A stretch of DNA of 54,592 nucleotides, taken from assembly GCA_024685175.1 (NCBI GenBank), contig JAIKWD010000004.1, forward strand, positions 67,622-122,213, in the 5' to 3' direction. Origin of the DNA: Bacteroidales bacterium (lineage in GTDB: Bacteria > Bacteroidota > Bacteroidia > Bacteroidales > WCHB1-69). Numbering within the stretch: position 1 is the stretch's first letter; every line of letters starts with the position of its first letter. Below the pieces are notes generated by a model. That model saw nothing but the letters and a program-made list of their open reading frames with translations, was not told the origin of the DNA and did not search any database. A program made the translations under genes and the position numbers. Of this stretch, positions 1-54,592 are shown piece by piece.

Positions 1-326
1 TGCCTGGGATTGAACATCTTGTTGAGACTCCAATACCAACGCTTGTACTCGTCGTAGCGCATCGTGCTGTCGCGCGGAATCCAGTCCTCGTCTTCGGAAC
101 AGATGGACCACGACTCCACGATGCCGGGCACCGCGTACAGGCCCCAGTGGATGAGCATTCCGAACTTCAGGTTCTGCCACTGCTCGAGTTTGGCCTGCAC
201 ATCCGGCTCCGTAGGCGGGGTGTATTCGGCGTTAAGGTCTAAATCGGGATTCGCCTCTTCCGCATTCTGCGCGAATAACGGGAAGGAGACAAGAAGAAGG
301 AACAGGAAGAGAAGCGACTTTTTCAT
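1..326 (-). CDS. Alpha-L-fucosidase (GH29), N-terminal part
   Basis: This is the first ~108 codons of a secreted glycoside hydrolase family 29 alpha-L-fucosidase; the rest lies beyond base 1. The start is the ATG at 326, which opens a signal peptide (MKKSLLFLFLLLVSFPLFAQ). The mature part begins with an acidic linker and then has the GH29 N-terminal signature KFGMLIHWGLYAVPG followed by ESW, and further on the YKRWYW segment. The family removes alpha-linked fucose from host or plant glycans by a retaining mechanism; the catalytic Asp lies in the missing part. A TAnnTTTG promoter lies 23 nt upstream. The family call is firm from the motif; the substrate is not known. Confidence 0.88.
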   Translation of the reverse strand, partial: MKKSLLFLFLLLVSFPLFAQNAEEANPDLDLNAEYTPPTEPDVQAKLEQWQNLKFGMLIHWGLYAVPGIVESWSICSEDEDWIPRDSTMRYDEYKRWYWSLNKMFNPR

Positions 327-349
327 ATTCTAATGATGTTTTGGAATCG

Positions 350-357
350 CAAAGATA
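350..357 (-). promoter_or_regulatory. Promoter -7 element for the GH29 gene
   Basis: On the minus strand this reads TATCTTTG, an exact match to the Bacteroidota sigma-ABfr -7 consensus TAnnTTTG, 23 nt before the fucosidase ATG. It is divergent from the element at 419. Confidence 0.65.
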
Positions 358-364
358 GGAAAAA

Positions 365-389
365 AGCCGTTAGCTAATTGCTGACGGCT
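365..389. repeat. Imperfect hairpin between divergent promoters
   Basis: AGCCGT (365-370) pairs with ACGGCT (384-389), and inside it AGC (372-374) pairs with GCT (380-382), leaving a TAATT loop. It lies between two divergent -7 elements, so it is not an ordinary end-of-gene terminator. It could be an operator or a leftover of an intergenic palindrome family. Confidence 0.4.
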
Positions 390-418
390 GTCCGCTATCC
401 GTTTTTCACTAAAATTCC

Positions 419-426
419 TATCTTTG
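419..426 (+). promoter_or_regulatory. Promoter -7 element, near-leaderless gene
   Basis: TATCTTTG matches TAnnTTTG. Only six bases separate it from the ATG at 433, so the transcript is expected to be leaderless or nearly so. Confidence 0.6.
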
Positions 427-432
427 CAGCCT

Positions 433-690
433 ATGATTTATAGATACACAGACGGAGAAACGGTATCCGCTGAGCCCGCTCGGTTGGAGGACTTGCTGGC
501 GCTGAACGACGACTATGTGCAGAACTATCTTGAGGTGTTCGACGACTTGGACGATCCCGCCTACGTGGCGCGCGGCAACGGCTTTTGCGACACCAAGTAC
601 AGCGAGGATTTCATTGAATCGCAGATGGCCAAATATCGTCAACGGGTGGAGGATGTCCGGCGTTGGATTCAACTCCGAGATCAAAAATAA
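433..690 (+). CDS. Hypothetical 85-aa acidic protein
   Basis: I do not recognise this family. The ATG at 433 is chosen because the reading frame upstream runs into the promoter element at 419-426. The product is small, soluble, rich in Asp, Glu, Tyr and Arg, begins MIYRYTDGETVSAEPARLED, and has no signal peptide or membrane segment. The C-terminal third (SQMAKYRQRVEDVRRWIQLR) looks like an amphipathic helix. It is the first gene of a small plus-strand set with a TonB-domain protein at 764 and a short membrane peptide at 1229, which may be co-transcribed. That it is a real gene rests on the promoter, ordinary codon use and position rather than on homology. Confidence 0.6.
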   Translation: MIYRYTDGETVSAEPARLEDLLALNDDYVQNYLEVFDDLDDPAYVARGNGFCDTKYSEDFIESQMAKYRQRVEDVRRWIQLRDQK

Positions 691-763
691 CGCGATGACT
701 ATCGAACGTTTCGTTATCGACAAAGTCAAGTTCCAAGCCAAGGTGGACGCTAAATAGTCTTTT

Positions 764-1216
764 ATGGAAGAGAAAAAGAAGAAAAAGAACAAGCAGTTTT
801 TGGAGAAACCGCAATATCCTGGCGGTGCCAAGGCCCTGCGCGAGTTCCTCGGTGCCCATATCCAGTACCCCAAGGATGCGATGGAACAACGCATCGAAGG
901 CACCGTCACGGTCAAATACCAAGTCAACGACGACGGCTTTGTGGAGAACCCGACCATCGTGAAAGGACTGTGCCCATCCTGCAACGAGGAGGCCCTGCGC
1001 TTGGTCCAGCTGCTGCGTTACGACAAGGCCCGCAACCGCGGCATTCGCCTCAAAGTCAACTGCAAGGTTAATGTCAACTTCCACCTTGCGCCGAAGCCCG
1101 CGCCTGCCAATACCATCTCTTATAATGTGGTATCTATGCCGGCTAAGAAAACGAATAAGAAAACCCCGTCCCGTCGAAAACCGGGTACGGGATACTCGTA
1201 TACTATTGAATTTTAG
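764..1216 (+). CDS. TonB C-terminal domain protein, no membrane anchor
   Basis: A 150-aa protein with one TonB_C domain, about residues 15-105: PQYPGG, then FLGAHIQYP, then the GTVTVKYQVNDDGFVENP core typical of the fold, and a helix ending in LRLVQLLRY. TonB C-terminal domains normally contact outer-membrane receptors from the periplasm and are tethered by an N-terminal transmembrane helix and a proline-rich stalk. Here both are missing: the N-terminus is a lysine stretch (MEEKKKKKNKQ) and there is no signal peptide. The C-terminus is a basic tail ending in YSYTIEF. A 34-aa single-pass peptide is encoded 12 nt downstream. It may therefore act in the cytoplasm or bind another membrane protein. 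The domain call is firm, the role unknown. Confidence 0.75.
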   Translation: MEEKKKKKNKQFLEKPQYPGGAKALREFLGAHIQYPKDAMEQRIEGTVTVKYQVNDDGFVENPTIVKGLCPSCNEEALRLVQLLRYDKARNRGIRLKVNCKVNVNFHLAPKPAPANTISYNVVSMPAKKTNKKTPSRRKPGTGYSYTIEF

Positions 1217-1228
1217 TTCCTGATACTT

Positions 1229-1333
1229 ATGGCCGACTTCGTTTATGTACTTATCTTCTTGGCGGCCCTGTCGTTGATTCTGTTTACAGTAGTGCTGATT
1301 ATTCGGAAACATAATGACAAAAGACGCCAATAG
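1229..1333 (+). CDS. 34-aa single-pass membrane microprotein
   Basis: A short frame from ATG 1229 to TAG 1333 encodes 34 residues. It has an almost uninterrupted hydrophobic segment (VYVLIFLAALSLILFTVVLI) followed by a positively charged tail (IRKHNDKRRQ), the layout of a small single-pass inner-membrane protein with the tail in the cytoplasm. It starts 12 nt after the stop of the TonB-domain gene, so co-transcription is likely. I recognise no family. It could be a partner or anchor for the neighbouring soluble TonB-domain protein, but that is inference. Reality is supported by composition and spacing only. Confidence 0.5.
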   Translation: MADFVYVLIFLAALSLILFTVVLIIRKHNDKRRQ

Positions 1334-1427
1334 CCTCCATTTTGTTGATTTTCCTGCCGTTAAACAAAAACCACATAGAAACTTTTTTCTTCTAACAACT
1401 GACATCTAATCACTAAACACAATAAAA

Positions 1428-3110
1428 ATGAAAAAACTTTCCACTCTTCTCTTTTTGCTGCTCGCCACCACTATGGTGTTTGCTCAGCAAGTCACACTGA
1501 CCTTCACGGCCAAAGATGGGAACAACCAGTATGTTCAATTGAATAGGGTTGAGATTAAAAACCTGACGCGCAATTGGCAGGAAACTATCTTTTGGCCTGA
1601 TACCATTTTGCAACTGCGCGATGCTACGGGCATTGAAGACCAGGAAAATGCCGACTTCCTATTGATGCAGAATGTGCCCAATCCTTTCGATGGGACTACC
1701 GACGTGCAGTTGCAGGTCGGTCATCCCGACAAGGTCCACTTGCAGGTTTTTGATATGACGGGAAGGCTTGTGACCCATTTTGATGGTTTTTTGGATGCCG
1801 GTTTGCACCATTTTAGCATCTCGTTGTCTGCGGCGCAACCTTACTTTCTGCAGGCACAAGTCGGCAACAACGAGGCCTGCATTAAGATGTTGAATAATGG
1901 CAACGGCCATACGAATAGGATAGAGTACCAAGGCCACGCCATCCAATATACCTTCGATTTAAATGCTCCTAAAGGTAATTCCGACAAACTTTTTGTTGCC
2001 GGAGATCTTATGCAATATATGGGATTTGCCATTATCGATGGTTCGGATGCGGAAAGTATCCCGATAGTTCAAGCCCAAGAAGGCTCTGAATCTTTTGCCC
2101 TAGTCTTCCCGAATGAGGCCATTGAGCCCACGGTGACCACTACAACGGTTACGAATATTGGCGTCACCACTGCCACAACGGGCGGCAATGTGGTATCGAA
2201 CGGCGGCGAGGCCGTTGTGGCTCGGGGCGTATGCTGGAGCACGTCTCAAAATCCGACTCTCTCAGACAGCCATACCTCAGATGGTGTTGGCTCTGGAGTG
2301 TTCACTAGCAGTTTGACTGGACTGACACCTAACACCACCTACTATGTGCGTGCGTATGCCACCAATAGTGTAGGAACAAGTTATGGCAACGAACAGACGT
2401 TTATGACCTTGGCTGATTCCTCCGATGGAACGGGCCCATGCCCTGCGTCGGCCACGGTCATAGACTATGACGGCAATTTGTACAATACCGTGCAAATCGG
2501 CAACCAATGTTGGATGAAGGAGAATCTGCGTACTACGCATTTTAACAATGGCGTTCTCATCCCATTGTCTACCAGTACATTGTCTATTAATGAACCCTAT
2601 CGCTATTATCCTGATGAAGATTCCACAAATGTTTCAGTATTCGGCTATCTTTACAACTGGACTGCGGTGATGAATGGATCTGCATCCTCAAATGCCACGC
2701 CTTCGGGAGTGCAGGGCATTTGTCCCACGGGTTGGCACGTGCCGAGTGATACGGAATGGACGCAAATGCTAAACTTCGTCTCTTCGGAAAGCCAATATAT
2801 ATGCAACTTGTCCACCACATATATCGCCAAAGCGCTCTCTTCTACAGTGGAATGGAGCACTTCCACCGTTACTTGTGCTGTGGGTAATGATTTGTCTGAC
2901 AACAATTCTACAAGTTTTTCGGCACTTCCAGCCGGCAACGATCCGAGTAGTAGTTACACGAACTTTGGAGACAAGTGCTACTTCTGGACAGCCACGCAGC
3001 GCAATAACTCTTACGCGTATGATTATTCCCTTTCGTATAACAGTGCCTCTGTGACGAAAGAGTATAAATACAAGAACAATGGCATCTCCGTTCGCTGCGT
3101 GCGCGATTAG
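1428..3110 (+). CDS. Secreted FISUMP-domain protein
   Basis: A 560-aa exported protein starting at ATG 1428 with signal peptide MKKLSTLLFLLLATTMVFAQQ. Three regions follow. Around residues 80-155 a segment beginning NVPNPFDGTTDVQLQV has the look of a type IX sorting-domain beta sandwich but lies internally. Residues ~230-330 form a fibronectin-like module (ATTGGNVVSNGGEA ... LTPNTTYYVRAYATNSVGTSYG). Residues ~340-560 form the FISUMP domain (Fibrobacter succinogenes major paralogous domain), with DYDGNLYNTVQIGNQCWMKE, GICPTGWHVPSDTEW and a terminal SVRCVRD. Such proteins are surface or secreted; their biochemical function is not known. A hairpin terminator follows. Family identification is confident. 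Confidence 0.85.
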   Translation: MKKLSTLLFLLLATTMVFAQQVTLTFTAKDGNNQYVQLNRVEIKNLTRNWQETIFWPDTILQLRDATGIEDQENADFLLMQNVPNPFDGTTDVQLQVGHPDKVHLQVFDMTGRLVTHFDGFLDAGLHHFSISLSAAQPYFLQAQVGNNEACIKMLNNGNGHTNRIEYQGHAIQYTFDLNAPKGNSDKLFVAGDLMQYMGFAIIDGSDAESIPIVQAQEGSESFALVFPNEAIEPTVTTTTVTNIGVTTATTGGNVVSNGGEAVVARGVCWSTSQNPTLSDSHTSDGVGSGVFTSSLTGLTPNTTYYVRAYATNSVGTSYGNEQTFMTLADSSDGTGPCPASATVIDYDGNLYNTVQIGNQCWMKENLRTTHFNNGVLIPLSTSTLSINEPYRYYPDEDSTNVSVFGYLYNWTAVMNGSASSNATPSGVQGICPTGWHVPSDTEWTQMLNFVSSESQYICNLSTTYIAKALSSTVEWSTSTVTCAVGNDLSDNNSTSFSALPAGNDPSSSYTNFGDKCYFWTATQRNNSYAYDYSLSYNSASVTKEYKYKNNGISVRCVRD

Positions 3111-3159
3111 GCGATAGAATCGCATAATCGAAGTGCAAAGAACAAAGCTTTAAGAAATA

Positions 3160-3188
3160 AACGGGGCATCGCATAGCGACGTCCCGTT
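3160..3188 (+). terminator. Hairpin terminator after the FISUMP gene
   Basis: AACGGGGCATCGC and GCGACGTCCCGTT form a 13-bp stem (one mismatch and one G-U pair) with an ATA loop, followed by ATTATTTGCTTTT. It lies 50 bases after the FISUMP stop. Confidence 0.65.
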
Positions 3189-3237
3189 ATTATTTGCTTT
3201 TGGGGCTGGATCACCCCTCACTCCGAACTCCTCACTG

Positions 3238-3259
3238 GAGACGCGGCACACCGTGTCTC
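3238..3259. repeat. GAGACG...GTCTC palindrome downstream of A2M
   Basis: GAGACGCGG, a CACA loop and CCGTGTCTC form a 9-bp stem with one G-U pair. It begins 16 bases beyond the stop of the minus-strand A2M gene, and there is no clear T-run on that side. It resembles other short palindromes in this window (50349, 53368). Confidence 0.5.
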
Positions 3260-3275
3260 AACAATCTGCTACCTG

Positions 3276-6200
3276 CTAATCGCTAACTGCTATTCTTTTC
3301 CCTTCGCTCTGCGCCCTGTATTCGGGGGCGTACATGCACTCGACGGTGGTGACGCCGTGCGAGAACTGGCCTTTTTGCGTGGCGATGAGTTCGTATTCCA
3401 AGATGTAGGTGCCTTTCTTGAACTGGCTGAAGAAGAAGTTGGTGGCGCAGTCGCGCGGGCTCTCGTAGTAGCTCACGCCGTTCTGCCAGCCATATCGCTC
3501 GTGGATATTGACGGGCTCGAAGGCCGCAGCGCGCAAGTCCTTGACGTGGACGTACTCCAAGTCTCGGTCGGTGCGGACGACCAACCGTACGGTGATCTTC
3601 TCGCCCAACTTGACGGGATTGGCTGCCGTGACGGAGTCGAGCTTGGCGCCGTCGGACGTGTTGCTCTTGTGGAACAAGGCGCGCTCCACATAGAGTCCGT
3701 CGTTTGCGCTCGTGACCTTGTCCAAGTCTTCGAAATACTGCCAGTAGCAGGCACCAAAGGCGGGATGATCACGGTCGGTGCGTACGGTGACCTCGGCCAA
3801 TTGTGGAGTGACCTCCTCATTCTTCCATACGTGTTGCATATAGCCCGTGCCGGCTTCGGCGTCTTTGCTAGTGCCAGGCGTGAAGGTCTCGTTACCCACG
3901 GTGATGATGGTGGCGCTGGCGCCCAAGGCCTCCGGACTGCTGTTGAGCAACAGCGCGTACACGGCTTCGGCGGTGGCTTTGGTGTTGGACCAATAGTTGC
4001 CCTTCTTCTGGGTCAACAGCCACTGCTTCATCGCATTCAGCTCTTTCTCGTTGGGCGAGATCTCGTTGAAGGCCTCGATGAGGATGGCTTGGCGCTCGAT
4101 GGGGGCCTCGTACCACGGATAGTAGAAACAACCCTTGCGGCCGACGTACGGACTCTTCCAGTACATACCCAGCTCGCGGCTGTTGACGGCCTGCTGACGG
4201 ATGGCCTCCATGATCTCTTTGGCCTCCTTCTCACGGCCGATGCGATGCATAATGAGTGCAACCTCGGCTTGGCGCGTGTAGTTTGCGTCGAAGATGCCCT
4301 TGGTGGCGTACGTGAGCAGGTTCTTGACATACGGTTGGGCGAGCCAAGCACTGTCCACTTTCCCAAAGGTGCGTGCATACAGGTATTGGACATCCGTCTC
4401 GGTGAGGTAGAACACGGTCTTGGGGAATTTCTTCTTGAGTTCCATATAGGAACGATAGGCCCGTGCCTGGGTGGTGTCCATACTGCGTATAGCATTCTGT
4501 ATCATTGTCTTGGCTTCAGGGACTTCAATGCCGAGATGTTGTAGCTTGCGATAGCCGGCCACGATGTGGTTGGTGATATAGTTCGACGGATAGCGGTTGG
4601 CAAACCAACCCCAGCCGCCTTCCGCAACCTGGTTGTTGAGCAGTTTCTTGAACTGGCGGTTGATTTGGTTCTCCAGGTTCTTCTTCTCGAAGAGGTTGGC
4701 CATCTCGATTCTTTGTTGTCTTTCGCGTTGTGCCGCCCAAACCCACGGAGTCTCCTCCAAGAGGATGTTCTTGAGTTGTTCGTTCTGCATCAGCGGGGAA
4801 GAGAGGGCCTCGTGAACGGTATCGTTTCGCCATTTCTCGTAGGTCTCGGCAATGGCCGGGTTGTGGCTCACGATGTGCAGGGCGATGGCGTTGGCGTACA
4901 ACCTGGAGAAGATCTGCTCGTTGCATTCGTATTGGTATTGCATCAGGTAAGGCAGTGATTGGATGGCGATCCACGCAGGATTGGAGGTGATCTCCATCGT
5001 GTAGGTGTAGTGGGTGAGCGTGGGGGAGGTGTTGCCTTTCAGCCGCTTGAAGGTGAAGGAAGTGTCCTCGTCGGCGGGCACGGTGAAGTGCATTGACTCG
5101 GTCATCAGTCCGCGGTTGGGGAGTACGGGAATAGCACTCTCCTCGCCGTCGCCGTAACGGTCGGCTTGCGCCAATGCTCGATAACCGATGGCGTCGACGC
5201 CCTTCGGGATTATGATGCTCCAGCTGACATTGGCGGTGCCCTTTGCGGCACAGGTGAAGTCTTGCAAAGAGTCTCGGCTCTGTTGTAGGATGTAGAGTGG
5301 CTCGTCCGTCTCTGGGTTGAAGAAACGGATGGCGGCCTTGCCCTTCAATAAAGTGTCGGTGATGTTGGACACCTTGACCTGGAACAGCATCGTGTCGCCT
5401 TCGCGGAAGAAACGCGGTGCGTTGCTTTGGGTCATCAGCGACTTGCGGCTTTGCACGAACTCGGTGAGATTGCCTGTCATCATATCCGTGGTGTGGGCCA
5501 CGGCAAAGAACTGCCATTTGGAGTATTGGTCGGGTAGGGTGAAATCAAGCTTGATATTGCCTTCGGCGTCTGTCTTGAGTTGCGGTTGGAAGAAAGCCGT
5601 CTCCACAAAGTTGCTACGGATCTGGATGTCGGGGGAAAAGGCGAACGATCCATTCTCGGAGGTGTTTTCATCATTCGATTCCTCTTCGACAATGGCAATT
5701 TCATCGGTAGTCGCCTTAGCGGCAAACGATACCTCGTTGATGACTCCGCCAGTCTGAACCATCTCTGGCTCGAATTTGCCATTACGGTCGGTGGAACGCA
5801 CTCTTACGCCATCTATGATGGTCATGGCTCCGTCGCTTCGGTTGCCGCGTACTGCTCGCCCAGGGGTGGACGTTGCATCGGGTACGGAGTAATCGAGGAC
5901 ATCGACCGTATGCGATCTGTATCGATTCCCCATGTTGAAGGACTCGTATTGTCGCTTCTTAAGGTATGTGTACTGATATATTTGATACGGATTGATTGAG
6001 ATGATTTGCCTTTGGGAAATATCCTGGTATCGGAGATTGGGAAGGTGGATATATTGGCTTTTGGGCATCAATATGGCGCCGTAGGAGGGCTGAAGGTAGT
6101 AGTCGGGCGTGTACATCCCCAGCTCGTAGAGACTGCAGTCAATCATCCAGGCCAACAGTTCGGCAGGCTGGCTGAGCGGCTTCTTGTCGTGATCTATTTC

Positions 6201-9200
6201 CAACTCCCAGTGTTCGCGACTGCCGGGTTCCAACAACTTGTTCCAGTGGGTTAATTTGAGGTCGAGGTTCGCATCCTTTTTTAACTTGGATGTCTCTGTA
6301 GGAAACTCATACGAGGAGGATGTCTTATATAGATGGTCGTTCTGGACAATACGGGCAAGTACATTCACTTTACGTTTGCCTTGTTTCTTGGTTTTGAACG
6401 TCAGGGTCTTTTGTTCTTGGTCAAGGACGATACGTTGGGTGGAGAGGCGGCGTTTTCCTTGATAGAAGTCGACCATCATAATGGCATTGTTCAGATAGGT
6501 GCCCACCACGGCGGTGACCTCCTCGCCCATCTCGGGCTCGTTGATGATTTCAGCCCAGATGGTCTGGAACCGTTGGGTATGCGTGACGTCCGAGCGTGTG
6601 ATCTTGAATTGGCGCTCCATCTTCACGGTGTCTCCTTTCTTGTCGATGCAAGAGAAAACGGCCTTGTATGAGCCCATCGGCCATCCTTTGACAGAAATCT
6701 GCCACAACGAGTCGGGCTTGCAGAAACGGCTGTCTCTGAACATTGTCTCTGCGACGCGCCAGGAGGAAGAACTGTTTTCCGCTGAATTGAGCGTGTACTG
6801 CGGGAAGTATCGGGTGTACTCCTCGTTACTGTATATGGGCTGCGAAGGACGTCCGTTCTCCTCGAACAGATACGGGCGGTATTGCTTGGGCATATCCATT
6901 CGCTGGATCTCCACTTTGACCGGCATCGCTTGGAGAATGTTCTCGTGGTTGACGGGCTTGACGATGCATCGCAAGGTATCCTTTTGGGCTTGGTCGATAT
7001 CGTCTAACAGATATATATTGATGTCAATGGATTTTTTGCGGATGTGTGTGCTGCTTCGTGTCTGTTGGGTCTCGCCGTTGATGTCGGTGGCGATGGCCTC
7101 GTAGCTGATGTTGTAACTATAGTCGGAGTGAGGGATGCTCAGCGCGTAAGTGAACTTGCCTTCGGCATCGCTGGTCGTTTCCGCTTTTATGGAGTTGCCT
7201 TGTGCGGTGATGTTCAGCACGACGTCGGCGTTGGACACAGGTACTCCGTTCAGCGAGGTCACGGTTCCGCGTATGTGCAGCGTGTCGCCCATAGCCGTCT
7301 CGGCAGAGTCGCGCTCAAAGGTGACCTTGAAGGTGGGCAGCTTGTATTCCACCACTTCGATGTCCTTGAATAGACTCTGCCACCGTTTTTCGCTGAGATA
7401 ACGCACCTTAAGGGTGTAGTGGCCGATGTTCCCGGCGGGGAGCTTGAATTGTCCGGCCGCACTGCCGAACTCGGTGGTGGCCATCGTGACGCTGTCCACG
7501 GGCTTGCTGTCCTTGTCCAACAACAAGATCTCCAACTCGCATCCGTTGTGCGTCTTGCCATCCTCGGTGACGAGAACCTTGAAGTATAAAGTCTGCCCGG
7601 GACGATAGAGCGTGCGGTCGGTGAAGAGATAGTCTTGCTTGCTGTTCATGTCCACCATCCTTTTTTTCTTGCTGGGGATTTGGTTGCGATAGGGAATCTG
7701 GTGCGAATAACTGGTCCAGTATCGATCGCGGTGGTTGAAGACCGTCAAGTCGCGGGTGCTGCTGTTCCACCACGATGTGCTTTTTTTGATGCCAACGCTG
7801 ACCTTGCTCTCGCCCATCTTGTTGGTCAAATGCAACACCCCGAGATGCTTCTTATAGTGGACTTTATTGCGCAAAACCACGGGGCCTTCTTGGCGCTTGT
7901 TTATGACTCTTCTGCTGTTCATCGGCTCGCCCGTAGTCCGGTCGTTCACGCCGATACGCCCTTTCGAGTCCATCTGCCAAAAGGCGATTTTGAGGTCGGT
8001 GACGTGAATCTTGCTGACGAGAAAGGTGCTGTTGGTGTCCCATTCCCGCTCAGGATGGAAGACGAGAAGGTATTGGCCTGTGGGTAGCGAGTCCAACCAG
8101 ATCTCCGTAGAGTAGTTTCTGTATTTATATGGATTCTTGAGCTGATATTCCTGAAGTTGAATGCATTTTCCCAACCTTTGGACATCTTTGTCGCGCAGGT
8201 GATCACCGATGATGTTCCCGTTCGTGTCGTATTCGGTGACATAAGTAAGGGAGTTTTTATGTGCGGAATAGACGCTCACGAACAACTTCTCCAAATTGTA
8301 GTATTGGATGGGAATGCGTATCTTCGGTGCCGGTATGTAGTCTTCGCAGCGTTGACGAATGGCGACGGAGGGCTTGATGATGCGCTCTTTGTAGAATTGG
8401 GCGTTGTGGATGAAATAGGGATTCTTGCCTTCACGGATGCTGCGCTCGAAATAAGTGAGGGCCTTCTCCCTGTAATCTGTGGCCGTGTCTTGGCTGTCGC
8501 CCATCTGCTTGTATGCCACACCCTTGGCATAGTCAAAGGCCTCGTCATTCCCATACTTGGCCTGCAACGCATCAAGGCCCTGCATATAGGCACAATTTTC
8601 GGCGGGGTAGGAGATCTCGCTATTCTTCAACTTGAGTTTCAACAATTCGAAGTCGATGATGATGTCACGGTCGGCGGGCAACTTGTGTGTCCGGATGGCG
8701 GTGTCGATAAGTGCCGAAGCGTTGTCGGTGTTCGTGCCCGAGTATTCAATGTAGTCCTGTACGAGTAGGTCAAGCATCGTGGGCCGCAGGTTGCGGAACT
8801 CAGGCACTTTGTTGATCATAAACTCGAAGTCGTCGACCCGAAGCGAGTTCAAGGTAGAGACATCCTTGAAACAGTTTTGAAGATATTGCTCTACCGCCTT
8901 GTCGATGTCTTTCTTCGACCACTCCTCCAACTTGTTCAGGTCGGTGTTCCCGATGGAGGAGGAATAGTAGTTGTTGGAATAGTAATTGTCTAACAGGGTT
9001 GCAATGATATAATTGTATAGACAAAGATAGGGCGCGGAGTGCTTCTGTTGTCTTATGGAGTCCATATAGAGGATGGCCGTGTTCTGTCTCCACGCGTTGT
9101 TGTAGCGCTGATTGAGTCTGAGGCGCTCGAGATGGACACGCAATTGCTGCAACTCGTTGCCTTCCTTGTTGGCCTTCAACTCGATGGTGTCGAGTTTCTT

Positions 9201-9335
9201 GTTGGCGTCGCGCACCAAGGCCTTGTTGAAGGAATCATAACGCTTCCAGAACGTCTCGTACGATTGGCCGGACGCAAAGGGAACCAAAGCGCAAAAAACG
9301 AGGATAAAAAGACAATGAAGGATTCTCTTTTCCAT
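3276..9335 (-). CDS. Alpha-2-macroglobulin family protein with plug-like insert
   Basis: A 2019-aa exported protein. A signal peptide (MEKRILHCLFILVFCALVPFASGQ) without a lipobox is followed by a helical N-terminal region. The macroglobulin MG2 motif DRTLYRPGQTLYFKV lies near residue 570, a further MG-type domain near 660-760, and a thioester motif C-N-E-Q at Cys1471-Gln1474 opens the alpha-helical thioester domain. A C-terminal beta domain ends the protein. Bacterial A2Ms trap or covalently tag attacking proteases; Cys and Gln of CxEQ are the thioester partners, though the usual GCGEQ is ECNEQ here. Around residues 1160-1180 there is a SusC/TonB-plug-like stretch (RGNRSDGAMTIIDGVRVR). pbpC, the frequent partner gene of bacterial A2Ms, is not adjacent. 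Confidence 0.9.
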   Translation of the reverse strand: MEKRILHCLFILVFCALVPFASGQSYETFWKRYDSFNKALVRDANKKLDTIELKANKEGNELQQLRVHLERLRLNQRYNNAWRQNTAILYMDSIRQQKHSAPYLCLYNYIIATLLDNYYSNNYYSSSIGNTDLNKLEEWSKKDIDKAVEQYLQNCFKDVSTLNSLRVDDFEFMINKVPEFRNLRPTMLDLLVQDYIEYSGTNTDNASALIDTAIRTHKLPADRDIIIDFELLKLKLKNSEISYPAENCAYMQGLDALQAKYGNDEAFDYAKGVAYKQMGDSQDTATDYREKALTYFERSIREGKNPYFIHNAQFYKERIIKPSVAIRQRCEDYIPAPKIRIPIQYYNLEKLFVSVYSAHKNSLTYVTEYDTNGNIIGDHLRDKDVQRLGKCIQLQEYQLKNPYKYRNYSTEIWLDSLPTGQYLLVFHPEREWDTNSTFLVSKIHVTDLKIAFWQMDSKGRIGVNDRTTGEPMNSRRVINKRQEGPVVLRNKVHYKKHLGVLHLTNKMGESKVSVGIKKSTSWWNSSTRDLTVFNHRDRYWTSYSHQIPYRNQIPSKKKRMVDMNSKQDYLFTDRTLYRPGQTLYFKVLVTEDGKTHNGCELEILLLDKDSKPVDSVTMATTEFGSAAGQFKLPAGNIGHYTLKVRYLSEKRWQSLFKDIEVVEYKLPTFKVTFERDSAETAMGDTLHIRGTVTSLNGVPVSNADVVLNITAQGNSIKAETTSDAEGKFTYALSIPHSDYSYNISYEAIATDINGETQQTRSSTHIRKKSIDINIYLLDDIDQAQKDTLRCIVKPVNHENILQAMPVKVEIQRMDMPKQYRPYLFEENGRPSQPIYSNEEYTRYFPQYTLNSAENSSSSWRVAETMFRDSRFCKPDSLWQISVKGWPMGSYKAVFSCIDKKGDTVKMERQFKITRSDVTHTQRFQTIWAEIINEPEMGEEVTAVVGTYLNNAIMMVDFYQGKRRLSTQRIVLDQEQKTLTFKTKKQGKRKVNVLARIVQNDHLYKTSSSYEFPTETSKLKKDANLDLKLTHWNKLLEPGSREHWELEIDHDKKPLSQPAELLAWMIDCSLYELGMYTPDYYLQPSYGAILMPKSQYIHLPNLRYQDISQRQIISINPYQIYQYTYLKKRQYESFNMGNRYRSHTVDVLDYSVPDATSTPGRAVRGNRSDGAMTIIDGVRVRSTDRNGKFEPEMVQTGGVINEVSFAAKATTDEIAIVEEESNDENTSENGSFAFSPDIQIRSNFVETAFFQPQLKTDAEGNIKLDFTLPDQYSKWQFFAVAHTTDMMTGNLTEFVQSRKSLMTQSNAPRFFREGDTMLFQVKVSNITDTLLKGKAAIRFFNPETDEPLYILQQSRDSLQDFTCAAKGTANVSWSIIIPKGVDAIGYRALAQADRYGDGEESAIPVLPNRGLMTESMHFTVPADEDTSFTFKRLKGNTSPTLTHYTYTMEITSNPAWIAIQSLPYLMQYQYECNEQIFSRLYANAIALHIVSHNPAIAETYEKWRNDTVHEALSSPLMQNEQLKNILLEETPWVWAAQRERQQRIEMANLFEKKNLENQINRQFKKLLNNQVAEGGWGWFANRYPSNYITNHIVAGYRKLQHLGIEVPEAKTMIQNAIRSMDTTQARAYRSYMELKKKFPKTVFYLTETDVQYLYARTFGKVDSAWLAQPYVKNLLTYATKGIFDANYTRQAEVALIMHRIGREKEAKEIMEAIRQQAVNSRELGMYWKSPYVGRKGCFYYPWYEAPIERQAILIEAFNEISPNEKELNAMKQWLLTQKKGNYWSNTKATAEAVYALLLNSSPEALGASATIITVGNETFTPGTSKDAEAGTGYMQHVWKNEEVTPQLAEVTVRTDRDHPAFGACYWQYFEDLDKVTSANDGLYVERALFHKSNTSDGAKLDSVTAANPVKLGEKITVRLVVRTDRDLEYVHVKDLRAAAFEPVNIHERYGWQNGVSYYESPRDCATNFFFSQFKKGTYILEYELIATQKGQFSHGVTTVECMYAPEYRAQSEGKRIAVSD

Positions 9336-9364
9336 AATGTTGATATTTGTAGATTAAGAACGCA

Positions 9365-9372
9365 CAAAAATA
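9365..9372 (-). promoter_or_regulatory. Promoter -7 element for the A2M gene
   Basis: TATTTTTG on the minus strand, matching TAnnTTTG, 29 nt before the A2M ATG. Confidence 0.6.
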
Positions 9373-9488
9373 CGAATTTAGATTATAGATTATTGATGAT
9401 AGATGATAGATAATCGATTGTTTGCCAAAAAAAAGTCAACTGACAACTGACTACTGACGTTTGACATCTCACGTCTCAAAATTATTTG

Positions 9489-9496
9489 TACTTTTG
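9489..9496 (+). promoter_or_regulatory. Promoter -7 element for the PHP-DRTGG-GHKL set
   Basis: TACTTTTG matches TAnnTTTG, 23 nt before the ATG at 9520. Confidence 0.6.
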
Positions 9497-9519
9497 CGCC
9501 GCATTAAAATAAAGATGAA

Positions 9520-10284
9520 ATGCAATTATTCAAGGCAGATCTTCATACACATACGTTGTTGTCGCCCTGCGGCGACCTGGAGATGACGCCTGACAACATC
9601 ATCGAGTTGGCTAAGGAGCGTGGCATCGACGTGATTGCCATCACCGATCACAACTCCACGCGTCACTGTCGGCTGGCGGAGCACTACTCCCATAACCGTG
9701 ACATCTTCGTGCTCTGCGGCGCGGAGATTACCACCAAGGAGGAGGCTCACTGTCTCGCCTATATGCCCGACCACGATGCGCTTGACAAGTTGCAGGCCTA
9801 TCTGGACGAGCATCTGCCTAACATTCAAAACAATCCAGACAAATTCGGCGACCAGGTACAGATCGACGAAGAGTTCAACATCGTCTATGAGGAACCTCGT
9901 CTGCTGACCTCGGCTATCGACCAGTCGGTGAACCAGATTGCCGACTTCGTGCATTCCATCGGCGGCCTGTTCGTTCCTGCGCACATCGACAAACCCAAGG
10001 ATAGTCTTATCGGCCAGTTGGGTTTCATCCCCTTCGACCTCGACTATGATGCAGTAGAGATTTCCAAGCACGGCAACCGAGATGAGCTCCTGAAAACACA
10101 TAAATATCTCAAGAACAAGATGTTCACCCGTAGCTCCGACGCCCATCTGCCCGATATCGTGGGCACCGCGCCCTGTTATCTCCGAATGGAGACCCGCTGC
10201 TTCGACGAAATCCGGAAAGCCCTCCACCACGAAGACGGCCGCGCCGTATTACTCACGAACGATGAACAAACGGCCTTGGAATGA
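9520..10284 (+). CDS. PHP-domain metal-dependent phosphoesterase
   Basis: A 254-aa cytoplasmic protein of the PHP superfamily. The metal site motifs are visible: DLHTH near residue 7, ITDHN near residue 47, and a later CGAEIT glutamate strand, with PAHID and SSDAHLPD toward the C-terminus. The family hydrolyses phosphoesters with a multinuclear metal centre (TrpH-like enzymes act on 3',5'-nucleotides or 5'-phosphates). The start ATG at 9520 gives MQLFKADLHTH directly; an ATG five bases earlier is out of frame. It is first in a set with a DRTGG-domain protein and a GHKL ATPase. The same trio, as I recall, accompanies NADH-dependent [FeFe]-hydrogenase genes in many anaerobes. The substrate is unknown. 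Confidence 0.85.
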   Translation: MQLFKADLHTHTLLSPCGDLEMTPDNIIELAKERGIDVIAITDHNSTRHCRLAEHYSHNRDIFVLCGAEITTKEEAHCLAYMPDHDALDKLQAYLDEHLPNIQNNPDKFGDQVQIDEEFNIVYEEPRLLTSAIDQSVNQIADFVHSIGGLFVPAHIDKPKDSLIGQLGFIPFDLDYDAVEISKHGNRDELLKTHKYLKNKMFTRSSDAHLPDIVGTAPCYLRMETRCFDEIRKALHHEDGRAVLLTNDEQTALE

Positions 10285-10353
10285 AATTCAAAAAACAAAA
10301 AACAAAGTGATATATAACTTCATATTAACTCCTAACAACCAATACCCCCAAAT

Positions 10354-10689
10354 ATGACAGTAAAAGACCTAGTAGAAAAATTGAATCTTACCGTTTTTTG
10401 CGGCGAGGACAAGTTGGATAGAGAAATCAAGGGCGGATATGTGTCCGACCTGTTGAGCGATGTGATGGGCTTTGCCCAGGAAGGCCACGTATGGGTGACC
10501 TTGCAGACTCACACCAACGTCATTGCCATCGCTTCATTGAAGGAGCTGGCGTGTGTGGTGCTCGTGAAAGGCAACAAACCCGACGAAGGTATGCTGGAGC
10601 AGGCCCGCGACGAGGAAATCCCCGTGTTGGGCACGGATGCCCAGACCTTCGAGACCGCCGGCAAGATTTACCAACTGTTGAACGCATAG
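10354..10689 (+). CDS. DRTGG-domain protein
   Basis: A 111-aa single-domain protein resembling the DRTGG domain and the N-terminal domain of HPr kinase. It opens MTVKDLVEKLNLTVFCGEDK, continues with IKGGYVSDLLSDVMG and ends with a VLGTDAQTFETAGKIYQL strand-helix. The family is thought to bind a ligand or serve as a regulatory module rather than act as an enzyme. It sits 69 bases after the PHP gene and 3 bases before the ATPase gene, so the last two are almost certainly translated from one message. No catalytic residues are recognisable. Role inferred from company: a regulator of redox or hydrogenase functions. Confidence 0.75.
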   Translation: MTVKDLVEKLNLTVFCGEDKLDREIKGGYVSDLLSDVMGFAQEGHVWVTLQTHTNVIAIASLKELACVVLVKGNKPDEGMLEQARDEEIPVLGTDAQTFETAGKIYQLLNA

Positions 10690-10692
10690 CGT

Positions 10693-11226
10693 ATGAAAGA
10701 CCTGTCGATGCACATCATGGACATCCTCCAGAACTCCACTCGCGCCAAGGCGACGGTGATTACACTGGAGGTGCTCCTGGATAGCGAGGCCGACACGCTG
10801 ACCTTAGTTTTCAAGGACAACGGTTGCGGGATGAGCGAGGAGACCGTCCGCAAGGTGGTCAACCCGTTCTTCACCACGCGCACGACACGCAAGGTGGGAC
10901 TGGGCCTGCCGCTGCTCAAGCAGAACACCGAGCAGACTGGCGGCTCCTTGAATATCGACTCCACCGTGGGCGTGGGCACCACCGTCACCGCCGTCTTCGG
11001 GCTCACCCATTTGGACACCCCGCCGATGGGCGACCTGGCCGGCACTGTCGTGCTGACCATCTCCGCCTACCCGGACATTCGGTTCATCTTCCATTACAAA
11101 CGCGACGACGATGTGGACTATACCCTTGATACTGATGAGGTTTACGAAATCTTGGACGGAATGCCCATCAACGACCCCGATGTTATTGCATCCTTGCGCG
11201 AAATGGTAGAGGAAAACATCAAGTAA
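10693..11226 (+). CDS. GHKL ATPase (anti-sigma/histidine-kinase-like), stand-alone
   Basis: A 177-aa protein with a complete GHKL (HATPase_c) fold: N-box DILQNSTRA, G1 box DNGCGM, F-box NPFFTTR, G2 box GLGLPLL and a closing GVGTTVTAVF strand. There is no phospho-accepting His, DHp helix, sensor or membrane segment, so it is not a classical sensor kinase. Such stand-alone ATPases act as anti-sigma-factor-like switches or bind partner proteins. It follows the DRTGG gene by 3 bases and ends the set. The C-terminal ~70 residues (after GLTHLDTPPMGD) form an extra domain of unknown role. It is followed by panC, which has its own promoter. Confidence 0.82.
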   Translation: MKDLSMHIMDILQNSTRAKATVITLEVLLDSEADTLTLVFKDNGCGMSEETVRKVVNPFFTTRTTRKVGLGLPLLKQNTEQTGGSLNIDSTVGVGTTVTAVFGLTHLDTPPMGDLAGTVVLTISAYPDIRFIFHYKRDDDVDYTLDTDEVYEILDGMPINDPDVIASLREMVEENIK

Positions 11227-11242
11227 GATGCAGAAAAAAGTG

Positions 11243-11250
11243 TATCTTTG
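11243..11250 (+). promoter_or_regulatory. Promoter -7 element for panC
   Basis: TATCTTTG matches TAnnTTTG, 38 nt before the panC ATG. It shows panCD can be transcribed separately from the preceding regulatory set. Confidence 0.6.
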
Positions 11251-11288
11251 CCCGATTTTTTTTCAGAATGTAACTTTTTTGAAGAATT

Positions 11289-12119
11289 ATGTTCGTAATT
11301 AATACCATTGCAGAACTTACCAAGACTGTAGATAAAGTAAAGGCACAAGGCAAGACGGTGGGTTTGGTTCCCACGATGGGTGCCTTGCACGAGGGACATC
11401 TCTCCCTCATCAAACGAGCACGGAAAGAAAACGATGTGGTCTTCGTCTCCATCTTCGTCAACCCCGTGCAGTTCAATAACCAGGACGACTTGCGCAAGTA
11501 TCCGCGCACGCTGGATCGCGATGTGGAGTTCATCGGCGACTATGCCGACTATGCCTTTGCCCCTTCCGTGGAAGAGATCTTCCCCGTCCAGCCGTCCGAG
11601 AAGTACGACTTCGGCCCTGTGGAGAAGGTGATGGAAGGCGCTGCGCGCCCGGGACACTTCAACGGCGTGGGCATCATCGTGCGTCGTCTGCTCGAATGGA
11701 CCCGTCCCGACAAGGCCTACTTCGGCGAGAAGGACTACCAGCAGATCGCCGTGATTCGCGAGCTAGTGCTCCAGTGCAACATCCAGTCCGAAATCGTGCC
11801 CTGTCCCATCGTGCGCGAACCCAACGGCCTGGCGATGAGCTCCCGCAACCGCCGCCTGACCCCCGAACAGTTTGAGAAAGCCGCCAATATCCACAGAATC
11901 CTTGAAGAGTCCCGCAAGTGCGTCGACGTGCCCCAAATGAAAGCGTTCGTGGAAGCCGAGATTGCCAAGATTCCGGAGTTCCAACTCGACTATTTCGAGA
12001 TAGCTGACGACAAAACCCTGCAGACCGTCCACGCGCTCGCCGACGCCGACGGCGTGATGGGATTCGTGACCGTCTATGTGGGCGAAGTGCGACTGATCGA
12101 CAATATCCGATACAAATAA
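11289..12119 (+). CDS. panC: Pantoate--beta-alanine ligase
   Basis: A 276-aa cytoplasmic enzyme that condenses pantoate and beta-alanine with ATP to pantothenate, the last step to vitamin B5 and so to coenzyme A. The nucleotidyltransferase signature VPTMGALHEGHLSLI lies near residues 27-41, followed by VFVSIFVNPVQF, the GVGIIVRRLL region, FGEKDYQQ and SSRNRRL (the KMSKS-like loop). Length is typical of the family. It lies 12 bases before panD, which makes the beta-alanine used here, so the pair supplies and uses the same intermediate. panB is not in this window. Confidence 0.97.
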   Translation: MFVINTIAELTKTVDKVKAQGKTVGLVPTMGALHEGHLSLIKRARKENDVVFVSIFVNPVQFNNQDDLRKYPRTLDRDVEFIGDYADYAFAPSVEEIFPVQPSEKYDFGPVEKVMEGAARPGHFNGVGIIVRRLLEWTRPDKAYFGEKDYQQIAVIRELVLQCNIQSEIVPCPIVREPNGLAMSSRNRRLTPEQFEKAANIHRILEESRKCVDVPQMKAFVEAEIAKIPEFQLDYFEIADDKTLQTVHALADADGVMGFVTVYVGEVRLIDNIRYK

Positions 12120-12131
12120 AACAGGAAAACA

Positions 12132-12479
12132 ATGACGATAGAACTGCTAAAATCAAAGATACACAAGGTCGCGGTCACCGAGGCCAACCTGAATTATGTG
12201 GGCAGTATCACCATCGACGAAACTCTGATGGAAGCCGCTCACTTGATTGAGAACGAGAAGGTGCAAGTGCTCAACGTCAACAATGGCGAGCGCTTCGAGA
12301 CGTACGTCATCAAAGGCGCCAAAGACTCTGGCATCATCTGCCTCAACGGTCCCGCCGCGCGCAAGGCGTGCGTGGGCGATGTGGTGGTCATCATCTCCTA
12401 TTGCTCTATGGACTTCGAAGAAGCCAAACACTTCAAACCTTGGATCATCTTTCCGACGAAGGAGAATAAATTGCCTTAG
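12132..12479 (+). CDS. panD: Aspartate 1-decarboxylase proenzyme
   Basis: A 115-aa proenzyme that decarboxylates L-aspartate to beta-alanine for pantothenate synthesis. It self-cleaves between Gly24 and Ser25 (YVGSITID) to form the catalytic pyruvoyl group; the site has the same numbering as in characterised PanD. Later motifs include [12 protein letters not shown] and the [19 protein letters not shown] core. It is co-directional with panC at a spacing of 12 bases, fitting a panCD operon. The C-terminus ends with a short [12 protein letters not shown] tail. Confidence 0.96.
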
Positions 12480-12518
12480 CGATTTAAATAATCAATGAAC
12501 CAATTAGCCAATGCACAG

Positions 12519-12534
12519 ACAACGCATGCGTTGT
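12519..12534. repeat. Perfect 16-bp palindrome in panD-gpmA spacer
   Basis: ACAACGCATGCGTTGT is a perfect palindrome 40 bases after panD. The 129-base spacer otherwise holds low-complexity heptamer-like repeats (CTAATTC/CTAATTCCTAA) near 12565-12603 and no recognisable promoter. The palindrome may end the panCD transcript or bind a dimeric regulator. Confidence 0.5.
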
Positions 12535-12608
12535 ATCAATATCAAACAACACTACCCACAACTCACTAACTTACTAATTCTCTAATTCCTAATTCCTAAA
12601 ATTCCCTT

Positions 12609-13355
12609 ATGTACAAATTAATACTAGTGCGGCACGGACAGAGCGAGTGGAACCTTTCCAACCAATTCACGGGTTGGACGGACGTGGACCTTACCCCGCA
12701 AGGTGTGGAGGAAGCCAGACAGGCGGGCCGCATTATAAAAGAGTCCGGTATTGACGTTCGTTATACGTATACTTCCTTCTTGAAAAGAGCCATCAAGACG
12801 CTTGACCTTATCTTGGAGGAGATGGACCGTATGTGGTTGCCGGTGGAAAAGAGCTGGCGGCTCAACGAGAAGCATTATGGTATGCTGCAAGGCCAGAACA
12901 AGCAGCAAGCTGTGGAAATCTACGGCAAGGAGCAGGTGATGCTCTGGCGCCGTAGTTACGATGTGGCTCCCGAACCGCTGCCAGACGACGATCCGCGCCA
13001 TCCCAAGTACGATATCCGTTATCAAGGCATCAAGAACCGCTCGGCTCGACCGAGTACTGAGTCCTTGTCCGATGCCACCCGCCGTATCATCCCGCTTTGG
13101 AACGCCAGTATTGTGGAGAATCTCCACCAATACGGACAAGTCCTCATCGTGGCGCACGGCAACAGTATTCGTGGTATCATCAAGTTTATGAAGAACTTGT
13201 CCAACGAAGAGATTGTGAAGCTGAATATTCCGACGGGTCTTCCATACGTTATGGAGTTGGATGAAGACATGCAGATAATCAAGGACGAATATATTGGCAT
13301 CAGCGAGGAGGATTTGAAGGCAAAAGAGGCTGTTGTGGCCAACCAAACCAAGTAA
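12609..13355 (+). CDS. gpmA: 2,3-bisphosphoglycerate-dependent phosphoglycerate mutase
   Basis: A 248-aa cytoplasmic glycolytic enzyme interconverting 3- and 2-phosphoglycerate, primed by 2,3-bisphosphoglycerate on an active-site His. Visible motifs are LVRHGQSEWN with the catalytic His near residue 9, FTGWTDVDLTPQG, EKHYGMLQGQNK and VAHGNSIRGI with the second His. Length matches the dPGM family. I found no TAnnTTTG element in its spacer, so it may depend on another promoter type or on read-through from panCD. The next gene encodes a cyclic 2,3-diphosphoglycerate synthetase-like protein, a notable pairing because the mutase needs 2,3-BPG. Confidence 0.97.
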   Translation: MYKLILVRHGQSEWNLSNQFTGWTDVDLTPQGVEEARQAGRIIKESGIDVRYTYTSFLKRAIKTLDLILEEMDRMWLPVEKSWRLNEKHYGMLQGQNKQQAVEIYGKEQVMLWRRSYDVAPEPLPDDDPRHPKYDIRYQGIKNRSARPSTESLSDATRRIIPLWNASIVENLHQYGQVLIVAHGNSIRGIIKFMKNLSNEEIVKLNIPTGLPYVMELDEDMQIIKDEYIGISEEDLKAKEAVVANQTK

Positions 13356-13400
13356 AGCCAATATATTTGCTGTTATATTTGACTTTTTGAGAAAAATTTG

Positions 13401-13408
13401 TATATTTG
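13401..13408 (+). promoter_or_regulatory. Promoter -7 element for the cPGS-like gene
   Basis: TATATTTG matches TAnnTTTG, 64 nt before the ATG at 13473. Confidence 0.6.
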
Positions 13409-13472
13409 CGCGCTTTTTTGAAAAGAAAAACACAAAAACAACTAATAACTAACAATTAAAATCCATTTTTTT

Positions 13473-14894
13473 ATGAAGAAAAAAGTAAGAAATGTCATCA
13501 TCATTGGTGCAGCAGGAAGAGATTTCCACAATTTCAACACCTTCTTCCGTCACAACAAGAACTACAACGTAGTGGCTTTCACTGCCGAACAAATCCCCGG
13601 CATTGACGACCGCAAATACCCGAAAGAACTCGCAGGTGAAGACCTCTATCCTAAAGGCATTCAGATCTATCCTGAATCCATGCTCACCGAGCTGATCAAG
13701 AAATATGACGTTGACGACTGCGTCTTCGCATACAGTGACAAACCGTACTCTTATGTCATGAGCATCAGTGCCGTCGTAAACGCCGCTGGCGCTAATTTCT
13801 GGTTGATGGGCCCGAAGGACACGATGATCGCTTCCAAGAAACCCGTCATCGCCGTTGGCGCTACCCGTACGGGCTGCGGTAAGTCCCAGACTTCCCGTAG
13901 AATTATTGAATATCTCGTTGGTATGGGCTTCAGAGTAGTGGCTGTACGTCACCCGATGCCTTACGACCCGAACCTAAACAACCAAATCGTGCAACGTTTC
14001 GCTGAAGTCGCCGACCTCAAGAAACAAAACTGCACCATCGAAGAGATGGAAGAGTATGAACCGCACGTAGTTACCAAACGTAATGTCATCTACGCTGGTG
14101 TCGACTATGAAGCCATTCTCAAAGGTGGTATGACAAGAGATCCTCAATCCGGTAAGTGGGTTAAGATGGATGGTGCCGAGAACGATCCCGATGGTTGCGA
14201 TATCGTACTTTGGGACGGTGGCAACAACGACTTCCCGTTCTACAAACCGGACCTCACCATCGGCGTTGCCGACCCGCTCCGTCCCGGTGCAGAGGTTAGC
14301 TACTATCCTGGTGAAGTAGTCGCCCGTATGGCTGACGTCATCGTCATCAACAAGATCGACTCCGCTTCTCTGGAGAACATCAACACCGTAAGAACCAACT
14401 TGCGCAAGATCAACCCGAACGCCCAAATTATCGATGCCGCTTCTACGCTCACCATCGACAAACCCGAATTGCTGAAGGGCAAACGCGTTCTCGTCGTGGA
14501 AGATGGTCCTACCTTGACCCACGGTGAAATGAAGATCGGTGCCGGTACCGTCGCTGCTATGAAGGCTGGCGCTGCCGAACTCGTCGATCCTCGTCCTTAT
14601 ACCGTAGGCGAACTGACCACCACCTTCGAAAGATACCCCAACATCGGTACGCTTCTCCCGGCTATGGGTTATGGCGAGCAACAGATGAAGGACCTCGAGA
14701 AGACCATCGCCAACACTCCGTGCGACGCCGTGGTTATCGGTACTCCTATCGACCTGCCTCGCTTCATTAAGATCAAACAACCTGTTGTCAAGGTCGGTTA
14801 TGAATTGCAAGAGATTGGTCAACCCACCCTCAAGGAAGTGCTTGACGAATTTGTCAAGAAACACAACCTTAAACCTAAGAGAAGAAGAAAATAA
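13473..14894 (+). CDS. Cyclic 2,3-diphosphoglycerate synthetase-like GTPase
   Basis: A 473-aa cytoplasmic P-loop protein resembling archaeal cyclic 2,3-diphosphoglycerate synthetase and its many uncharacterised bacterial relatives. Residues 1-120 form a Rossmann-like domain (NVIIIGAAGRDFHNFN). A P-loop follows near residue 130 (GATRTGCGKSQTSR), then DIVLWDGGNNDFPFYKPDL, ADVIVINKID (NKxD guanine-recognition-like motif) and VLVVEDGPTLTHG. The archaeal enzyme makes an intramolecular phosphoanhydride of 2,3-BPG with ATP. In bacteria the family function is not established and it is often labelled a GTPase. It has its own promoter and terminator and lies just after gpmA. Family call firm; activity uncertain. 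Confidence 0.82.
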   Translation: MKKKVRNVIIIGAAGRDFHNFNTFFRHNKNYNVVAFTAEQIPGIDDRKYPKELAGEDLYPKGIQIYPESMLTELIKKYDVDDCVFAYSDKPYSYVMSISAVVNAAGANFWLMGPKDTMIASKKPVIAVGATRTGCGKSQTSRRIIEYLVGMGFRVVAVRHPMPYDPNLNNQIVQRFAEVADLKKQNCTIEEMEEYEPHVVTKRNVIYAGVDYEAILKGGMTRDPQSGKWVKMDGAENDPDGCDIVLWDGGNNDFPFYKPDLTIGVADPLRPGAEVSYYPGEVVARMADVIVINKIDSASLENINTVRTNLRKINPNAQIIDAASTLTIDKPELLKGKRVLVVEDGPTLTHGEMKIGAGTVAAMKAGAAELVDPRPYTVGELTTTFERYPNIGTLLPAMGYGEQQMKDLEKTIANTPCDAVVIGTPIDLPRFIKIKQPVVKVGYELQEIGQPTLKEVLDEFVKKHNLKPKRRRK

Positions 14895-14914
14895 TTTTTC
14901 TTTCCCATTATCTG

Positions 14915-14947
14915 AAAAAGGAGGACCATTTTTGGCCCTCCTTTTTC
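14915..14947 (+). terminator. Rho-independent terminator after the cPGS-like gene
   Basis: AAAAAGGAGG (14915-14924) pairs with CCTCCTTTTT (14937-14946), with an extra CC/GG step inside and a T-rich tract afterwards. It is a canonical intrinsic terminator 20 bases after the stop. Confidence 0.9.
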
Positions 14948-14956
14948 TTTTTTTTG

Positions 14957-14964
14957 TATTTTTG
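14957..14964 (+). promoter_or_regulatory. Promoter -7 element for the T9SS cargo gene
   Basis: TATTTTTG matches TAnnTTTG, immediately after the preceding terminator and 33 nt before the ATG at 14998. Confidence 0.6.
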
Positions 14965-14997
14965 CAGCTCAAAAACAATAAATTAAAAAATACATCT

Positions 14998-15702
14998 ATG
15001 AAAAAAATATTCGCTCTGCTTATAGTATTCGCTGCATTGTCCAGCTCCGCTCAATCCATTAAATTGTTTTATGGGGATCCGCTGAATAATAATGATACTA
15101 TCCATGTGGAAGTGAGTGTTGGTGAACAAAACAATATTTATATAGATTACGCCAACATCTCCTCGGAGACCATTTTTGTGAAGGTTCGTCGCGAAGATGT
15201 TTTCATTCCTGAAAATGATAATGCGACCTTCTGTGTTGGGTCATCCTGTAGTTCGTACCTGTCCAGCGAGTTTGAACTCCAACCTGGCGACACTATAACC
15301 CGTATGGATCTAATGGCTTTCCATATTGTGTATGAGTCTAACACGAGTGGGGAGTATTTAGGCAAATATACGTTCTTCAATGCTGACAATGAATCAGATG
15401 CCACGAGTGTTTTCGTACATGCCACCGCTCCTACAGGTTTGACCTCTCATCAGGATCAAGTCGCTGTTTTTGCCTGCCCCAATCCTGCCACGGATAATGT
15501 ATATATCAGTTATAATACGGTAGGAAGCCCGAACGCCTATGTGGTGGTCAAGAACTTGCTCGGAAGTGAAATCTATCGTCAGCAAGTGACTGGTGAGGGC
15601 AAAATCGGCTTTTCCGTAGCCTCCTTGTCGCCGGGTATCTATTTCTATGGCCTTGAACAAGCCGGCCGTATGACATCCGTTCGCAAGCTCCTGGTCAAGT
15701 AA
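14998..15702 (+). CDS. Secreted protein with type IX sorting domain
   Basis: A 234-aa exported protein. The ATG at 14998 is chosen because it opens a clean signal peptide (MKKIFALLIVFAALSSSAQS); the open frame extends upstream through the terminator, which is not coding. The middle region (~20-140) is a beta-rich domain I do not recognise, containing a Cys pair near residues 76 and 80. Residues ~155-234 form a T9SS type A sorting domain: PNPATDNVYISY, VVVKNLLGSEIYRQ, LSPGIYFYGLEQ and a terminal SVRKLLVK. Such domains direct cargo through the type IX system to the surface or medium. It begins a run including DUF4271, hemD, rnpA and yidD. Confidence 0.82.
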   Translation: MKKIFALLIVFAALSSSAQSIKLFYGDPLNNNDTIHVEVSVGEQNNIYIDYANISSETIFVKVRREDVFIPENDNATFCVGSSCSSYLSSEFELQPGDTITRMDLMAFHIVYESNTSGEYLGKYTFFNADNESDATSVFVHATAPTGLTSHQDQVAVFACPNPATDNVYISYNTVGSPNAYVVVKNLLGSEIYRQQVTGEGKIGFSVASLSPGIYFYGLEQAGRMTSVRKLLVK

Positions 15703-15707
15703 GGACT

Positions 15708-16421
15708 GTGCTCACGTCTACTTTTGATAATCACGAACTATCCGTCACCCAACTTAGCGCTGACGCCATAGCCCGCCCTAATAGCGGCGAGGTGTTCATC
15801 CTTTGTGCACTGCTGTTCTTGCTGACCCTGACGATGGTGCTCTATCGCCGTAAGTTCTCCAATGTGCTGCAGGCTCTGTATTCCCAACGCTTTTTCTCTC
15901 TGCTCACGCGCGAAGGCAAGGCGTTGGAAGATATGCTATTCCCACTAACCTTGCTTTTTGATATGCTGACCCTCGCTCTGGGACTGCTTACCATAGTTAA
16001 TCACTTCTATGCTCCCTTTGTGGCCAAAATGACCTATTGGGGCTCCTATGCCATCTCAGTTGCTGTGATGACAGCTCTCTATTTCGTGCCGTATCTTGGC
16101 AATTTGATATACGCAGGATTATATGATAGACAGAAAGACCATTATGCCTTGAACCTCTATAAGTTCATTTTTCTGACCAATGTGGCAGTCGCTCTGTTTG
16201 TCTTTCTTATTATCTATCACGCAACACAAAATTTCATTGTTTTTTATGTCTTTATTCCCTTATTTATAGTACTTTTTGGTCTTTTCTTGTTCAGACTTTT
16301 AAAAATAAGTGCTGGGAAAGTAAATTTATTTCATTTTTTTATCTATTTTTGCACGCTTGAAATTTTACCTTATCTTGTGTTGGTAAAATTAATAGCAATA
16401 ATTTGTAAATCAAATAGTTAA
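15708..16421 (+). CDS. DUF4271 multi-pass membrane protein
   Basis: A 237-aa integral membrane protein of the Bacteroidota-specific DUF4271 family. About six to seven hydrophobic segments are visible, including EVFILCALLFLLTLTMVLY, LTLALGLLTIV, YAISVAVMTALYFV and FVFLIIYHATQNFIVF. The start is taken as GTG at 15708, six bases after the previous stop; the next in-frame ATG would remove the first membrane segment. The family typically precedes hemD, as it does here, but its function is unknown. The charged loop RRKFSNVLQALYSQRFFSLLTREGK between the first two segments is probably cytoplasmic. Confidence 0.78.
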   Translation: MLTSTFDNHELSVTQLSADAIARPNSGEVFILCALLFLLTLTMVLYRRKFSNVLQALYSQRFFSLLTREGKALEDMLFPLTLLFDMLTLALGLLTIVNHFYAPFVAKMTYWGSYAISVAVMTALYFVPYLGNLIYAGLYDRQKDHYALNLYKFIFLTNVAVALFVFLIIYHATQNFIVFYVFIPLFIVLFGLFLFRLLKISAGKVNLFHFFIYFCTLEILPYLVLVKLIAIICKSNS

Positions 16422-16454
16422 ATAGGCTTAGGCCAAAAATGAAATTGGTTGAAA

Positions 16455-17219
16455 ATGAAGATTAAGAACATACTTATCTCCCAAAATGCTCCCGCTGATT
16501 TTGAAAAATCTCCTTATGCTGAACTGAAGCATAAGTATAGCATCAACATGGACTTCTATAAGTTCTTCAAGATAGAGAGCGTGTCTGCGATAGAATTCCG
16601 TAAGTCTAAAATCAAGATCCTCGACCATGAGGCTATAGTCTTTACTAGCAAAAACACTATCGATCATTTCTTTGCCTTGTGTAAAGAGATGCGCATGGAG
16701 ATTCCTGAAACCATGAAGTATTTCTGCTCCACCGAAGCGGTTGCAAACTATCTCCAAAACTATATCCAATATCGTAAACGTAAGATCTTTTTTGCCAAAG
16801 ACAGCAATATTTCCAGTCTTAATGACCTTCTGTTTAAAAACAAGGAACTGAATATGCTTGTTCCATGCGGACCGGATGGTGCCTCTTCCCAAATGCTGGA
16901 ATTTATGGATGAAAAGGGTATTCGATATGAGCAGGCTCATGTTTTTACCACATCCGCTGCCAATTTGGCTCAAGACATCGATATTGCAAAATATGATATG
17001 ATAGTGATGTTCAGTCCTAATGGAGTAAAATCGCTGCAATCCAACTTCCCCGATTTCAAGCAAGGTGATGTCGCTTTCGCCGCCCTTGGCTCTTCCGTTA
17101 TCACCGCTTTGGAGAATGCAGGCTGGACCGCACAGGTTAATGCCCCCACCAAGGACTATCCCTCCATTACCGACGCGCTGGACGCCTTCCTGAAAGAAAA
17201 TGCCACACGTAGAAGATAG
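16455..17219 (+). CDS. hemD: Uroporphyrinogen-III synthase
   Basis: A 254-aa cytoplasmic enzyme that closes and isomerises hydroxymethylbilane to uroporphyrinogen III in heme, siroheme and corrinoid synthesis. The ATG at 16455 gives MKIKNILISQNAP; a TTG two codons earlier is less likely. Recognisable features are IVFTSKNTIDHFF, the FCSTEAVANYL helix, MIVMFSPNGVKSL and FAALGSSVITALENAGW, the last being the best conserved HemD segment. Sequence conservation in this family is low, so the call also rests on the DUF4271-hemD-rnpA-yidD order, which is characteristic of Bacteroidota. Its 3' end overlaps rnpA by 20 bases. Confidence 0.88.
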   Translation: MKIKNILISQNAPADFEKSPYAELKHKYSINMDFYKFFKIESVSAIEFRKSKIKILDHEAIVFTSKNTIDHFFALCKEMRMEIPETMKYFCSTEAVANYLQNYIQYRKRKIFFAKDSNISSLNDLLFKNKELNMLVPCGPDGASSQMLEFMDEKGIRYEQAHVFTTSAANLAQDIDIAKYDMIVMFSPNGVKSLQSNFPDFKQGDVAFAALGSSVITALENAGWTAQVNAPTKDYPSITDALDAFLKENATRRR

Positions 17220-17598
17220 TGCGGCTTTCCCCGCCCGTGAACACCTTAAATCTTCCATAGCCATAAAAGAGGTTATGGATGCTGATGAAAATGTGTTCGC
17301 CTATCCTATAAAATGCTACTACCGCATTGCTCCTCAAATGCAAGACACCAATTTGCAGTTTGCTGTGATGGTGCCCAAAAAACGTTTTCCACACGCCGTT
17401 GACCGCAATCGTCTAAAACGACTTTTACGTGAGTGTTATCGCCACGGCAAATTCGGTATCGCCGTACCATCCGGTCAAACCCTACAGTTGTGCTGGATCT
17501 TGGTGGCGGGCGAGATGCCTACTTATGATGCCTTGCAAAAGGCTTCTCTCGCTATCTTTGACAAATTGTCCCACCTTTTGGCTTCCCAGGAATCATGA
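17200..17598 (+). CDS. rnpA: Ribonuclease P protein component
   Basis: A 132-aa basic protein subunit of RNase P, which assists the catalytic RNA in trimming 5' leaders from pre-tRNA. The signature [20 protein letters not shown] (RNR motif) lies around residues 59-78, preceded by the FAVMVPKK strand. The chosen ATG at 17200 lies inside the end of hemD (20-base overlap), giving a slightly long N-terminus; a later ATG at 17275 would start too near the core. It overlaps yidD by 4 bases. In many bacteria rnpA follows rpmH; here it is coupled to hemD instead. Confidence 0.93.
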
Positions 17599-17837
17599 GA
17601 AAAATTCTTCGTTGGATCTCTAAAGGTATCGGTGCCGTGATGATCGGGCTTATCAAGCTCTATCAATGGACATTGTCACCGCTTATCGGCCGTTCATGCC
17701 GGTATACACCAACCTGTTCCAATTATGGCATTGAAGCTATCCGTAAACATGGCCCCATCAAGGGCGGATGGCTTACTTTCAAACGTATTCTCTCCTGTAA
17801 TCCATGGGGAGGAAGCGGCTACGACCCAGTGCCGTAA
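17595..17837 (+). CDS. yidD: Membrane protein insertion efficiency factor
   Basis: An 80-aa protein of the YidD family that aids insertion of inner-membrane proteins by YidC. The family core is fully visible: [24 protein letters not shown] with its Cys pair, then [19 protein letters not shown] and [13 protein letters not shown]. An N-terminal amphipathic helix ([19 protein letters not shown]) would lie on the membrane. It starts in a 4-base overlap with rnpA, the usual arrangement. Length is typical. Confidence 0.96.
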
Positions 17838-17877
17838 AAAAAATCAGGGGCCAATCCCATACATTAATTATATATAT

Positions 17878-17885
17878 TATATTTG
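17878..17885 (+). promoter_or_regulatory. Promoter -7 element for pheT
   Basis: TATATTTG matches TAnnTTTG, 61 nt before the pheT ATG. The AT-rich leader shows no obvious T-box or attenuator hairpin. Confidence 0.6.
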
Positions 17886-17946
17886 CAGCCTTGAAAATAG
17901 GTTTGTTTTCTTTTTGTAAATTATTAACTATAAATATATTACAACT

Positions 17947-20415
17947 ATGAAGATCTCTTATAAGTGGCTGAAAGACTTGCTAACGTTCGATGTTTCTGCC
18001 GAAGAAGTGAGCCGTTACCTGACCAATTGCGGTTTGGAAGTGGAAGGCATAGAGAATGCCGAGATGGTGCGCGGTGGCCTCAAAGGCTTGGTAGTGGGCG
18101 AGGTGCTCACTTGTGAAGCCCATCCCAATTCGGATCATCTGCATGTCACCACCGTAAATGTGGGTGGCGAGGAACCGTTGCACATCGTATGCGGCGCTGC
18201 CAATGTGGCCGCTGGCCAGAAAGTTATCGTGGCCACTATAGGTACTACCCTGTATAATGGAGACGAGTCGTTCACCATCAAGAAGTCAAAACTGCGTGGC
18301 GAGCCTTCCGAAGGTATGATCTGCGCTGAAGATGAAATTGGACTGGGCAGTAGCCATGACGGTATCATGGTGTTGGACGCCGATGCCGTGCCAGGTACGC
18401 CTGCCTCCGACTATTTTCACATGGAATCGGACACCATTTTCGAGATTGGCTTGACACCGAACCGTTGTGACGCCATCTGCCATGCCGGTGTCGCTCGCGA
18501 TTTGTACGCCGCCTTGGTCCAGGATGGTCGCTCGTGCTCTCCACTCATCCTTCCTAATGTGCCCGAAGTGAAACCCATCGCCCACGTAAAACTCCGTGTT
18601 GATGTGAGTGTGGAAAACACTAAAGGCTGCCCCCGATACTCTGGATTACTGTTCGATAATGTTAAGGTGGCAGATTCCCCGGAGTGGTTGCAGAACAAGC
18701 TTCGCTCAGTGGGCGTGCGCCCCATCAACAACGTGGTGGATATTACCCAATTTATCATGTTGGAACTGGGTCAACCCATGCATGCTTTCGATGCCGACAA
18801 GATAAAAGGTAACAAAGTGATCGTCAAGAATCTGCCAGAAGGAACTCCTTTTGTCACGTTGGACGGTAATGAGGTTAAATTGAGCAAAGACGACCTGATG
18901 ATCTGCAACGCCGAAGATGGCATGTGTATTGCGGGCGTGTATGGTGGTCTTCATTCTGGAATCACCAATGAAACTACCCGTCTGTTCTTGGAGAGCGCAT
19001 ATTTCAACCCCGTATCTATTCGTAAGACGGCGAAACGTCATGGCCTCAAGACTGACGCTTCTTTCCGCTATGAACGTGGCTGTGACCCCAGCATCACTGT
19101 TTATGCCCTGAAACGTGCAGCAGCCTTGGTTCAAGAGCTTACTGGTGCATCTATTATTTCCGAATTGGTGGATATCTACCCCCATCGTATAGAACCTGCT
19201 CAGATCACGCTCAAATATGATCAGGTCAACAAAGTGGCCGGCAAGGTTATTGATAAACCCATCATCTCCAAGATTCTCTCCATGTTGGGTATGGAGGTGC
19301 AGAGCTCCGGCGACGAACAATTGCTCGTTCGCGTACCGCTGAGCAAGGCTGACGTTACCCGCCCCATCGACTTGATCGAGGAAATCCTTAGAATCTACGG
19401 TTACAATAACATTGAGATCCCTGATACTCTGTTTTACAAGATGCCCACTGCCAAGAATGAGAACCCTGCCTATCAAATGCAGATGACGATTTCTACATAT
19501 TTGGCAGATAATGGCTTCTTTGAGGTGATGAACAACTCCCTCACTAAGTCGGAATATGCTGAAACCTTTGATTTTATTGATGCTAACGCATCCGTTAAAC
19601 TGCTCAACCCTTTGAGCAATGAACTTAACGTGATGCGTCAGTCGCTCTTGTTCGGAGGACTGGAGAATATTTCCCGCAATGTCAACAACAAGAATCCTAA
19701 TTTGAGACTCTTTGAGTTTGGCAAGACTTATCACTACAATACGGAAGCCGCCCCTGACGCCGATGTCACCGAGCGCTATCCTGAGAAGGAAGAATTTGTG
19801 ATGTTTGTAACGGGTAAAGAAGGGGAAGATAGCTGGAATCATAAAGCTGCTGACCTAGACCTCTTCTATTTGAAGAACATGGTAGAGAATGTCTTGATGA
19901 AAATCAACTTCCCGATGCAAAAGCTTAAGTTGACCATAGACGATGACCGTCGTATGTTCTCCGACCATTTGACCTACAACTTCGGCGACGAGCGTGTGGT
20001 CTCTATGGGTCAGTTGAGTCTCGCCGTCCTTAAAAAGTTCGATTTGAAGAAGCCTGTCTACTATGCAGAGTTTAATTTGCCTGCCGTGAGGAACGTGGCT
20101 GCTGAACAAGCTGTTAAGTATCATGTTATTGCCACCTATCCCGCTGTTAAGCGAGACCTTGCCTTGGTGGTGGATAAGGATGTCACTTACGATACCTTGG
20201 AGAAAATCGGCATGAAGTATGGCTCCAAGCTCGTTAAGCAGATATCCTTGTTTGATGTGTACGAAGGCGATAAGATTGAGGCTGGCAAGAAATCCTATGC
20301 TATGAATTTCGTCTTGCAAAATCCTGAAAAGACGTTAACTGACGAGGAGATTAACAAGACAATGAATAAACTGATTGCCGCTTACGAACGTGAAGCTGGC
20401 GCAAAACTGCGTTAA
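17947..20415 (+). CDS. pheT: Phenylalanine--tRNA ligase beta subunit
   Basis: An 822-aa beta subunit of the (alpha-beta)2 phenylalanyl-tRNA synthetase. Domains in order are an N-terminal region MKISYKWLKDLL, a tRNA-binding EMAP-like domain (residues ~40-150, with HPNSDHLHVTTVNVGG and IVCGAANVAAGQKV), the B3/B4 editing domain (~210-400), B5, the synthetase-like core (~480-690) and a C-terminal anticodon-binding ferredoxin-like domain (YPAVKRDLALVVD). Length is normal. pheS is not adjacent, so the alpha subunit is encoded elsewhere. It starts a long run that includes ribF, topA, an arginase-like gene, asnS and rpoN. Confidence 0.97.
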   Translation: MKISYKWLKDLLTFDVSAEEVSRYLTNCGLEVEGIENAEMVRGGLKGLVVGEVLTCEAHPNSDHLHVTTVNVGGEEPLHIVCGAANVAAGQKVIVATIGTTLYNGDESFTIKKSKLRGEPSEGMICAEDEIGLGSSHDGIMVLDADAVPGTPASDYFHMESDTIFEIGLTPNRCDAICHAGVARDLYAALVQDGRSCSPLILPNVPEVKPIAHVKLRVDVSVENTKGCPRYSGLLFDNVKVADSPEWLQNKLRSVGVRPINNVVDITQFIMLELGQPMHAFDADKIKGNKVIVKNLPEGTPFVTLDGNEVKLSKDDLMICNAEDGMCIAGVYGGLHSGITNETTRLFLESAYFNPVSIRKTAKRHGLKTDASFRYERGCDPSITVYALKRAAALVQELTGASIISELVDIYPHRIEPAQITLKYDQVNKVAGKVIDKPIISKILSMLGMEVQSSGDEQLLVRVPLSKADVTRPIDLIEEILRIYGYNNIEIPDTLFYKMPTAKNENPAYQMQMTISTYLADNGFFEVMNNSLTKSEYAETFDFIDANASVKLLNPLSNELNVMRQSLLFGGLENISRNVNNKNPNLRLFEFGKTYHYNTEAAPDADVTERYPEKEEFVMFVTGKEGEDSWNHKAADLDLFYLKNMVENVLMKINFPMQKLKLTIDDDRRMFSDHLTYNFGDERVVSMGQLSLAVLKKFDLKKPVYYAEFNLPAVRNVAAEQAVKYHVIATYPAVKRDLALVVDKDVTYDTLEKIGMKYGSKLVKQISLFDVYEGDKIEAGKKSYAMNFVLQNPEKTLTDEEINKTMNKLIAAYEREAGAKLR

Positions 20416-20429
20416 CTACATAAGCTATA

Positions 20430-21038
20430 ATGAGAGTCTGCAGAGGTTTGGAGCAAATGCCTGAGTTGGTAAGTCCGGTTGTGGCTATCGGCTCTTTTGA
20501 CGGCGTCCACTTAGGACATCGTCAGATTTTGCGATACCTTTGTGAAGAGGCTCACCGCCGTAATGGCCAAAGTGTGGTTGTGACCTTCGATCCTCACCCG
20601 CAAGTCCTCGTCAATCCGAATTCTGATTTCTTTACAATCAATACGGTTGAGGAGAATCTGTACCTGATTGGCGCTCAAGGCGTGGATTTGGCGCTTGTCA
20701 TTCCCTTTACGAAAGAGTTCTCCAAGCTTTCCTATGTGGAGTTTTTCGAGCAGTACATCTTTGGATGGCTCCATGCGGGAGCGCTTGTGATGGGACCGAA
20801 TCATGCCATCGGACATAATAGGGAAGGGGATCGTATGAAAATTGAGGACCTCTGTCAACGTCATCATGTCCAAATCATAGACATCCCCGAGTTTATGTGC
20901 CACGATGCTAAAGTACACTCTTCCACCATTCGCAAATTGATACTGGAAAAGCAATTTGACAAGGTTGATGAGTTGCTCGGCTATCATTATCATCTCAAGG
21001 CAGAAGATCGAAAAGAAACTTTTCAAAACAAAATATAA
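20430..21038 (+). CDS. FAD synthetase, single-domain RibF
   Basis: A 202-aa protein matching the N-terminal FMN adenylyltransferase half of bifunctional RibF. It has VVAIGSFDGVHLGHRQIL (nucleotidyltransferase HxGH-type motif), VVTFDPHPQVL, FTKEFSKLSYVEFF, the GPNHAIGHNREGD loop and SSTIRKLI. Bifunctional RibF is usually about 300 residues and continues into a riboflavin kinase domain right after the LLGYHYHL position; here the protein ends about 12 residues later and topA starts 20 bases on, so the kinase half is absent. It would make FAD from FMN and ATP, with riboflavin kinase supplied elsewhere. The family is clear; the domain loss is directly visible. Confidence 0.87.
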   Translation: MRVCRGLEQMPELVSPVVAIGSFDGVHLGHRQILRYLCEEAHRRNGQSVVVTFDPHPQVLVNPNSDFFTINTVEENLYLIGAQGVDLALVIPFTKEFSKLSYVEFFEQYIFGWLHAGALVMGPNHAIGHNREGDRMKIEDLCQRHHVQIIDIPEFMCHDAKVHSSTIRKLILEKQFDKVDELLGYHYHLKAEDRKETFQNKI

Positions 21039-21058
21039 ACACTTTAAAGAAAAAAATT

Positions 21059-23551
21059 ATGAGTAAGAATCTGATTATTGTGGAGTCCCCTGCCAAGGCT
21101 AAAACCATCCAAAAGTTTATTGGAAAGGATTTTGTAGTCGTGTCAAGCAAGGGGCATGTGCGTGATTTGCCGCAGAAGGATCTGGGCATTGACATTTCGA
21201 AGAAATTCGAGCCGAAATATGTGGTGCTGGATGACAAGAAAGCATTGATTAACGATATCAAGAAGAAGGCAGCCGCTGCAGATGTGGTCTGGCTGGCAAC
21301 TGATGATGACCGTGAGGGTGAAGCCATCTCTTGGCATCTGATGCAAGTCACAGGTATGGATCCTAAAAAGGTAAAACGTATCGTGTTTCACGAAATTACG
21401 AAGTCGGCCATAGAGAAGGCCTTGGCGGCACCGCGTGAGTTGAATATCGACTTGGTGAATGCCCAACAGGCCCGTCGCGTATTGGACCGTCTGGTGGGCT
21501 TTGAGCTATCTCCTGTGCTCTGGCGCAAAGTGAAACCCCAACTCTCCGCTGGTCGTGTGCAGTCTGTGGCCGTCAAGCTGATCGTGGAGCGCGAACATGA
21601 GATTGAAAAGTTCAACACCACCTCTTCTTATAAAGTCGACGGCCTCTTCAACCCCGATCGCGATACTAAAGTGGAACTTAAAGCCGAGCTCAACAAGCGC
21701 TTTGCCGACCAAAAAGATGCCATGGACTTTTTGGAGGCCTGTCGCACGGCTACGTTCAAGATTGATGCTATCGAAAAGGCTCCGGGAAAGAAGAGCCCTG
21801 CTCCACCATTTACCACCTCCACGTTGCAGCAAGAGGCCGCCCGCAAACTCGGCTTCTCCGTCAGTAAGACCATGGTGGTGGCCCAACAACTTTATGAAGC
21901 CGGTTACATCACCTATATGCGTACCGACTCTGTGAACCTGTCGGCCTACGCACTGGCTACCGCCAAAGAGGTCATCACCGAGATGTTCGGCGCCGACTAT
22001 GTGCACGTCCACAACTTCCAGACGCGGACCAAAGGCGCGCAAGAGGCGCATGAGGCTATCCGTCCCACCGACTTGTCCCGCCAAACCATACCGGGCGACA
22101 CTTTTGCCAAACATTTGTACGAGCTGATCTGGAAACGTACTATCGCTTCGCAGATGAGTGATGCCAAGACAGAGAAAACCAACATTACTATCCCAGTATC
22201 CAACCGTAAGGAAAAATTCGTGGCTACGGGTGAGGTGGTCCTCTTCATGGGATTCCTTAAGGTATACGCTGAGTCCAAGGACGACGATAATGAAGAGGTA
22301 CGCGGCATGCTGCCTCAGATGGAACAAGGCGAGAATCTTAAGGCTAGCTTCATTACGGCTACCCAGCGCTTTGCCCAGCCGCCTGCGCGTTACACCGAAG
22401 CCAGTCTCGTGAAAAAACTCGAGGAACTTGGCATTGGTCGTCCGTCAACCTATGCACCGACCATCACCACTATACAAAAACGTGGCTATGTGCTCAAGGC
22501 CACCCGCCCGGGCAGCGAGAGAACCTACAACCTCCTGACATTGAAGAATGACAAAATCTCAGAAGAAACCAAGAAAGAGAAATTTGGCTACGAAAAGGAC
22601 AAAATCATCCCTACCGATGTCGGTGTTATCGTGAACGATTACCTGCAAGACAATTTCCAAGATATTATGGATTACGGCTTTACCGCTGATGTGGAAAAAG
22701 AGTTTGATGATATTGCAGAGGGTAAAGACGATTGGCAGAACATGATTCAACGTTTTTATGGCAGTTTCCATGATTCTGTGGATCATGCATTGAACTATTC
22801 TACGAAAGCCAGCGGCGAACGGTTGTTGGGGTACGATCCTGCCACTAACGCCAAGGTCTTTGCCAAGCTCGGCAAATATGGCCCAATGGTTCAAATAGGG
22901 GAGAATTACGCAGATGAAAAACCTCGTTATGCTCGCTTGCGCCCCAACCAATTTATTGAGACGATTACTTTGGAAGAAGCCTTGGAGCTTTTCAAACTGC
23001 CTCGTCACGTTGGAGAGTGGGAAAGTAAAGAGGTTGTTGTCGGCACGGGTCGTTTCGGTCCCTATGTGCGTTACGATGGGGCTTTCGTGTCTATCCCAAA
23101 GGATGATGATCCGCTGACCGTCACCCTGGAACGTTGTGTGCAGCTCATTGAGGCCAAGAAACAGAAGGACGCCGACCGTGCTCCGCGCGTGGTGGGCCAC
23201 CTTGATGGCAAAGAGATTCTGGTTGCGGCAGGCCGATATGGCCCCTATCTCAAATATGACGGTAAGAACGTGACCCTCGCCAAGGGTATGGATATCCATA
23301 CGATCACCGAAGCTGAAGCTATCGACTATCTTCAGAATCTACAGAACAAGAATGTTATCCGTTCCTTCGATGAGAATGCCGATGTCAAAGTGATGAATGG
23401 TCGTTATGGCGCCTATCTGACCAATGGCACGGATAATTACCGTATACCTAAAGATATGCTGCCGGAGAACTTGACTTACCAAGATTGCCTCGATATCATG
23501 GCCAACAATGCTCCAACTTCCAAGAAACGTGTAATTAGGAAAAGATCATAA
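21059..23551 (+). CDS. topA: DNA topoisomerase I
   Basis: An 830-aa type IA topoisomerase that relaxes negative supercoils by single-strand passage. The N-terminal Toprim domain is visible (IVESPAKAKTIQKFIG; DDDREGEAI), followed by SAGRVQSVAVKLIVERE and the catalytic tyrosine Tyr286 in GYITYMRTDS. The GRPSTYAPTI region closes the core. The C-terminal ~200 residues hold three repeated modules of the GRFGPYVRYDG / GRYGPYLKYDG / GRYGAYLTNGTDNYRIPKD type, instead of the Cys4 zinc ribbons of the enterobacterial enzyme. It lies 20 bases after the FAD synthetase and 3 bases before the arginase-like gene. Confidence 0.97.
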   Translation: MSKNLIIVESPAKAKTIQKFIGKDFVVVSSKGHVRDLPQKDLGIDISKKFEPKYVVLDDKKALINDIKKKAAAADVVWLATDDDREGEAISWHLMQVTGMDPKKVKRIVFHEITKSAIEKALAAPRELNIDLVNAQQARRVLDRLVGFELSPVLWRKVKPQLSAGRVQSVAVKLIVEREHEIEKFNTTSSYKVDGLFNPDRDTKVELKAELNKRFADQKDAMDFLEACRTATFKIDAIEKAPGKKSPAPPFTTSTLQQEAARKLGFSVSKTMVVAQQLYEAGYITYMRTDSVNLSAYALATAKEVITEMFGADYVHVHNFQTRTKGAQEAHEAIRPTDLSRQTIPGDTFAKHLYELIWKRTIASQMSDAKTEKTNITIPVSNRKEKFVATGEVVLFMGFLKVYAESKDDDNEEVRGMLPQMEQGENLKASFITATQRFAQPPARYTEASLVKKLEELGIGRPSTYAPTITTIQKRGYVLKATRPGSERTYNLLTLKNDKISEETKKEKFGYEKDKIIPTDVGVIVNDYLQDNFQDIMDYGFTADVEKEFDDIAEGKDDWQNMIQRFYGSFHDSVDHALNYSTKASGERLLGYDPATNAKVFAKLGKYGPMVQIGENYADEKPRYARLRPNQFIETITLEEALELFKLPRHVGEWESKEVVVGTGRFGPYVRYDGAFVSIPKDDDPLTVTLERCVQLIEAKKQKDADRAPRVVGHLDGKEILVAAGRYGPYLKYDGKNVTLAKGMDIHTITEAEAIDYLQNLQNKNVIRSFDENADVKVMNGRYGAYLTNGTDNYRIPKDMLPENLTYQDCLDIMANNAPTSKKRVIRKRS

Positions 23552-23554
23552 ACT

Positions 23555-24730
23555 ATGGACCTATCACTCTATTTTGCCCCTGTTGACCTCAATGCTTTGG
23601 GCATTGATGAGAGTAAATCCGACAATGGATTGCTTGCTTCTTCTATCTTGATGTACAACCTGGAAGCTCCGCTTAATATTGCCGATGCCCAGATTGCTAT
23701 CCTAGGTGTGCCGGAATCACGATATAGCTATGAGAACCCATCATGCGCAATGGCTCCTGATGAGATACGCCGTCAATTGTATCGTCTCTATAAATGGCAT
23801 AAAAATGTTCGCATTATCGATTTGGGCAATCTTAAAGTGGGCAAAACAGTGGAAGATACTTACGAAGTACTCTCCGACATATTGGCTTTTATTATTGAAA
23901 ACAAGGTTATCCCCATTGTCCTTGGCGGCGGAAATGATTTGGCCTTCGCCAATTACCGTGCCTATGAAAAAATGGAACAGGTGGTTAATTTGGTGGCGGT
24001 AGACTCTCGATTTGATCTCGGCGACGAACACCAGCCTATCCGCTCCGATGCCTATCTCAACAAGATGGTACTTCAACAGCCAAATTTCCTGCTCAACTAT
24101 GCCAATGTGGGCTTCCAGACTTATATGAACAGTCCGGCTACCATAAAATTGATGGAAGACCTGTTCTTTGAAACCTATCGCGTGGGCTCCATGCGTAAGG
24201 ATATTGAAGAAGTGGAGCCCATCGTGCGTAATGCCGATATGGTGTCACTGGACATTTCCGCGGTACGCCGTCCCGATGCCCCAGGCTGTCCTCATAGCTC
24301 TTCTAATGGCTTCTATGGCGAAGAGATCTGTCAGATAGCCAAGTATGCCGGCCTTAGCGACAAGTTGTCTTCCTTTGGAATTTACGAATATGACCCGACC
24401 CTGGATTACTGCAATCAGACTTCCCAACTCATAGCCCATATCGTGTGGTATTTTGTGGAGGGTTATCTGAACAGACCTAACGATAATCAGTTTAATCACA
24501 AACAAGACTATCGTCAGTACAGCATTGCCGTCTCTGGCGCCCTCAGTGAGCTGGTTTTCTTCTGTAGTAAGAATACTGGTCGTTGGTGGATGCTTGTTCC
24601 AATGATCAACAAGGAGAAAGATACTACACAGAACTATTACTTGCCTTGCTCTAAACGTGACTATTTGTTGGCTTGCGATGACCAAATCCCCGACAGATGG
24701 TGGAAAGCATATAATAAGTTTAATCATTAA
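23555..24730 (+). CDS. Arginase/formimidoylglutamase-like protein, metal site degenerate
   Basis: A 391-aa protein of the ureohydrolase (arginase, agmatinase, formimidoylglutamase) fold. The three metal motifs are in register but eroded. GGxH reads GGGND (Asn127 where His is expected). DxHxD reads DSRFD (Asp150 and Asp154 kept, Arg152 instead of His). SxDxD reads SLDIS (Asp233 kept, Ser235 instead of Asp). Three of six manganese ligands are lost, so ordinary hydrolase activity is unlikely. A conserved C-terminal extension (QYSIAVSGALSELVFFCSKN ... DRWWKAYNKF) is present. It lies 3 bases after topA and 11 before DUF3078. As I recall, Bacteroidota often keep this gene next to topA near gliding or T9SS genes. 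Confidence 0.8.
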   Translation: MDLSLYFAPVDLNALGIDESKSDNGLLASSILMYNLEAPLNIADAQIAILGVPESRYSYENPSCAMAPDEIRRQLYRLYKWHKNVRIIDLGNLKVGKTVEDTYEVLSDILAFIIENKVIPIVLGGGNDLAFANYRAYEKMEQVVNLVAVDSRFDLGDEHQPIRSDAYLNKMVLQQPNFLLNYANVGFQTYMNSPATIKLMEDLFFETYRVGSMRKDIEEVEPIVRNADMVSLDISAVRRPDAPGCPHSSSNGFYGEEICQIAKYAGLSDKLSSFGIYEYDPTLDYCNQTSQLIAHIVWYFVEGYLNRPNDNQFNHKQDYRQYSIAVSGALSELVFFCSKNTGRWWMLVPMINKEKDTTQNYYLPCSKRDYLLACDDQIPDRWWKAYNKFNH

Positions 24731-24741
24731 AATATCTCATC

Positions 24742-25743
24742 ATGAAAAAAAATCTATTCTTTATCGTTATGTCCTTCTTGCTGGTAAGCAATACTGCTTT
24801 GTTTGCTCAAGAAGATGAAAAAACTGCCGCACAAGCTGCCATTGAGACCAAAGTTAAAGCTGCAGAGATTGACAGTGTGAAGCATTGGAAATTCACTGGA
24901 ATGACGGGCTTGAACGCTTCTCAGACCCAATTCTGGAACTGGGCTGCCGGTGGAAACAATAACATTACCGGCGTACTTTATGCCAACCTCACACTCTCTT
25001 ACAAAAAAAATAGGATTGCTTGGGACAGCAATCTCGATACTGAAATTGGCGAACTCTATTCTTCCGACCTTAATCCTCGTTGGAGAAAGTCCAATGACAA
25101 GCTCAACATTACCTCTAAATTCGGTTATGAATTGGCTAAGTCTTGGTATTTGTCAGTGTTGGGTAGTTTTAAGACCCAATATGCGCCGGGTTACGAATAC
25201 GCCAACAATGATGCTGGCGATAAGACCCTCATCGCTCGTTGGGCATCCCCGTCTTATACGGACCTCTCTATTGGTATTGACTATAAGCCTAATGATATCT
25301 TCTCCGTATACGTGTCCCCGATCGCTGGCCGTCTGACCTATTGCAAGGATTCCACTTTACGTGAGAGATACGGTCTGCCCGAGCGTGAGCGCGATGGTAT
25401 GTTGTACAGACCCGCAGCCAACGCTGCCCTTGGTCTTATCATCAAAGGCGGTATCAACTATACACTTGTCAAGAATTTGAAAATCATAACGACAGTCTCC
25501 CTCTTCACTCCGTATACCTCTAAGGAACAGAAGTTTGGCAACTTTGACGTAGACTGGGATTTCGCAATCTCCTACAACTTCCTCAAAGTGCTCAGCGTCA
25601 GCTTGATGACATCCCTGAAGTACTATGACCAAGTGATGATTGCCGGCAAGAATTGGAATGGCGAGCCCGGTGCTGCAGGATATCCCGCCCAACGCGTGCA
25701 GTTCAAAGAGATGCTCGGCCTTGGCATTGGCTATAGCTTCTAA
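24742..25743 (+). CDS. DUF3078 outer-membrane protein
   Basis: A 333-aa exported protein with signal peptide [23 protein letters not shown] and the DUF3078 signature [23 protein letters not shown] near residues 48-70, followed by alternating beta strands rich in aromatic residues ([40 protein letters not shown]) and a C-terminal LGLGIGYSF, whose last residue is the aromatic expected of an outer-membrane barrel. Function in Bacteroidota is unknown. It lies 11 bases after the arginase-like gene, in the run that ends with asnS and rpoN. Confidence 0.82.
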
Positions 25744-25781
25744 TTACTTATTACATCATAACCTATTATTTGAATCAAGAA

Positions 25782-27179
25782 ATGAGAAGATCAAGGATAA
25801 AAGACATTTTGAAAAATCCTGAAACCATCGGTTTCGGCAATGACGTGTGTGTAAAAGGTTGGGTCCGCACTAAGCGTGGCAACAGCAATGTGGCGTTTAT
25901 TGCCCTGAACGATGGCTCAATTGTGACCAACTTGCAAATCGTGGTCGACCCGACTAAGTTCGACGAAGAACTGATGAAGCAAATCACCACAGGATCCTGC
26001 CTCCACGTGGAAGGCAAACTGGTTGAGTCTTCCGGCAAAGGCCAGACCATGGAAGTTCAAGCTGACATGATTGAACTGTATGGTACCGCCGATCCCGAGA
26101 AGTATCCTCTGCAGAAGAAAGGTCATTCTATGGAGTTCTTGCGCGAGATTGCCCATTTGCGCCCTCGTACCAACTATTTCGGTTGTGTTTTGCGCCTGCG
26201 TCACGCAATGGCCTTCGCAATCCATAAATACTTCAACGAAAGAGGCTTCTTCTACTTGCACACCCCACTTATCACGGCTTCTGACGCGGAAGGCGCCGGC
26301 GAGATGTTCAACGTGACTACTTTTGACTTGAACAACGTGCCCCGCACCAAGGATGGTCAAGTGGACTATAAAAAGGACTTCTTTGGCAAACATACGAACC
26401 TGACCGTGTCCGGTCAGCTCGAAGGTGAACTCGGGGCTTTGGCCTTGGGCAATATTTACACCTTTGGCCCTACTTTCCGCGCCGAGAACAGCAATACACC
26501 GCGCCATTTGGCTGAGTTCTGGATGATTGAACCCGAAATGGCCTTTTATGACATTACCGACAATATGGATCTCGCCGAGGACTTTATCAAATATTTGGTA
26601 CAATATGCCCTCGACAACAATATGGATGACCTCCGTTTCCTGAATGACATGTTCGACAAGGAACTTATCCAACGTCTTGAATCTGTCGTGAAGGTGGATT
26701 TCGTCCGTCTTGACTATACTTCCGCTATCGATATTCTGCTTAAAGCCGATAAGAAGTTTGACTATCCCGTTTCCTGGGGCATTGATCTTCAGTCCGAACA
26801 TGAGCGTTACTTGGTGGAGCAACACTTCAAACGCCCTGTCATCCTGACCGATTATCCGAAGGAGATCAAGGCCTTCTATATGAAACAGAACGACGATGGC
26901 AAGACCGTTCGGGCTATGGATGTGCTGTTCCCGACCATTGGTGAGATCATTGGCGGCTCAGAGCGGGAGGCTGATTATCAGAAATTGCTCAACCGTGTTC
27001 ATGAACTCAATATGACTGAACAGCAATATTGGTGGTACTTTGAGACTCGTAAGTTTGGCTCCGCCCCGCACTCTGGTTTCGGACTGGGCTTCGAACGTCT
27101 CTTGCTCTTTGTGACGGGTATGTCCAATATCCGCGATGTGATCCCATTCCCGAGAACTCCTCAAAACGCAGAATTCTAG
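25782..27179 (+). CDS. asnS: Asparagine--tRNA ligase
   Basis: A 465-aa class IIb aminoacyl-tRNA synthetase. The ATG at 25782 ([10 protein letters not shown]) is preferred to a TTG four codons earlier, as it gives the usual length. The OB-fold anticodon domain comes first ([21 protein letters not shown]), then motif 2 ([26 protein letters not shown]) and motif 3 ([27 protein letters not shown]). The NxxRHLxEF and PEMAF residues favour Asn over Asp. A perfect 11-bp hairpin starts 4 bases after the stop, just before rpoN. Confidence 0.97.
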
Positions 27180-27183
27180 TCTG

Positions 27184-27210
27184 TTGGGATGTGCCTGAAG
27201 CACATCCCAA
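27184..27210 (+). terminator. Perfect 11-bp hairpin between asnS and rpoN
   Basis: TTGGGATGTGC and GCACATCCCAA enclose a CTGAA loop with no mismatch. It begins 4 bases after the asnS stop and ends 13 bases before the rpoN ATG. The following bases TATTATCC are not a strong T-run, so it may act as a partial terminator, processing or stability element at this junction. Confidence 0.6.
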
Positions 27211-27223
27211 TATTATCCTCCGT

Positions 27224-28732
27224 ATGGCTAATCGTCTTACTCAAGCTCAAAAGACCGTACAACGGCAAGTCGCAACACAACAGACTATTCGTCTGATGCA
27301 GTTGGTTGAATTGCCGTACACGTCGCTCGAACAGGAGATTCAGAAAGAGGTTGACGAAAACCCCGCTTTGGAAGCCTATCACGAAGAAGGGGATGACCAT
27401 GTCGAGACTCCTGATGACGCTCTCCCGGAATATGATGAGAATGGCGATCCGCTTGATCTGTCGCAGAGCTCCATGACCGAAGAGGATATCTTTAAGGAGG
27501 ATTACTATCGGGATGATGACTTGGAAGACTATCCCTCGGAGCAAGAAATAGAGAATCGCATTCAACGTATCAATGCTCCTGACCCGAGCAGACAGAATGA
27601 TCGTGTGGGTGTGTTTTATCACTCCATACAGGAACAGTGGCAAATGCAGTTGGGCGAAATGATGATGACAGATCGCCAAAGTGCCATTGCTGAGTATCTG
27701 ACGGGCTGCTTGGACGATGATGGCTATTTCACCATGGACCCGCAAGCCGTGGTCAACGAGTTGCTGTATTTGAATAACATCTACACTACTATGGATGAAG
27801 TGGAGGAAGTGCTCACCCGCTTTGTTCAAGAGCTGGATCCTCCTGGCGTCGGCGCACGCAACTTGCGTGAATGTCTACTGTTGCAATTGCGGCGTATTAC
27901 ACCAAAAAACGAAGAGATTCTTTTGGCTACAGATGTTCTTGAGAAGTGTTTCGACCAATTTGCCAAGAAACACTATGATAAAATTCGCCAGATACTATCT
28001 GTAAGCGATGAACAACTCAAACAAGCACTTGCAGTAATTCGTAAACTGGATCCTAGGCCCGCCGACTCGGGAACGCCCATTGAAAAAACAGCGGATGTCA
28101 TCCGCCCCGACTTTACCATTACGGCCACGAATGGCAAACTTAACTTGTCACTCAACAACCAATATGTGTCTAAGGTGCGCATCAACAAGGAGTTTAGTGA
28201 CGAATATCGTTTTTTGTCGAAGGAAGCTTCAGAGAAGAAACGAGCCGAGGCGGAGAAATTCATGAAAGAATATGTCGACAGGGGAGAACAGTTTATCGGC
28301 ATCCTCTCTACTCGTGAGATGATTCTTTACAATACGATGTATGCCATCATGCAACATCAACAGGCCTATTTCTTGTCTGGTGATGATGCCGACCTTAAAC
28401 CGATGATTTTGAAAACCATTGCTCAAGAGGTGAAACTTGACGTTTCCACTATCTCTCGCGTCTCCAATAGCAAATACGTACAGACTGACTTTGGTGTCAT
28501 TCCTCTTAAACATCTATTTTCTGAGGCGGTGAATGACGAGGATGTCTCATCCAAAGAGATAAAGCGAATCTTGTCTGACCTTATTGAGGCGGAGGACAAA
28601 AATACTCCTTTGGCAGACGAGAAATTATGCGAACTGTTGAAAGAGAAAGGTTACAACATTGCGCGGCGCACGGTGGCCAAATATCGGGAACAACTGAACA
28701 TTCCCGTAGCTCGACTTCGCAAGGAGATATAA
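27224..28732 (+). CDS. rpoN: RNA polymerase sigma-54 factor
   Basis: A 502-aa sigma-54 factor that directs RNA polymerase to -24/-12 promoters and requires AAA+ activators. The ATG at 27224 (MANRLTQAQ) is chosen because the frame upstream runs through the hairpin at 27184-27210. Region I is Gln/Leu-rich (VQRQVATQQTIRLMQLVELPYTSLEQEI), region II is acidic (~residues 45-110), the core-binding region follows, and near the C-terminus is the diagnostic RpoN box ARRTVAKYRE before QLNIPVARLRKEI. It ends the co-directional run and is followed by a strong terminator. No enhancer-binding protein is encoded in this window. Confidence 0.96.
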   Translation: MANRLTQAQKTVQRQVATQQTIRLMQLVELPYTSLEQEIQKEVDENPALEAYHEEGDDHVETPDDALPEYDENGDPLDLSQSSMTEEDIFKEDYYRDDDLEDYPSEQEIENRIQRINAPDPSRQNDRVGVFYHSIQEQWQMQLGEMMMTDRQSAIAEYLTGCLDDDGYFTMDPQAVVNELLYLNNIYTTMDEVEEVLTRFVQELDPPGVGARNLRECLLLQLRRITPKNEEILLATDVLEKCFDQFAKKHYDKIRQILSVSDEQLKQALAVIRKLDPRPADSGTPIEKTADVIRPDFTITATNGKLNLSLNNQYVSKVRINKEFSDEYRFLSKEASEKKRAEAEKFMKEYVDRGEQFIGILSTREMILYNTMYAIMQHQQAYFLSGDDADLKPMILKTIAQEVKLDVSTISRVSNSKYVQTDFGVIPLKHLFSEAVNDEDVSSKEIKRILSDLIEAEDKNTPLADEKLCELLKEKGYNIARRTVAKYREQLNIPVARLRKEI

Positions 28733-28765
28733 AAAAAGCGGCTTGGTATCCAAGCCGCTTTTTTA
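28732..28765. terminator. Strong bidirectional terminator
   Basis: AAAAAGCGGCTTGG and CCAAGCCGCTTTTT form a long stem with a TAT loop, with A-runs before and T-runs after, so it works on both strands. It ends the plus-strand rpoN run and the minus-strand lipoprotein gene that stops at 28781. Confidence 0.93.
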
Positions 28766-28780
28766 TTACGAGTTCACGGA

Positions 28781-29188
28781 TTAATCCGTAAGTTCTGTTG
28801 TCGTTAAATTACCATCACTGTTCAAGGAGAACTTTGTGGATTTAACCAAAACAGGAACTGTCTCCGTCGTACGATAGAGGTTGTAAATCATACAATCGGT
28901 GTCAGAGAAATAACCCTTAAGGTCACCGTTGCGAAGCATGATGGCAGCGATGGCAGCGTCATATTTCGTCAAGGCCTTGACATCGGTGTAGTCGGCGTTG
29001 TCACCGTTGAAGGTGAAGTCGCCAAGCCAGTAGGAGTTGATGCTCTCAACGATAGCTTTTGTGCTGATGCCGTCGGCCGGGTTGATGAAAACATAGTCCA
29101 TCGTGGTTTTGTAGGTCTGTTGGCCTCTGTTGCAGCTGGAGAAAACCATTGCTAAGCAAACGAATGCGAATAAAGCGATTTTTTTCAT
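28781..29188 (-). CDS. Small lipoprotein of unknown function
   Basis: A 135-aa lipoprotein. The ATG at 29188 opens a lipoprotein signal peptide (MKKIALFAFVCLAMVFSSC) with the acylated Cys at residue 19. The mature part is about 115 residues, mixed alpha/beta in look, with segments DYVFINPADGISTKAIVES, NSYWLGDFTFNGDNADYTDV and KSTKFSLNSDGNLTTTELTD. I do not recognise the family. The frame extends upstream of the ATG without stop, but that part has no signal-peptide character. It lies downstream of kbl on the same strand with a 71-base gap and shares the bidirectional terminator with rpoN. Confidence 0.72.
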   Translation of the reverse strand: MKKIALFAFVCLAMVFSSCNRGQQTYKTTMDYVFINPADGISTKAIVESINSYWLGDFTFNGDNADYTDVKALTKYDAAIAAIMLRNGDLKGYFSDTDCMIYNLYRTTETVPVLVKSTKFSLNSDGNLTTTELTD

Positions 29189-29259
29189 TTTTATGAATTT
29201 TTTGTGATTAATGATGATTGTTAACGAATTGTTTGTTGAAATATTGTATTGAAGTGTTG

Positions 29260-30450
29260 CTATTTTATGACACCCAGTTCCTTGCCGATCTTGGTGAAGG
29301 CTGCGATGCACTTGTCGAGGTGCTCAGGTTCGTGGGCGGCGGAAATCTGGACACGGATACGGGCTTGGTCTTTCGGGACGACAGGATAGTAGAAGCCTGT
29401 GACATAGATGCCTTCTTCCTGCAACTTGGCGGCCATCACTTGTGACAACTTGGCGTCGTAGAGCATCACGGCGCAGATGGCGGACTCGGTAGGCTTGATG
29501 TCGAAGCCGGCGGCCTTCATCTTGGCCACGAAATACTCGGTGTTGCTGTGCAACTTGTCTTGCAACTCGTTGGTCTCTGACATGATGTCGACCATCTTGC
29601 AGCCGGCAGCAGCCACCATAGGAGGAATGGAGTTGGAGAACAGGTATGGACGAGAACGTTGACGCAGCATGTCGATGATCTCTTTCTTGCCGGTGGTGAA
29701 ACCGCCGATGGCACCGCCGAAGGCCTTGCCCAACGTACCGGTCAGGATCTCGATTTTGCCGCGAAGGTTGTAGCGCTCGGTCACGCCGCGACCCGTCTTG
29801 CCGACCACGCCGGCGGAGTGGGACTCGTCGACCATAACCATAGCGTCGTATTTCTGTGCCAACTCGTAAATCTTGTCAAGCGGGCAGACGTTGCCGTCCA
29901 TAGAGAAGACACCGTCTGTGACAATGATACGGAAGCGTTGTGCCTGGGCGGCCTTGAGTTGCTCCTCGAGGTCGGCCATGTCGGCGTTTTTGTAACGATA
30001 GCGAACGGCCTTGCAGAGACGCACACCGTCAATGATGGAGGCGTGGTTCAGGGCGTCGGAGATGATGGCATCCTGATCGGTCAACAACGGCTCAAACACG
30101 CCACCATTGGCATCGAAACAAGCGGCGTAGAGGATGGTGTCCTCCGTGCCGAAGAATTCGGCGATCTTCTTCTCCAAAGCCTTGTGCAGGTCAGAACAGC
30201 CGCAGATGAAACGCACGGAAGCCATACCGTATCCGTGGGTGTCGAGGGCCTCCTTGGCGGCGGCTATCAACTTGGGATTGTTGGCCAAGCCAAGATAGTT
30301 GTTGGCGCAGAAGTTCAGCACGTGGCTGCCATCTTGCAACACGATCTCACCACTTTGGGGAGATACAATGATACGTTCGTTTTTGTACAAGCCGGCTTCC
30401 TTGATGTCGGCTAATTCTTTTTGAAGATGTTTTTGAAAATTTGTGAACAT
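29260..30450 (-). CDS. kbl: Glycine C-acetyltransferase (2-amino-3-ketobutyrate CoA ligase)
   Basis: A 396-aa PLP-dependent enzyme of the alpha-oxoamine synthase family. It cleaves 2-amino-3-ketobutyrate with CoA to glycine and acetyl-CoA in threonine breakdown. Visible motifs are NFCANNYLGLANNPKL near the N-terminus, GYGMASVRFICG, the DxxxH PLP contact MVDESHSAGVVGKTGRG, and the PLP lysine Lys242 in GTLGKAFGGAIGG. Length is near the E. coli enzyme. Threonine dehydrogenase (tdh), the usual partner, is not adjacent; other family members (8-amino-7-oxononanoate synthase, serine palmitoyltransferase) are less likely given the FEPLLTDQDAIISDALNHAS region. Confidence 0.93.
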   Translation of the reverse strand: MFTNFQKHLQKELADIKEAGLYKNERIIVSPQSGEIVLQDGSHVLNFCANNYLGLANNPKLIAAAKEALDTHGYGMASVRFICGCSDLHKALEKKIAEFFGTEDTILYAACFDANGGVFEPLLTDQDAIISDALNHASIIDGVRLCKAVRYRYKNADMADLEEQLKAAQAQRFRIIVTDGVFSMDGNVCPLDKIYELAQKYDAMVMVDESHSAGVVGKTGRGVTERYNLRGKIEILTGTLGKAFGGAIGGFTTGKKEIIDMLRQRSRPYLFSNSIPPMVAAAGCKMVDIMSETNELQDKLHSNTEYFVAKMKAAGFDIKPTESAICAVMLYDAKLSQVMAAKLQEEGIYVTGFYYPVVPKDQARIRVQISAAHEPEHLDKCIAAFTKIGKELGVIK

Positions 30451-30550
30451 TTTATATGAGTGTTTTATGTTATTTGTGATTACCGTTAAAGAATTAGGAA
30501 TTAGGAATGTAGTAAAGTCTTATTATCTGTCTGCTGTCTGCTAACGGCTG

Positions 30551-30558
30551 CAAATATA
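30551..30558 (-). promoter_or_regulatory. Promoter -7 element for kbl
   Basis: TATATTTG on the minus strand, matching TAnnTTTG, 100 nt before the kbl ATG. The leader contains a CTAATTCCTAATTC-type low-complexity stretch. Confidence 0.55.
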
Positions 30559-30579
30559 CAAAAAGCAATTGTTTTTATG

Positions 30580-31344
30580 TTATTTTTTTCGTTTTGCTTT
30601 GCTTTTTTGTCGTTTGGCGACGGCTTTTTTGTATCGTTCCTGGCATCCAGCTATGTATTCTTTGGTGAATTTGGGATTGCCGTAACGAGTCATACGCTCT
30701 TGGATGATGCCGGCTTGTCGGTTGAGATAGCCGGAAGGTCTAGCGGGGTTCCTATGGAGTGGGGCAGGGTAGCAGGCGGTGATGAGGGCTGCCTGCCGTG
30801 CAGTTAGGTTTTTGGCGCTGGTGTGGAAATAGTGCTGCGCTGCCGCTTCTGCTCCATATATGCCAGGACCCATCTCGATGACGTTGAGATAGACCTCCAT
30901 TATGCGCTCTTTTGACCAAAATGTCTCGATAAGGAAAGTGTAGTAGGTCTCGAACCCCTTGCGTACCCATGAGCTTCTGGGCCAGCAGAACACGTTTTTG
31001 GCCGTCTGCTGGGAAATGGTGCTGCCACCGCGCTTGCGCGTGCCCTGTTTGCGCTCTTCCATCACGATATCCAGGGCGATAACATCGAAGCCGTTGTGTC
31101 CCAGAAAATAGTTGTCCTCCGAAGCAATGGCTGCTTTGTACATTGAGGGCGATATCTCCTCTATCGGCTTCCACACCTTTTCAATGGGATAGCCGTGCTG
31201 TATTTTGCGAATGACCATCAAAGGAGTGACGGGCGGATTGATCCACCGATAGATGATGGTGAAAAAGATGCTCAGTAGGAAGAACAAGAGGATGATGATT
31301 CCGACAATTCTCCAAAACTTGTGCTTCTTCGTTGACTTGGCCAT
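30580..31344 (-). CDS. mtgA: Monofunctional biosynthetic peptidoglycan transglycosylase
   Basis: A 254-aa inner-membrane GT51 enzyme that polymerises lipid II into glycan strands. The ATG at 31344 (MAKSTKKHK) is preferred to an upstream GTG because the extension would run into the neighbouring terminator. One transmembrane helix (IVGIIILLFFLLSIFFTIIY, residues ~15-34) is followed by the GT51 motifs: EDNYFLGHNGFD with the catalytic Glu, RGGSTISQQTAKNVF, and the second Glu region KERIMEVYLNVIEMGPGIYG. There is no transpeptidase domain, and the length is typical of MtgA. The C-terminus is a long basic tail (KAVAKRQKSKAKRKK). Confidence 0.95.
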   Translation of the reverse strand: MAKSTKKHKFWRIVGIIILLFFLLSIFFTIIYRWINPPVTPLMVIRKIQHGYPIEKVWKPIEEISPSMYKAAIASEDNYFLGHNGFDVIALDIVMEERKQGTRKRGGSTISQQTAKNVFCWPRSSWVRKGFETYYTFLIETFWSKERIMEVYLNVIEMGPGIYGAEAAAQHYFHTSAKNLTARQAALITACYPAPLHRNPARPSGYLNRQAGIIQERMTRYGNPKFTKEYIAGCQERYKKAVAKRQKSKAKRKK

Positions 31345-31364
31345 ATCGTTTTTTTTATTAATGA

Positions 31365-31396
31365 CAAAAGGCACGGAATAACGTCCGTGCCTTTGT
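31365..31396 (-). terminator. Terminator after the outer-membrane barrel gene
   Basis: AAAGGCACGGA (31367-31377) and TCCGTGCCTTT (31384-31394) form a perfect 11-bp stem with a 6-base loop. On the minus strand it follows the stop at 31415 by about 20 bases and is trailed by TTGTCATT, a modest T-tract. Confidence 0.75.
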
Positions 31397-31414
31397 GTTT
31401 ATTGCTTTTGTCTT

Positions 31415-31948
31415 TTAGAATGTGTAATGGATTCCAAGGTTGACACTCCAGTCGAAATAGTGGAAGTCGAAGTTCTCTGCGAACAGGCATCCGTAGCCGG
31501 GTCTGAAGTCCAATTGGAAGGCCAGCGGGGCTTTGAGCTTGTACTCCATGCCGATGATACCGTTGGCGCCGCATTTGCCGAAGTCGGTGCGTATGCTATC
31601 CCAGAACCAATGGCTGACGGTGAAGGCGCTCCAGCTGTAGCCGATGCTGCCGCCGATGCCGACCAAACCGTAGAGACCGCCGGTGAGATGACCTTCAAAC
31701 ATGAAGTTGGGGTTCAATTCAAGATCCCAAATGGTCGGGCTGATGTGTTTGGACACACCTTTTGTCACTTTGGTGCCGAGGTCGATTTGGATGGCAAAAT
31801 GGTTGCCGATGAAACCTTTGTAAGAAAGGGCCTGCATGTTGCCGGCCGTGATGCCGATGCCGTTCTTGTACGGGGCTTGTGCATTGGCGGTGAGGGCTGC
31901 TCCCATCACGAGAGCCAACGCGATGATAATGGTTTTGTAGCTTTTCAT
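31415..31948 (-). CDS. Small outer-membrane beta-barrel protein
   Basis: A 177-aa exported protein with signal peptide MKSYKTIIIALALVMGAALTANAQ. The mature ~153 residues show alternating amphipathic strands with glycine and aromatic residues (GIGITAGNMQALSYKGFIG, HFAIQIDLGTKV, GGLYGLVGIGGSIGYSW, APLAFQLDFRPGYG) and a C-terminal strand SVNLGIHYTF ending in Phe, the usual outer-membrane insertion signal. This fits an eight-stranded porin-family barrel of unknown function. It has its own promoter and terminator, so it is a single-gene unit. Confidence 0.8.
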   Translation of the reverse strand: MKSYKTIIIALALVMGAALTANAQAPYKNGIGITAGNMQALSYKGFIGNHFAIQIDLGTKVTKGVSKHISPTIWDLELNPNFMFEGHLTGGLYGLVGIGGSIGYSWSAFTVSHWFWDSIRTDFGKCGANGIIGMEYKLKAPLAFQLDFRPGYGCLFAENFDFHYFDWSVNLGIHYTF

Positions 31949-32007
31949 TGTACTATGTTTTTAATTGTTGTTAATGCCTTTATAAGGATGTGTGTTCTAT
32001 ACACATG

Positions 32008-32015
32008 CAAAAATA
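32008..32015 (-). promoter_or_regulatory. Promoter -7 element for the barrel gene
   Basis: TATTTTTG on the minus strand, matching TAnnTTTG, 59 nt before the ATG at 31948. Confidence 0.6.
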
Positions 32016-32056
32016 TAAAATAAATAAAAAACAAATATTATTCTTCTAGTTGTTTT

Positions 32057-33085
32057 CTAGTTGTTCTGACAAATTTTTTCTTCTTGCACAAACCTGATAA
32101 CATACTCTGATTGACCGTCGTCGTGGGTGACAATGATGCGGGCAACATGGTTGTTCATCAAACAAGGCTGTTCGATATTGACGGTGGCATGAGGCGACTG
32201 AGCGGCAGCACTTACGATCATAAGAGCGTCGCCCTCGTCGGCAAGGATGTATTCGTGAATGTCCGGGTAGAAACCCTCCATACGCTCGCCGTTGATTTCA
32301 ATGTAGGACAAGCGTTTGTTGTAAATCATCTCGATATCGTCGATGGCCAGTTTGTCGCCGTTGTGCCCGCCTCCCGTGATCCGGTTGGTGGAGAAAGTGG
32401 CCAAGATGTAACTCGGCTTGCGCGAACTTTGGCTGACAACCTTGTTGTTCTCGTCGTAATAGGTGAATTTGAATTTGTACTTATGCCATTTGCCATCATT
32501 ACGGTCTTTGAAATCGCAGAATGCATTGCCGATTTTGCCCTTTTGCGCAGTGGCCGAAGTGTATGTAGAGTGGTCCTTGAAACGCACGTCTCCGTGGAGC
32601 AGGAAAACAGCCTTGGCAACATTAGAGGGTGCCTTCATCGAGAATTTGCACCAAAAATAGACGGAGTCGGGACGGCCCGTGAACGCCATTGCTGCATGAT
32701 GACCGCACTTGTTGTCCTTGTCAGTGTAGGTGTAGTTGTCGGGACTCTTGGTCTCGGCCGACGCGAATTGCATCTGCCCCGTGGTGATGACACCGTTGAC
32801 GGTATGGCCGGAGAGCGTCTTGGTGAAAATCTCGCATCCGTACCCGCGATGCCCCGCCACACGGTTGCTGTGATCCTTGGTCGTCAACGAGCATCCCCAA
32901 GAGTAGATACCCTTGAGTTTACAGTCACCGTCGCCGTAGGAGTGCCAATATTTGGGCAATGCCTTGTCCTGCGTGGTCGTCGACCATTGCTCGAAGTCAT
33001 GGTTGGCCATCTGAGTCTGGGCAAAGGCTAAATAAGTCAAACTCAATAAAATGAGGGATAGACAAGTGTTTTTTGCAATATTCAT
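32057..33085 (-). CDS. Secreted PCMD-domain protein
   Basis: A 342-aa exported protein with signal peptide MNIAKNTCLSLILLSLTYLAFAQ. It carries a putative carbohydrate metabolism (PCMD-type) domain: the opening MANHDFEQWSTTTQDKALPKYWHSYG, a jelly-roll-like middle with PDSVYFWCKFSMKAPSNVAK and the calcium-lectin-like LAIDDIEMIYNKRLSYIEINGE. A short C-terminal beta domain follows (~residues 265-342), ending in a strand ARIIVTHDDGQSEYVIRFV. The family occurs in Bacteroidota cell-surface glycan systems; exact ligands are unknown. It lies 4 bases after the esterase gene, so the two are likely co-transcribed. Confidence 0.75.
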   Translation of the reverse strand: MNIAKNTCLSLILLSLTYLAFAQTQMANHDFEQWSTTTQDKALPKYWHSYGDGDCKLKGIYSWGCSLTTKDHSNRVAGHRGYGCEIFTKTLSGHTVNGVITTGQMQFASAETKSPDNYTYTDKDNKCGHHAAMAFTGRPDSVYFWCKFSMKAPSNVAKAVFLLHGDVRFKDHSTYTSATAQKGKIGNAFCDFKDRNDGKWHKYKFKFTYYDENNKVVSQSSRKPSYILATFSTNRITGGGHNGDKLAIDDIEMIYNKRLSYIEINGERMEGFYPDIHEYILADEGDALMIVSAAAQSPHATVNIEQPCLMNNHVARIIVTHDDGQSEYVIRFVQEEKICQNN

Positions 33086-33089
33086 AAAG

Positions 33090-34247
33090 TTAATTTGGTT
33101 TCGTTGGGTTGTTAGGGAAGGTGCTTAAAACGAAATCGGTGAAATATTTTCGCCAATTGCGCCAAGTATGACCACCTTCGGTATTGAAAAGTTTATAGGG
33201 CACCTCCTGTTTTTTTAATTTTCTGCAATATCCCTTGGCTTGGAAATGGAACACATCGGCTTTGCCCGTGTACACCATAACGGGTGTGGATGGGTGTCGG
33301 GGTTGGTTGTGGTGGAAGATGATAGGGGAGAAGAGGCCAGCCACGGCAAAGGCGGTGTCGTACATATTGATGAGGTTGGCCGATTGCGAGCCGCCGGCGG
33401 ACAACCCTGCCACAGCGCGCTTCGAGCGCTCCGGCGCAAGATGGTAACGCTCGGACAAATATTGGTCCAAAACAGGAAAACATCGCTCGAAATCCAAGTC
33501 TTTCCAATTGTGGAAATGCATGAGATTCTGCATGATGTCCGTCTCTACGTCTTGCCCTACTAGAGGGAGTGGGTTGGCATCGGGAATGACCAACACGATA
33601 GGGACGATGCGCCCTTCCCGTATGAGGTTGTCGACCACTTGCATAGCGCGCCCGCGATCGTTCCAGGAATTGACGTTGCCGTTGATGCCGTGCAACAGAT
33701 ACAATACAGGATACTCTTCGCCCGAGTTGACATGATAGGGTGGAGTATAGACTAAAATGCGTCGCGCAATGGTGTCATTGCCGCAGACGAAGTCGAGGGT
33801 GTCAATGTTGCCGAGCATCTTGTCCGTCTGATATAGTCTCATCTCGTCCGTGCCGTCGACCATAAAGACGCTCATACGGGTGTCCTGCACGCGAATGGAG
33901 TCGGCGTTTGTGGGGTCGGTCACTGCTTTTTTGTCGGCGAGGAATTGGTAGGTGTAGACTTCAGGGGTGAGGCGTGGCGTGGTGTACGTCCATACGCCCG
34001 GCTCCGTCGCCACCATCTTGGCCTTGTTGTAGCTCTCTCCCTTGATGGGCTTTTCGCCGCGCAAACGGCAGTCGCACGAAATTCTGACCCTTCTGGCTGT
34101 GGTGTCACGGTATACAAAAGTCATTGACCCGTTCTCGTTGAGTCGGGATTGAACTGTCCGGTCGTTTTGGGCTTGCACAAATGTGGCGAGCAAGCAAAGA
34201 AGGACGGCAAACCGTAGGTTACGACTTTTTTGCAGTGCCTTTCTCAT
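33090..34247 (-). CDS. Secreted alpha/beta-hydrolase esterase with N-terminal E-set domain
   Basis: A 385-aa exported esterase related to the enterochelin/feruloyl esterase (esterase D, XynZ-like) group. The ATG at 34247 opens MRKALQKSRNLRFAVLLCLLATFVQAQ. An immunoglobulin-like early-set domain (~30-125, SMTFVYRDTTARRVRISC ... GVWTYTTPRLTPEVYTYQF) precedes the hydrolase (~150-385): RILVYTPPYH, PVLYLLHGINGN, nucleophile elbow GLSAGGS, a likely Asp in YTGKADVF and His in EGGHTWRNW. It probably deacylates a polysaccharide. It overlaps the end of the upstream glycosyltransferase gene by 29 bases and is followed 4 bases later by the PCMD gene. Confidence 0.85.
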   Translation of the reverse strand: MRKALQKSRNLRFAVLLCLLATFVQAQNDRTVQSRLNENGSMTFVYRDTTARRVRISCDCRLRGEKPIKGESYNKAKMVATEPGVWTYTTPRLTPEVYTYQFLADKKAVTDPTNADSIRVQDTRMSVFMVDGTDEMRLYQTDKMLGNIDTLDFVCGNDTIARRILVYTPPYHVNSGEEYPVLYLLHGINGNVNSWNDRGRAMQVVDNLIREGRIVPIVLVIPDANPLPLVGQDVETDIMQNLMHFHNWKDLDFERCFPVLDQYLSERYHLAPERSKRAVAGLSAGGSQSANLINMYDTAFAVAGLFSPIIFHHNQPRHPSTPVMVYTGKADVFHFQAKGYCRKLKKQEVPYKLFNTEGGHTWRNWRKYFTDFVLSTFPNNPTKPN

Positions 34248-35388
34248 ACTCGTCAATGGCCTCGTACAGCATATCTTCAAACATTCGGATGGAATTGTCG
34301 ATGCTGTATGTCTTGGCTGATTTTGCGTAAATCTTTTCCATATAATCCTTTTCGGACGGATGGTCGAGCCAATAGTCGATGGCACGTGCCAGATCCTTGG
34401 GGTCGCCCGCCTTGAAGAGACTGCGGCCGTCCAAGGCGAATTGGGAAGTGGCCGATGTTTTGCTGTCGGAGATGACGGGCACCAGGCCGGTGGCGAAGGC
34501 CTCGATGCAGGAGATGGCCTCCGACTCCATGTCGGAAGCGTGTACGTACAGGTCGCACTGCGCCAGTACATCCATCAACTCCTCCTTGTTGTAATAGCCG
34601 AAAATGGGCGGATTCTTCAACTTTTTGCCCAATTTCTGATATCTCTCATATTCCGGCCCCCTGCCCGCAAATATCAATTGGATCTTGTCTGCGTATTTGG
34701 AATATGGCACGGCGTTGATGATCACGTCTTGACGCTTCTCGCAAGCCAATCGCCCCACCATTATGATGAGGATCTTGTCTTTGAATTCAGGGCTCTTGGG
34801 CAACTTTCTGTATTTGAAATCCGGAGAGATGCCGTTCGAAATGGGATGCACCTTCGCCTTGTATCCACGTTTGATGATTTCGTTTGCCATAAAACGGGAA
34901 GGCGTGTGGATATGGGTGAAACGCTTGTATATCCATCGGTTGAAGAACTTGTAGAAGAGCTCGTTGATCCATTTCACTTTGCCCATATTGATGGACGACG
35001 TGAGATTCTCGGGTTGGATGTGGAATGCCGCCGTGGCGGGCTTGTGTTGCCGGTCGGCCTCTTTCTTGGCGTGATGCTCCAAGGCAAACGGCATAAAACA
35101 ATGGACGACGTCGGCATACGCCACGGCCTCCTCGATGACTTTCTTGTCGTGACTGGCAAATTTGAAACCGTGCTTCTCCACCAAGTTCCCGAATACAGGT
35201 AACTTATATTCCTCAAGACCAAAAATCTCAGGGGCTCCAGACTCTCCCACGGTCAAGATGCGAACTTCGTGCCCTCTCTTGCGCAATTCGGTGGCAAAAC
35301 GTTGGGCGGATATACTAGTGCCATTGTTGTTTGTAAAGTACGTCTCTATGACGAACAAAATCTTCAATGGCTTGCGTTTTTCAGACAT
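34219..35388 (-). CDS. Glycosyltransferase family 4, copy A
   Basis: A 389-aa GT-B retaining glycosyltransferase without signal peptide. The ATG at 35388 (MSEKRKPLKILFVIETYF) is preferred over a frame extension with MAYILVNFYV because the shorter start aligns with the neighbouring paralogue. The N-terminal acceptor domain has GTSISAQRFATELRKRGHEV and the glycine-rich start. The C-terminal donor domain has IMVGRLACEKRQD and the E-x7-E region around MESEAISCIEAFATGLVPV, typical of GT4. It is co-transcribed with the esterase and PCMD genes. It is about two-thirds identical to the next gene. Sugar donor and acceptor are unknown, presumably an envelope glycolipid or polysaccharide. Confidence 0.9.
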   Translation of the reverse strand: MSEKRKPLKILFVIETYFTNNNGTSISAQRFATELRKRGHEVRILTVGESGAPEIFGLEEYKLPVFGNLVEKHGFKFASHDKKVIEEAVAYADVVHCFMPFALEHHAKKEADRQHKPATAAFHIQPENLTSSINMGKVKWINELFYKFFNRWIYKRFTHIHTPSRFMANEIIKRGYKAKVHPISNGISPDFKYRKLPKSPEFKDKILIIMVGRLACEKRQDVIINAVPYSKYADKIQLIFAGRGPEYERYQKLGKKLKNPPIFGYYNKEELMDVLAQCDLYVHASDMESEAISCIEAFATGLVPVISDSKTSATSQFALDGRSLFKAGDPKDLARAIDYWLDHPSEKDYMEKIYAKSAKTYSIDNSIRMFEDMLYEAIDEYEKGTAKKS

Positions 35389-35406
35389 TACGTAGAAATT
35401 TACGAG

Positions 35407-35454
35407 GATATATGCCACTCATTCCCAATAACTTACAAAAAGATGGCATATATC
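35407..35454 (-). promoter_or_regulatory. Inverted repeat in the 5' leader of glycosyltransferase A
   Basis: GATATATGCCA (35407-35417) and TGGCATATATC (35444-35454) are perfect 11-bp inverted arms 26 bases apart, between the promoter element at 35467 and the ATG at 35388. They could form a leader RNA hairpin or be a regulator site. Confidence 0.55.
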
Positions 35455-35466
35455 TTATTAGTCTTA

Positions 35467-35474
35467 CAAAAATA
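35467..35474 (-). promoter_or_regulatory. Promoter -7 element for glycosyltransferase A
   Basis: TATTTTTG on the minus strand, matching TAnnTTTG, 78 nt before the ATG at 35388. The same spacing is found at the paralogue. Confidence 0.6.
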
Positions 35475-35519
35475 GGTATTCGTTTTGCTTGGAATTGTTC
35501 TATATGGAATATTATATGT

Positions 35520-36683
35520 TCATTTTCTCTTCTTTTCTTTATGATGAACCTTTATGGCGTCGTAGAGCATTTCTTCGAATTTGGCGATGGAATTGTCAAT
35601 GCAGTACTTTTTTGCCGACTGGGCATAGACTTTTTCCATATCGGCCTTCTCTTTCGGATGATCGAGCCAATAGTCGATGGCACGTGCCAGATCCTTGGGG
35701 TCGCCGGCTTTGAACAGACTGCGCTCGTCGAGGCTGAACTGCCGGGTGGCTGACAAGTCGCTGTTGGCGATGACAGGTACCAAGCCGGTAGCAAAGGCCT
35801 CGATACAGGAGATGGCCTCCGATTCCATATCCGAGGCGTGGACATACAAGTCGCATTGCGCCAACGTGTCCATCAGCTCCTCTTTTGTGTAATAGGTGAA
35901 GATGGGCTTGTTCTTCAATTTTTGGCCCAGTTTGTAATACTTCTTGTAGTTCGGACCGTTACCGGCCAACACCAATTGGATCTTGTCGCCGTATTTGGAA
36001 TAGGGGATGGCGTTGATCAGAACATCCTGCCGTTTCTCACCGGCCAGGCGTCCCACCATCATAATGAGGATTTTATCCTGGAATTGTGGTGACTTGGCTC
36101 TCTTCATATATTGAAAGTCGGATTGGATGCCGTTGGAAATGGGGTAGATTTTCGCTTTGTAACCACGCTTTATGATTTCATCGGCCATAAATTGCGATGG
36201 CGTGTGAATATGGGTGAAGTGTTTGTAGGTAAAATGATGGAACAATTTGAAACACAATTCGTTTGCCCAATCAGTCTTGCCCAGCATCAACGATGATGTG
36301 ATGTTTTGCGGTTGTATATGGAAGGCCGTCGTTGCCGGCTTGTTTTGCCGGTCCGCCTCGCGCTTGGCAGAGTTCTCCAAACTGAAAGGCATATAGCAAT
36401 GAACGATGTCGGCCCAGGCCACCGCTTCGCGTATGATCCTCTTGTTCTTACGCGCAAACATGAAGCCGTGCTTTTCTATCAATGGTTGGAAGAATGGAAT
36501 CCGAAGTTTTTTCATCGCATAGATGTCATCAGCTGGTTCACCAGCGGTCAGAATGCGTACCTCATGCCCCCGCTTGCGCAACTCCTCCGCAAATCGCTGG
36601 GCCGAAATGCTCGTGCCGTTGTTGTGCGTGAAATAGGTCTCGATGACAAATAAAATCTTCAGTGGTCTCGTAGCTTCTTGCAT
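35520..36683 (-). CDS. Glycosyltransferase family 4, copy B
   Basis: A 387-aa GT4 enzyme paralogous to the gene just downstream. It shares KILFVIETYFTHNNGTSISA, THIHTPSQFMADEIIKRGYK, MVGRLAGEKRQDVLINAI and FKAGDPKDLARAIDYW with copy A, and differs most around residues 45-70 and at the C-terminus (KVHHKEKKRK). Several stretches of about 25-30 bases are identical at the DNA level, so the duplication is either recent or kept similar by gene conversion. It has its own promoter and lies 45 bases upstream of copy A's promoter element. The two probably add sugars in the same pathway with different acceptors or donors. Confidence 0.9.
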   Translation of the reverse strand: MQEATRPLKILFVIETYFTHNNGTSISAQRFAEELRKRGHEVRILTAGEPADDIYAMKKLRIPFFQPLIEKHGFMFARKNKRIIREAVAWADIVHCYMPFSLENSAKREADRQNKPATTAFHIQPQNITSSLMLGKTDWANELCFKLFHHFTYKHFTHIHTPSQFMADEIIKRGYKAKIYPISNGIQSDFQYMKRAKSPQFQDKILIMMVGRLAGEKRQDVLINAIPYSKYGDKIQLVLAGNGPNYKKYYKLGQKLKNKPIFTYYTKEELMDTLAQCDLYVHASDMESEAISCIEAFATGLVPVIANSDLSATRQFSLDERSLFKAGDPKDLARAIDYWLDHPKEKADMEKVYAQSAKKYCIDNSIAKFEEMLYDAIKVHHKEKKRK

Positions 36684-36761
36684 AGTGAATTAAGTTTTAT
36701 TAACATATATATCTAATTATTAATATGCTATTTAAATTTGTTAATCATAAAAAATAACGGG

Positions 36762-36769
36762 CAAATATA
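36762..36769 (-). promoter_or_regulatory. Promoter -7 element for glycosyltransferase B
   Basis: TATATTTG on the minus strand, matching TAnnTTTG, 78 nt before the ATG at 36683. Within the leader ATTAACA (36699-36705) and TGTTAAT (36739-36745) form a 7-bp inverted repeat placed like that of copy A. Of the 210-base spacer up to 36893 nothing else stands out except the divergent element at 36845. Confidence 0.55.
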
Positions 36770-36844
36770 GTTTTTCGTATTTAGGTGTGTTGATCTAAAT
36801 GGATTATTCTATGTTCTATTTCTCCATAAGTAAGCGGAAAGTCG

Positions 36845-36852
36845 TATTTTTG
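36845..36852 (+). promoter_or_regulatory. Promoter -7 element for the AraC gene
   Basis: TATTTTTG matches TAnnTTTG, 41 nt before the ATG at 36894. It is divergent from the glycosyltransferase B promoter. Confidence 0.6.
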
Positions 36853-36893
36853 CCGCATCAAAATGAGGTAGAGTCTTTATAACTATTTGATTT

Positions 36894-37778
36894 ATGGCAA
36901 ATAAGGGAAGAAATAGAATGGCTGTTCTGCACGATCACGCCAATTTAGAACAGAAACTCTGGTACGGCAACGACGTTCTGTTGGCGCGGATACTCCGGGA
37001 TAACATACCATTGGATCAGTTGTCAAATATGTCGGCATATGCCGTCACTTTGTTGGAAAAAGGTTCCTTGACGGTGAATATCGACTTCCAGAAACGGGAG
37101 ATCTCATCCCCGACCTTCCTGCTAATTTCCCCCAATACGATGTATGAGTGTGTAGATAATTCGTTTGATTGTGCGGGCAAGGTGATTGCAGTTTCGCCGG
37201 CTTTCGCCGAGAATATTCGAGCCTACACGCAGACGGTGTTCTCCGCCTTCTCGATGAAGACTTGTGGTTCCCTGTCGGACGAAGAACTCAATACATTCGA
37301 AAGCTATTTTCAATTGGTGTATCAACTGGTGAAATTGGAGAAAAATCCAGTCAACGACATCCTGTTGCGCGATGTCATCCAATCGTTGTTCAATTATCTC
37401 TCCGTTGTTTTCGAGCGGGGCTTGGATAACGTGTCCCGCAAAGGCAAGCATTTCAGGGATGAGGAGATTTGCCATACCTTTATGATGTTGGTGAAACAAT
37501 TCGCCAGCTCAGAACGGAATGTGGAGGAGTATGCGGAACGAATGCGTATCTCGCCCAAATATTTGACGGCTATCGTCAGGCGCGTGACAGGCAGGACTGC
37601 CAGCGACTGGATACGGCGTGAGGTGATTCTCCAGGCGAAAAAATTGCTCGCCGAGAGCTCCTTGACGGTCCAACAGGTCAGTGACCAATTGCATTTCCAC
37701 AACCAAAGTCACTTTGGCACCTACTTCAAGCGCGTGGAAGGTGTCTCCCCTCAAAGTTGGCGCCGTGACCGCCGATGA
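36894..37778 (+). CDS. AraC-family transcriptional regulator
   Basis: A 294-aa one-component regulator. Residues ~25-130 form a cupin-like sensor domain (YAVTLLEKGSLTVNIDFQKREI, FLLISPNTMYECVD). Residues ~190-294 form the double helix-turn-helix AraC DNA-binding domain (RNVEEYAERMRISPKYLTAIVRRVTG; LTVQQVSDQLHFHNQSHFG, FKRVEGVSPQSWRR). No membrane segment. It is divergent from the glycosyltransferase block and convergent with a GNAT gene, so the glycosyltransferases are the nearest candidates for control. Members of this group in gut Bacteroidota respond to small molecules that cannot be predicted from sequence. Confidence 0.9.
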   Translation: MANKGRNRMAVLHDHANLEQKLWYGNDVLLARILRDNIPLDQLSNMSAYAVTLLEKGSLTVNIDFQKREISSPTFLLISPNTMYECVDNSFDCAGKVIAVSPAFAENIRAYTQTVFSAFSMKTCGSLSDEELNTFESYFQLVYQLVKLEKNPVNDILLRDVIQSLFNYLSVVFERGLDNVSRKGKHFRDEEICHTFMMLVKQFASSERNVEEYAERMRISPKYLTAIVRRVTGRTASDWIRREVILQAKKLLAESSLTVQQVSDQLHFHNQSHFGTYFKRVEGVSPQSWRRDRR

Positions 37779-37829
37779 AAGCCCCAACGCTTCTTTGTAT
37801 CTTAAAGCATCCAAAGAGGAATAACACGA

Positions 37830-38330
37830 TTATTTAAGAATCTTTTCGTACGCGAGGCGTATGCCGTCGCGCACCTGCACGATGCCGCAAAGCGTAAAAC
37901 CGACGCTTCGGATCATATTGCGCATATAGTGGTTGTCGTGGTGCGTGTCGATACGGAATGACGGCACCCCTTTCTTCACCGCCATCCGCTCCACGGCTTT
38001 CATTATGTCCGTGGCGACGCCTTGGTGCGTATGGCGGTCGTGCACAGCTATGCGGTGAACCACGACGTATGGGTTGTCGGTGAGCCATCGTCCGTCGATG
38101 TGCTCGTAATATGGGTCTCGATCGAAGACAGCGGCCGCGTAGGCGACTACTTCGCCCTCTTTCGTGAAGACGTGCCCGTTTTTGTTCTGGATGTCCTTAC
38201 GTATGGCGGCCTCATCGGGATAGCCGTCTTGCCATTGGTCGACACCCAGCCCGTTGAGCCGGCGTTTGGCCTGCCCGATGATGGTCATAATGACCGGAAT
38301 ATCCGTTTCCCTGGCGTAGCGATGTCGCAT
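37830..38330 (-). CDS. GNAT-family N-acetyltransferase
   Basis: A 166-aa cytoplasmic acetyltransferase. The GNAT fold is visible: a starting strand-helix (YARETDIPVIMTIIGQAKRRL), the central strands VVAYAAAVFDRDPYY, and the acetyl-CoA loop VVHRIAVHDRHTHQGVATDIM (Q/RxxGxG/A). RIDTHHDNHYMRNMIRSVGF is the conserved C-terminal segment. The substrate may be an amino acid, polyamine, antibiotic or protein and cannot be told from sequence. It is convergent with the AraC gene and lies 55 bases downstream of the DUF2461 gene on the same strand. Confidence 0.85.
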   Translation of the reverse strand: MRHRYARETDIPVIMTIIGQAKRRLNGLGVDQWQDGYPDEAAIRKDIQNKNGHVFTKEGEVVAYAAAVFDRDPYYEHIDGRWLTDNPYVVVHRIAVHDRHTHQGVATDIMKAVERMAVKKGVPSFRIDTHHDNHYMRNMIRSVGFTLCGIVQVRDGIRLAYEKILK

Positions 38331-38385
38331 TTCTTATTCTAAAGAGTTTGTTTAGATAATAATACTTAATAATTTGATTTTCAAA

Positions 38386-39099
38386 TTAAAAGAACTTGAT
38401 AATATTCTTCATTCCTTCCATTTCCTCGATGTTTATCAGGATGTTTTCCTTGAGAAATTCATTGAACGGCATCATTGCTTGGAAAATGTGAGCCATACGT
38501 TGAGTGCAGTGGAGTTTGCTTAGTTCCGTAGGCTTGAGCGTGCAGGCGCAGGTGAAGTCTTTGCAAAGCAGGAACTCGGGTCGACAGAAGTCTTTGGGAA
38601 ACCCGTTGGGGATGCGCTTGTAGTGGTCCATCCCGATGGTGGTGCAGTATTTTTTGAAGGTCGGTTCGTCCACGATTTTGGAGAAGGTGTCGATTTGGTC
38701 CACGATGGCGTAGCGCAGGGCGCGTAACTCCTTCGGCGGCAGCCACCATACGCCGCTGGCAAGCAATGCCTGATGGGGCTCGATCTGGAGATAGTAGCCG
38801 CCGTAGTACGACTTTTTGCCCGCTGCATTGATGTAGGCCCCAAAATGGCCCTTGTAGGGCGTCTTGTCCTGTGTGAACCGCAAATCGCGATAGATGCGGT
38901 AGGTGCAGTCCTTGGCGGTCAAATGGCCTACCGAAGGGTCGAATTTGGCGACAAGGGCAATCATCTCGTCCACAAGCGCGTTGAATTGCGCCCAAGCCTC
39001 GTCAAAGCGCTGCTTGTTCGCCTTGAACCACTCGCGATTGTTGTTGACTACGAGTTCCTTCAAGAATTCAAACATTATGGGGTTGTTCTTTTCTGTCAT
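38386..39099 (-). CDS. DUF2461 (TIGR02453) family protein
   Basis: A 237-aa cytoplasmic protein of the DUF2461 family. The ATG at 39099 (MTEKNNPIMFEFLKELVVNN) is chosen because the longer frame would overlap tlyA. Family hallmarks are NNREWFKANKQRFDEA near the N-terminus, YRIYRDLRFTQDKTPYKGHF and YYLQIEPHQALLASGVWW. No member is biochemically understood as far as I know. It lies 5 bases after tlyA, so the two are probably co-transcribed. An AT-rich 7-bp inverted repeat (AATTTGA/TCAAATT, 38371-38387) covers its stop codon. Confidence 0.85.
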   Translation of the reverse strand: MTEKNNPIMFEFLKELVVNNNREWFKANKQRFDEAWAQFNALVDEMIALVAKFDPSVGHLTAKDCTYRIYRDLRFTQDKTPYKGHFGAYINAAGKKSYYGGYYLQIEPHQALLASGVWWLPPKELRALRYAIVDQIDTFSKIVDEPTFKKYCTTIGMDHYKRIPNGFPKDFCRPEFLLCKDFTCACTLKPTELSKLHCTQRMAHIFQAMMPFNEFLKENILINIEEMEGMKNIIKFF

Positions 39100-39104
39100 T
39101 CGTA

Positions 39105-39905
39105 CTATTTTTTCAATTCTTTCTTGACACGCTTGACTTCTTCGCATATCTTGTTCAGATCCAAGTGGTAATGGTTGTCCTGAGCACTGAAAAGTGCGAG
39201 AAACTCAACGTTCTTGTGAGTCTCGAACAGGGTGGAGATGTTTAGGTCGTTCAGGTAGAAATGCTGGTTCAGGGCTTCGCTGACCACCTTTTGGATGGCA
39301 ATCTTGTATCCTTTCTCGTCCGTCACGATGCCGCTGTGTCCCAGGAACGACGGGCCGGCCTCGAACTGGGGCTTAATGAGTATCATCATTTGTCCGTCGG
39401 GTTTCAGGTATTGGGCGCAGTGGGGGAGAATGTATGTGATCGAGATGAAGGAGACGTCGGAAACGATGAAGTCGTAGAGCCGATTACCGACCATTGGGGG
39501 CGTTAGCGTCCGGAAGTCTTGGTTCTCAATGGATTGTATGCGTGGGTCGTTGCGCAGACTGGCGTGCAGCTGGTCGCTGCCCACGTCCACGGCCGTCACG
39601 AAGGCGGCGCCGTGTTTCAGGGCGCAGTCGGTGAACCCGCCTGTGGAAGAGCCGATGTCGAGCACCTCCTTGCCGGTGAAGTTCAGCTGGAAGTCCTCAA
39701 GGGCCTTCTCCAGTTTCAGTCCGCCCATGCTGACGTATTTGTTGAACAGGTCGATGACTTCCACGTCCATCTCGTCATCGACGTCCATCGAGGCCTTGGC
39801 GGCAATGATGCCGTTCACCTTCACGGTGTTGTGTCGTATGGCGGTCTGGGCCTTCTCGCGGGAGGTGAAGAACCCCTTCTCCAATAGATATTTGTCTAAG
39901 CGCAT
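39105..39905 (-). CDS. tlyA: TlyA-family rRNA ribose 2'-O-methyltransferase
   Basis: A 266-aa protein with an N-terminal S4 RNA-binding domain (MRLDKYLLEKGFFTSREKAQ, residues 1-60) and a C-terminal FtsJ-type SAM-dependent methyltransferase (~60-260). The SAM motif VLDIGSSTGGFTDCALKHGA and the acidic VTAVDVGSDQLH are clear, followed by DFIVSDVSFISITYILP and MILIKPQFEAG with the catalytic Lys. TlyA methylates cytidines in 16S and/or 23S rRNA and is the target of capreomycin resistance in mycobacteria; older annotation calls it hemolysin. A weak near-match promoter (GATATTTG) lies about 20 bases upstream of the start. Confidence 0.93.
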   Translation of the reverse strand: MRLDKYLLEKGFFTSREKAQTAIRHNTVKVNGIIAAKASMDVDDEMDVEVIDLFNKYVSMGGLKLEKALEDFQLNFTGKEVLDIGSSTGGFTDCALKHGAAFVTAVDVGSDQLHASLRNDPRIQSIENQDFRTLTPPMVGNRLYDFIVSDVSFISITYILPHCAQYLKPDGQMMILIKPQFEAGPSFLGHSGIVTDEKGYKIAIQKVVSEALNQHFYLNDLNISTLFETHKNVEFLALFSAQDNHYHLDLNKICEEVKRVKKELKK

Positions 39906-40060
39906 ATTAATTTTGATTAATGGGCAAATATCGGATTTTTTAGGATAAAAATTATGGGACCGGAACTTTTTTTGAGCCTGAAGGCCTGTCGATGTTGACC
40001 AGGGCTTTTATCAAAATGAAAAATATTTTAGATAATATTTAATAATGTTTAAATTTTTAT

Positions 40061-40068
40061 TATCTTTG
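40061..40068 (+). promoter_or_regulatory. Promoter -7 element for the yifB/comM gene
   Basis: TATCTTTG matches TAnnTTTG, 26 nt before the ATG at 40095. Confidence 0.6.
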
Positions 40069-40094
40069 CATCGTGAAAACAAAATTTAAATATC

Positions 40095-41642
40095 ATGTTA
40101 GTAAAGACGTATTCGTGTGCCCTGATGGGTGTTGCAGCTATACACATGGCTGTTGAAGTAAATGTGGATGTCGGGATTGGCTTTCATTTGGTGGGCCTAC
40201 CTGATAGTGCAATAAAGGAGAGTCAGCAGCGGATTGAGACCGCATTGAAGAACTACAATTATCACATGCCTGGGCGGAAGATTGTCATCAACCTGGCTCC
40301 CGCAGACATCCGCAAGGAGGGCTCGGCGTTTGATTTGACCTTGGCCATTGCCATCATGGCGGCTTCCGAGCAGATCAAGAACGGCTCGCGTTTAAAGGAT
40401 TATTATATCTTGGGCGAGTTGTCGCTTGACGGCACGTTGCAGCCCATTCGCGGGGCTTTGCCCATCGCATTGGAAGCCAAACGACGAGGCATGAAAGCCG
40501 TAATCTTGCCTGAGCAGAATGCCCGAGAGGCGGCTATCGTGCAAGGCATAGATATTTTAGGGGTAAAGAACATCAAACAGGTGATGGACTATTTTGACAA
40601 AGACATCCCCATTGAGCCAACTCGGGTGGAAATTGAGCAGGAGTTCCGGTGCAACCTCAACAATTACGAGTTTGACTTCTCGGACGTGAAGGGGCAGGAA
40701 AACATCAAGCGGGCGTTGGAGATAGCGGCGGCGGGCGGGCACAATGTCATCCTCATCGGTCCGCCAGGTTCAGGCAAGACTATGTTGGCCAAGCGTCTGC
40801 CTTCCATCTTGCCGCCTCTGACGTTGGAGGAGGCCTTGGAGACCACCAAGATACATTCTGTGGCGGGCAAGATGAGCCGATATGCCTCGTTGATTGCCGT
40901 GCGACCTTTCCGCTCGCCTCATCATACGATCAGCGATGTGGCGTTGGTGGGCGGCGGCACCCATCCACAACCTGGGGAGATCTCTCTTGCCCATAACGGG
41001 GTGCTCTTTCTCGACGAGCTTCCGGAATTTAAGCGACAGGTGTTGGAGGTAATGCGACAGCCGTTGGAGGACCGGTGTGTTACCATCTCACGGTCGCAGT
41101 ATTCGGTCGAGTTCCCCGCGTCCTTTATGTTCGTGGCGGCAATGAACCCCTGTCCGTGCGGCAACTACAACCATCCCACCATCGCTTGCACGTGCAAGCC
41201 TTTCGAAGTGCAAAACTATCTGAACAAAGTGTCCGGACCGCTGATGGATCGTATCGATCTACACGTGGAGGTGGTGCCGGTGAGTCATGAGGAGTTGGCC
41301 AGTAAGAAACCCGTAGAACGGAGCGTGGATATTCGGAAGCGAGTGGTGGCCGCCCGCGAGCTGCAGAAACTAAGGTTTATGAGTCATGACAACATCTTCT
41401 GTAACGCACAGATGACCAGTCGGATGGTGAGGCAGTACTGCCTCATCGACGAAGCAGGGCAGCTGCTCCTGAAGCAGGCGATGGACCGCCTCGGTCTCTC
41501 CGCCCGGGCCTACGACCGCATTCTCAAGGTGGCCCGAACCATCGCCGACCTCGACGGCAGCCCTGACATCGAATTGGGTCATCTCAGCGAAGCTATCAAC
41601 TATAGAAGTCTCGACAGAGACAATTGGGGAAAGAAGATGTGA
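40095..41642 (+). CDS. comM: YifB/ComM-family Mg-chelatase-like AAA+ ATPase
   Basis: A 515-aa cytoplasmic AAA+ protein. The N-terminal Lon-like/ChlI domain (residues ~1-180: DVGIGFHLVGLPDSAIKESQ, GRKIVINLAPADIRKEGSAF) is followed by the ATPase with Walker A IGPPGSGKTMLAKRLPSI, Walker B VLFLDELPEF and sensor PCPCGNY. A C-terminal helical domain (RAYDRILKVARTIADLDGS) closes it. ComM is a hexameric helicase that extends heteroduplex during natural transformation; many organisms without known competence carry it too. It stands alone under its own promoter and converges with the MBOAT operon, ending only 13 bases from the microprotein stop. Confidence 0.93.
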   Translation: MLVKTYSCALMGVAAIHMAVEVNVDVGIGFHLVGLPDSAIKESQQRIETALKNYNYHMPGRKIVINLAPADIRKEGSAFDLTLAIAIMAASEQIKNGSRLKDYYILGELSLDGTLQPIRGALPIALEAKRRGMKAVILPEQNAREAAIVQGIDILGVKNIKQVMDYFDKDIPIEPTRVEIEQEFRCNLNNYEFDFSDVKGQENIKRALEIAAAGGHNVILIGPPGSGKTMLAKRLPSILPPLTLEEALETTKIHSVAGKMSRYASLIAVRPFRSPHHTISDVALVGGGTHPQPGEISLAHNGVLFLDELPEFKRQVLEVMRQPLEDRCVTISRSQYSVEFPASFMFVAAMNPCPCGNYNHPTIACTCKPFEVQNYLNKVSGPLMDRIDLHVEVVPVSHEELASKKPVERSVDIRKRVVAARELQKLRFMSHDNIFCNAQMTSRMVRQYCLIDEAGQLLLKQAMDRLGLSARAYDRILKVARTIADLDGSPDIELGHLSEAINYRSLDRDNWGKKM

Positions 41643-41655
41643 AGTGTCGGTACCG

Positions 41656-41775
41656 CTAAAACCCCGCGTACAGACAAGAGATGTCTCCTTCGCTACGAAC
41701 CATCAGCAGCAGAATGGTGAGGGCTACAATGATGAGCACGGCCAATATTTTAATGATTCTCTTTTTCCAAAACAT
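41656..41775 (-). CDS. 39-aa DltX-like membrane microprotein
   Basis: A short frame from ATG 41775 to TAG 41656 encodes 39 residues. A basic start (MFWKKRIIK) precedes one transmembrane helix (ILAVLIIVALTILLLMV), then a polar stretch RSEGDIS and the terminus CLYAGF. It overlaps the end of the DltD-like gene by 26 bases in another frame and is the third cistron of an MBOAT / DltD-like / microprotein operon. In Gram-positive dlt operons the small protein DltX has the same plan, with a C-terminal motif I recall as F-I-Y-x-x-F in which Tyr is proposed to carry the acyl group between DltB and DltD. The Y-x-x-F match at the last residues is visible here; the function is inferred. Confidence 0.68.
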   Translation of the reverse strand: MFWKKRIIKILAVLIIVALTILLLMVRSEGDISCLYAGF

Positions 41776-42859
41776 AATCTTTGAGTTTTAAATAGATGAG
41801 ATATGCTCCGTAGCTGGAGTGATGTTGCCAGTCGTTGAAAGTGCCGGGCATTGATGATAAGTCGGTGGCATCAATGTAGGGGACACCTTCCCGTTCTAGA
41901 ATGCCTTTGATGTTGTTGCAAACATTGGCCATCCGAGGAAGCTCGGATGGGTGCGCGTTAGCAAATGCAATTTGATTGTATGGGCCAATGATAAAGGTGA
42001 GGTCTATATGTCGGGTCTTGCACACGTCTATCATGGCCTTTAATTCGTCATCGCGAAAATGCGACAGGGTGTCTACAGTGAAACTGAAAGTGTTAATGTC
42101 AAAGTCGCCGGCTACGTTGTATTGGAAATTGTAGTTTGCACTATCAATTGTTCCGTAGTAAGGGTAATGAACGGGGCTCATTTTGTCGGGCACCCAGCTG
42201 AGGCGACGATAGAACTTCTTGGTGTCAAGGGCGAAAGCTAGGTCTTGATAGTATTTTCTGCGGGCTTTGTCTATATAGTATTCCGTCCAATCGGAAAGGC
42301 GGTCGGTAAAACTGATGTTTTTAAGATTGGCTTTGAGAATGTTGTTGACGAGTTCGTCGTTAGACTGATTGGCTTTGCGATAAGCAGTTATGGAGGTGTA
42401 TCGATGGAAATAGGGGTGTCCGTTGCGGGCTAGCTTATTGCACCAGTAAGCAGGATTGATGTAGTAGATGATCTTCAACCCCTCAACATTGTCGTTGCTA
42501 AGAAAAAGAGGGAAATAGCATGATGCACTCTTTCCCGCACCGGCACAGACCGAGAATCGGCATTTCAAGGCGGTGTCGGCGTTCAGGAAGTCGGAATAGT
42601 TGCCATTTGGATAGTAGTCGCTTTCTGAAGTGCCCATGATCAGATAGCCGTTGTTCTTTTTGAGATTGTTCAAGAAGAGGTCGGTGAAAAGCGGATTGTT
42701 ATCACGAAACTCTTGGTGACGGATAGTATAGAGTTGTCCATCCACGTCGGGAAACTTGAAGGTGGGAATACATACGGCGAGTAACAACAGCACGACCACG
42801 GAGCAGAGCGCCGTTAGACCGATCCAAGCCAACACTTTCAAACGATACATCCTTTTCAT
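41750..42859 (-). CDS. DltD-like extracytoplasmic acyltransferase partner
   Basis: A 369-aa protein with one N-terminal membrane helix (VLAWIGLTALCSVVVLLLLAV, residues ~9-29) and a periplasmic SGNH-like domain. The candidate nucleophile lies in IMGTSESDYYPNG near residue 77, and the catalytic Asp-His pair in DWQHHSSYGAYL near the C-terminus, the D-x-x-H layout of DltD. In the dlt system DltD works with the MBOAT protein DltB to move D-alanine onto teichoic acid. Here no teichoic acid is expected, so another envelope glycan is likely. It overlaps the MBOAT gene by 4 bases (ATGA) and the microprotein gene by 26 bases, implying coupled translation of all three. Confidence 0.78.
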   Translation of the reverse strand: MKRMYRLKVLAWIGLTALCSVVVLLLLAVCIPTFKFPDVDGQLYTIRHQEFRDNNPLFTDLFLNNLKKNNGYLIMGTSESDYYPNGNYSDFLNADTALKCRFSVCAGAGKSASCYFPLFLSNDNVEGLKIIYYINPAYWCNKLARNGHPYFHRYTSITAYRKANQSNDELVNNILKANLKNISFTDRLSDWTEYYIDKARRKYYQDLAFALDTKKFYRRLSWVPDKMSPVHYPYYGTIDSANYNFQYNVAGDFDINTFSFTVDTLSHFRDDELKAMIDVCKTRHIDLTFIIGPYNQIAFANAHPSELPRMANVCNNIKGILEREGVPYIDATDLSSMPGTFNDWQHHSSYGAYLIYLKLKDYVLEKENH

Positions 42860-44046
42860 GAGAACAGAATATTTAACATGGTTGCTAGTTGGTCAATAGG
42901 ATAATTGAAGAATACCCATCCGATGGTTACAAATATGAAAGTCGCGACAATGCCGACGATTCTAGCTGCATAGCTTTCCGTAGGTTTTTTATTGTGAGTG
43001 AAGATTTTGTACACCGATAGTCCAACCCCATGCCATAACCCCCAAATGACGAAGTTGAGTGTGCTGCCGTGCCATAAGCCGCACACAAGGAAGGTGACGA
43101 GGTAGGCAATGACTGAGACGAGTAGTCTATATTGGACAATCGAGAAACGGTTTAATAAGGCAATTACGGGCTTGAAGACATAGATTTTAAGAAATGTGGA
43201 GAATGTGATGTGCCAGCGCCTCCAGAATTCGGAAATGTTGGTGCTGAGATAAGGGTTGTCAAAGTTCTCCGGAGTCCGGATGCCCATCATGTAAGCCATA
43301 CCGATGGCTATATCGCAGTATCCGGAAAAGTCGATGTAGATATATAGCGAGTAGAGTAGGGCCGCGCTAATCACTGCACCCCAGGGCCCCAGTTGAGGAA
43401 GTAATGTTTGATAATCCGTCGCGTAGGGTAACAACAAGGGTACAATCAACAGGGTCTTTACAGCACCCCAAAAGATCCTTCCAATGCCTGCAAATAGCAT
43501 TCTTACGTTAAATCTCACGTTGGTCTTATGAACCCAATAGTCAAAGTTGTTGTATGTGTCGATGGGCCCAGCCATGAAGGTCGGAAAAAAGAAAAGGTAG
43601 TTGATGAATGAGAAGAAGTTTTGAGTATGGAGGGTTTGCCGGTAACTCTCCACTAACCAGTGGATCAGACGAAATAGGATGTAGGAAAGACCCACTTTCT
43701 CCACCATTCTAAGTCCCTTTATCAGTCCACTAGTTTCGCCAAACCACGATTGTACGAGTGGGTAGTTGCGGAGAGCGAAGACCGTAATCAATAGGGTGAG
43801 CGTAAGTCCTAGTGCCCAACCTGTTTTGCGGAGCCGGAGCAAGAGGCCTGTAAAGTAAAAGATAGCGGTGAATAGTGACAACCAAAAGAGCGAACGCGGC
43901 GAGACTACCTGTGTTAAGATGAGAATGTTGCCTGCGAGCAATAGAACATTGTTCAACCATCCTTTTTTGAAAATCCATTTGCAGACCGTAAAAATACTGA
44001 CAAATAGAAGGATGCTGAAAAAGAGACTGTAGCTGGAGAACAACAT
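42856..44046 (-). CDS. MBOAT-family O-acyltransferase (DltB/AlgI-like)
   Basis: A 396-aa polytopic inner-membrane protein of the MBOAT family with about ten hydrophobic segments. The start is ATG 44046 (MLFSSYSLFFSILLF); a TTG two codons upstream is less likely. Family features are FMAGPIDTYNNFDYW, IYIDFSGYCDIAIGMAYMMGI, FWRRWHITFSTFL and the active-site GLWHGSTLNFVIWGLWHG, where the His of WHG is catalytic. MBOAT proteins carry an acyl group across the membrane and pass it to an extracytoplasmic partner. It heads a three-gene operon with its own promoter. dltA/dltC-type activating genes are absent, so the acyl donor (acetyl-CoA or other) is open. Confidence 0.92.
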   Translation of the reverse strand: MLFSSYSLFFSILLFVSIFTVCKWIFKKGWLNNVLLLAGNILILTQVVSPRSLFWLSLFTAIFYFTGLLLRLRKTGWALGLTLTLLITVFALRNYPLVQSWFGETSGLIKGLRMVEKVGLSYILFRLIHWLVESYRQTLHTQNFFSFINYLFFFPTFMAGPIDTYNNFDYWVHKTNVRFNVRMLFAGIGRIFWGAVKTLLIVPLLLPYATDYQTLLPQLGPWGAVISAALLYSLYIYIDFSGYCDIAIGMAYMMGIRTPENFDNPYLSTNISEFWRRWHITFSTFLKIYVFKPVIALLNRFSIVQYRLLVSVIAYLVTFLVCGLWHGSTLNFVIWGLWHGVGLSVYKIFTHNKKPTESYAARIVGIVATFIFVTIGWVFFNYPIDQLATMLNILFS

Positions 44047-44071
44047 TATCAATGCTTCATATTTGATGTCG

Positions 44072-44079
44072 CAAAAATA
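44072..44079 (-). promoter_or_regulatory. Promoter -7 element for the MBOAT operon
   Basis: TATTTTTG on the minus strand, matching TAnnTTTG, 25 nt before the ATG at 44046. Confidence 0.62.
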
Positions 44080-44132
44080 ACAAAAAACGACTATGACGGA
44101 ACTTGAAGGGGAAACGATAATCCCCTTAGAAT

Positions 44133-45119
44133 TTATTCAAAGGTCAAAAAGCAATCTTTACTTGGATTGTTTGTCACTTTCAGGGTGGCTGTTTTACCAA
44201 TTATGAGCGTAAAATTCGGCCTACAGTGTCCAGCTGGAAAATCAAAACAGATTGGATAATCATACTTCTGGAAAAGCTCTGCGATCAGTTTGTTGACAGT
44301 ATAGCCGGGATAGTAATCATCAATTTCAATACGTGACATACATCCGACAATAAGTCCTTTGAGATTTCTGAACTTGCCTGCACGATCAAGTGCAATCAAC
44401 ATTCGTTCAATATGATAGATGTTTTCGTCGCAGTCTTCGATAAAAAGAATGGTACCGTCGGTGTTGATATCTGATTCGGAGCATAGCAATGAATAGAGTA
44501 GGGACAGGTTGCCGCCCACCACGGGAGCGATGACTTCTCCGGGATGATTCTGGCTTGTGGCTGGAAATTCATAATGCAGGCGTTCTCCTCGCAAGGCTTT
44601 GACAAGGGAGGAGTTGTGTGCATTGTTTACAGCCGTAGAATCCCTCATGGTGATAGGCATAGGACTATGCAAGGAAGGATAGCCTAAAGTATAGAGATGA
44701 GATAATAAAGCGGTGATATCGCTGAATCCACAAATCCATTTAGGATGTTTCCTGAACTCAGTAAAATCCAAGCTGTCAATGATTTGTACTGAACCATATC
44801 CTCCCCGTGCGCAAATAATGGCCTTTACATCGGGTCTGTCAAGCATCTCCTGAAAGGCTATATATCGGTCATGGACAGTGCCGGCAAATCCCAGGTGGTC
44901 CAGATATACTTGCGGGGCTACTATTACATTAAAACCGTTTGTCTCAAAATAATTAATGAAGGTCTCCATCTGTTCTGGTTTTACGAATGCAGCTGGAGCC
45001 ACAACGGCAACTGTATCCCCGGATCGCAATTTTGGCATGTCTTGTCCGAAAGTGGGAGTGTGAAGAGCAAATAATGCACCGACGAGAGTTAAATATATGG
45101 TGAATGTAGCTTTTCTCAT
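44133..45119 (-). CDS. LD-carboxypeptidase (peptidase family S66), exported
   Basis: A 328-aa S66 serine peptidase, the family that removes D-Ala from peptidoglycan tetrapeptides or cleaves microcin C7. Unlike the cytoplasmic LdcA of E. coli it has a signal peptide (MRKATFTIYLTLVGALFALHTPTFGQ). The catalytic triad can be placed: Ser in ICGFSDITALL, Glu in ILFIEDCDENIYHIERML and His in DFPAGHCRPNFTL. Conserved VAVVAPAAFV, AIICARGGYGS and PVVGGNLSLL segments are present. It acts in the periplasm, probably in muropeptide recycling or cell-wall maturation. It has its own promoter, divergent from the FMN-binding protein gene. Confidence 0.92.
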   Translation of the reverse strand: MRKATFTIYLTLVGALFALHTPTFGQDMPKLRSGDTVAVVAPAAFVKPEQMETFINYFETNGFNVIVAPQVYLDHLGFAGTVHDRYIAFQEMLDRPDVKAIICARGGYGSVQIIDSLDFTEFRKHPKWICGFSDITALLSHLYTLGYPSLHSPMPITMRDSTAVNNAHNSSLVKALRGERLHYEFPATSQNHPGEVIAPVVGGNLSLLYSLLCSESDINTDGTILFIEDCDENIYHIERMLIALDRAGKFRNLKGLIVGCMSRIEIDDYYPGYTVNKLIAELFQKYDYPICFDFPAGHCRPNFTLIIGKTATLKVTNNPSKDCFLTFE

Positions 45120-45160
45120 AGTATGTTTTTATCTATAAAAGCGTTATGAATAGCAAGCGT

Positions 45161-45168
45161 CAAAAATA
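45161..45168 (-). promoter_or_regulatory. Promoter -7 element for the S66 peptidase
   Basis: TATTTTTG on the minus strand, matching TAnnTTTG, 41 nt before the ATG at 45119. It lies 13 bases from the divergent element at 45182. Confidence 0.6.
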
Positions 45169-45181
45169 CAATCTTTTTTCC

Positions 45182-45189
45182 TATTTTTG
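45182..45189 (+). promoter_or_regulatory. Promoter -7 element for the FMN-binding fusion
   Basis: TATTTTTG matches TAnnTTTG. The leader of 81 nt before the ATG at 45271 is long for this window and contains AAAACAGTGATGGTGGTCGCCG without an obvious riboswitch fold. Confidence 0.6.
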
Positions 45190-45270
45190 CGCACTGTTTT
45201 CTCGAATAAAAACAGTGATGGTGGTCGCCGAAAAACCATAAAGAGTAGGTGAAACTGTTATTTTGCAACA

Positions 45271-46305
45271 ATGAATAAAAGAAACCTTTACAAAAAATAC
45301 TGGTTGAAGGTTGTTTGCCTAGGCCTGTTCTTCTCTGCCTTTGTGGTTCTGCTGGCCGTGCAGGCAGATGCCGTCAATTTTTCCCAATCGTCCAGCCGCG
45401 CTTTAGCCTATACCCCTGTCGATCCCGTTCGTTTCAGTGGTGATACGATGATCGTGAACACTAAGGAACTCGGCAAAAACATTCAAGGTTATGCTGGCGC
45501 AGTGCCTTTAGATGTCTATATTCTCAACGGCAAGGTGGCCAAGGTGGTGGCTTTGCCCAACAGTGAAACTCCGGGCTTCTTCGCGAATGCTGCCGCGCTT
45601 CTCGGAAGTTGGGTGGGACTTACGCCCAAACAGGCGTTGGACAAGAAGGTGGACGCCATAAGTGGTGCCACCTATAGCTCCGAAGCGATTATTGAGAATG
45701 TTCGCGTCGCCCTTGAATATGTCAAAAACGTGGATATGAATGCCGTGGGTGCAACCTCTATGACAGGTGATCCTGTGCGCAATGGCTTCAAGAAAATCAA
45801 TGTGATGTCAACTGAAGACTTGCCTGCAGGATTCTCATTCTACACTGGCGACAATGGTCATGGGCTCTTGCTTTGCTCCGGTGACAAACAGAACAGCAAT
45901 GCCATGACCATCGGATGGGGCTCGCTTGGTACCTTGTGGGGCAGACGCCCTACCGTGACCGTATATGTGGCTGAGAAGCGTTATACTCGTGAGTATATGG
46001 ACAAGTATGAGTATTTCACCATCATGCATTTCCCGGACAATAGAGTGGTGGACTATATGGGCACCCACTCTGGTCGCGATGGCGATAAAGCCCAAGCTCT
46101 TGGGTTACACACGCTTTATACGGAGAATGGTACTCCCTATTACGCCGAGGCCGACTTGGTGATTGAATGCCGCATGATGTACGGCGGTGAACAATTCGAT
46201 CCCAAATACTATCGTAGTGATGTGCCCCGCAAGCGTTATGAAAACTTTCCGGCTGGCATCCATTTCCAATATATTGGCGAAGTGGTTGGTGCTTGGAAAA
46301 GATAA
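45271..46305 (+). CDS. FMN-binding domain fused to flavin reductase-like split barrel, membrane-anchored
   Basis: A 344-aa protein with an N-terminal membrane anchor or signal (WLKVVCLGLFFSAFVVLLAVQA). Residues ~55-155 form an FMN_bind domain (GYAGAVPLDVYILNGKVAKV; DAISGATYSSEAIIENV). The SGATYS hexapeptide places the predicted covalently flavinylated Thr at residue 134, a modification made by ApbE. Residues ~170-340 form a flavin reductase-like FMN split barrel (NAMTIGWGSLGTLWGRRPTV; FQYIGEVVG). It would be an extracytoplasmic electron-transfer protein with two flavin sites. It leads a plus-strand group with a PQ-loop-like protein and a tyrosine phosphatase. No apbE is in this window. Domain calls are firm; electron donor and acceptor are unknown. 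Confidence 0.85.
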   Translation: MNKRNLYKKYWLKVVCLGLFFSAFVVLLAVQADAVNFSQSSSRALAYTPVDPVRFSGDTMIVNTKELGKNIQGYAGAVPLDVYILNGKVAKVVALPNSETPGFFANAAALLGSWVGLTPKQALDKKVDAISGATYSSEAIIENVRVALEYVKNVDMNAVGATSMTGDPVRNGFKKINVMSTEDLPAGFSFYTGDNGHGLLLCSGDKQNSNAMTIGWGSLGTLWGRRPTVTVYVAEKRYTREYMDKYEYFTIMHFPDNRVVDYMGTHSGRDGDKAQALGLHTLYTENGTPYYAEADLVIECRMMYGGEQFDPKYYRSDVPRKRYENFPAGIHFQYIGEVVGAWKR

Positions 46306-46355
46306 GCGGCCATTCTCTTAACATGTTATACTCGTTTTGCTGATTTTTTTCATTT

Positions 46356-46622
46356 ATGGAATTTAGTGTTTGGGAAGTTTTATTTCTCCTCTGTTTTGCG
46401 GTAAGCTGGCCCATCTCCATCGCGAAAGCCCTTCGCACCAAGGTGGTGGCGGGCAAAAGTCCCCTCTTTATGTCGCTCATCATTCTGGGCTACATTTTCG
46501 GCATCATCCACAAGTTGACCCACAATTACGACATCGTGATGTGGCTCTATGTCATCAATGGCTTGATGGTCTTCATTGACCTGATGCTCTATTTCTATTA
46601 CTCGCGAAAATCTGCCGCATGA
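46356..46622 (+). CDS. Small PQ-loop/SemiSWEET-like membrane protein
   Basis: An 88-aa protein with three hydrophobic helices (VWEVLFLLCFAVSWPISIA, LFMSLIILGYIFGIIHKL, IVMWLYVINGLMVFIDLMLYF). The pattern SWPISIAKALRTKVVAGKSP followed by a GYI-x-GI-x-K helix resembles the half-transporter repeat of the SemiSWEET/PQ-loop group, which dimerises to carry sugars or other small molecules. The match is by pattern only and could instead be an uncharacterised three-helix family. It lies 50 bases after the FMN-binding gene and overlaps the phosphatase gene by 4 bases. Confidence 0.6.
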   Translation: MEFSVWEVLFLLCFAVSWPISIAKALRTKVVAGKSPLFMSLIILGYIFGIIHKLTHNYDIVMWLYVINGLMVFIDLMLYFYYSRKSAA

Positions 46623-47032
46623 TCAAAATCCTTTTCGTATGTCACGGGAATATCTGTCGTTCGGTGATGGCAGAGATGATGTTCAAGAAGATGGTCGCCG
46701 ACGCTGGTCAGGCTGGTGATTGGCTCATTGATTCGTGCGCCACTTCGCGCGAAGAGATTGGAAATGACATCTATCCGCCAGCCAAACGTTGCCTAACCGC
46801 ACACGGCATCCCCTTTGAGCGCCATTATGCACGACAGATTACTTTTGCCGACTATGACAAGTATGACAAGATCGTATGTATGGAGCATTATAACGTTCGC
46901 AATCTGCCCAAGATAACGAATAAGGTTCAATTGCTGTTGGATCGCGATGTGGCCGACCCTTGGTATACGGGAGACTTTGAAACTACTTATTGGGATTTGG
47001 AGGAAGGACTGAGAAAACTCTTGAATCAATAA
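46619..47032 (+). CDS. Low-molecular-weight protein-tyrosine phosphatase
   Basis: A 137-aa cytoplasmic phosphatase. The P-loop CHGNICRS (C-x5-R-S) begins at residue 8 and the general-acid Asp is in DVADPWYTGDF near residue 120. Family length is slightly short of the usual ~150. Such enzymes dephosphorylate tyrosine kinases of exopolysaccharide systems or other proteins; related enzymes act as arsenate reductases, but the DPWYTGDF segment fits phosphatases. It overlaps the membrane protein gene upstream by 4 bases and touches the lipoprotein gene downstream by one base (TAATG), so this is a tightly coupled operon. Confidence 0.93.
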   Translation: MIKILFVCHGNICRSVMAEMMFKKMVADAGQAGDWLIDSCATSREEIGNDIYPPAKRCLTAHGIPFERHYARQITFADYDKYDKIVCMEHYNVRNLPKITNKVQLLLDRDVADPWYTGDFETTYWDLEEGLRKLLNQ

Positions 47033-47670
47033 TGAAAGAAATGAAAACGAAAGGCCTCTTTGCGCTGATGGTTGCCGCGACTTTGCTTTGCGGCTGCTCG
47101 AAACATACCGTAGTGACCACCACCCGCGACGAACTTGTCCATCCCGAAAACTATGCGTTCGACGTGACCGACCTGTTGGATTACTGGATGGAGAAAGAGG
47201 CCCACGAGACGGCCCATCCTGGCATCCCCTTCGACTATATGGCCTATGAGAGCACGGACAACGCCCCGGCCATCCAAGAGGATGTGTACGACCGTGCGGG
47301 TTTCCTCGTCGAGGCGCGCTATTATTCCGCCTCGCACGAGTTGGAGGAACGCTTCGTCCTTACGCGTGCCGACAGCATTCGATATAAGGGCCGGGCCACG
47401 CCGTATGTGGACACGATCGTGACCACCTATTTCCCGGACACTTCCGTGATGTTTGTCCGCTATGTGAACGTTTACGACAAGAACGGCGATCCCTTGCGGA
47501 TGGATTTCTACAAGCGGTTGCGGAACCACCCTGACGAGCACCTGGTGCGGCGCGTGTTGTACGAGTATGATGACAAGCACCACCAAATGCGCCACGAAGT
47601 GAAACACGTGATGAAAGACGGCTCGTTTCGCACTACGGCGTTGACGAAGAGCGAAAGCCGTAGAGAATAG
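47032..47670 (+). CDS. Lipoprotein of unknown function
   Basis: A 212-aa lipoprotein. The ATG at 47032 overlaps the phosphatase stop (TAATG); a second ATG at 47041 gives an equally good signal peptide. The lipobox is LLCGC with the acylated Cys around residue 22. The mature part has an acidic, aromatic-rich composition (NYAFDVTDLLDYWMEKEAHE, FVRYVNVYDKNGDPLRMDFY, RRVLYEYDDKHHQMRHEVKH). I do not recognise the family. The later half looks like a short series of beta hairpins, and the end is basic (TALTKSESRRE). Confidence 0.72.
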   Translation: MKEMKTKGLFALMVAATLLCGCSKHTVVTTTRDELVHPENYAFDVTDLLDYWMEKEAHETAHPGIPFDYMAYESTDNAPAIQEDVYDRAGFLVEARYYSASHELEERFVLTRADSIRYKGRATPYVDTIVTTYFPDTSVMFVRYVNVYDKNGDPLRMDFYKRLRNHPDEHLVRRVLYEYDDKHHQMRHEVKHVMKDGSFRTTALTKSESRRE

Positions 47671-47692
47671 TGGCGGCGCGTGTTTTTTTTCG

Positions 47693-47700
47693 TAACTTTG
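47693..47700 (+). promoter_or_regulatory. Promoter -7 element for the patatin-BamA gene
   Basis: TAACTTTG matches TAnnTTTG, 25 nt before the ATG at 47726. Confidence 0.6.
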
Positions 47701-47725
47701 CAATTTGTTTCCAATATCTGCAGTT

Positions 47726-50308
47726 ATGAAAAAAATACTTCTTTTTCTTGCCGCAATCTGCTTGTTTACCTCTGTTCAAGCGCAGTACGACTTGGCCACG
47801 ACGAGTATTGACCCTAAGGCGGACGCGGTGGCCATCAAGCGAATGCGCCATAAAATGGACTCCATCCGCAAATACCGTCCCACGGTGGCCGTGGTGTTGG
47901 CGGGTGGCGGAGCCAAGGGCGCGGCGCACGTGGGTGCGCTTGAGCACATCGAGGAACTCGGCATCCCCGTCGATATGATCATCGGCACCAGTATGGGCGG
48001 CCTCGTGGGCGGCCTCTATGCGATGGGCTATCCCGCTGCCACCATAGATTCCATTCTCGTCAATATGAACTGGAACGTGCTCCTGAGTGACTTCGTGCCC
48101 ACCGAGAAACTCAACTACTACCGCCGGAAATACAACGAGAAATACGCTTTGCGCATCCCTTTCTATTATGAGAAAGACAAGAAATGGAGCGGCAAGAACC
48201 TCTTGAAAAGATATCGGGAACAATCGAGGATCGACAAGGATGACGAAGACGGTTCCTCCGATATCGGCGAGCAGGCCCTCCGACACGGCCTCATTGACAA
48301 TATGCCGGAAGGCTATCTCTATGGTTACAATGTCTATAATTTAATCAACAGTCTTACAGTCGGTTATCAGGATTCTATGAGCTTCGCCAACCTGCCCATT
48401 CCCTATTGTTGCGTTGCTGCGGACCTGGTGTCCCTGAAAACCAAGTATTGGACGAGCGGGAGCTTGCCGGAGGCGATGCGATCCACGATGTCCATCCCGC
48501 TCTATTTTACGCCGGTGCGTAACAAGAGAATGGTGCTGGTGGACGGCGGCACGAGGAACAACTTCCCCGCAGATATCGCCCGTGCGATGGGCGCCGACTA
48601 TATCATCGGCGTCGACTTGAGCCAACCGCGCACATATGACGAGATCAACGGTATAGGCAAGTTGCTGCAACAGGACATCGCCCTGATGGGTAAAGAGGCA
48701 TACGACCATAACCAACCCCTGGCCGACGTCATTATCCGCCCGGATATGCAAGGGATGAATATGTTCAGCTTCCAGACCAAGAACATCGTCGAATGCATCG
48801 AGCGGGGCAGAGTGGCTGCACAACAGCAAGACTCCTCGCTCAAGGTCATTCTTCGTGCTTTGGAGCGCAAGTATAGTAAGAAGAAGAAAAAAATGCCGCC
48901 CAAGAACCTGCCTACGGCCGTCAACTTGGCGACGCGCGACATCCTCATCGGCGACATCCGGTTCGATGGCATCAGCAAGGAGTTGACGGACTTCCTTTTG
49001 CTGAATATGGCATTGGATACGAACAAGCGTTACAAGCGCGACGACATTGAGGACGCCTTGGCCGTCATCTATGGCAGCGGGTTGTTCAAGAACGCCTCCT
49101 ATCGTGTCGAAGGGGCCCAGGAGCCGTACACCTTGGTGTTCCAGGGCGAGCGCGGCCCCATACATCAGTTGGGTGCAGGCCTGCGCATCAACACCCGCGA
49201 TGCCATCTCGTTGGGACTCAACTTCGGTTACAACCGCCGCAAACCCAATGGCTTCAAGTTCGACGTGTCCGCGGTCGTCGGCAAGAACCTCAAGGGCGAA
49301 TTCGACCTCTATTACGTGCCCCGCCGCGGCCCCGCTTTCGGCCTTGACGTCAGCACATCCTTTATGCAGATGCGAATCGACCCCCTGCATTCACTGGTGT
49401 CCGACTTTATCCTCAACACGCTCTGCTCGTACAAATACTGGAACAACCGCTTCCAACTTTACCTCAGCGACAACCACTGGCTGCACAACGGCTATTATAA
49501 GGCAGGACTCGAATACAATGTGATGCCCTATTTCCTCTACACCTTCTTTGCCTCATATGCCCCAGAAGAGAACACCGACGATTCCGAAGAGATGGTGGTC
49601 GATGATTACGACTATATTCTGGATGGCTCGGCCTACTTTAGCAAGGGACGTTGGGACAACCATAGCGTGTCCGTGTTCGTGGAAGGCGCCTATGACAATA
49701 CAGACGACAAGTATTTCCCCACTCGAGGTATCAACGTCGGCGGGCGATACGATTTGGTTTTTGATAGTAAGACCATCGACAACGCCCGTTGCCGGTATCA
49801 CGTATTGGATCTGCATATTAACGGGGCGATACCCGTGGTCAATCGTTTTGTCATTCTGTTGTCAGGCAAAATGGTGGCCATCCAGGATTTGGATTTCTCC
49901 AGCTTCAATAGGGACGTCGCCTTGACTAGCAACATCCATATCCCTTATGTGGGTGGCCCGTTGGATGGGGAGCTCGTTCCCCTCCAACTCTCATATGTGG
50001 GCTACAACGTGATGCAGGCGATGTCCAGCAGCAATACCACTGCCGTCGCCAGGATGGACCTCCGCTACCAAATCGGGCGTAAGGATTATATTTCCTTCAT
50101 CGCTTCGCTATACAAGACTTACCTTTTGTTCGATGCTAACGGTCAGCGTATGCATGGTGTCGACTATATCCGTCCCACGGACTATTGTTTCGCCCTGCAA
50201 TATGGCCACAAGTCGTTTCTGGGCCCGATGCTCTTCAATGTCCATTGGTCACGGAACGGCAGTCCCACGCGCTGGGGTGCGTATTTGAGCATAGGTTTTG
50301 ATTTTTAG
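47726..50308 (+). CDS. Patatin-like phospholipase fused to POTRA/BamA-type barrel
   Basis: An 860-aa outer-membrane protein. A signal peptide (MKKILLFLAAICLFTSVQAQ) is followed by a patatin domain (~50-350): oxyanion loop VLAGGGAKGAAHVGA, nucleophile Ser89 in GTSMGG and Asp273 in VDGGTRNNFP, a complete Ser-Asp dyad. Residues ~390-490 form a POTRA-like domain (IRFDGISKELTDFLLLNMAL), and ~490-860 a D15/Omp85-type barrel ending in YLSIGFDF with terminal Phe. This is the type Vd-like layout (PlpD/FplA), but whether the lipase is released or stays at the surface is unclear. The ATG at 47726 is chosen for its signal peptide. A 90-base spacer with a small palindrome follows. Confidence 0.92.
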   Translation: MKKILLFLAAICLFTSVQAQYDLATTSIDPKADAVAIKRMRHKMDSIRKYRPTVAVVLAGGGAKGAAHVGALEHIEELGIPVDMIIGTSMGGLVGGLYAMGYPAATIDSILVNMNWNVLLSDFVPTEKLNYYRRKYNEKYALRIPFYYEKDKKWSGKNLLKRYREQSRIDKDDEDGSSDIGEQALRHGLIDNMPEGYLYGYNVYNLINSLTVGYQDSMSFANLPIPYCCVAADLVSLKTKYWTSGSLPEAMRSTMSIPLYFTPVRNKRMVLVDGGTRNNFPADIARAMGADYIIGVDLSQPRTYDEINGIGKLLQQDIALMGKEAYDHNQPLADVIIRPDMQGMNMFSFQTKNIVECIERGRVAAQQQDSSLKVILRALERKYSKKKKKMPPKNLPTAVNLATRDILIGDIRFDGISKELTDFLLLNMALDTNKRYKRDDIEDALAVIYGSGLFKNASYRVEGAQEPYTLVFQGERGPIHQLGAGLRINTRDAISLGLNFGYNRRKPNGFKFDVSAVVGKNLKGEFDLYYVPRRGPAFGLDVSTSFMQMRIDPLHSLVSDFILNTLCSYKYWNNRFQLYLSDNHWLHNGYYKAGLEYNVMPYFLYTFFASYAPEENTDDSEEMVVDDYDYILDGSAYFSKGRWDNHSVSVFVEGAYDNTDDKYFPTRGINVGGRYDLVFDSKTIDNARCRYHVLDLHINGAIPVVNRFVILLSGKMVAIQDLDFSSFNRDVALTSNIHIPYVGGPLDGELVPLQLSYVGYNVMQAMSSSNTTAVARMDLRYQIGRKDYISFIASLYKTYLLFDANGQRMHGVDYIRPTDYCFALQYGHKSFLGPMLFNVHWSRNGSPTRWGAYLSIGFDF

Positions 50309-50348
50309 AGACGTCAGATGTCAGTGGTCCGTGGTTATACATCAGTTA

Positions 50349-50370
50349 GAAACGATGTGTACATCGTCTC
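50349..50370. repeat. Palindromic spacer element
   Basis: GAAACGATGT, GT and ACATCGTCTC form an almost perfect palindrome (core ACGATG-TGTA-CATCGT) between the patatin gene and the methyltransferase gene. Repeated TTAGTCATTAGTCGTCAGTTA heptamer-like units follow up to 50398. Confidence 0.5.
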
Positions 50371-50398
50371 GTTAGTTATTAGTCATTAGTCGTCAGTT

Positions 50399-50905
50399 AT
50401 GGAAAAATTGAAAAACATAATCGGTTATTTGTTGGGGTTTTTGATTTTTGTATGTGGGGTGCCTGCCTTGATGTGGTGGGTGTCGGGAAGGGCGTTGTCC
50501 TATTTCCCGGATAATGCCTTTCAGGGCGCCATTGCCATAATCTTGATGGTTGTAGGCGTTGCCTTCAGCGTGTACACCATCGTGTATATGAAGATCGTGG
50601 GCAAGGGGAATCCGTTCGACGCTTACAATCACGAGGTGGCGCCGCGCACCCGGCACTTGATGACGGGCGGTCCGTATCGCGTCTGTCGCAATCCGATGTT
50701 GCTCGGCATCTATGTGTACGATGTCGGCGTTTTGCTTTGTCTTTTCGCGCTTGCCCCAATATTGGTCTTTGCCGTTGAAGTGCTGTTGTTAAGTATCCAA
50801 GTCCGTTCCGAAGAGAAACGTCTGGAGGCGGATTTCGGGCAGGAGTATCTGGATTTCAAGCAAAAGCGCGGGCGCTATCTGCCGTTTCCCCTTATCCGGA
50901 AATGA
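50399..50905 (+). CDS. ICMT-family membrane methyltransferase
   Basis: A 168-aa integral membrane protein with about four helices (IIGYLLGFLIFVCGVPALMW, AFQGAIAIILMVVGVAFSVY, GIYVYDVGVLLCLFALAPIL, VFAVEVLLLSIQV). It carries the isoprenylcysteine carboxyl methyltransferase/phospholipid methyltransferase signature: TGGPYRVCRNPMLLGIY and EEKRLEADFGQEYLDFKQK-R. Bacterial relatives methylate lipids, protein tails or other substrates with SAM; the substrate cannot be told here. The ATG at 50399 follows a repeat-rich spacer, and no TAnnTTTG element was found, so its promoter is unclear. Confidence 0.83.
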   Translation: MEKLKNIIGYLLGFLIFVCGVPALMWWVSGRALSYFPDNAFQGAIAIILMVVGVAFSVYTIVYMKIVGKGNPFDAYNHEVAPRTRHLMTGGPYRVCRNPMLLGIYVYDVGVLLCLFALAPILVFAVEVLLLSIQVRSEEKRLEADFGQEYLDFKQKRGRYLPFPLIRK

Positions 50906-50908
50906 AGT

Positions 50909-50947
50909 CTCCCGCAGATTCCGCAGGTGGACGCAGATTTTTCACGG
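50909..50947. repeat. CGCAGATT direct repeats
   Basis: CCGCAGATT, CCGCAGGTGG and ACGCAGATTTTTC give three imperfect direct repeats of a CGCAGrT unit in the spacer before the alcohol dehydrogenase promoter. The purpose is unknown. Confidence 0.45.
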
Positions 50948-50973
50948 GCAGAAATCGGCAAAGTGAAAAATCG

Positions 50974-50981
50974 TATATTTG
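50974..50981 (+). promoter_or_regulatory. Promoter -7 element for the alcohol dehydrogenase
   Basis: TATATTTG matches TAnnTTTG, 31 nt before the ATG at 51013. Confidence 0.6.
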
Positions 50982-51012
50982 CGCTACTTATTAAACATAA
51001 ACACTTTTTTAT

Positions 51013-52176
51013 ATGATTAATTTTGAATATTGCACTCCTACGCGCATTGTCTTTGGCAAGGGCGTAGTGGAAAAGCTGCCCAAGGTGATGAAACCTTTCG
51101 GCAAACGTATTTTGATGACCTACGGAGGTGGCAGCATCAAGCGCAACGGCCTCTACGACAAGGTCAAAGAACTGTTGAAGGACTTTGAAGTCTACGAGCT
51201 CCCAGGCATCGAGCCCAACCCGAAATACACGCAGAGCGTGGTACCAGGCGCGCGGATGTGCAAGGAGCACAAGATCGACGTCATCCTCGCCGTGGGCGGT
51301 GGCAGCGTCCTCGACTGCTCCAAGGCCATCGCGGCGGGTGCCTGCTATGACGGCGAGCCGTGGGACCTCATCACGTACAAGGTGAAGACACAGGCGGCCC
51401 TGCCCATCGTGGATATTATGACGATGGCTGCCACTGGCAGCGAGTACGACGCTGGCGGCGTCATCTCCCGCACCGAGACCAACGACAAGGTGGGCTACAT
51501 CGACCCGCATCTCTATCCGGCCGTCTCCTTGCTCGACCCCGAATACACTTTCTCCATCCCACCGAAGCATACCCGTGCGGGTATCGCCGACGCGATGAAC
51601 CATGTGATGGAGCAATTCTTCGCCGAGCCGTACACCATCCTCAACGACGGGATGTGCATCTCCGCCCTCAAGAGTCTGATGCTCAACGCGCCCAAGGTGC
51701 TGGCCGACCCCAACGACTACGAAGCGCGTGCCGAGGTGTTCTACACCTGCACGTTGGCCTGCAACGGCATCTTCTGCAACGGCAACGGACACAGCGGCTG
51801 GCCGATGCACGGCATAGAGCACGCCTTGAGTGCCTACTACGACATCACCCACGGCGAAGGTTTGGCCATCATCACCCCGCGCTGGATGGAACACATCCTC
51901 AACGAGAAGACCGTGGACCGCTTCGTCACGTACGGCACGATGCTGTTCGGCATCGACGCTAACCTTGCCCCGATGGAGATTGCGGAGCAGGCTATCCAAA
52001 AGACCTACGACTTCTTCAAAGGTCTCGGTATCCCGATGACGCTGCGCGAGGTGGGTATCGACGACCAACGCCTTGGCGAGATGGCGCACCACATCGCAGT
52101 CAACGAAGGCCTTGACGAGGCCTGGGCCCCGCTCAGCGAGAATGATATTCTGGAGATTCTGAAAGCATCGTTGTAG
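51013..52176 (+). CDS. Iron-containing alcohol dehydrogenase (YqhD/BDH type)
   Basis: A 387-aa cytoplasmic group III alcohol dehydrogenase related to clostridial butanol dehydrogenase and E. coli YqhD. It reduces aldehydes with NAD(P)H. The nucleotide-binding GGGSVLDCSKAIA motif lies near residues 95-107, and the metal ligands are placed in GIADAMNHVMEQ (Asp and His), GHSGWPMHGIEHALS and DITHGEGLAI (two His). Length is typical. Cofactor choice depends on the residues near YGGGSIKRNGLY; the Gly-Gly-Gly-Ser there is compatible with NADPH as in YqhD, but this is uncertain. It is a single gene with its own promoter. It fits fermentative growth. Confidence 0.93.
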   Translation: MINFEYCTPTRIVFGKGVVEKLPKVMKPFGKRILMTYGGGSIKRNGLYDKVKELLKDFEVYELPGIEPNPKYTQSVVPGARMCKEHKIDVILAVGGGSVLDCSKAIAAGACYDGEPWDLITYKVKTQAALPIVDIMTMAATGSEYDAGGVISRTETNDKVGYIDPHLYPAVSLLDPEYTFSIPPKHTRAGIADAMNHVMEQFFAEPYTILNDGMCISALKSLMLNAPKVLADPNDYEARAEVFYTCTLACNGIFCNGNGHSGWPMHGIEHALSAYYDITHGEGLAIITPRWMEHILNEKTVDRFVTYGTMLFGIDANLAPMEIAEQAIQKTYDFFKGLGIPMTLREVGIDDQRLGEMAHHIAVNEGLDEAWAPLSENDILEILKASL

Positions 52177-52329
52177 GGTAGAGCCTCAGCATGATGCGTT
52201 TTTACGTATGCCTTTCTGGCGATCCCAATTGCGTTAGGGCTAGCAGTGAAAATGGCATTGGGGAAGGTGTGTGCGGGGCAATGCCGGAACGCACAAAGCA
52301 AATTCAAAATTCAAAGTTCAAAATTCAAA
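52177..52329. other. Gene-free spacer with repeat tail
   Basis: The region between the convergent dehydrogenase and antiporter genes has no credible gene. Bases 52190-52300 look like ordered non-coding sequence (GCGATCCCAATTGCGTTAGG and later GGGGCAATGCCGGAACGC). The end, 52300-52329, is a run of AAATTCA-type heptamers. No strong hairpin terminator was found. Confidence 0.4.
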
Positions 52330-52352
52330 TTAAGATTTTTGGGGCGCGATGA

Positions 52353-53330
52353 TTACACGGTGGCGGTGACCACGGCGAACACGTAGTAGAGCAGGGCGCA
52401 GGCGGTGAGGATGCCGCCTTCCCAGCGGGTGATGTAGAGTCGCTTCTTGCCGAAGCGGCAGAAAATCCAGATGAGGACGGCGCTCACCAACAGGGTCAGA
52501 AAGTCCGTCAGGGCGATGTTGCCTCTTTGCAGGGGCGAAATAGTGGACGCGATGCCGAGGATGAAGAAGATGTTGAAGATATTGCTACCTACGGCATTGC
52601 CCAAGGCCATATCGGTGTTGCCCTTGCGCGCCGCCACGATGGAGGTCACCAATTCCGGGGCGCTGGTGCCCGCCGCCACGATGGTCAGAGCAATCACGCC
52701 TTGGCTGACGCCCAATTTCAAGGCGATGCCCGAAGCCCCGTCCACCAGCCAGTTGCCGCCGAAGATAAGGCACGCCAGGCCGATGAGGAAAAGCCCCACG
52801 GCCTTGAGTATACTCTTTGCCGACTTGTCCACCGGATTCTCCTTGGCCTCGGGATTCCGGGAGTGGAGGCCGATGGTGATGGAGTAGGCGAGGAAGATGG
52901 CCATAAAGCACAATAGCACAATGCCGTCGGAGCGGGAGATGACATCGGCGGATCCCCCGAAGAGCGTGTCGTTGGCCATCGCAAACAACACAATGGATGC
53001 CAACAGGCAGAACGGCACGTCGTAACGGACATTGCCCTTGGTGCAGGCCACGGGACAGATGAGCGCGGTGATGCCGATGATGGCCAGCGTATTGAAGATG
53101 TTGCTGCCCACCACGTTGCCTATGGCCATATCCGTCTGTCCGTTGATCGCCGAGATGACGCTAACCACCAACTCGGGTGCAGAGGTCCCCAACGCCACGA
53201 TCGTGAGGCCGATGACCAGGTTGGAAATGTTGAATATCCGTGCGATGGTAGAAGCCCCGTCGGTCAGCCAGTCCGCCCCCTTGATGATGAGGACGAGCCC
53301 AATGAGAAATTGTCCGATTAGCAGGAGCAT
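52353..53330 (-). CDS. Calcium/sodium antiporter (CaCA family, YrbG-like)
   Basis: A 325-aa inner-membrane cation exchanger with ten predicted helices in two inverted halves. The alpha repeats are clear: VIGLTIVALGTSAPELVVSV with GNVVGSNIFN in the first half, and VIALTIVAAGTSAPELVTSI with GNAVGSNIFN in the second. The start is ATG 53330; a TTG six codons earlier is less likely. A cytoplasmic loop around residues 160-185 separates the halves. It exchanges Ca2+ (or another divalent ion) for Na+ or H+. No promoter element was recognised upstream. Confidence 0.95.
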   Translation of the reverse strand: MLLLIGQFLIGLVLIIKGADWLTDGASTIARIFNISNLVIGLTIVALGTSAPELVVSVISAINGQTDMAIGNVVGSNIFNTLAIIGITALICPVACTKGNVRYDVPFCLLASIVLFAMANDTLFGGSADVISRSDGIVLLCFMAIFLAYSITIGLHSRNPEAKENPVDKSAKSILKAVGLFLIGLACLIFGGNWLVDGASGIALKLGVSQGVIALTIVAAGTSAPELVTSIVAARKGNTDMALGNAVGSNIFNIFFILGIASTISPLQRGNIALTDFLTLLVSAVLIWIFCRFGKKRLYITRWEGGILTACALLYYVFAVVTATV

Positions 53331-53367
53331 AATTAGGAGGTTGCGCAATAATTAATACACCCTGAAT

Positions 53368-53383
53368 ACGCAATGTGTTGCGT
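53368..53383. repeat. ACGCAA-TGTG-TTGCGT palindrome
   Basis: A 6-bp perfect stem with a 4-base loop lies between the antiporter start and the stop of the next minus-strand gene. It may end the 53403-53816 transcript, though no T-run follows. Confidence 0.45.
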
Positions 53384-53402
53384 CACTATCCTCACTAACA
53401 CG

Positions 53403-53816
53403 TTAAAACTTGTACGTCAATCCGTTTTGGGTCATTTCCAGCGACTTTTTGCCTTTCACGTAGAGCACGGAGCCGGCGATGTAGAGCGGAATGGATGCTC
53501 CGACTAGGGCAATGCCGCCGATGGAGAATACGCCCCCAATGCTGGTGGCGTCGGAAACCATTGTCCAAGCGGAGAAATAGGATGCAATACCTACGGCAGT
53601 CATACAGCCGGCCGTAATCAACAGCACTTTTCCGGTCTTTAGCTGGTTGTTGAGTTTCAAGTCCACCTTTGCGGGTTGAAGATGGGCGGGCATACCGGTC
53701 TGATTGAAACAGATCGCAGGCGTCTTGGGCATCTCCAAAGAGGGCGCAGTGTAGAGGTTTTGTGCGGAAAGACTGCAGGCGATAAGCACGAGCAATGATG
53801 TGATAAATGATTTCAT
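53403..53816 (-). CDS. Small exported membrane protein of unknown function
   Basis: A 137-aa protein starting at ATG 53816 with a signal peptide (MKSFITSLLVLIACSLSAQ), a polar region (residues 20-60), then two hydrophobic helices (VLLITAGCMTAVGIASYFSAW and SIGGIALVGASIPLYIAGSVLYV) and a short polar end KGKKSLEMTQNGLTYKF. The helix-hairpin with GIA and GGxA/GxS motifs is common among small Bacteroidota proteins of no known function. It is monocistronic under its own promoter, which abuts the GH92 promoter. Confidence 0.72.
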   Translation of the reverse strand: MKSFITSLLVLIACSLSAQNLYTAPSLEMPKTPAICFNQTGMPAHLQPAKVDLKLNNQLKTGKVLLITAGCMTAVGIASYFSAWTMVSDATSIGGVFSIGGIALVGASIPLYIAGSVLYVKGKKSLEMTQNGLTYKF

Positions 53817-53871
53817 AATAGTAGATTAATGTTTTTTTAATTCCAAGTGTAAAAGGTCGAATATGACACGG

Positions 53872-53879
53872 CAAAAATA
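53872..53879 (-). promoter_or_regulatory. Promoter -7 element for the small membrane protein
   Basis: TATTTTTG on the minus strand, matching TAnnTTTG, 55 nt before the ATG at 53816 and 7 bases from the divergent element at 53887. Confidence 0.6.
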
Positions 53880-53886
53880 TAAATTT

Positions 53887-53894
53887 TATCTTTG
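53887..53894 (+). promoter_or_regulatory. Promoter -7 element for the GH92 gene
   Basis: TATCTTTG matches TAnnTTTG, 20 nt before the ATG at 53915. Confidence 0.62.
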
Positions 53895-53914
53895 CTGCGT
53901 CAAAAAGCTGATTT

Positions 53915-54592
53915 ATGGAGAAAACAATCGTATCATTTCTTTTGCTGGCATTAGGAATACTGCCTGTCGTCGCGCAAAACAACAATATCGAAACTATGCA
54001 AAAAGATTATATCCACTACGTGAACCCCATCATCGGGACGAATGGGATGGGGCACACCTTCCCCGGCGCGTGCTATCCCTTCGGGGGCGTGCAGGTGAGT
54101 CCCGACACGGACACCATCCCCCACAACATCAACGGCCGCTACCAGCCGGGCGTCTATGACTACTGCGCCGGCTACCAGTATCGCGACAAGACCATCGTGG
54201 GCTTCAGCCACACCCACTTCAGCGGCACCGGCCACTCCGACATGGGCGACATCCTGCTAATGCCCTTCACCGGCGAGGTGCAGCTTAACCCCGGCACCGC
54301 CGACAACCCCGATGCAGGCTACCGCTCGCGCTTCAGCCACGAAACCGAGAAGGCCTCGCCCGGCTACTACGAGGTGCGCCTCAGCGACGACGACATCCTC
54401 GTGCAGCTCACCGCCACCCCGCACTGCGGCATCCACAAATACACCTACCCCCAAGGCGAAACGCAGAAGCTCATCGTCGATCTCAACCACTGTCTCTACA
54501 ACTACGACGGCAAGGTGCTGTGGGCCTCCCTGCGGATGGAAGACCCCTACACGCTGACCGGCTACCGCATCACCAACGGCTGGGCTCGGGAG
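53915..54592 (+). CDS. GH92 alpha-mannosidase, N-terminal part
   Basis: The first 226 codons of a secreted glycoside hydrolase family 92 enzyme; the rest is beyond the window. A signal peptide (MEKTIVSFLLLALGILPVVAQ) is followed by the family N-terminal signature YVNPIIGTNGMGHTFPGA and YPFGGVQVSPDT, then GFSHTHFSGTGHSDMGDILL and RFSHETEKASPGYYEV. GH92 enzymes are calcium-dependent inverting exo-alpha-mannosidases that trim host N-glycans or yeast mannan; the catalytic acids lie in the missing C-terminal half. Third codon positions are strongly C/G here, more than in neighbouring genes. Whether SusC/SusD genes follow cannot be seen. Confidence 0.93.
   Translation, partial: MEKTIVSFLLLALGILPVVAQNNNIETMQKDYIHYVNPIIGTNGMGHTFPGACYPFGGVQVSPDTDTIPHNINGRYQPGVYDYCAGYQYRDKTIVGFSHTHFSGTGHSDMGDILLMPFTGEVQLNPGTADNPDAGYRSRFSHETEKASPGYYEVRLSDDDILVQLTATPHCGIHKYTYPQGETQKLIVDLNHCLYNYDGKVLWASLRMEDPYTLTGYRITNGWARE

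Follow-up and report, generated by a model that had tools for sequence, protein, structure and literature searches.

A candidate DltX-like membrane microprotein encoded with an MBOAT acyltransferase and a DltD-family SGNH protein in Bacteroidales

A 39-aa single-pass membrane microprotein, of a size easily overlooked, is encoded at 41656..41775 (minus strand) of a 54,592-base stretch of Bacteroidales DNA, here called the window, and is proposed to act as a DltX-like acyl shuttle. It is a conserved third member beside an enzyme pair that probably moves an acyl group across the inner membrane to a surface polymer. The pair consists of an MBOAT acyltransferase (42856..44052, minus strand, 398 aa), which has a DltB-like fold and lacks a C-terminal FxYxxF extension, and an SGNH protein of the Pfam DltD family (41750..42859, minus strand, 369 aa). 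The trio very probably acylates a polymer on the periplasmic side of the membrane by means of the microprotein shuttle. A more specific reading, in which it forms a carrier-free split relay of the DltX/DltB/DltD type that has its own Bacteroidales lineage and transfers a CoA-derived acyl group onto an envelope polymer, is slightly favored. The DltX-like interpretation of the original prediction is supported.

The microprotein ORF has an ATG start and a TAG stop, and its product ends in C-L-Y-A-G-F. Tyr36 (codon 41668..41670, minus strand), the fourth residue from the C-terminus, is the proposed acyl carrier; this residue and the terminal Phe39 (codon 41659..41661, minus strand) are both invariant in 21/21 distinct sequences. 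Hydropathy reveals one hydrophobic segment at residues 7-25 (best 19-residue mean 3.11), and the net charge is +4 over the first nine residues and -1 over the last 13. Judged from hydropathy and charge only, the C-terminus would be periplasmic. The start of the ORF overlaps the end of the DltD-like gene by 26 bases (41750..41775, minus strand), which suggests translational coupling. The 39-aa ORF, its single hydrophobic helix, the CLYAGF end, and the 26-base overlap were all found as originally predicted. Most of the genus shares the 26-base overlap, but relatives have 23, 20, 11, or 4 bases (compared at loci L155, L073, L154, L053, and L010), and its length is therefore not itself conserved. 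An NCBIfam scan of the microprotein gave nothing above any cut-off, and its profile matched no solved structure. Matches to Pfam ODV-E18, Ferlin, and other models fell below cut-off and are explained by hydrophobicity.

Among 100 related genomes, a full copy of the microprotein is present in 18 (own genome included) and a truncated copy in two, and 15 more contain weak matches (E 0.016-3). These counts are of genomes, many of which are related. The 18 full copies share the consensus end D-I-x-[CY]-[LI]-Y-x-x-F. Five further sequences came from beside MBOATs of other genera and families, and one locus found twice (L072, which is that of genome G013) is counted once among the 21 distinct sequences, in which Leu19, Asp31, Ile32, Tyr36, and Phe39 are invariant. 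The predicted conservation of a short ORF with a terminal Tyr-x-x-Phe at orthologous loci thus extends to further genera and families within Bacteroidales. An excess of non-synonymous change was also looked for, and purifying selection was observed instead. Across the 18 full copies, pN/pS is 0.41 for codons 10-39, which lie outside the overlap, when pooled over sequence pairs that are not independent of one another. It is 0.16 for tail codons 29-39 versus 0.59 for helix codons 10-28, so that conservation peaks in the tail, with its Tyr and terminal Phe, and not in the helix. From sequence comparison, the microprotein is a real, conserved gene under purifying selection. In a phylum-wide draw of 395 genomes, its profile matches four at E up to 0.01, own genome included; the other three matches are weak and stop at profile position 24-36 of 39. 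Genome G008 contains the same microprotein match at the ends of contigs C14 and C9 (L007), perhaps a repeat or an assembly duplication.

The cassette reads leftwards from the MBOAT through the SGNH protein to the microprotein as three overlapping genes, the first two of which share 4 bases. It is flanked by a YifB-like gene, head-on downstream, and an LD-carboxypeptidase gene upstream. The neighborhoods of 17 cassette loci were surveyed over 5-9 kb on each side for ORFs of at least 100 aa. A DltD-like gene is found at 17/17 loci and an MBOAT also at all 17 (15 by script, L040 and L044 by separate view), and every further gene family is limited to at most 3 of the 17; a fragment of the YifB-like gene is present at the margin of one further locus. 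The trio is therefore the unit, and its surroundings vary.

In the genomes searched, the microprotein accompanies this MBOAT and this SGNH protein. Searching separately with the MBOAT gave 50-71% identity in the same 18 microprotein genomes, where one broken copy matched in pieces at 63 and 77%, and the other matches listed were at 39% or less. MBOAT and microprotein lie on the same contig in 16/18 genomes. An even draw of 393 genomes from the order contained the short MBOAT in seven and the microprotein in eight. Four of these eight (G532, G596, G633, and G733) entered via the MBOAT, and the microprotein was then seen. The eighth, G650, had come up with neither profile before; it carries the end of a short MBOAT and a DltD-like gene directly upstream of the microprotein, although it is absent from the MBOAT search results. 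When run on the phylum-wide draw of 395 genomes, the profile of the MBOAT matches own genome only at E 1e-65. Among plasmid records, none covers 80% of the MBOAT, and 24 give partial matches at E 1e-30.

Two loci document the loss of the cassette. In G028 and G019, whose loci share 94% identity over 2.2 kb, the opening MBOAT codons are joined to about codon 11 of the microprotein, the stretch between them having been lost. This in-frame fusion to the second half of the microprotein forms a 36-aa frame (L018 1480-1590 and L020), and the remaining MBOAT and the DltD-like gene are gone. The fused frame is a deletion scar of the cassette. In G017 (L054), a stop or a change of frame breaks the MBOAT although the microprotein is intact, which counts against the shuttle model; the break may be an assembly error.

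DltX of the Gram-positive dltXABCD operon is likewise smaller than 50 aa, with a positive N-terminus, one helix, and a short outside tail that has Tyr fourth from the end and a terminal Phe, and it is likewise partnered with an MBOAT of the DltB type and an SGNH protein of the DltD family. By hydropathy and charge, the microprotein follows this plan (fewer than 50 aa, one helix, positive inside, C-terminus outside; PMC5541007), and 21/21 microproteins have Phe as the last residue and Tyr three residues before it. DltX of B. thuringiensis ends in FIYNEF (PMC5541007). The originally predicted F-I-Y-x-x-F-like end holds for the Tyr and the terminal Phe; the sixth residue from the end is not Phe but Cys in 17/21 and Tyr in 4/21 microproteins. 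The expectation that dltX lies beside dltB did not survive, as the same paper places Gram-positive dltX upstream of dltA in the order dltXABCD (PMC5541007). Unlike dltX, the microprotein gene sits after the SGNH gene and overlaps it, and unlike the dlt operon, the cassette contains no dltA or dltC.

The window microprotein has no match to Pfam DltX (PF12459), and no microprotein scanned reaches the gathering cut-off of 25 bits. Two divergent relatives score 13.6 and 14.3 bits (E 0.048 and 0.03), and an unrelated stretch of own genome scores 14.2 bits. None of ten genomes in which DltX was sought (nine Bacillota and one Bacteriovoracaceae) contained a match that passed the cut-off, so the sole true DltX compared is that of B. 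thuringiensis (PMC5541007). The microprotein aligns to it ungapped, with Tyr and Phe in register, at a probability of 0.6%; this low value and the missed Pfam cut-off speak against the shuttle model. By analogy, we infer that the microprotein works like DltX, although it lacks some of the defining DltX-family features that were tested. PMC5541007 also describes Gram-negative species with dlt genes whose DltX has the same topology without sequence similarity.

The window MBOAT scores 100.5 bits against PF03062 (cut-off 27), and its predicted model has the DltB fold. It is 22-24% identical to DltB (PDB 6bug and 8jem) and scores 199.8 bits against the DltB equivalog TIGR04091, below the cut-off of 375; three other short MBOATs score 183-217 and three fused-tail MBOATs of own genome 113-170. 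His281 and His328 are invariant in 34 aligned MBOATs and correspond in the alignment to positions 289 and 336 of 6bug, a DltB chain. The protein terminates in TMLNILFS at 398 aa, with the last helix of the predicted model at 386-397, and the FxYxxF-ending C-terminal extension of the PatA/AlgI type is absent. PatA/PatB and AlgI-type pairs likewise consist of an MBOAT and an SGNH protein, but there the tail and two extra helices lie within the MBOAT, whereas the window MBOAT has none of these and a separate 39-aa protein bears the tail. Own genome contains three more MBOAT cassettes (L033 2966-5488; L034 4393-6860; L035 5306-9937), all with a fused FIYFxF tail; two SGNH-like genes, the second judged by eye, adjoin the third (L035).

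A tail Tyr is present in 72/77 sampled MBOAT frames. The first motif Phe is kept in 70/73 fused tails versus the Cys or Tyr of the microproteins, a difference that speaks against the shuttle model. The microprotein profile matches the fused tails with a probability of 42%, above 199/200 full column shuffles. When the 13 tail columns alone are shuffled, 18/200 shuffles reach the same score, so the match rests largely on hydrophobicity, a further point against the model.

The SGNH protein scores 28.2 bits against PF04914 (cut-off 22.7) over residues 272-351 only, and two distant relatives score 38.0 and 32.3 bits. Against the LTA_DltD equivalog it reaches 24.1 bits of a cut-off of 150, and the search of solved structures by sequence returned no match. 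Its Gly76-Thr-Ser78-Glu, Asp343, and His346 are invariant in 15/15 aligned sequences. Among the partners of the three fused-tail MBOATs in own genome, one matches an AlgX model, one matches GDSL lipase models, and one has no match.

We infer the following relay, including its topology, the complex, the acyl-Tyr chemistry, and the nature of donor, acyl group, and polymer. The MBOAT would take an acyl group from a cytoplasmic donor and, with the help of His328, conduct it along its channel to Tyr36, which would lie on the periplasmic side close to the C-terminus of the microprotein. The tail, once acylated, would then swing to Ser78 of the SGNH protein, which would hand the acyl group to the polymer. 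The tail tyrosine is likely the acyl carrier, and the microprotein would perform in trans the role that fused-tail MBOATs assign in cis to their last helix and FxYxxF tail. On this view, one and the same genome would employ the carrier tail in cis, in three MBOATs, and in trans, in the cassette. A bolder reading is that the Cys replacing the first Phe in 17/21 microproteins takes part in the acyl transfer. The donor is most likely acyl-CoA, as for PatA, because no DltA or DltC accompanies the cassette. No carrier-protein or ligase gene recurs beside it at the 17 loci. Own genome encodes an 85-aa carrier protein (within L032 6165-10673) unlinked to the cassette, with ketosynthase-like and LolA-like neighbors named by eye.

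Alternative explanations concern the donor, the role of the microprotein, and its existence. A true dlt-like system, in which an unlinked ligase and carrier protein would provide an amino acid such as D-alanine, is unlikely, and it can be compatible with the shuttle role. The MBOAT and SGNH protein are nearer DltB and DltD than own genome's fused-tail systems are, and several acyl carrier domains exist elsewhere in the genome. However, both proteins fall below the LTA equivalog cut-offs, no family beyond the MBOAT and DltD-like gene exceeds three of the 17 loci, and the DltA model finds nothing over cut-off in own genome, where the best match, 263 of 560 bits, sits in a frame of 2429 residues that contains two carrier domains. 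Quite unlikely as well is an accessory or assembly subunit that stabilizes the MBOAT-SGNH pair and whose Tyr carries no acyl group. Such a role would fit a small, single-pass protein that is found with the pair and does not keep the first motif Phe, but conservation is strongest in the tail and not in the helix, and the MBOAT would then lack the tail Tyr that nearly all sampled MBOAT frames have.

It is extremely improbable that the ORF is a chance frame, or a leftover of the DltD-like gene end, that makes no product. The frame is short and overlaps another gene, yet it recurs as 21 distinct sequences in several families with low pN/pS outside the overlap. A chance filter for frames of 28-130 aa with a Tyr-x-x-Phe end and a preceding hydrophobic segment matched once in the window, at the microprotein ORF itself. 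It also matched once in 73 loci around other MBOATs (681,126 bases), at the end of a fused-tail MBOAT cut by the locus edge, so that no stand-alone gene was found there. In 19 further stretches (295,172 bases), it gave 14 matches, one at each of 14 loci picked for holding the cassette, and none in the other five, which are from own genome.

An acyl-Tyr relay has been shown in Gram-negatives for PatA, where the motif is fused to the MBOAT, and the fused-tail Tyr is proposed as a carrier for AlgI-type MBOATs (PMC12148441). The predicted extension of the mechanism to Gram-negatives was accordingly anticipated by PatA, and what stands as new is the separate microprotein. The same 2025 paper states that MBOAT/SGNH pathways besides Dlt lack a DltX-like microprotein (PMC12148441), and the cassette looks like a counter-example. 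A literature search, mostly of titles and the starts of abstracts, found no such separate microprotein in Bacteroidota. Within these sources, separate Tyr carriers in dlt systems and Gram-negative relays with fused tails are already known, and what is new is a Bacteroidota cassette that lacks DltA and DltC and has its proposed Tyr carrier on a separate microprotein. The microprotein also offers a small testable carrier, in which the single Tyr of a 39-aa peptide can be mutated or labeled with the enzymes untouched, and its profile allows the gene to be found and annotated elsewhere.

An earlier, unrestricted MBOAT tree contained a partial DltB row on a very long branch. The tree was then restricted to the shared MBOAT core, with the long-branch rows L134, L141, L077, L088, and L034 left out. 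It places ten short Bacteroidales MBOATs, DltB, and L074 opposite 33 fused-tail MBOATs, with support of 96/64 and recovery in 98% of bootstrap trees, although long branches make this division unsure. Given this division in the core tree, MBOATs with a separate tail may form an ancient class in their own right and not a Gram-positive speciality. Locus L074 (Bacteriovoracaceae, 1066-3579) contains an SGNH-like gene recognized by eye, with no Pfam match, and a 406-aa MBOAT without a fused tail. The MBOAT is followed by a 35-aa ORF with a TTG start after GGGGGAGGATC, one helix, and the end FQYEF, and then by an 80-aa acyl carrier protein; the locus is possibly another split, carrier-linked relay in a Gram-negative.
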